Positions 1 to 23,501 of a DNA stretch of 23,501 nt are shown in pieces. Location of the stretch: the IMG/VR virus record IMGVR_UViG_3300030101_004452, positions 12,579-36,079 of that record. The stretch is one strand, 5' to 3'. Numbering within the stretch: the stretch's first letter is position 1; each line of letters begins with the position of its first letter. A program made the translations under genes and the position numbers. Under the pieces are notes generated by a model. It saw nothing but the letters and a program-made list of their open reading frames with translations, did no database searches and was not told where the DNA came from. The stretch comes from a virus.

Positions 1-28
1 TTTATGCTAGCTTGTCTTATGCGTAGAG

Positions 29-86
29 AGCCCTACAGGGGAATCGAACCCCTACGCGCCTAAGCGCGGGTTCCCAAACTAGGGCT
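29..86 (-). other. tRNA-like element (T-arm plus acceptor-like stem)
   Basis: Read on the minus strand, positions 53-37 form a textbook T-arm: a 5-bp AGGGG/CCCCT stem closed by the canonical loop TTCGATT. Outside it, AGCCCTA (86-80) pairs perfectly with TAGGGCT (35-29), like an acceptor stem. Between them lie CGCGC-TTAG-GCGCG (68-55), which resembles a class II variable arm, and a short GGG/CCC pairing. There is no room for a normal D-arm plus anticodon arm, and no encoded CCA. An alternative fold uses CCAAA/TTTGG around a 7-base loop as an anticodon-like arm, which would make this the 3' half of a Leu/Ser-type tRNA. It could be a degenerate phage tRNA, an attP-like tRNA 3' fragment, or a structured 3' end of the leftward transcript. 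Confidence 0.45.
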
Positions 87-114
87 TTGGCTGTGTATTC
101 GTACGTGCTAGCGC

Positions 115-360
115 CTATACGAACGCGTCCGCTGGAAGTTGGCCGTTCTCGTCGAGAAGGCCTTGCAGACCGTCGGGCGCGCTCATCCATGCGTCCTCGA
201 TGGCTCTTCGCTTGTGTGAGTGTGCGTATGCGCTCGTAGGGAAATCACTCACGAACTCCTCCGCGTAAACGTCCAGAGCTTGTTGCTCTTCGCGGGTAGG
301 CACGTCTGTGTGTGCGGGTTCGATGCTTGTTACTTGTTCTTCGCGTAATATGCTTATCAT
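115..360 (-). CDS. Hypothetical 81-residue acidic protein, leftward
   Basis: I do not recognise the family. The product is 81 residues, hydrophilic and acidic at both ends, with a short basic patch (HKRR) in the middle and no membrane segment or signal peptide. The start is well supported: AAAGG lies about ten bases upstream of ATG, and a sigma70-like promoter and two inverted repeats precede it. It is the only convincing minus-strand gene in the window and is far richer in G+C than the structural genes. It points away from the late operon, so an early or regulatory role is possible, but this is inference from orientation and upstream signals only. The stop is followed within 30 bases by the tRNA-like structure. 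Confidence 0.7.
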   Translation of the reverse strand: MISILREEQVTSIEPAHTDVPTREEQQALDVYAEEFVSDFPTSAYAHSHKRRAIEDAWMSAPDGLQGLLDENGQLPADAFV

Positions 361-377
361 AGCTAGTTACCTTTCTT

Positions 378-397
378 CGCGTAGGACATCCTACGCG
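378..397 (-). promoter_or_regulatory. Perfect 9-bp inverted repeat in the leader of the leftward gene
   Basis: CGCGTAGGA (378-386) and TCCTACGCG (389-397) are exact reverse complements separated by two bases. The element lies in the 5' leader of the 81-residue gene, just upstream of its ribosome site. It could be a protein-binding palindrome or an RNA hairpin that modulates translation; the sequence alone cannot decide. Confidence 0.6.
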
Positions 398-418
398 TTT
401 GTTGTTATTAGTTAGTCA

Positions 419-446
419 CTCGGGATAGCCCCGTCAGCGACCCGAG
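419..446 (-). promoter_or_regulatory. Operator-like inverted repeat over the predicted transcription start
   Basis: CTCGGG (419-424) and CCCGAG (441-446) are exact 6-bp inverted arms with a 16-base gap. The right arm abuts the -10 element of the leftward promoter, so the repeat would cover the predicted start and first transcribed bases. That is a typical place for a repressor site, although a leader hairpin is equally possible. Confidence 0.4.
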
Positions 447-476
447 AATATACCCATGAAAACCTATGCAAGTCAA
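447..476 (-). promoter_or_regulatory. Sigma70-type promoter, leftward
   Basis: On the minus strand TTGACT (476-471) matches the -35 consensus at five of six bases and TATATT (452-447) matches the -10 at five of six, with an 18-base spacer. It directs transcription into the 81-residue gene, leaving a leader of about 80 bases. It begins immediately after the T-run of the leftward terminator. Confidence 0.65.
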
Positions 477-478
477 GG

Positions 479-503
479 AAAAAAAGCTTTACCGTCGGTA
501 AAG
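479..503 (-). terminator. Intrinsic terminator, leftward
   Basis: On the minus strand CTTTACC-GAC-GGTAAAG forms a perfect 7-bp stem with a 3-base loop (503-487), followed by C and seven T residues (485-479). This is a standard rho-independent terminator. It would stop a leftward transcript entering from the right, just before the next leftward promoter. Confidence 0.75.
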
Positions 504-520
504 GGAGGCAAAGCAATCCT

Positions 521-532
521 CTTACGCGTAAG
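521..532. repeat. 12-bp perfect palindrome with CGCG core
   Basis: CTTACGCGTAAG is its own reverse complement. It is one of four inverted repeats with a CGCG core or arm in the first 600 bases (others at 55-68, 378-397 and 572-584). Confidence 0.6.
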
Positions 533-571
533 GGAGCTAGCTTGGAGCCAAAAAAAATAATGATTGCCCGA

Positions 572-584
572 ACGCGAAACGCGT
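572..584. repeat. 5-bp inverted repeat with CGCG arms
   Basis: ACGCG (572-576), a three-base spacer, and CGCGT (580-584) form a perfect hairpin or dyad. It lies inside the possible leftward non-coding transcript. Confidence 0.5.
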
Positions 585-767
585 ACTCAACCAAATCCGA
601 CGAGCTAGCACCGAACGCGTAGGGGGTACTCGTATATATAGTACAAACCACAGATTTTTTGCACTATTTTAAAGTATCTAAAAAGCTTATTACATCAAAA
701 GGAATGGCTAGGCTATAAATATATATGCATGTATATCAATAACTTACAGACACACAATTATATTACA

Positions 768-833
768 TATAGCAAAGCCATAGCTTTGCCATAGCCTTGC
801 TATAGCTTTGCCATAGCTTAGCTATAGCCTTGC
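768..833. repeat. Six tandem 11-bp units (iteron-like)
   Basis: Units begin at 768, 779, 790, 801, 812 and 823. The last five fit YATAGCYTWGC; the first is TATAGCAAAGC, with its centre inverted. The 11-base period is about one helical turn, so bound proteins would lie on one DNA face. GCAAAGC (772-778) and GCTTTGC (783-789) also form a 7-bp hairpin with a 4-base loop, and GCTATAGC palindromes recur at unit junctions. Iterons, a repressor array or a recombination site are all possible. Confidence 0.7.
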
Positions 834-879
834 CATGCATATAGAAGTAGAAGTAGAAATATAAAGAAGAAGTATATAC

Positions 880-899
880 CTAAGGTTTACTAACCTTAG
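880..899. promoter_or_regulatory. 8-bp perfect inverted repeat, operator-like
   Basis: CTAAGGTT (880-887) and AACCTTAG (892-899) are exact reverse complements around a 4-base gap. No T-run follows on either strand, so it is not a typical terminator. It lies about 40 bases upstream of the rightward promoter candidate. Confidence 0.45.
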
Positions 900-936
900 A
901 TTTATACACAAAATACGCACTCAACCTTTTTTTTCT

Positions 937-965
937 TTTACCTACCATTATTTTGAGTTTATATT
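937..965 (+). promoter_or_regulatory. Candidate sigma70 promoter for the late operon
   Basis: TTTACC (937-942) matches the -35 consensus at four of six positions. After exactly 17 bases, TATATT (960-965) matches the -10 at five of six. The predicted start near 972 leaves a leader of about 50 bases before the first gene. The -10 is identical to that of the leftward promoter. In DNA this A+T-rich, chance matches are common. Confidence 0.35.
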
Positions 966-1021
966 AAGCCAAGTCAAAAATTATTTTTTGAAATTTTTTA
1001 ACAATCAAAGGAGAAATGCAT

Positions 1022-1225
1022 ATGGCATACGAGGTTAAGGACAATACTTTTTCAATTTTTCAAAATCAGAATAAAACAAATGATAGACAACCTGATTTTA
1101 CAGGTAGGGGAAAGTATAGAGGTGAAGAGATAAAGGTTGCTGGTTGGAAACAAACAGGTAAAAGTGGTACAGATTATATTTCTTTTAAAATAGAAAAAGA
1201 AGGCGAGTACGTTGCCAAAGTCTAG
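1022..1225 (+). CDS. Small DUF736-like protein
   Basis: A 67-residue protein, the first gene of the rightward block. The central phrase GWKQTGKSGTDYISFKIE matches the pattern of the DUF736-type small phage and bacterial proteins (a Trp-Lys-x-[TS]-x-x-G-x-x-Y-[LI]-S core in a beta-rich fold), and the N-terminal NQNKTNDRQPDFTGRGK fits phage members. The biochemical role of that family is not established. I chose ATG 1022 rather than the in-frame ATG at 1016 because the AAAGGAG site (1007-1013) is 8 bases from 1022 but only 2 from 1016. The stop overlaps the next gene by 14 bases. The assignment rests on motif memory, so it is moderate. Confidence 0.7.
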   Translation: MAYEVKDNTFSIFQNQNKTNDRQPDFTGRGKYRGEEIKVAGWKQTGKSGTDYISFKIEKEGEYVAKV

Positions 1226-1553
1226 GGTAGCAAAAAGAAAGTATAAAAGTCCTGCTTGGACAAGAAAAGCAGGCAAAAATCCAAAAGGCGGGTTAAATGC
1301 AAAAGGTAGAGCTAGTTATAAAAAAGCTACTGGCGGAACGTTAAAAGCTCCTGTTAAATCTGGTGATAATCCAAGACGTGCTAGTTTTTTAGCTAGAATG
1401 GGAAATATGCCAGGGCCAGAAAGAGATAGTAAAGGAAAGCCAACAAGACTCTTATTATCTTTAAAAGCTTGGGGTGCTAGTTCAAAAGCTGATGCTAGGT
1501 CAAAAGCAAAAAACATAAGTAAAAGATTAAAATCAAAAAAGAAAAGGAGATAA
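1212..1553 (+). CDS. Basic small phage protein with conserved PRRASFLARM motif
   Basis: A 113-residue, strongly basic protein. The middle carries GGLNAKGRASYKKATGG followed by DNPRRASFLARMGNMPGPE, a pattern I associate with a family of small basic proteins common in marine phages (possibly DUF6321-like; name uncertain). The C-terminus is almost pure Lys/Arg/Ser. No function is known to me; nucleic-acid binding is plausible from charge. The start is TTG inside the end of the preceding gene: no ATG or GTG lies before the conserved part, and starting there gives MPKSRVAKRKYKSP, the expected N-terminus. The 14-base overlap suggests translational coupling. The next gene begins one base after its stop. 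Confidence 0.75.
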   Translation: MPKSRVAKRKYKSPAWTRKAGKNPKGGLNAKGRASYKKATGGTLKAPVKSGDNPRRASFLARMGNMPGPERDSKGKPTRLLLSLKAWGASSKADARSKAKNISKRLKSKKKRR

Positions 1554-1554
1554 A

Positions 1555-1665
1555 ATGCCAAAAGGAAAAGGAACATATGGTTCAAAAGTAGGAAGACCTT
1601 CTAATAAAAAAAAGAAGGTAAAAAAAAGTAAAAAAAAGATGAAAAAGGTTAGTCGTGGCTACTAA
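1555..1665 (+). CDS. Tiny Lys-rich protein, 36 residues
   Basis: The frame reads MPKGKGTYGSKVGRPSNK and ends in a Lys-rich run and SRGY. Sixteen of 36 residues are Lys or Arg and none is acidic. It has a good ribosome site (AAAAGGAG about 7 bases upstream) and starts one base after the preceding stop, which argues that it is translated. Short proteins opening with MPKGKGTYG are a familiar sight beside phage structural genes, but I know of no function. Its end overlaps the next gene by 11 bases. Confidence 0.65.
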   Translation: MPKGKGTYGSKVGRPSNKKKKVKKSKKKMKKVSRGY

Positions 1666-1834
1666 AATAAAAGGCGTAAATGTTGATTCTTTAAATAAAA
1701 GACAAATAGGAGCTATGAAAAAGCATGCAAAACATCATACTATTAAACATATAAAAAGTATGGTCGCATCTATGAAACGCGGTAAAACATTTACTCAATC
1801 TCATGCTATTGCAATGAAAAAAGTAGGTAAATAA
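1655..1834 (+). CDS. Small basic His/Lys-rich protein, 59 residues
   Basis: The frame opens at GTG 1655 inside the end of the preceding gene. It encodes 59 residues with the phrase MKKHAKHHTIKHIKSMVAS, then MKRGKTFTQSHAIAMKKVGK. That KHSKHH...M...M..GK[TS]F..[SA]H pattern recurs in small proteins of many tailed phages, usually annotated hypothetical. It is very basic and probably helical. An 11-base overlap upstream and a 7-base gap downstream place it in the same operon. Nucleic-acid binding or a minor virion role is possible but unproven. Confidence 0.65.
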   Translation: MATKIKGVNVDSLNKRQIGAMKKHAKHHTIKHIKSMVASMKRGKTFTQSHAIAMKKVGK

Positions 1835-1841
1835 TAAAAAA

Positions 1842-2237
1842 ATGGCAAGTAAAACCGCTACAAAAAGAGACCCACAAAAATGGGCTAGAGCTAAAGCTAG
1901 AGCAAAAGCTAAAATGGGTGGAAAACATTCTGCAAGAGCTATGCAATTAGCTGTTAAATACTACAAAGATATGGGCGGAACATATTCTGGCAAGAAATCA
2001 TCTAGCAATAGCCTAAAAAAGTGGGGTAAACAAAAATGGGGATATGTATCAAAAGGAGACTCTAAAAAGTCAAAAGCTAAACGCGGTAGATATTTACCAG
2101 AGTCTGTAAGAAAAAGTTTATCCCCATCTGAAAAATCTTCTACAAACAGAGCTAAAAGAAAAGCTAGTGCAAGTGGAAAGCCTTCAGCTAAATATAGCAA
2201 GAGAATAAGAAGGAAAGTTCGCCGAGCTACCCGATGA
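1842..2237 (+). CDS. DUF5872-like basic protein
   Basis: A 131-residue protein rich in Lys, Arg, Ala and Ser. The features that suggest a DUF5872-type family are, in order: KWARAKARAKAKMGGKHSAR, AMQLAVKYYKDMGG, SNSLKKWGKQKWG, and RYLPESVRKSLSPSEK. The last 25 residues are protamine-like (KYSKRIRRKVRRATR). The family occurs in phages and giant viruses; its role is unknown to me. There is no strong ribosome site, so coupling to the upstream gene is likely. Its stop overlaps the terminase small subunit start as ATGA. The very basic tail may bind DNA or RNA, which is inference from composition. Confidence 0.75.
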   Translation: MASKTATKRDPQKWARAKARAKAKMGGKHSARAMQLAVKYYKDMGGTYSGKKSSSNSLKKWGKQKWGYVSKGDSKKSKAKRGRYLPESVRKSLSPSEKSSTNRAKRKASASGKPSAKYSKRIRRKVRRATR

Positions 2238-3046
2238 AAGTCAAATGCCGAGGTGTCGAATTTGATGTCTTAACAATTGATGAAGCTAGGAAAAAAAAGA
2301 TTACGCCTGTAAATAATTGGAAAGACGCAAAAGAAGGAGAATGGATACAAACATTTGATGGTAAAATTCTTCAATGTACAGGTAGAAGAATAGAAAACCC
2401 TTCTAATACAAAAAAGAAATATACTTTTATAAGAACAGGGTACGGCGAACGCGGTACTCATAAAAAACATTACTATGCTCAAAAGCAAAAAGACTACGAT
2501 AGAGATAGTTATTACTTTGGCAAAGAATTAGTTAAAGATGTTAAGCCTACAGTTAAGCAGAGAACGTTTGTTGATTTTTTATTTTTAAATGGGATTACAA
2601 ATAAACTAGGTATGTGGAATGCTGAGTCTATAATTTTAGCGTATCAATCTGTTTATAAAGATAATAATCCAGACCAAGCCTTACGAAGAGGCTTAACAAT
2701 ACTTAAAAGAAAACATATAAGGGAATATATTGCAATGAATATGAGAGATAAACTAAGCGCAATGGGTTTAGACGATGATTATGTAGCAAGTAAGTACAGA
2801 GATATGATTGAAAATTCAGAAACACCTCATGCAACCAAGTTGAACGCCTTGAACAGAGTAAGTGATATGCTAGGTCACATGGTAAAAGAAAAGAAGGAAG
2901 AACACATAGAAGGTGTGTTCGCTCTTTCTGATGGAGATGTTAAAAAATTAGCATCTGTAAGACAAAAAATAGCAGAGACAACATATGGCCCTAAAAAAAG
3001 AAGTAAAAACCAAAGGCTACACGAGTCAGCCTCGGTTAAAGAGTAA
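2234..3046 (+). CDS. Terminase small subunit (putative)
   Basis: A 270-residue protein just upstream of the large terminase. Residues about 105-215 read as a small-terminase core: VKQRTFVDFLFLNG...NAESIILAYQSVY (helix-turn-helix-like recognition segment), then a predicted helical segment with RKHIREYIAMNMRDKL, and HATKLNALNRVSDMLGHM, which resembles the Terminase_2 pattern of alternating helices. In the family this subunit binds the packaging site and regulates the large subunit. The N-terminal 100 residues (beta-rich, DGKILQCTGRRIE) are not typical and may be a separate domain. The start overlaps the previous stop by four bases. The last 62 bases are also coding in the +1 frame. The call relies on pattern and position. 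Confidence 0.7.
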   Translation: MKVKCRGVEFDVLTIDEARKKKITPVNNWKDAKEGEWIQTFDGKILQCTGRRIENPSNTKKKYTFIRTGYGERGTHKKHYYAQKQKDYDRDSYYFGKELVKDVKPTVKQRTFVDFLFLNGITNKLGMWNAESIILAYQSVYKDNNPDQALRRGLTILKRKHIREYIAMNMRDKLSAMGLDDDYVASKYRDMIENSETPHATKLNALNRVSDMLGHMVKEKKEEHIEGVFALSDGDVKKLASVRQKIAETTYGPKKRSKNQRLHESASVKE

Positions 3047-3191
3047 AGAAGTAGACACTACTCAACCTGCGGTAATAAATATCAATGATGAAATTTTTAC
3101 TATTGATGGCTCTGTCGCTAAGTATATATTAAGTTTACTAGAACAAATTGATATAATGGAATCAATGTTTGGAGATTATGGCGAAAGTTAA
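2985..3191 (+). CDS. Small protein bridging the terminase genes, 68 residues
   Basis: The frame starts 62 bases before the end of the small terminase gene and ends 14 bases inside the large terminase gene. The N-terminal third is basic (KKEVKTKGYTSQPRLKSK). The rest is acidic and hydrophobic: a PAVININDEIFTIDGSVAKY beta-turn segment, then a probable amphipathic helix YILSLLEQIDIMESMF. Short proteins with an 'INDE.F.[IV]DG..A..IL..L.QI' plan occur between terminase genes of other phages, usually unannotated. There is no strong ribosome site, so coupling is likely. Function is unknown; a terminase or portal accessory role is only suggested by position. Confidence 0.6.
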   Translation: MALKKEVKTKGYTSQPRLKSKEVDTTQPAVININDEIFTIDGSVAKYILSLLEQIDIMESMFGDYGES

Positions 3192-4845
3192 TAAAAATAT
3201 TAAACATTTGTCTGATAAAGAAAGATTACAAATGCTAAAATCTATGTATTTAGATATTTTTACGTTTGCAGAGGTATTATTCGGCGACCCAGAAAATTCA
3301 ATGCATTATCATTGTCGCTCCAAATCGCCCGATTTTCATAGGGAAATTGCAAAAACCTTAATAGATATGCATGCTGGCGATAAACTAGCCGTAGTAGCGC
3401 CAAGAGACCACGCAAAATCAACATTTATTAACCTTATTTACCCTTTACATAGAATTTTATTTGGAGAAGAGCGTTTTTTACTTCTTATTTCAGAATCTGA
3501 AATGCAATCTAAGTATAATTTAGAAGCAATAGGCAATGAAATAGAATTTAATCCTAAACTTAAATATTTTTTTGGAGATAGACGTGGCCCGATTTGGGGT
3601 AAAGAAGAAAAAGAAATAATTGGCGGGTATGATAAGAATGGAAAATCAAATATTATGTGTAAATGCCTTATTCGTGGTACAGGTCAAAAAGTAAGAGGTT
3701 TAAAATATGGCGCATATAGACCAACTTTAACAATAATTGATGATGGAGAGGGTGAAGCAAATAGTACTACCCCTACAGCTAGAGATAAATTTCGGCGTTG
3801 GTTAAATGGTGCAGTAATTCCTGGGTCTGGTGACGCTAAACTTGTATTTATAGGAACTATAGTAGATACAGATTCGTATCTTAATAGAATAGCAGGGCCA
3901 TTATCATATGATAAGCATGGTAAATATAAGGTCAAGGGTTGGAGGTCACTATTTTTTCAAGCCATACCTCAACACCTTCCTAAAGGTAGATTTGGAACTT
4001 CTGGAAATGAATTTTTAGATAAAAAAGGAAATGTAAAAGTTTTATGGCCAGAACGAAGACCATATAATTGGTTAATATCTGAAAGAGATAGATTGCAATC
4101 AGAAGGGGATATAGGTTATTTTTATCAAGAGTATCAAAATATACCGTTAGATGATAGTTTTAGAGTATTTAAAGAAAAAGATATGCGATATTGGGATGGT
4201 AGGTATATATACGAAGATGGTCAAAGTTTTATTTTGAGAACGGATGATGGTAGAAGAAATAAATTACCTGTGAATACATTTATGGGGGTTGACCCTGCGT
4301 CTAGTGAAAATGTAAAAGCAGATTACACAGTAGCTATGGTAATAGCTGTAGATAAAGAATATAATATTTATATATTAGATTATTTTAGAGGTCAAGTTTC
4401 TCCAATGGATGGTGCTGATAAATTATTTGAGCTAGCAGACCAATATCATCCAAAAGATATTAAGATTGAGGAAACTGGTCATGTCATGTTGGCAGATTAC
4501 GTAAGAAGACATTCAAAAGAAACAGGAAGATTTTATAATATTAATACCAGAAAAGCTATTAAAGCAAAATATTATAGAATAAAACAAATGCAACCTTATT
4601 TTGCATCTCATGCAGTATTTTTAAAAGATGAGCATTCTGAGTTAGAGTCAGAATTATTGAACTTTAAAGAACATGGAACGTTTAAGAAGGATACTTTAGA
4701 TGCGCTAAGATGGGCAATAGACGATGTATGGGTTCCGAATGTATCTCAAAATAAATTAGGAGAATGGGTTGCTCCAGACCCAATTATGCAAGTTGATTGG
4801 GAAACAGGGCAAGTATTTAATCCTTCTGATTTTGTTGAAGCCTAA
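3178..4845 (+). CDS. terL: Terminase large subunit (packaging ATPase/nuclease)
   Basis: A 555-residue ATP-driven DNA packaging motor with a headful or site-cutting nuclease. Counting from ATG 3178: the Walker A-like loop is APRDHAKST (74-82), Walker B is LTIIDD (184-189) followed by acidic residues, and the coupling motif is VFIGT (223-227). The RNase H-fold nuclease begins at MGVDPA with Asp372, continues with KIEE (about 429-432), and ends with the DALRWAIDD helix that supplies the last acidic residues. All parts appear intact. I prefer ATG 3178, three bases after GGAG, over the in-frame TTG 3169. The end shares one base with the next start (TAATG). Confidence 0.95.
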   Translation: MAKVNKNIKHLSDKERLQMLKSMYLDIFTFAEVLFGDPENSMHYHCRSKSPDFHREIAKTLIDMHAGDKLAVVAPRDHAKSTFINLIYPLHRILFGEERFLLLISESEMQSKYNLEAIGNEIEFNPKLKYFFGDRRGPIWGKEEKEIIGGYDKNGKSNIMCKCLIRGTGQKVRGLKYGAYRPTLTIIDDGEGEANSTTPTARDKFRRWLNGAVIPGSGDAKLVFIGTIVDTDSYLNRIAGPLSYDKHGKYKVKGWRSLFFQAIPQHLPKGRFGTSGNEFLDKKGNVKVLWPERRPYNWLISERDRLQSEGDIGYFYQEYQNIPLDDSFRVFKEKDMRYWDGRYIYEDGQSFILRTDDGRRNKLPVNTFMGVDPASSENVKADYTVAMVIAVDKEYNIYILDYFRGQVSPMDGADKLFELADQYHPKDIKIEETGHVMLADYVRRHSKETGRFYNINTRKAIKAKYYRIKQMQPYFASHAVFLKDEHSELESELLNFKEHGTFKKDTLDALRWAIDDVWVPNVSQNKLGEWVAPDPIMQVDWETGQVFNPSDFVEA

Positions 4846-5225
4846 TGGGAAACTTTGATATTGATTTAGACTTTGGTAAAGTTTATGAAGAGAAGATAAG
4901 AGAACTTTTTGAAGGAGATGGCTCTATAGAAGTAAAAACAGAAAGAGATATATGGGCTGATACAGGTAATGTTGCTATTGAAATAAAATCTAGGGGTAAG
5001 CCTTCTGGTATATCTACAACAGAAGCGAAATGGTGGATTCATAATTTTACTATAGAAGGTGATATGAAGTTTTCTATGATATTTAAAGTTGATAAACTTA
5101 GAAAAGCAATAAAGCATATGTATGCTAATGAACTTGCTAGCATAGTAACAGGCGGAGATAATAATACAAGCGAGCTTGTTTTAGCGCCAATAAGTACATT
5201 AATTTTGTTAAATAAAAAATTTTGA
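4845..5225 (+). CDS. PD-(D/E)XK nuclease superfamily protein
   Basis: A 126-residue protein starting in the TAA of the large terminase. It has a compact PD-(D/E)XK layout: Glu15 in the first helix (VYEEKI), Asp35 (KTERDIW), then Glu46-x-Lys48 in the strand VAIEIKSRG, followed by GKPSGISTTEAKWW. The Asp-to-Glu-x-Lys spacing resembles that of T7 endonuclease I, and TTGN-x-x-IE-x-x-SRGKPSGI is a motif of small phage nucleases. Its place next to the terminase suggests a role in resolving branched DNA before packaging, or in end processing; this is inference. The last 30 residues are hydrophobic and end in a short basic tail. Confidence 0.8.
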   Translation: MGNFDIDLDFGKVYEEKIRELFEGDGSIEVKTERDIWADTGNVAIEIKSRGKPSGISTTEAKWWIHNFTIEGDMKFSMIFKVDKLRKAIKHMYANELASIVTGGDNNTSELVLAPISTLILLNKKF

Positions 5226-5262
5226 TTAATATATTATATATTGTATTATTAAATGAAGTTTT

Positions 5263-7275
5263 ATGATAAATCTAAATAAGCTTAAATTAAAAGATATATC
5301 TGCTGAGCAAATTCGTTCAGAATATTTACATTACGAAAGCTCATCAAGTGAGTATCGTTATCAGATGGCTGAAGACCATGAATTTTTTCTTGGTTCACAA
5401 CTTACTAAAAATCAAAAAAATTATTTATTAAGTGTTGGACAGCCTCCAGAAGCAAATAACAAGATAAGACCTGCGGTTGAGCAAGTTTTAGCTAATATTG
5501 CTTCTACTGCTCCAGAATGGGATGTTCATTCTGTTGGCAAAACAGACAATGATGTTGCTTATGTGTTTAATCAGTTATTAGATAAAATTTGGTACGATTC
5601 TGATGCTGATGTTCATTTTAGGCAAACTTGTAAAGATTTTATTGTAAAAGGTATTGCTTATATGTATATATATCCAGACTATCAAGGTGATGGTGGTCTT
5701 GGTACAATAAAAGTAAAAAGAATGCCACCAGAGTCAATATTTGTAGACCCAAATTCTACAATGCCAGATTTTTCTGATGCTAGTTCAATTATTTATTCTG
5801 ACATTCATACAAAAGAACATTTAAAGATATTATTTCCTCAGTATGCTAGCTTAATAGATGATGCTCAAGAAGAAACAGATATAAATGAAAAATCAAGTGG
5901 TAAGTATAACAGAGATTTAAAAGAGACAAGAGCTGATATATCTCAAGATGGTCAGCCTAAATGTAGAAAGTTTTGTTATTTTACAAAAGTAAGTATTCCT
6001 AAGGTTTTAATTCTAGACACAAATACAGGAATGACTCAGAGCTATAATAAAAAGCAGTATAAAGAGTTGATAAAAGATGAGCAATACGAAGAATTTTTAG
6101 AGCAGGGTATTATTACAGAGCAATTAACTTATGAAACAGGAATACGTGAAATATTTTCTGTTGGAGACACTATTTTATATGATGAAGTTCTCCCAATATC
6201 TGAGTATCCCATTGCAGTTGCATGCAATGAGCACGCTGGTAGTCCGTATCCTAGTGGAGATGTAAGGCATGCTAAAACACCTCAAAGAATGTTAAATAGA
6301 ACTGAGGCTTTATTAATATCACATACTAATGCTACAACAAATTTTAAATTAGTTTATGAAGATGGTGCTATTGACGCTAGCGAGATACAAAAATGGCATA
6401 TACCAAATGCAATTATAAGAGCAAATCCAGGTTCGCTAGCATCTGGTAAAATAAAAGAATTTGCACCACCATCTGTTTCTTCTCAATTATATGTTGAAAA
6501 ACAAAGATATGAAGTTGATATAGAAACTGTATTTGGTGCTTATAAATTTTTACAAGGAAGTGGACAAGGTGCTCCAGGAACTGTTGGAGAAGCTCAAATT
6601 ATGGATGAGTCTTCTGCTAGAAAGCAAAATTGGAAAATATTACCAATATACGATATGCTTACAAAATCTGCTAAAGTAATTACTGAGTGGATGCCTACAG
6701 TATATGACCAGCAAAGAACATTAAGAATTATAAACCCTGTTGGAGATGAATCAGAGGTTACATTGAATATGCCAGTTATAGACGATAAAACTGGCGCAGT
6801 TATGAAAATGTATGATATGCAAACTGCTAGATTTGATGTAAGAGTTGTAGTTGGCTCTACTAGGTCAAAATCTCCAATGGCAGAACTACAAAAAGATTTA
6901 ACATTACTAGGTGCTGGTATATATGATAAAACTCAAGTAATTATGAACTTGAAAGGTGATATAAACAAAGCTAGCTTAATGCAGAGACAAAGTGAAATAT
7001 TACAGTTGCAAACTCAGCTAGCTCAAGCACAAGAAGAACTAAAACGTATGAGGGGAGACCTTCAGACGAGAGAGCGCGAAGTCTTTCATGCTAATATGCG
7101 TGCAGAAATTAGTGAAGCTACAAAGCCTGTTTCAGAGGCTGTTAGCAAAATTAAATCTAACGCTAAGCTTGAAGAAGCTCGACAAAGGGACAAGACTCGC
7201 ATGGTCGGTGAGCAATTAAGTTCCCTTTCTAACTCGGTTAACTCAGAAACAGAAGCTTCGCTAGCGAGCGGATAA
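5263..7275 (+). CDS. Portal protein (P22-like)
   Basis: A 670-residue portal, which forms the dodecameric ring at the capsid vertex through which DNA passes. The N-terminal part has the expected order of motifs: AEDHEFFLGSQLTKNQ, then GQPPEANNKIRPAVEQVLANI (the 'GQPPxxxNxIxPAV' signature), then DFIVKGIAYMYIYPDY and RMPPESIFVDPNST. The middle holds the clip/stem region (about 330-520, GTVGEAQIMDESSARK). The last 100 residues are a long Gln/Glu/Arg-rich coiled coil (about 575-650), like the helical barrel of P22-type portals. The ribosome site is weak (GAAG). The 3' end after about 7040 is visibly richer in G+C than the rest of the gene. Confidence 0.9.
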   Translation: MINLNKLKLKDISAEQIRSEYLHYESSSSEYRYQMAEDHEFFLGSQLTKNQKNYLLSVGQPPEANNKIRPAVEQVLANIASTAPEWDVHSVGKTDNDVAYVFNQLLDKIWYDSDADVHFRQTCKDFIVKGIAYMYIYPDYQGDGGLGTIKVKRMPPESIFVDPNSTMPDFSDASSIIYSDIHTKEHLKILFPQYASLIDDAQEETDINEKSSGKYNRDLKETRADISQDGQPKCRKFCYFTKVSIPKVLILDTNTGMTQSYNKKQYKELIKDEQYEEFLEQGIITEQLTYETGIREIFSVGDTILYDEVLPISEYPIAVACNEHAGSPYPSGDVRHAKTPQRMLNRTEALLISHTNATTNFKLVYEDGAIDASEIQKWHIPNAIIRANPGSLASGKIKEFAPPSVSSQLYVEKQRYEVDIETVFGAYKFLQGSGQGAPGTVGEAQIMDESSARKQNWKILPIYDMLTKSAKVITEWMPTVYDQQRTLRIINPVGDESEVTLNMPVIDDKTGAVMKMYDMQTARFDVRVVVGSTRSKSPMAELQKDLTLLGAGIYDKTQVIMNLKGDINKASLMQRQSEILQLQTQLAQAQEELKRMRGDLQTREREVFHANMRAEISEATKPVSEAVSKIKSNAKLEEARQRDKTRMVGEQLSSLSNSVNSETEASLASG

Positions 7276-7298
7276 CTTCAAAAAAAAGGAGCATCGTA

Positions 7299-8183
7299 AT
7301 GGCAAATGAAGACCAGAATAGTCACAATGAAGAGAAAATGAATGAAGATAACCTAATGACTGAATTACAACAGTTCAATGAAGGCTCTTCTCCAGATGTT
7401 GAAGAAGTACAAGAATCAACTGAGGAAGTTCAAGAACTTCAGAGTGATGAGAATAGTGATAAAGAACCTGAGAATGAATCACAGGTTGAGCAATGGCTAA
7501 TCGATAATAAGTTCAAAAATGATGAGGAAGGCGTTCAGAAACTAGCTGACGCTTACAAACAACTCCAATCAAAGTCCGATAAAGAACGGAATGAATGGAA
7601 TAGTAAACAGGAGAAGTTTGAAAAGCTAGAGCAGTTAGATAATTTTCTAGCAGATAATCCAGAAGTTGTCAAAAAGCTGTCAGAAGCAGTTGGAGATAAA
7701 CAAAAAGAATATTCTGGCCCACCTCAAAAGCCCGAAGACTATGACATTCTCGATGAATCCATTGATAACTCTAGCTCTGCTAAGTGGAGAAAAGCACATG
7801 ATGAATGGCTTATCAAACAAGGTGCATTTCAAGCCATGCAAGAGGTTGAAAAGTTAAAAGCTGAACTTTCACAGTCTCAAGCTTTTGATGCTGAAACCGC
7901 ACAGTTGCAGAAAATGGGGTTAAGCGATACAGAAATTGTTCAATATAGACAATTTATGGCTGACCCAAATAATGTAACTCAGGAGAACTTGGTTCAAATA
8001 TGGAAATCTTTATCAAATGGGAATAATCCTACTCAAGAAGTAGTTAAAGCTGAAGAGCCAAAAAAGAAGATAAAGCAAACGAGCCCCGCTTCTGTAACAG
8101 GACAAGCTCCAAAAGCTATACAGCCAGAGGAGAAAGCTATTGACAACTTTTGGAATGGGATTATGAAATACAATCGTAAATAG
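7299..8183 (+). CDS. Scaffolding protein (putative)
   Basis: A 294-residue protein between portal and capsid genes, the standard scaffold position. The first 65 residues are very acidic and low-complexity. Residues about 80-130 and 175-205 are predicted coiled coil. The C-terminus changes to a Lys-rich segment (EEPKKKIKQ) and ends in a short amphipathic helix, FWNGIMKYNRK, which matches the coat-binding C-terminus of many scaffolds. There is no catalytic motif. It has a strong GGAG site about nine bases upstream, suiting a product made in hundreds of copies. Sequence of scaffolds is poorly conserved, so the call rests on composition and position. Confidence 0.85.
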   Translation: MANEDQNSHNEEKMNEDNLMTELQQFNEGSSPDVEEVQESTEEVQELQSDENSDKEPENESQVEQWLIDNKFKNDEEGVQKLADAYKQLQSKSDKERNEWNSKQEKFEKLEQLDNFLADNPEVVKKLSEAVGDKQKEYSGPPQKPEDYDILDESIDNSSSAKWRKAHDEWLIKQGAFQAMQEVEKLKAELSQSQAFDAETAQLQKMGLSDTEIVQYRQFMADPNNVTQENLVQIWKSLSNGNNPTQEVVKAEEPKKKIKQTSPASVTGQAPKAIQPEEKAIDNFWNGIMKYNRK

Positions 8184-8185
8184 TG

Positions 8186-8208
8186 TTACAATTCAATTTG
8201 GATTGTAA
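8186..8208 (+). repeat. 7-bp inverted repeat between scaffold and capsid genes
   Basis: TTACAAT (8186-8192) and ATTGTAA (8202-8208) pair around a 9-base loop and leave the capsid ribosome site (AAAAAAGGAG) free. The stem is A+T-rich and has no T-run, so it is a weak RNA hairpin or a protein site rather than a terminator. Confidence 0.35.
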
Positions 8209-8231
8209 TGCAATAAAAAAGGAGATGCCTT

Positions 8232-9665
8232 ATGGCAAATACGACTTACGGTAGTGGAACAGCAATGCAATTCTCAAGTGGCGAGCAAAGACAAGTCCTT
8301 GAGCTTGGTGATAAAATCCACTATTACAATCCAGATGTCACTCCCATTTTCTCTCTGTTCGGAATGAGTTCTAATCCGACTCCTGTTCCAATCTTTGAGT
8401 GGATGGAAGATGAATACATGATAAAAAAATCTGTAGTTGTTGATGTTGATTCATCAGGAACTGAGATTAAAGACGCTACAGGTTCAGCTGTTAATAACAA
8501 AGGCTCTATCATTAGATTAAACAGACAAGCTCAAATGGAAGCATTTGAAGTTGGTGGTGTTTATGATGTGTCAGTTACTGGTGGTGTTACTGCAAATGCT
8601 AGCATGTCTCAAGTATTAGTTATTGCTACTGGAGAAGCATGTAGTATAGCTTCTGGAGATGAAAGAGATATTCAAATAATCTCTGGAGATGGTAGTGATT
8701 CTGCTAATTTTGTTCATAATCAACGTTCAGCAGGTTCAGCTTTATTTTCTCAATCTTCAAGTGCAGGAACAATTAGTTTTACTTATGTTGGTAATGCTGG
8801 TGTGTTCTCAACTTTTGCAAAACCAGGACATCAAGTAGGACAAACTTCATTAGCTGATAATGAAACTGCTCCTATTGAAACTGGTTCGCAAGGTTATGCA
8901 GAAGGTAGTGCTGTAGCAAATGAGTCACGTAAAAAAGTTCGTAGGTTAAAAAACTGTACGCAAATTTTTCGTGAGCCATACACCATTACTAATACTGCTA
9001 AAGTAGCTGAGCATTATGGTGGTTCTGAGTTAGCAAGACTTCAAGCTAGAAAACTTGCTAAAATCAAAGGAGATATTGAGTGGGCTATTTTAACTAATGG
9101 CGCTTTATCTCTTGATGATAGTTCTGAAAATCCAAAGAGAAAATTTCAAGGAATTGGACTTGGCTCTAGTGATGGCTTTATTAAGTCAAATAATGGAGAA
9201 GATAATGCTAATTTAAGATTAGGTTATGGTAGTGGAACTTTAGGACAGTTTGATGCTCTTGTAGAGTATTTATTTAGCGATATGGTTTCTGGAAGTATGA
9301 GTAAAACTGTATTTGCATCAAATAAGTGGATGATTAAACTTGTTGACTTATTAAGAGATGCTGATACTGGTTTTTACGATAGTGGCGAAGAATCAAGACT
9401 TGGAATGAGAGTTCGTTCTTATCTTGGCCCTGTTGGTGAGTTAAACTTTGTACCTCATCCATACTTAAAAGGAGCATATGCAGATTACGCTATAGCAATA
9501 GATGAAGCTAACTTTGATGTAAGACCTTTAAATGGTCGTGACATGCAGTTACGCTCTGACATTGTAAAAGATGGTCGCGATGGTCAAACTGATGAATGGT
9601 TGATGGAAGTTGGTGTTGAAGCTCGTAATGAGCAAACTCATGCTATACTTAAATTAAGCGCTTAA
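8232..9665 (+). CDS. Major capsid protein (HK97-fold, SU10/DUF5309-like)
   Basis: A 477-residue protein immediately after the scaffold. The N-terminus (DKIHYYNPDVTPIFSLFG) and the central helix ELARLQARKLAKIKGDIEWA fit the SU10-type major capsid pattern, in which a long spine helix is followed by substrate-like loops. The end carries YAIAIDEANFDVRPLNG and EWLMEVGVEARNEQTHA, a typical C-terminal A-domain. Residues about 125-200 are Ser/Gly-rich and could be an inserted surface loop. It has a strong GGAG ribosome site. A strong hairpin follows the stop. The family name is from pattern recognition; the functional call is firm from position, length and motifs. Confidence 0.88.
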   Translation: MANTTYGSGTAMQFSSGEQRQVLELGDKIHYYNPDVTPIFSLFGMSSNPTPVPIFEWMEDEYMIKKSVVVDVDSSGTEIKDATGSAVNNKGSIIRLNRQAQMEAFEVGGVYDVSVTGGVTANASMSQVLVIATGEACSIASGDERDIQIISGDGSDSANFVHNQRSAGSALFSQSSSAGTISFTYVGNAGVFSTFAKPGHQVGQTSLADNETAPIETGSQGYAEGSAVANESRKKVRRLKNCTQIFREPYTITNTAKVAEHYGGSELARLQARKLAKIKGDIEWAILTNGALSLDDSSENPKRKFQGIGLGSSDGFIKSNNGEDNANLRLGYGSGTLGQFDALVEYLFSDMVSGSMSKTVFASNKWMIKLVDLLRDADTGFYDSGEESRLGMRVRSYLGPVGELNFVPHPYLKGAYADYAIAIDEANFDVRPLNGRDMQLRSDIVKDGRDGQTDEWLMEVGVEARNEQTHAILKLSA

Positions 9666-9678
9666 TCAGTAAGGATAT

Positions 9679-9704
9679 ACTAGGGGCATTAATTTGCCCC
9701 TAGT
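9679..9704 (+). terminator. Strong 10-bp hairpin after the capsid gene
   Basis: ACTAGGGGCA (9679-9688) pairs perfectly with TGCCCCTAGT (9695-9704) around a 6-base loop. It sits 14 bases after the capsid stop. The downstream run is only AGCATTATT, so termination would be partial at best. It may protect the 3' end of the capsid message or reduce read-through to less abundant tail products. Confidence 0.65.
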
Positions 9705-9713
9705 AGCATTATT

Positions 9714-9854
9714 ATGAATATAACATACGGAACTAATTCAACAAGTTTTTCTAACGGAAGCTCACGTTTAAAAACAACTTTATCTAAAAAAGCTTCTAAA
9801 GTAAGAAAAAAATATAATAAGAGAAAAAAATATGCGTTATCAAGAAGCTTATGA
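9714..9854 (+). CDS. Tiny basic protein after capsid, 46 residues
   Basis: This open frame fills the gap between the capsid hairpin and the next gene and overlaps that gene by 23 bases. It reads MNITYGTNSTSFSNGSSR and then a Lys/Arg-rich helix. Thirteen of 46 residues are basic and none is acidic, like the small basic proteins near 1500-1834. There is no clear ribosome site, so translation is uncertain. If real it may be a minor DNA-binding or virion peptide. Confidence 0.45.
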   Translation: MNITYGTNSTSFSNGSSRLKTTLSKKASKVRKKYNKRKKYALSRSL

Positions 9855-10764
9855 ATTAATAGATATTGGTATTGTTTCTACTGGGATAGAAATACCTATA
9901 ACTGAAAGTTTAAAAATTATATATTTTGATAAAGCAGTAGAGCAAATTGCTATGCGTTCTGTTCTTAAAAAGAATATTGAAGAATTTACAACAAGTGGTA
10001 AAGAATATATCTTTAATAATGAAGATTATTCTGGTCAAGTTTATAAAGTAGAGCTAGATACTAAAGATGTTCCTTTTGTGGATGAAGCGTCTGTTATATC
10101 AAACATATCAGATGATAATATTTCTCATATAGGATATTTTTTAAAAACAGATAATTCTAAAACAGGAATTATAACCAATGTTACTCAAAGTTCAGACGCT
10201 GTTATTACAAGTGCCTCACATGGATTAACAACTAATGATTATATAATTATAAGTGAAGTAAGTGGAGCGACAGAAGCGGTAACAGGAAATGATATAATAA
10301 ATGGAAGGTCTAATGTTGGAGCTATTCCTAGTAATAATCAATTTACTTTAAACCCAGCAAAAAATACTTCAAGCGGAACAAATGCTCATGCATATATTAG
10401 CGGAGGAATATGGGAATTAGATAATAAGAAAATACATCTTACTAAAACACCAGATGTAGGAAGAACATTAAAAGTTCATTATTATGCAAAACCTTTAAAA
10501 AAAGATAGTGTTAGAAGTAGAATAGATTTACCAGACCAATTAATACCTGTAGCAATACATGAAACACTTGGTCATTTTTTAAATTTATCTGGCAATTTAC
10601 AATTAGGAACTGGACAGATGGGATTAGCAAAAAAAATTGAAAAAGATTATATAGAAACATCAAGAGCAAAAGAACCAATGCCTCATTTAATGCCTAATCC
10701 AATGCAAGTATTTGTTACAGATAGAAATGGGTCACCAGAAAATACAACAGGAGCAGATAACTAA
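9832..10764 (+). CDS. Head-to-tail adaptor candidate with beta-barrel insertion
   Basis: A 310-residue protein. The N-terminal 100 residues and the C-terminal 115 (DLPDQLIPVAIHETLGHFL, then a long helix) resemble phage head-completion or connector proteins, and it lies between capsid and nozzle genes. Residues about 110-192 look like an inserted all-beta module: GIITNVTQ...AVITSASHGLTTNDYIIIS...FTLNPA, which follows the 'V-x-x-HGL-x-x-G/N-D-x-V-x-I' pattern of the E1_FCCH-like domains found in phage virion proteins. The ATG lies inside the small upstream frame; AAGAGAAAAAAAT precedes it. The exact adaptor class is uncertain. Confidence 0.65.
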   Translation: MRYQEAYELIDIGIVSTGIEIPITESLKIIYFDKAVEQIAMRSVLKKNIEEFTTSGKEYIFNNEDYSGQVYKVELDTKDVPFVDEASVISNISDDNISHIGYFLKTDNSKTGIITNVTQSSDAVITSASHGLTTNDYIIISEVSGATEAVTGNDIINGRSNVGAIPSNNQFTLNPAKNTSSGTNAHAYISGGIWELDNKKIHLTKTPDVGRTLKVHYYAKPLKKDSVRSRIDLPDQLIPVAIHETLGHFLNLSGNLQLGTGQMGLAKKIEKDYIETSRAKEPMPHLMPNPMQVFVTDRNGSPENTTGADN

Positions 10765-11444
10765 TGGCTAGCTTTAGAATAAGAGTAGAAGATATTATTG
10801 GTAGTGTACCGAGTCTAGGTAGTGATAGTTCTAGCGCTACTGACCAAGCTGTTACAGATGCATTAACTGATACAGCTTTAGAAATATTTAATTTACTACC
10901 AGAACAAATATTATATCCTTATTCAGTAAGAAGTAGTATCGCAACAAGTAATCCAGTTATAGATGATATAGAAAAAATAAGAATACTCGGAGCTGAAAGA
11001 CAAAATGGAAACGATGCTCAGACAATAAATTTTATATCTTGTGTTTATATAGACCCTACATTGTTTTCAAAAGTTCAGCACCCAAAAAGTATTTATTTTG
11101 CAACTCAAGAATCTCCAGTATGGACTATTTTTAACAGAGATTTATATATTTTTCCAAAACCAGGCACAAGTGGCCCAACTGATGACGCAAATGGAGCGAT
11201 AGCAATTACAGTAACAGCTCCGACAGTATTACAAACAGATAGTTCAATTACTGTTTTCCCAAATGAGTTAGAGCATGTAGTTGTGCTTGGTGCTTGTGCT
11301 AGATTAAAACAAAGGTTTATTTCATTTTTTAATGAAGATGAAGACCCAGAGCTTGTTCAATTACATCGAGCTCAATATCAAGAATTACAACAAAAATATA
11401 AAGAAACGCTAGCACCTTTTCTAGCACAAAGCGCAGATGGCTAA
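10764..11444 (+). CDS. Head completion / tail adaptor protein (putative)
   Basis: A 226-residue protein whose start shares one base with the preceding stop (TAATG) and whose end overlaps the nozzle candidate by 8 bases. It has helices at both ends (QAVTDALTDTALEIFNLLPEQ and ELVQLHRAQYQELQQKYKE) around a beta-rich middle with WTIFNRDLYIFPKP. That layout, with LEHVVVLGACARLKQ in the C-terminal third, is usual for small adaptors that bind below the portal. I do not assign a named family. The position between the first adaptor and the nozzle supports the role. Confidence 0.65.
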   Translation: MASFRIRVEDIIGSVPSLGSDSSSATDQAVTDALTDTALEIFNLLPEQILYPYSVRSSIATSNPVIDDIEKIRILGAERQNGNDAQTINFISCVYIDPTLFSKVQHPKSIYFATQESPVWTIFNRDLYIFPKPGTSGPTDDANGAIAITVTAPTVLQTDSSITVFPNELEHVVVLGACARLKQRFISFFNEDEDPELVQLHRAQYQELQQKYKETLAPFLAQSADG

Positions 11445-14361
11445 ACAGATTTTAAATTTAAATGACTTTCGTGGTGGTTTAAATACTTCTGATGACCCAA
11501 GAGATATTGACATAAATGAATTTAGTCAAATAAATGGTATACGAGTAGATAAAGCTGGAAAAATATTAAAACAAGGAAGTTTAGCTACAAATCTATTTAA
11601 TTCATCAGTAGTCCCATTTTTTTCTACCGATGTTCAAACTAAAGGAGCTGGTTTGTTTGCATTTAGCCATGACTATAATGGTGCAGGTGCTAGTGATTTA
11701 GAAATTTTAAAAAATGGGAATGGAACATATTTAACGTTTTGGAGCGGAGGTTCTACAGGTACAACCTATTTGCAAAGAACTTCTACTTTTGTAAAATGGA
11801 ATAGTGCAAATATTGACCAAACAGGTGGAGATACACTTAGTCAATCAGCTAGTAATAGATATTCTAGAGGCGTAAATAATGCTAAATATAGACTTACTTA
11901 TACAGTAGCAAACTATACGGAGGGTGCTGGAAGTGTTGCTTATACATTTAAATTAACAGGTTTTAGTTTAGCAACTCTAGACACAGTAGCTAATGGGACT
12001 TTTACAAAAGAATTTACTACTGGCTCAAATGCAACTGGACAAGCTTTTGGTATTCAATTTACAAACACAGGTAGTGCAACTATAAGTTTTAAGTTATCTA
12101 ATATAAAATTAGAGTTAATAAGTGCTCAAAATATATCTGATGATTATTTAGCATTTTATAAAGGGTCTACTCAAGATGGTGGTAATAGAATATTTTTTTA
12201 TTCATATAAAAATAACACTTTATCTAATTTTGATAGTTCTACAGCTTCTATTGTAAAACTTGGAGTAGGAGTCGATGAAACAGCTCATCCTCAATATCAT
12301 ATTGCAGATGGCAATATTAGAATATCAGATAGATTAAAAAATGAAGTAAATATATTATATTGGTATGGTTATGTAAATAGAAAAAGATGGAATAATGCTG
12401 TAACTGTAAATAGATGGGTATATACAGAAGCGAGAATAATAGCACCTACTTCAAGCAATGTAAGCACTACTTCTCCTGGAGGCCCATATAACCCAAACGA
12501 AGGTGTAATAAGTATTGCAAATCAAGGTTTTTTTGGGACTGTTGCTGATACAGGCACTTGGAATAGTCTTGGAATATCAAGCTCTACAACTTCAAATTGT
12601 AATCAAGGACAAATAATAGATAATACAAAAACATTTTCTCAGTCTTTAATAGATGAAGATTATTATGTAAGAATAACAAGTGGAACTCATAATAATAAAA
12701 TTGCAAAAATTGTAAGACGTGTTGATTCTAACACTTTAATGTGCGGAAGAGATGTAGGTAGTAATTCTTTTTTTACATTAGCAAACGCAACTAATTACAT
12801 AATATATAAACCATATTCTTTTTACATTTCTTTTATTTATGATAATAATCAAGAAAGTTTATTGTATAAAATTTCAGATGATATTGCTAATGTTGCAAAT
12901 GCTTCTTTTTTTAGTGGAGATATAGTAGTAAAGCATAAATGGGATAGTAATTTATTATCTAGAATTACTGGTGCAAATTTTTATTATTCTGAAGGAATTA
13001 CTAATTCAAATGAAGTTGAATTAGATTATTATTTTTTATTTGAATTAGATTTTAACAAAGGAATAAAAATAGTAGGAAATTCTGATTATACAAAAAGTTG
13101 GTCAACTGTTTCTTCAGAATATCAGATTAACTGTGAAATTACAAATCCTTTAAAATTAGTTACGTATGAAGATAAAAATGGTTTTAAAAATGATTCTTCA
13201 CTTTTATTTGATATGCACAATTCTGGAACTGATGGAGTTGGTTATATTGATGGAGTGTATGCTAATAGAAAATTTTATATTGGTAATATTACATTAAAAA
13301 ATGAAAATGGTGTTTATATAAACTATAATGATTTAATGTTAAAATCTTTGCCAAATAAATTTGATACATTTTTATTAAATGACAAAATAGAAGTAAGTGT
13401 TCAAGATGGTGATGAAATTACATGCTTAGAATCTTATGCAGATAGACTTCTTCAATATAAAAAAAATAAATTACATATAATTAATATATCTCAAGATGTA
13501 GAGTTTTTAGAAGACACACATTTGCACAAAGGTGTTATAAATGCAGAAGCTGTAGTAAAAACTGATTATGGTGTTGCTTGGGCAAATCAACATGGGTGTT
13601 TTTTATATGATGGTAATAATATTATTAATTTGTTAGAAATAAAAGGAAAAAAAGTAATAGATGCAAATCAAAGAGATTTAACAAATGGTACTGGATGGTT
13701 TAGTGATGTAGATACACCATTTTTAGGATATGAGCCACATTTAAGACAAATATTTGTTGCATTAAATCCTAGTCAATCTTCAAATAGTCCTATGTATATA
13801 TATGATATCCCAAGCAAAAGTTGGTCTTTTATTTCTCATGGACTTGGAAATGATGAAAGTAATTCTGGCCCTGTTAGTAATTTTGTAAATGATAAAAACG
13901 GAGATGTTAATATCATGACTATGGGCAATGGTGGTAGTGAAAGTCAATTTATGATTTGGAATCCAGATGGTGGGGGTAGTTATGTAAACAGTAAAATATT
14001 TTCATCAAAAGATATAGATTTTGGTTTTCCTTCTGTAAGAAAAAAAGTTTATAAATTAAGATTGTCTTACAAAGGAAGTGCAAATAATGTTACTGTAAAA
14101 TATAGTATAAATGGAGATACAGATACTTTACATCAATTTGAATTAGTTGATACTAATGGTAAATCTACAGGAACGGCTTCAAATAATCCTCTTGTAACTC
14201 AAAGTGATTTAACAGTTTGGCATGAAGCTGAATTAAAACCTGCTGTATCATCGCAAACTAATAATATATTTAGTTTTCAAATACATGTAGGTGGAACATT
14301 GCAATCAAATTTTTCTATTAATGATATGTCAATTATTTATAGATTAAAGAGTATAAAATAA
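11437..14361 (+). CDS. Tail nozzle-like structural protein with jelly-roll insertion
   Basis: A 974-residue, beta-rich protein. The N-terminus, LNLNDFRGGLNTSDDPRDI, and INGIRVDKAGKI are a common signature of large podovirus tail tube/nozzle proteins (T7 gp12-like in place and size, though sequence similarity is not claimed). Propeller-like repeats follow in the C-terminal half: GVAWANQHGCFLYDGNNII and MYIYDIPSKSWSFISHG. Residues about 110-230 look like an inserted carbohydrate-binding-type jelly roll (YRLTYTVANYTEG ... TFTKEFTTGS ... ISFKLSNIKLELI). Another short beta module lies near 375-460 (VRITSGTHNNKIAKIVRRVD). It would close the head and form the DNA channel; a sugar-binding surface role for the insert is inference. 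Confidence 0.7.
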   Translation: MAKQILNLNDFRGGLNTSDDPRDIDINEFSQINGIRVDKAGKILKQGSLATNLFNSSVVPFFSTDVQTKGAGLFAFSHDYNGAGASDLEILKNGNGTYLTFWSGGSTGTTYLQRTSTFVKWNSANIDQTGGDTLSQSASNRYSRGVNNAKYRLTYTVANYTEGAGSVAYTFKLTGFSLATLDTVANGTFTKEFTTGSNATGQAFGIQFTNTGSATISFKLSNIKLELISAQNISDDYLAFYKGSTQDGGNRIFFYSYKNNTLSNFDSSTASIVKLGVGVDETAHPQYHIADGNIRISDRLKNEVNILYWYGYVNRKRWNNAVTVNRWVYTEARIIAPTSSNVSTTSPGGPYNPNEGVISIANQGFFGTVADTGTWNSLGISSSTTSNCNQGQIIDNTKTFSQSLIDEDYYVRITSGTHNNKIAKIVRRVDSNTLMCGRDVGSNSFFTLANATNYIIYKPYSFYISFIYDNNQESLLYKISDDIANVANASFFSGDIVVKHKWDSNLLSRITGANFYYSEGITNSNEVELDYYFLFELDFNKGIKIVGNSDYTKSWSTVSSEYQINCEITNPLKLVTYEDKNGFKNDSSLLFDMHNSGTDGVGYIDGVYANRKFYIGNITLKNENGVYINYNDLMLKSLPNKFDTFLLNDKIEVSVQDGDEITCLESYADRLLQYKKNKLHIINISQDVEFLEDTHLHKGVINAEAVVKTDYGVAWANQHGCFLYDGNNIINLLEIKGKKVIDANQRDLTNGTGWFSDVDTPFLGYEPHLRQIFVALNPSQSSNSPMYIYDIPSKSWSFISHGLGNDESNSGPVSNFVNDKNGDVNIMTMGNGGSESQFMIWNPDGGGSYVNSKIFSSKDIDFGFPSVRKKVYKLRLSYKGSANNVTVKYSINGDTDTLHQFELVDTNGKSTGTASNNPLVTQSDLTVWHEAELKPAVSSQTNNIFSFQIHVGGTLQSNFSINDMSIIYRLKSIK

Positions 14362-14549
14362 TGAGTATGACAAAACAAGAGAGAAGAACTTTTAATAAAA
14401 AACAAGAAAGACTTCAAATAAAATCTGGAGTACCTACATTAAATGAGTTAAAAGAAGGCATTCCTGTTTTGAGAAAAACATCTGAAGGCCTTGTTGAGTA
14501 TGTTAGGCAAAATAGAGTTTTGTATAAAAAAGTTTTAAATAAGGTATAA
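14361..14549 (+). CDS. Small tail-associated protein, 62 residues
   Basis: The ATG shares one base with the nozzle stop. The first 22 residues are a basic helix (TKQERRTFNKKQERLQIK). The rest, GVPTLNELKEGIPVLRKT and GLVEYVRQNRVLYKKVL, follows a pattern I know from short segments of marine phage tail proteins, in which 'LxEGxPVLR..xxGLVEYV+xNxxLY' precedes or accompanies fibre parts. It may be a tail accessory or anchoring peptide. No enzymatic motif is present. The call is from pattern and position. Confidence 0.6.
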   Translation: MSMTKQERRTFNKKQERLQIKSGVPTLNELKEGIPVLRKTSEGLVEYVRQNRVLYKKVLNKV

Positions 14550-14551
14550 TT

Positions 14552-15403
14552 ATGGCAACAATAAAAGATTTTACAGAAGCTAAAGCTAGTAACTTGCAAA
14601 GCGGTTTAGGCACACCTGCACCTTATAGTCCAGAAAGAACTCCTATTGATATAGCAAGTCTTGAAAATCTTGAAATGGATTCTGCTAGAAGCGCAGAAGA
14701 AACTGAAGCTTTATTACAATATTTAAGACAAAGACAAAAACAAGCAACTGGGGAAGATGTCGCATTTGCTAAATCTTTAAAAAGCGTTGGTGAAGCTGGT
14801 ATAAAAGGATTGAAAACAAGAAGAGATTTTTTACTAGCTAGAAGAGGTGACCCATCAATTACTTTAAAAGATTTTCTTCTAAGTCCAGAAAAAAGTGCAG
14901 TAGCTATGAAATCTGGAGTTGATAGAATTGTTGCTGAAAAATCCCCTGCAATATCTCTTAAAGAAACTTTTGGACTAGATAAAGAAAGAGGTTTTCAGTT
15001 ATTAAAACCAGCAGAAGAAATTTTACCAGGGGATGCAAGATTAAGTGCAGATACTAGGTCTATGAATATATTAGGTAAGCTTGATGCTAATAAAGCAACC
15101 CCAGAACAAATATCTGAAGCTATGGCTCAAGCTAGAGAAAGATTAGAAGGAACTAAAGAAACTGTTGAAATGGCTAAAGATTTAGGTGCTGGTACAGATA
15201 TGCTAGGTGATGCTAGCGCAAGAGCTAGCACACCTTCTAGCTTAGATATAGCAAAAGATGTGGCAAGTATAGCTACTAAAGGAGCTACCGTTAAAAATTT
15301 AACGTCAATACTTGGTACTGGACTTAGTTTTATTAATCCAATAGCGGGATTAGGAGTAAATCTTCTTGGTACAGCATTGGGAACAAGTAAATATAATAGG
15401 TAA
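14552..15403 (+). CDS. Internal virion / ejection protein candidate A
   Basis: A 283-residue protein, mainly helical, rich in Ala, Ser, Lys and Glu. Helical stretches include SAEETEALLQYLRQRQKQA and EQISEAMAQARERLEG. The C-terminus (about 240-280) is a glycine-rich hydrophobic segment, SILGTGLSFINPIAGLGVN then LLGTAL, which could insert into a membrane or pack against other internal proteins. This combination, and the run of such genes up to the giant protein at 16822, fits phage internal proteins ejected with DNA. There is no conserved enzyme motif. The ribosome site AAGG lies nine bases before ATG. Two GCTAGC palindromes occur near its 3' end. Confidence 0.6.
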   Translation: MATIKDFTEAKASNLQSGLGTPAPYSPERTPIDIASLENLEMDSARSAEETEALLQYLRQRQKQATGEDVAFAKSLKSVGEAGIKGLKTRRDFLLARRGDPSITLKDFLLSPEKSAVAMKSGVDRIVAEKSPAISLKETFGLDKERGFQLLKPAEEILPGDARLSADTRSMNILGKLDANKATPEQISEAMAQARERLEGTKETVEMAKDLGAGTDMLGDASARASTPSSLDIAKDVASIATKGATVKNLTSILGTGLSFINPIAGLGVNLLGTALGTSKYNR

Positions 15404-15408
15404 TAATT

Positions 15409-15861
15409 ATGGCTAAATGGCATCCAGCATCAGGTAAATTTTTTCTTTTTGAAACTCAAGGTTCTAAGCAAGCCAGAAAAGCTAGGGGTGAAATATCAGA
15501 ACAAATATCTACATTAGAACAAAGACTTCCAGAGATAGAACAGTCTTTTGATGTTTTACAATCAGTTCAATCTAGAACACAGCAATTACGTGGACTATCT
15601 GAATTAGAAAATTTTTTAAATAAATCATACGATATAAGAAGACAATCAGAAGTGTCTAGGGGTAGAACAGGCTTTGCTAATGTTGGAACAATGGAAGATA
15701 AGGCAATGGAAAGATTAATAGAGCAAAGACAAAGACAAGCAGAAATGTCTGACATACAAAATCAAATGTCTAATTTAAAATTATCACAAGAAAGAACTAG
15801 AGAAGTAAGAAGTTTACAAGATTTAATATCTAGGTTAGAACTAGAAAAAACAAGTTATTAG
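15409..15861 (+). CDS. Coiled-coil internal virion protein candidate B
   Basis: A 150-residue protein that is almost entirely predicted coiled coil after residue 25: EQISTLEQRLPEIEQSFDVL, then QLRGLSELENFLNK, then RQRQAEMSDIQNQMSN and SLQDLISRLELEK. A Gly-containing break (SRGRTGFANVGTMEDK) divides the two helices. It starts five bases after the preceding stop and ends 13 bases before the next start. Length and position recall the small helical ejection proteins of podoviruses. No catalytic residues are seen. Confidence 0.6.
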   Translation: MAKWHPASGKFFLFETQGSKQARKARGEISEQISTLEQRLPEIEQSFDVLQSVQSRTQQLRGLSELENFLNKSYDIRRQSEVSRGRTGFANVGTMEDKAMERLIEQRQRQAEMSDIQNQMSNLKLSQERTREVRSLQDLISRLELEKTSY

Positions 15862-15874
15862 TTGGAGAAATAGT

Positions 15875-16822
15875 ATGGCTTATAGAGACCCAGTTTTTAA
15901 TGCAAATGTTTTAACTGACCTTTTGGGTAGTTATCTTGATGTAAAAAATAAAGAACGTGAAAAGTATTATCAAGCAGAGCAAAAAAAAGACAAAGATAAA
16001 ACTGTAATTAGACAAGGTGAAGATGGATTTTTATATTATATAAATCCAGGAACTAAAGAAACAAGTAGAGTTTTTGAAAATATGGAAGCAAAACCTTCTA
16101 AACCTACAAAACCAAGTTTAAAAGATATATATGATAAAAATACAGGAGAATCAAAGATAGTAAAAGAGCAAGATGGTATTCTTTATGATTTAAGTACAAA
16201 TGAGACACTAACTTCAGATGAGATAAAAGATTATACATTTAAAGCCCCAACAAAGCCACCGACAGAAACTGTAGGTGATATAAAAACTGGAATTAATATA
16301 TTAGATAATTCTGAAATAAAATATTTTAAAAAAGGTAAAAGTTTTTATTTATTGTCTGAAAATCCAGATACGGCAAAAGCAGATAAGCCTATGACCGCTA
16401 AAGATTGGTCTAATATACGCTTAAAAAAACCAGATGATTCTGAAGAAAAAGAATTAAAAAAAGGAATGCTTTTTTATTTAAAAGGTCAACTAAAACCAGA
16501 ATATTCTAACTATGCTAAAAATTTTGGCGCTCCTAGTTGGAGAAAAGGTACTGATAATTATTTACGTATGCTTGATAAAGAAAGACAACTTATTCAGTTT
16601 AAATTTCCAAAGACTAAAATATATACCGATATAAAAACATTAAGAGAGGAAAATGAGGATTTAAATGACTTTTATAAAACTGATGAAGCTTTAAGAAATC
16701 AATTAAATTTTATGTTTGAACAATCAGTAGACGGAAAAGGTATTCCACCTTATATTTTACACGAAAATGTTTTTGGAAGAGAAAGTGATATGTTAAATTT
16801 ACTTCAATCAACTACTAAGTAA
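15875..16822 (+). CDS. Virion-associated protein with degenerate internal repeats
   Basis: A 315-residue hydrophilic protein. The N-terminal 35 residues form a helix (NVLTDLLGSYLDVKNKEREK). Residues about 40-180 contain at least three degenerate copies of a unit of roughly 40-50 residues with a core like 'K-x-G-x-x-[FI]-[LY]-Y-[LI]' (EDGFLYYINPGT, EQDGILYDLSTNE, KKGKSFYLLSENP), joined by Pro/Lys linkers such as KPSKPTKPS. The C-terminal third is helical. Similar linker repeats occur in marine phage internal proteins. TTGGAGAAA precedes the ATG. I assign no enzyme activity; a role beside the giant ejection protein, with which it overlaps by one base, is inferred from position. Confidence 0.55.
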   Translation: MAYRDPVFNANVLTDLLGSYLDVKNKEREKYYQAEQKKDKDKTVIRQGEDGFLYYINPGTKETSRVFENMEAKPSKPTKPSLKDIYDKNTGESKIVKEQDGILYDLSTNETLTSDEIKDYTFKAPTKPPTETVGDIKTGINILDNSEIKYFKKGKSFYLLSENPDTAKADKPMTAKDWSNIRLKKPDDSEEKELKKGMLFYLKGQLKPEYSNYAKNFGAPSWRKGTDNYLRMLDKERQLIQFKFPKTKIYTDIKTLREENEDLNDFYKTDEALRNQLNFMFEQSVDGKGIPPYILHENVFGRESDMLNLLQSTTK

Positions 16823-19800
16823 TGCAAGACCAAGAATATCAAAATTTAAGCATAGATGAATTTAATGCCTTATTTGCTAAACCAGATGAAGATACTTCTA
16901 ATGATTTGTTGTCTGAGCCAAATATAAATACTTCTATAGAAGAAGAACCAAAAGAAGAAATTACAGAATCTAGACTTTTAAGTATAGATGAGTTTAATGC
17001 TTTTTTCCAAAACTATTCAGAAGAAAAAACTCAGCAAGATGCAGTACAACAGGTTCAGCAAGATACAATACCGCAACAACGAATTGATTTTCCGCTAGAA
17101 GAAACTGTTGCTGAATCTACTCAAGCTCAAATAAGCCCTACTCATCCTATTTCTGATGATATATTAGATTTGGATAGTAGCATTGCTTTTGCAGACCCAG
17201 AAGAGTTATTGCATTCTGAAATAGCAAAAACTGTAGAAGATTCTATGACTCCAGCTCCACAAAAAGAGGCTGTTCCTTATAAAGATGCTATAGAAACAGT
17301 AAGAAAACAATTAGATGGTTTACGCGAGCAAGGAACTTTTCAAGTAGAAAGAAATCCTTTATGGAATGTATCTGGTCAAAATACAGCTAAAATGGCAGAG
17401 CTACTAATTAGTAATCCTGCAAATGTACAAGGAGCTAGACAGAATCTTGGTATTTTTGTACCAGAATATTATACTGAGCCTTTATTAAGTGAAACTGGAT
17501 TTGCAGGTAGAGCTGGAAATTCTTTTATAGAAGGTATGACTATGGGTTATACTATTCAAAGGCCAATAAGAGGCGCTTTAAGCAGAACTGAAGCTGTTGC
17601 TGATGTTGTTGGTCAATTTGCTGGTTTTTATTCTCCTTTTGCAGTTCAATTAAAAGCTGGCCAAGCTATAGTAATGGGAACAACTGCTCAAATAAAAAAA
17701 ATAAAACCTGTCGCTAAATTTATTGATAATATAGTATTAAAAAATAAAAAATTAGCAAGTTTTGGAGAAGGTGCGCTAGCAAATACAGTTGGGTTTAATT
17801 TACACGCACAACTTGGAGCAGATATGGCCGACAAGTCTGTAATTGAAAGAATTAAAACTATTCCAACAAGTGCCTTTCATGCTACATTATTTAGTGGAGT
17901 AGGTTCTTTACAACAATTTGGAAAAATCTCTGCACTTACAGGCGCTTCTTCTGTGACGCTTCTTGGATTTGCAATGGGGCCATATCTTACATTAGATGAA
18001 AATGCTACTGACCAAGAAAAATCAAACGCATTTTCTCAAAGTGTCGCAAATGGTTTATTGTTAGGAACTATGCATTTAAAAGGTACTGCTAGCGAAAAAA
18101 TAGATGGTTTAAAAGATTTTATAAAATCTACTATGCCAGAAACATCAATATCTGGTCAAAGAAAAATGATAGTTGAATCTATTAATTCTGTTTTAAAAAA
18201 TAAAGATATAGAAACAATAGGTAATAATATACGAGAAGGTATAATAGAAGCTAATAAAGTAGCTAAAATAAAAGATATAAGCTTTAAAAATGGAGAACAA
18301 CTTAAACTTGAATTAATAGATATTAAAAAAACTATCAATAATGAAATTGCAAAAGAAAATATTAAAAAATATAAAAAAGAAGTTGTTCCAAAAGAAGACC
18401 CAACTGAAGTTAAAGTAGAACCTAAAGCAGAGCCTAAAGTAAAGTCTAAAGTTAAAAAGAAAAAACAAAAACCTAGATTTGGAAGAGATGAATCTACTAG
18501 AAAAATAAAATCAATGCTAGAAGGCTTAGAAGAACCTTCTGCTAGATATCGATATGATAAATCAATATCGCAATTAATAAGAGATAAGCAATCATATAGA
18601 TATGATTCGTTAGTTCAGCTTACAAAAGATTTAGGAATATATAATCCAAGAAAAAGAGCAAGAGAAGATATTGTAGATTCTCTTGTTGATTACTACAAAA
18701 AGCCTGTTTTAGAATCAAAAAAACCTCCTAAAAAAATAGATGGTTTAAAAATATCTTACGACAATACTGGTAAGATGAAATTAGATATATTTAGTACAAA
18801 AGAGCTAAGACAGATAGCTGAAAAAATTGGAATAAATACTAAAAAATTAAATAGACAAAAAATGCTAGATGCTATAATGAGAGCAGATAGTCAAGGAAAA
18901 GCTAATAAAGACCCTATACCTGCAAAAAAAGAGTCTGAATTAAATGAGATAATGGAAAATGTTGCTTACTATGAAGCAGAAATACTTGGATTATCTAAAA
19001 AAGGAAAAGATTTTACTAATTTAGAAGTTCAACAAAAAAAAGCATCTCTTAGAAGAGCAAAAGAAATAGAAAAAGAAATACGTTCTAAATATGACCCTAA
19101 TAAATCAGAATCTGTTAATGTAGATATTTTCCCAGGAATTAGTTTAGTAAGAGATATATTAAAAGCTAGAAAACAATCTAAAAATGCTAGAAGACCATTA
19201 ACTGATGGTGAGCTAGAAGCAATAGACTCTTTTATAAAAGGAAAAAATGTTACTCCAGAATCTATTGATTTAGCGTTAAAAGCTTTAGCAGAAAAACCAA
19301 TGAGTAAAACTATAAAAGACCAAGGTTTAAACAATGTCGTAACTGAAGTTAGAAAAATTTTTAATCCGCTAGCAGATATGCCTAAGGCACAGCAAGAGCA
19401 GTATTTAGATTTAAGAAATAAGTTTGCAGGACGAAATTATAAAATATCTCAAAAAATAGAAGAATGGGTATCTAATTTTAAAAATTATAGTGAAGAAGAA
19501 TTAAGATTAAGCTATAGAGTTTTAAATGGACAAGCTGATATTAAAGAAATAAAAAATCCAGACCTTGTAAAACAAACTAAATTAATAAGAAGATTGTTTG
19601 ATACTTTTGGTCAAGAGCTTGTAAATAGGGGATTATTAAGTCAAGAAGCTTATGACGGTAAAAAAGGTAATTATCTTACTAGAATTTATTTAAGATATAT
19701 TTTAGATAAAGGTGCAGGTCTTGGCTCTACAACATCTTTGAGTTTAGCTTATAGAAAACAAAGAAAACAATTAAGTCAAGAAGAAAGAGATATACTTGGT

Positions 19801-21747
19801 GAAATAAAAACTCCAGAAAGTCCAACTGAAGTTGGTTTATATAGAACTCTTGGAGATATCACTAAATTTGATTTTTTAAATGCAATAGCATCAAATGAAA
19901 AATTTGTTTTTCAACCTTCAAGACTAACTGTTGACGGTAAAAAATATAGTATTGGTCAAGCTGTAAAAGAAAAAGAAGCTTTACAAGAAGTTTATTTTAA
20001 TGCTGATAATGCTCAAAAACCTGTTATAGAAAGACGAATAAAAATTATAGATAAAGAACTTCAAAAAGCAGAAGGTGTAATGAAAGAGCCTATTGAAGGT
20101 TTTATGCAAATGCCAATAGATAGCAGATATGGGCCTCTTTCTGGAGCTTATGTAAGAAAATCTATTGCAAATGATTTAATACAGAATATTGGGATTAAAA
20201 GTGCCACATTAGGTAAAAGGCTTACTTCATATTGGAAAGCATCAAAAGTTGCAATGAACCCAGCAACTGTAATGAGAAACTTTTTATCAAATCCAGTACA
20301 GTTAAATATGTCTGGAATGAGTTATCAAGATATAGCAAGATTAATGATTTCTGCTCCATTAAAAATGAAAAAAGGAGACATTGATTATATAAATGCTGGT
20401 AAAAATGGTGTATTTGGTGGTACTTGGGCTAAAGCAGAAATAAATGCTTTATTAGAGCAATCAGCAAAATTTAAAAAAGAATATGAAAAAAGTGGTGACT
20501 GGAAAACTGCAATACAAACATTTGGTAAAATAGTTGAAAAACCGATTGCAAAAACTGCTTCAAAAGCTGGTAATTTTTATTCTAAAATTGATGAATATTA
20601 CAAATTTATTAAATATTTACATGGAAAAGAAAAAGGTCTTTCCGATGCAGAGGCTACAAGAGATGCTCAAAAATGGGTTATGGATTACTCATTAGTAAGT
20701 CCTACAGTAAAAGGTTTAAGAGAAAATGCTTTTTTTGCTCCTTTTATTACATATCAAACTAAAATAGCTCCTTTAATTATAGATGCTTTAAATCCAAAAA
20801 CAGATTCAAATCCTATAGCATTAATAGCCCCATATATAGTAGCACAAGCAATAACAGATTATTCTTTTAATAAATTTGATATAAAAGATGAAAGAGAACA
20901 AGAATTACTAAAATTACAAATGGGTAAAAGTATAGTTGAATCAAATGCTCCTATAATTTTACCTTATAAAGATGAACAAGGAAGACCTCAAGCAATTAAT
21001 CTTGAATACGGATTACCTCATGAAGGTGTTGTAAATATGACTAAAAATTTTGTCGATGGAAATGCGTCTGGTGTTGTTAATGCATTAGGACTAACTCCAA
21101 CAGCAATGTTATTATCAGCTTTATATACAGGGACTATACCTACTCAAGATGGCGGGCACATAGAAATATGGAATTCAAGCACTCCACAAGGAGAAAGAAA
21201 TAAAAACTTTTTAAGATATGCATCTGATGTTATACTTCCTGGTTTTCTTAGCTCAAATGGCCCGTTAGTGAATATATTGTCAGATGCAAGTGTAACAAAT
21301 GTTCAACAGACATTAAGTCAAGAATTATCTAAATTTACTGCTTATACATTAAAACCAGCAGATGAAAAAAATTTAATGAAAGCTAATAGTGCTTTTGAGG
21401 CAAAACTGAGGCAAATATCATTAGATGCTAATAAAAAATTTAAAAAAGCAGTAAAAGTTTCTAAAATAACTAATGAAAATTATATAGATACTGAGGAATA
21501 CTTTGAGATACAAAAACAACAAGGGATAAAAATTTTAAAGTTGCATTCAGAAATTTATGGTAATTTAAAATTTAAAACTTCAGAAGGATTAATGACTATG
21601 AAAGAATTAATGGATGTATCTGTTGATAGACTTGAAGAGTTGAGTTATGACAAAAGTAAAATGAATATGAGTTTAGAAAGTCAAATTATGTCTCAAGAAG
21701 AGCTAGAAGGAATGACAAAAGCAAAAGAAAGTGCTAGCACGCCATAA
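16822..21747 (+). CDS. Giant internal virion (ejection) protein, 1641 residues
   Basis: The largest gene here. Residues 9-18 and 53-62 are near-identical motifs LSIDEFNA[LF]F, in an acidic, disordered N-terminus. Residues about 215-400 have Gly/Ala-rich hydrophobic stretches (such as SSVTLLGFAMGPYLTL, near 373-391). Residues 524-556 are a Lys/Pro/Glu linker. Two SAP/HeH-like helix pairs follow (about 594-629, SLVQLTKDLGIYNPRKRARE; about 657-686, STKELRQIAEKIGI). Residues about 1130-1330 resemble the LPD38 type of large polyvalent protein: WKASKVAMNPATVMRNFLSN, and FFAPFITYQTK. It fits the large internal proteins that podoviruses eject into the cell. No transglycosylase, protease or polymerase motif was found. 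It starts in the preceding TAA without a visible ribosome site. Confidence 0.75.
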   Translation: MQDQEYQNLSIDEFNALFAKPDEDTSNDLLSEPNINTSIEEEPKEEITESRLLSIDEFNAFFQNYSEEKTQQDAVQQVQQDTIPQQRIDFPLEETVAESTQAQISPTHPISDDILDLDSSIAFADPEELLHSEIAKTVEDSMTPAPQKEAVPYKDAIETVRKQLDGLREQGTFQVERNPLWNVSGQNTAKMAELLISNPANVQGARQNLGIFVPEYYTEPLLSETGFAGRAGNSFIEGMTMGYTIQRPIRGALSRTEAVADVVGQFAGFYSPFAVQLKAGQAIVMGTTAQIKKIKPVAKFIDNIVLKNKKLASFGEGALANTVGFNLHAQLGADMADKSVIERIKTIPTSAFHATLFSGVGSLQQFGKISALTGASSVTLLGFAMGPYLTLDENATDQEKSNAFSQSVANGLLLGTMHLKGTASEKIDGLKDFIKSTMPETSISGQRKMIVESINSVLKNKDIETIGNNIREGIIEANKVAKIKDISFKNGEQLKLELIDIKKTINNEIAKENIKKYKKEVVPKEDPTEVKVEPKAEPKVKSKVKKKKQKPRFGRDESTRKIKSMLEGLEEPSARYRYDKSISQLIRDKQSYRYDSLVQLTKDLGIYNPRKRAREDIVDSLVDYYKKPVLESKKPPKKIDGLKISYDNTGKMKLDIFSTKELRQIAEKIGINTKKLNRQKMLDAIMRADSQGKANKDPIPAKKESELNEIMENVAYYEAEILGLSKKGKDFTNLEVQQKKASLRRAKEIEKEIRSKYDPNKSESVNVDIFPGISLVRDILKARKQSKNARRPLTDGELEAIDSFIKGKNVTPESIDLALKALAEKPMSKTIKDQGLNNVVTEVRKIFNPLADMPKAQQEQYLDLRNKFAGRNYKISQKIEEWVSNFKNYSEEELRLSYRVLNGQADIKEIKNPDLVKQTKLIRRLFDTFGQELVNRGLLSQEAYDGKKGNYLTRIYLRYILDKGAGLGSTTSLSLAYRKQRKQLSQEERDILGEIKTPESPTEVGLYRTLGDITKFDFLNAIASNEKFVFQPSRLTVDGKKYSIGQAVKEKEALQEVYFNADNAQKPVIERRIKIIDKELQKAEGVMKEPIEGFMQMPIDSRYGPLSGAYVRKSIANDLIQNIGIKSATLGKRLTSYWKASKVAMNPATVMRNFLSNPVQLNMSGMSYQDIARLMISAPLKMKKGDIDYINAGKNGVFGGTWAKAEINALLEQSAKFKKEYEKSGDWKTAIQTFGKIVEKPIAKTASKAGNFYSKIDEYYKFIKYLHGKEKGLSDAEATRDAQKWVMDYSLVSPTVKGLRENAFFAPFITYQTKIAPLIIDALNPKTDSNPIALIAPYIVAQAITDYSFNKFDIKDEREQELLKLQMGKSIVESNAPIILPYKDEQGRPQAINLEYGLPHEGVVNMTKNFVDGNASGVVNALGLTPTAMLLSALYTGTIPTQDGGHIEIWNSSTPQGERNKNFLRYASDVILPGFLSSNGPLVNILSDASVTNVQQTLSQELSKFTAYTLKPADEKNLMKANSAFEAKLRQISLDANKKFKKAVKVSKITNENYIDTEEYFEIQKQQGIKILKLHSEIYGNLKFKTSEGLMTMKELMDVSVDRLEELSYDKSKMNMSLESQIMSQEELEGMTKAKESASTP

Positions 21748-21779
21748 AAATTTTATATAAATTAAAACATAATCAAAGA

Positions 21780-21815
21780 TGTGTCCATGTTAGTTTTCTC
21801 GAGCGGTAAGACACA
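21780..21815 (+). promoter_or_regulatory. 6-bp hairpin upstream of the fibre cassette
   Basis: TGTGTC (21780-21785) and GACACA (21810-21815) pair around a 24-base loop that contains the palindrome CTCGAG. It lies in the only sizeable gap of the late block after 9831, just before a strong ribosome site. No T-run follows. It may be an RNA processing or stability element; a weak CATAAT -10-like site lies at 21768-21773 but has no good -35. Confidence 0.35.
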
Positions 21816-21839
21816 CTTTACAAAAAAAGGAGAATATAT

Positions 21840-22163
21840 ATGGCTATAGACCTTCCAGAATCAGGTGCATTTACAGTAAAAGAAGCTGGTAATGTATCAC
21901 TCGGTCAATCAGGTTCTGCATTATTAGACGATGGAGAATCAGTTTCTAGCTTAGGTGCTAGCAAAGTTGTTGCTATTACTATGTTAGAAGATTGCACATT
22001 CACAACAATGACTCAATCCTCTGCTATAATTACTGGCACAGGTACTAGCACGCATGGAAACTCAGTAACAAGCTCTGACACATTTCCACAAGGTGTTACA
22101 ATTTTTGGTAGTTGGTCTGCTGTTACGCTAGCAGGCGGTCTTTGTATCTGCTATTTAGGTTAA
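21840..22163 (+). CDS. Small beta-rich virion protein, 107 residues
   Basis: A 107-residue Ser/Thr/Gly-rich protein with alternating hydrophobic residues. Its final part, DTFPQGVTIFGSWSAVTLAG then GLCICYLG, matches the endings of short beta proteins often found beside marine phage fibre genes ('FPxGxxIxGxFxxIxLxxGxVIxY'). It could be a tail or capsid decoration protein or part of the fibre complex. The strong AAAAAAAGGAG ribosome site suggests high output. The next gene starts one base after its stop, so the two are probably co-translated. No enzyme motif is present. Confidence 0.7.
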   Translation: MAIDLPESGAFTVKEAGNVSLGQSGSALLDDGESVSSLGASKVVAITMLEDCTFTTMTQSSAIITGTGTSTHGNSVTSSDTFPQGVTIFGSWSAVTLAGGLCICYLG

Positions 22164-22164
22164 A

Positions 22165-23501
22165 ATGCTTGGATTAGGCAGTAGTCTAGCAAAAGGTGGT
22201 GCATCCCTTTTAACCTTTGTTAAGGACAACCTTAAACTATACCTCGACTTCAAATCAAGCAAGTCAGACACGCTAAAGTTCCCATCAGAAGGTTCGACTT
22301 CGTTTGATGGTGTTAATGATTTTATTAGAATAGCAGATGATGCAAGTCACGATGTTGGCGGAGCAATTACTGTCGCTTTTTGGTTTAAAACAGAAGTAGA
22401 AGAAAGTAATAATGTATTATTTCAACACGATGAGAGTAGTTTTAAGTACAGTGTAAATATTGAGCAAAGTAGTGATAGACTTTCTTGGAATCTTGCTACA
22501 GATGGTGGTGGAGTATTTATTAATGATGGTGCGGGGATGAATTACGAAAATGGTGAGTGGCATTATGCCACTTGTACTTATGACAGAACACTTTCAAGTG
22601 CAAGGGCAAAAATATATATAGATGGGGTTTTAAAAGGCTCTGGTAATGGATATGATGCAGATATTACAGCGGGAGATGAAGGTATTACAATAGGCTCAAA
22701 AGGAGCGGGTAATTATTTTAATGGTAAAATGGCTAATGTAGGACTTTGGTCACGAGCCTTATCCCTCGAAGAAATTCAATCCGTTATGAACAAATCCTAT
22801 AGCCAACTAAAGGGTGTAGAAAAAACAAGTTTAGTGATGTGGCAGTCTCTTGATAGTTCAAATACATCAAGTGGTGTAGGATTTACAGATGATTCAACAA
22901 CAGGCGAAGTGTTGGGAGCTGAATTATCTGGTGACCCTACTTTTGACGATGCAAGTAATTGGAGTATCTCTTTAGGTAATGGTGGTGTAGATGTTAATAC
23001 TACAGTATCGGGAAAATTAAGTGTAGTAAATGCTAATGGTACAAGATTACAAAAACATAGCATATTAACAGTTGGGAAATTGTACAAGGTAACTTTTGTT
23101 ATAGATAGTTATAGTAGTGGAAGAGTGCGAGGTATATTTGATACTGATATAACTTTTATACCAACAGGAACGGGAACTTATTCAAGATATTTTGTAGCAT
23201 CTAACACTTATTTTCTTGTCTCATTTGACCTTGATGGCGGTGCTAATATGACTATGACAGATATATCTATCAAAGAAGTTACCTCAAACACAGGTGTAGT
23301 TACAGGAGCAACAACTACCACATCAGTATATGGTGGCAATGCACCAATCTTACCTCGTGCAGTTGATGTAGCTAAAGAAGGACAAGCAGATGCGATTGGG
23401 GATGGTAGTGCTTTATTTAATGGTAATTCTGATTTTGTGCAAGTTAACAATATTACTTTACCTAATCTTGAACCTTATACTATTACTGCATGGATTAATA
23501 G
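22165..23501 (+). CDS. Tail fibre / receptor-binding protein with LamG modules (3' truncated)
   Basis: The frame opens at ATG 22165 and stays open to the window edge, giving 445 residues without a stop, so the C-terminus is missing. The N-terminus MLGLGSSLAKGG leads to the first LamG/concanavalin-like domain at about 45-215: STSFDGVNDFIRIADD, ITVAFWFKTE, NGEWHYATCTYD, KIYIDGVLKGSG and ANVGLWSRALSLEEI are its usual strands. A jelly-roll carbohydrate-binding-type module spans about 250-372 (FDDASNWSIS ... LYKVTFVIDSY ... MTDISIKEV). A second LamG begins near 410 (GSALFNGNSDFVQVNN, YTITAWIN). Such modules bind surface glycans; a fibre or adhesin role follows from them and from the position after the internal proteins. 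Confidence 0.85.
   Translation, partial: MLGLGSSLAKGGASLLTFVKDNLKLYLDFKSSKSDTLKFPSEGSTSFDGVNDFIRIADDASHDVGGAITVAFWFKTEVEESNNVLFQHDESSFKYSVNIEQSSDRLSWNLATDGGGVFINDGAGMNYENGEWHYATCTYDRTLSSARAKIYIDGVLKGSGNGYDADITAGDEGITIGSKGAGNYFNGKMANVGLWSRALSLEEIQSVMNKSYSQLKGVEKTSLVMWQSLDSSNTSSGVGFTDDSTTGEVLGAELSGDPTFDDASNWSISLGNGGVDVNTTVSGKLSVVNANGTRLQKHSILTVGKLYKVTFVIDSYSSGRVRGIFDTDITFIPTGTGTYSRYFVASNTYFLVSFDLDGGANMTMTDISIKEVTSNTGVVTGATTTTSVYGGNAPILPRAVDVAKEGQADAIGDGSALFNGNSDFVQVNNITLPNLEPYTITAWIN

Follow-up and report, generated by a model that had tools for sequence, protein, structure and literature searches.

The window, i.e. the whole stretch of 23,501 nucleotides that was analysed, is part of a virus record of 36,079 bases from IMG/VR. 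At its left end lies a block rich in the tetranucleotide CGCG. To the right of this block are rightward genes, including those for terminase, portal and major head protein (PHROGs assignments). To its left is a leftward operon, on the minus strand at positions 7703-12504 of the record (L002), whose proteins include a MoxR-like AAA ATPase, a DUF7192 protein, a pyrimidine-dimer DNA glycosylase and a PC4-like coactivator. A 10-N scaffold gap adjoins the left edge of the window (record 12569-12578), so that in this record no continuous sequence links the block to the leftward genes; close relatives run across it without any gap. The block is the head of the leftward operon, in agreement with the original prediction, which had placed it in a leftward control block. 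Its features are collected in Table 1.

Table 1. Features of the CGCG-rich block, in window coordinates.
Feature	Position	Strand	Remarks
tRNA-like RNA (candidate)	29-86	-	58 nt; covariance model 63 bits in the window
Acceptor stem	79-85 with 30-36, plus A86-T29	-	part of tRNA-like RNA
GG-bearing linker, in place of D-arm	69-78	-	part of tRNA-like RNA
Middle hairpin, in place of anticodon arm	55-68	-	part of tRNA-like RNA; one of the four predicted dyads
T-arm	37-53, loop TTCGATT 42-48	-	part of tRNA-like RNA
Small ORF, 81 aa	115-360	-	homologues of about 81-145 aa
Hairpin upstream of the small-ORF ribosome site	378-397	-	found in 21/23 leaders
Hairpin C, CTTTACCG-A-CGGTAAAG then T run	487-503	-	covariation
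Palindrome CTTACGCGTAAG	521-532	-	relatives keep the word, not the dyad
Hairpin B, ACGCG-TTT-CGCGT	572-584	-	within conserved string GTTGAGTACGCGTTTCGCGTT
First leader word CTACGCGTTCGG	609-620	-	alignment of 23 leaders
Predicted sigma70-like promoter	638-666	-	conserved string TGTGCAAAAAATGnATGG ahead of the block in relatives

The original prediction started from a hand count of CGCG, 13 copies in positions 1-640 and 6 in the other 22.9 kb of the window, and this tally is exact. The copies start at 55, 65, 124, 178, 262, 291, 342, 378, 394, 525, 573, 580 and 616 within the block, five of them being codons of the small ORF, and at 1778, 2082, 2450, 7075, 9576 and 17323 in the rest. The four inverted repeats that had been listed are also exact: 55-68 (5+4+5), 378-397 (9+2+9), 521-532 (6+6) and 572-584 (5+3+5). 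We compared these counts with 300 dinucleotide-preserving shuffles of positions 1-640. The shuffles held on average 7.2 CGCG (sd 2.3), and 5 of the 300 reached 13. CGCG dyads with 5 or more bases per arm numbered 4, against 0.7 in shuffles (3/300), and ACGCGT was present 5 times, against 0.4 (0/300), with no copy in the window beyond position 640. The excess was weaker for dyads of any sequence with arms of at least 5 (9 against 4.7, 22/300). The first 500 bases have a G+C content of 52.6%, against about 33% across the rest of the window, and the CGCG excess outlasts dinucleotide shuffling: the pattern exceeds a G+C effect, as had been claimed. When the count was continued to the left, as had been proposed, only 6 CGCG were found in the 12.6 kb of the same record past the gap; in two close gap-free relatives, copies of CGCG extend a few hundred bases further downstream, past the tRNA-like element. 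Summed over 20 homologous blocks, which are related and therefore give non-independent counts, CGCG reached 248 copies against 125 expected, and ACGCGT 79 against 8.5, a 9-fold excess over shuffles.

Some other repeats and words were recorded in passing. CTAG is present in 103 copies in the whole window and GCTAGC in 23; in related blocks CTAG reaches 163 copies against 57 expected, and GCTAGC is likewise in excess. Positions 767-838 hold short repeats, tandem-like and about 11 bases long, centred on ATAGCnnnGC, and a sub-threshold Rfam match to SpF25 falls on these short ATAGC repeats and was rejected. Several relatives (L041, L085, L102) have similar CTATAGC repeats after the tRNA-like element. 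In distant relatives only, outside the group of the window, ACACCC recurs often on the leftward strand, both between and within leftward genes and beside ribosome sites (L010, L032, L033, L041).

The block is kept in relatives, as the original prediction had anticipated: 37 distinct leaders were found in uncultured phage contigs of IMG/VR, of which 23 share less than 92% identity. The small ORF and a rightward gene gave access to a close pair of contigs, with about 91% and 89% identity over bases 3-1564, and to several distant contigs that carry the same G+C-rich, CGCG-rich block. More contigs were collected via the leader string, the tRNA-like element, the promoter and small-protein alignment. 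To avoid selection bias, contigs found by the hairpin B pattern were not counted for hairpin B conservation, which was judged on others, reached by way of the tRNA-like element, the promoter or proteins. In other relatives that have the rightward gene, neither the CGCG block nor the tRNA-like element is present in the available stretch. Against INPHARED phages the block gave no near, distant or protein match bar one at chance level, and none of the relatives is an isolated phage of INPHARED. No true host-genome match was found: a match to the hairpin B string in a Terriglobia genome (L168) was set aside as chance, since it falls within coding sequence and its contig, of 62% G+C, has no tRNA-like element. 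L095, which has the leader string alone, no T-arm and an ordinary context, also looks like chance, as do most extra promoter-pattern matches (L129, L130, L132, L134-L145).

Pieces of tRNA genes are often carried by phages at attachment sites. The block, with about 50-56% G+C against about 33% in the rest, might accordingly be recently acquired host DNA, e.g. an attachment site that includes a fragment of a tRNA gene, and its composition would produce the CGCG excess. We consider this very improbable. CGCG is above its level in composition-matched shuffles, the 23 diverged leaders retain the block, ARAGORN found no tRNA in it, and no integrase was seen in the subset of ORFs whose proteins were examined. 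Moreover, the stems of the tRNA-like element covary (see below), unlike those of a decaying fragment, which largely refutes an attachment-site remnant.

Comparison of the relatives shows a cassette with the order predicted sigma70-like promoter, leader of about 275 nt, small ORF and tRNA-like element. The predicted promoter has a -35 box TAGTGC at 661-666 (TTGTGC or CTGTGC in relatives), a spacer of 17 bases and a -10 box TACTAT at 638-643, so that transcription would start near 631. Folding of the leader beats that of its own shuffles (mean z -2.3 over 14 relatives). At the position of the first leader word, some relatives have a hairpin such as ATGCG-TTT-CGCGT or ACGCG-TTT-CGCGT. Hairpin B is the most conserved of the four dyads and near invariant, its loop being TTT, TTA, AAA or ATT; it is lost in L041, and its outer A-U pair is broken in some contigs. 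Among contigs that were not selected by its string, the inner four pairs vary by G-U wobble only (CGCG/TGCG, CGCG/CGTG, TGCG/CGTG), with no double change. We favour for it, short of proof, an RNA stem over a DNA word. The palindrome at 521-532 has lost its dyad in relatives, and its word CTCTACGCGT is kept in somewhat more than half of the leaders. In hairpin C, 4 of the 6 pairs have changed on both sides (13 cells against 7.5 in shuffles, 0/500), pointing to RNA folding, more weakly than for the tRNA-like element.

Hairpins directly downstream of a predicted promoter, followed at 503-487 by a hairpin that in the window is terminator-like, with a T run, are what might be expected of put-like antitermination RNA, which would bind RNA polymerase and cause read-through of hairpin C and later terminators. 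In HK022, putL is similarly placed just downstream of an early promoter and acts as RNA alone (PMC9378689). However, put RNAs are about 70 nt long with two long stem-loops (PMC9378689), whereas hairpin B has only 5 pairs, many relatives lack the second, upstream hairpin, and in many of them hairpin C is followed by a weak T run. A put-like function is in our opinion unlikely.

Another possibility is that the repeated TACGCGT/ACGCGT word is a DNA operator, where a phage or host regulator bound on several copies represses or activates the operon. Copies of ACGCGT recur at several spots just downstream of the predicted promoter, and the rest of the window has none. Hairpin B varies very little, and at 525 the word is retained without its dyad. 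The 9-fold excess of ACGCGT is not accounted for by RNA stems alone, and for this reason the operator gains weight. Across the dyads the picture is mixed: hairpin B and the CTCTACGCGT word are conserved, and the CGCG dyads at 55-68 and 521-532 are not; at 55-68, CGCG is missing in most relatives and the RNA stem is retained. In addition, the wobbles of hairpin B keep an RNA stem and break a DNA dyad (L119, L124, L127, L133), the hairpin at 378-397 is altered by a compensating pair, and the first two words are 36 bases apart in the window and 18 in L032. We find an operator rather unlikely on balance. The original prediction had suggested a shared DNA site for a regulator; for a single operator this is not supported, the dyads belonging to different elements, and what survives of it is a possible role of the TACGCGT word.

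The hairpin at 378-397 stands just upstream of the ribosome site of the small ORF, AAAGG on the minus strand (CCTTT at 370-374 on the plus strand). Over the leaders, 96.5% of its cells are paired, with one pair swapped between U-A and A-U, plus wobbles, suggesting RNA folding, again more weakly than for the tRNA-like element. No known family was found for the 81-aa protein. The small proteins seem mosaic, with shared blocks, e.g. EEAWLNADDGLKALLDENGQLPPDAFI and DIPTPEEEQALLAYEEHFR, in differing combinations and lengths.

The element at the end of the cassette, read on the minus strand from 86 to 29, is A-GCCCTAG-TTTGGGAACC-(CGCGC-TTAG-GCGCG)-T-AGGGG-TTCGATT-CCCCT-GTAGGGC-T, with the middle hairpin in parentheses. 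A homologue has other letters and the same build: AACCCTAG-ATGGT-(CTACCCC-TTT-GGGGTAG)-CTAGG-TTCGATT-CCTAG-CTAGGGTT. Among 22 distinct sequences, pairing holds in 94.5% of cells. Changes on both sides were found in 10 of the 20 pairs, amounting to 35 cells against 7.2 in shuffles (0/500), and this covariation signal vanishes once the partners are slid. All cells of the 5-bp T stem are paired, 3 of its pairs having changed on both sides. In the acceptor, every pair but one stays paired and 4 have changed on both sides; at the innermost position a G faces a G in the window, and L004 has a G-C pair there. As the scanner that collected the set demanded paired acceptor and T stems, the percentage paired is partly built in there; it made no demand on pair types, on the middle hairpin or on the GG of the linker. 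This GG is present in 33 of 33 elements, and the T-loop is TTCGANT across the homologues found by the scanner. The middle hairpin is in most relatives devoid of CGCG, as in the homologue above, and its loop is variable (TTT, TTC, AAA, TAAA, GTA, TTAG, TGTAAG). The covariance model prefers the leftward strand (73 against 21 bits on the opposite one), and the element has a fixed place after the small ORF wherever the available sequence suffices. The window's own copy folds modestly better than shuffles (z -1.2 and -1.8 in two tests). In most relatives, a string near GATACACAACCAA lies 5' of the acceptor stem and is better conserved than the adjoining bases.

This comparison shows strong covariation in support of folding as a tRNA-like RNA. 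The 86-29 segment is built like the acceptor and elbow of a tRNA, without D stem or anticodon. It shares with tRNA-like structures a conserved acceptor stacked on a 5-bp T stem with a TTCRANN loop. A tRNA gene would have a D-arm and a 7-nt anticodon loop with U33; here there is no D stem and the middle loop is variable. No CCA is encoded after the acceptor, ARAGORN made no tRNA or tmRNA call, and an Rfam scan gave only sub-threshold matches. We dismissed a decoding tRNA with a 5-bp stem, loop CCUUUGG and anticodon UUU, since position 33 holds a C and neither the length nor the sequence of the loop is constant.

Taking the four dyads together, 55-68 covaries, 378-397 has one swap, 572-584 varies by G-U only and 521-532 is kept as a word only. 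The second proposal of the original prediction, a family of RNA hairpins, is probably right in that the dyads would mostly be RNA stems, and wrong in that they form no single family. We propose, with a probability of roughly 60%, that the CGCG dyads for the most part form stems of distinct RNA elements, carried by a single conserved leftward transcript. The CGCG cluster would then be the G+C-rich head of a leftward phage operon, transcribed as one RNA from the predicted promoter. The tRNA-like element would keep the features that RNase P and RNase Z measure, a 7-8 bp acceptor on a 5-bp T stem and a TTCGA T-loop, and the GG of the linker could pair with the T-loop as in the elbow of tRNA. Because acceptor, T stem, T-loop and GG are retained, we infer that host tRNA-processing enzymes would cut the message there; promoter and start site are likewise inferred. 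Such a cut would part the mRNA of the leader and small ORF from the downstream operon and yield, besides, a stable RNA of about 58 nt. The hairpin at 378-397 would hold the ribosome site open or shield the 5' side, and the leader hairpins would either affect RNA polymerase or serve as a binding site for a phage protein, this role of the leader being the least certain part of the explanation.

The broader proposal, that the first leftward operon of these uncultured phages carries a tRNA mimic without D stem or anticodon which host tRNA enzymes cut out, is tentative, and we would place the odds somewhat against it. If true, the operon would have two products: a processed mRNA and a free small RNA, tRNA-like and with a role of its own, e.g. 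as a decoy for, or a regulator of, host tRNA metabolism. A covarying tRNA-like RNA tied to a conserved leader and to a small protein of no known family is a concrete target, and its ends are predicted to the base. More generally, a hand-counted word cluster can flag a group of RNA elements and not a single operator.

Structures resembling tRNA are of a known kind; the phage version without D stem or anticodon appears new, with no described match in Rfam, INPHARED or the open-licence PMC papers searched, a set that may miss a published account. It would enlarge the short list of tRNA-like structures by a phage-borne mimic without anticodon. The tRNA-like domain of tmRNA combines an acceptor and T-arm with a D region that has no full D stem, and another helix replaces its anticodon arm. 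The phage element shares all four traits, but we saw no tag reading frame or pseudoknots, and its acceptor begins A/G-C-C, not GGGG. HK022 putL and putR are also RNA hairpins near the start of a leftward or early phage transcript (PMC9378689); size and stem length differ. Minimal mitochondrial tRNAs are shortened forms with an arm missing (PMC2797822). They resemble the phage element in these respects, but the latter has no conserved 7-nt anticodon loop and a decoding role is for that reason unlikely. Another likeness is to mascRNA and menRNA (RF01684), tRNA-like RNAs released from MALAT1 and MEN beta. RF01684 is the best Rfam match in the window, at 27.2 bits, below the gathering cutoff of 42.5, and six relatives gave no match to it. 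In mascRNA, RNase P and RNase Z recognise an elbow made of guanosines of the D region and the T-loop (PMC11693755). Shared with the phage element are a length of about 58 nt, the acceptor stem, the T-arm, an elbow-capable GG, a reduced D region, a compact loop replacing the anticodon loop and a position inside a longer transcript. The phage element differs in having no D stem at all, in coming from a phage and not a mammal, and in that its cleavage is only predicted. The likeness is one of build, not of descent, and if the proposal is true the element would be the bacterial-virus counterpart of mascRNA.
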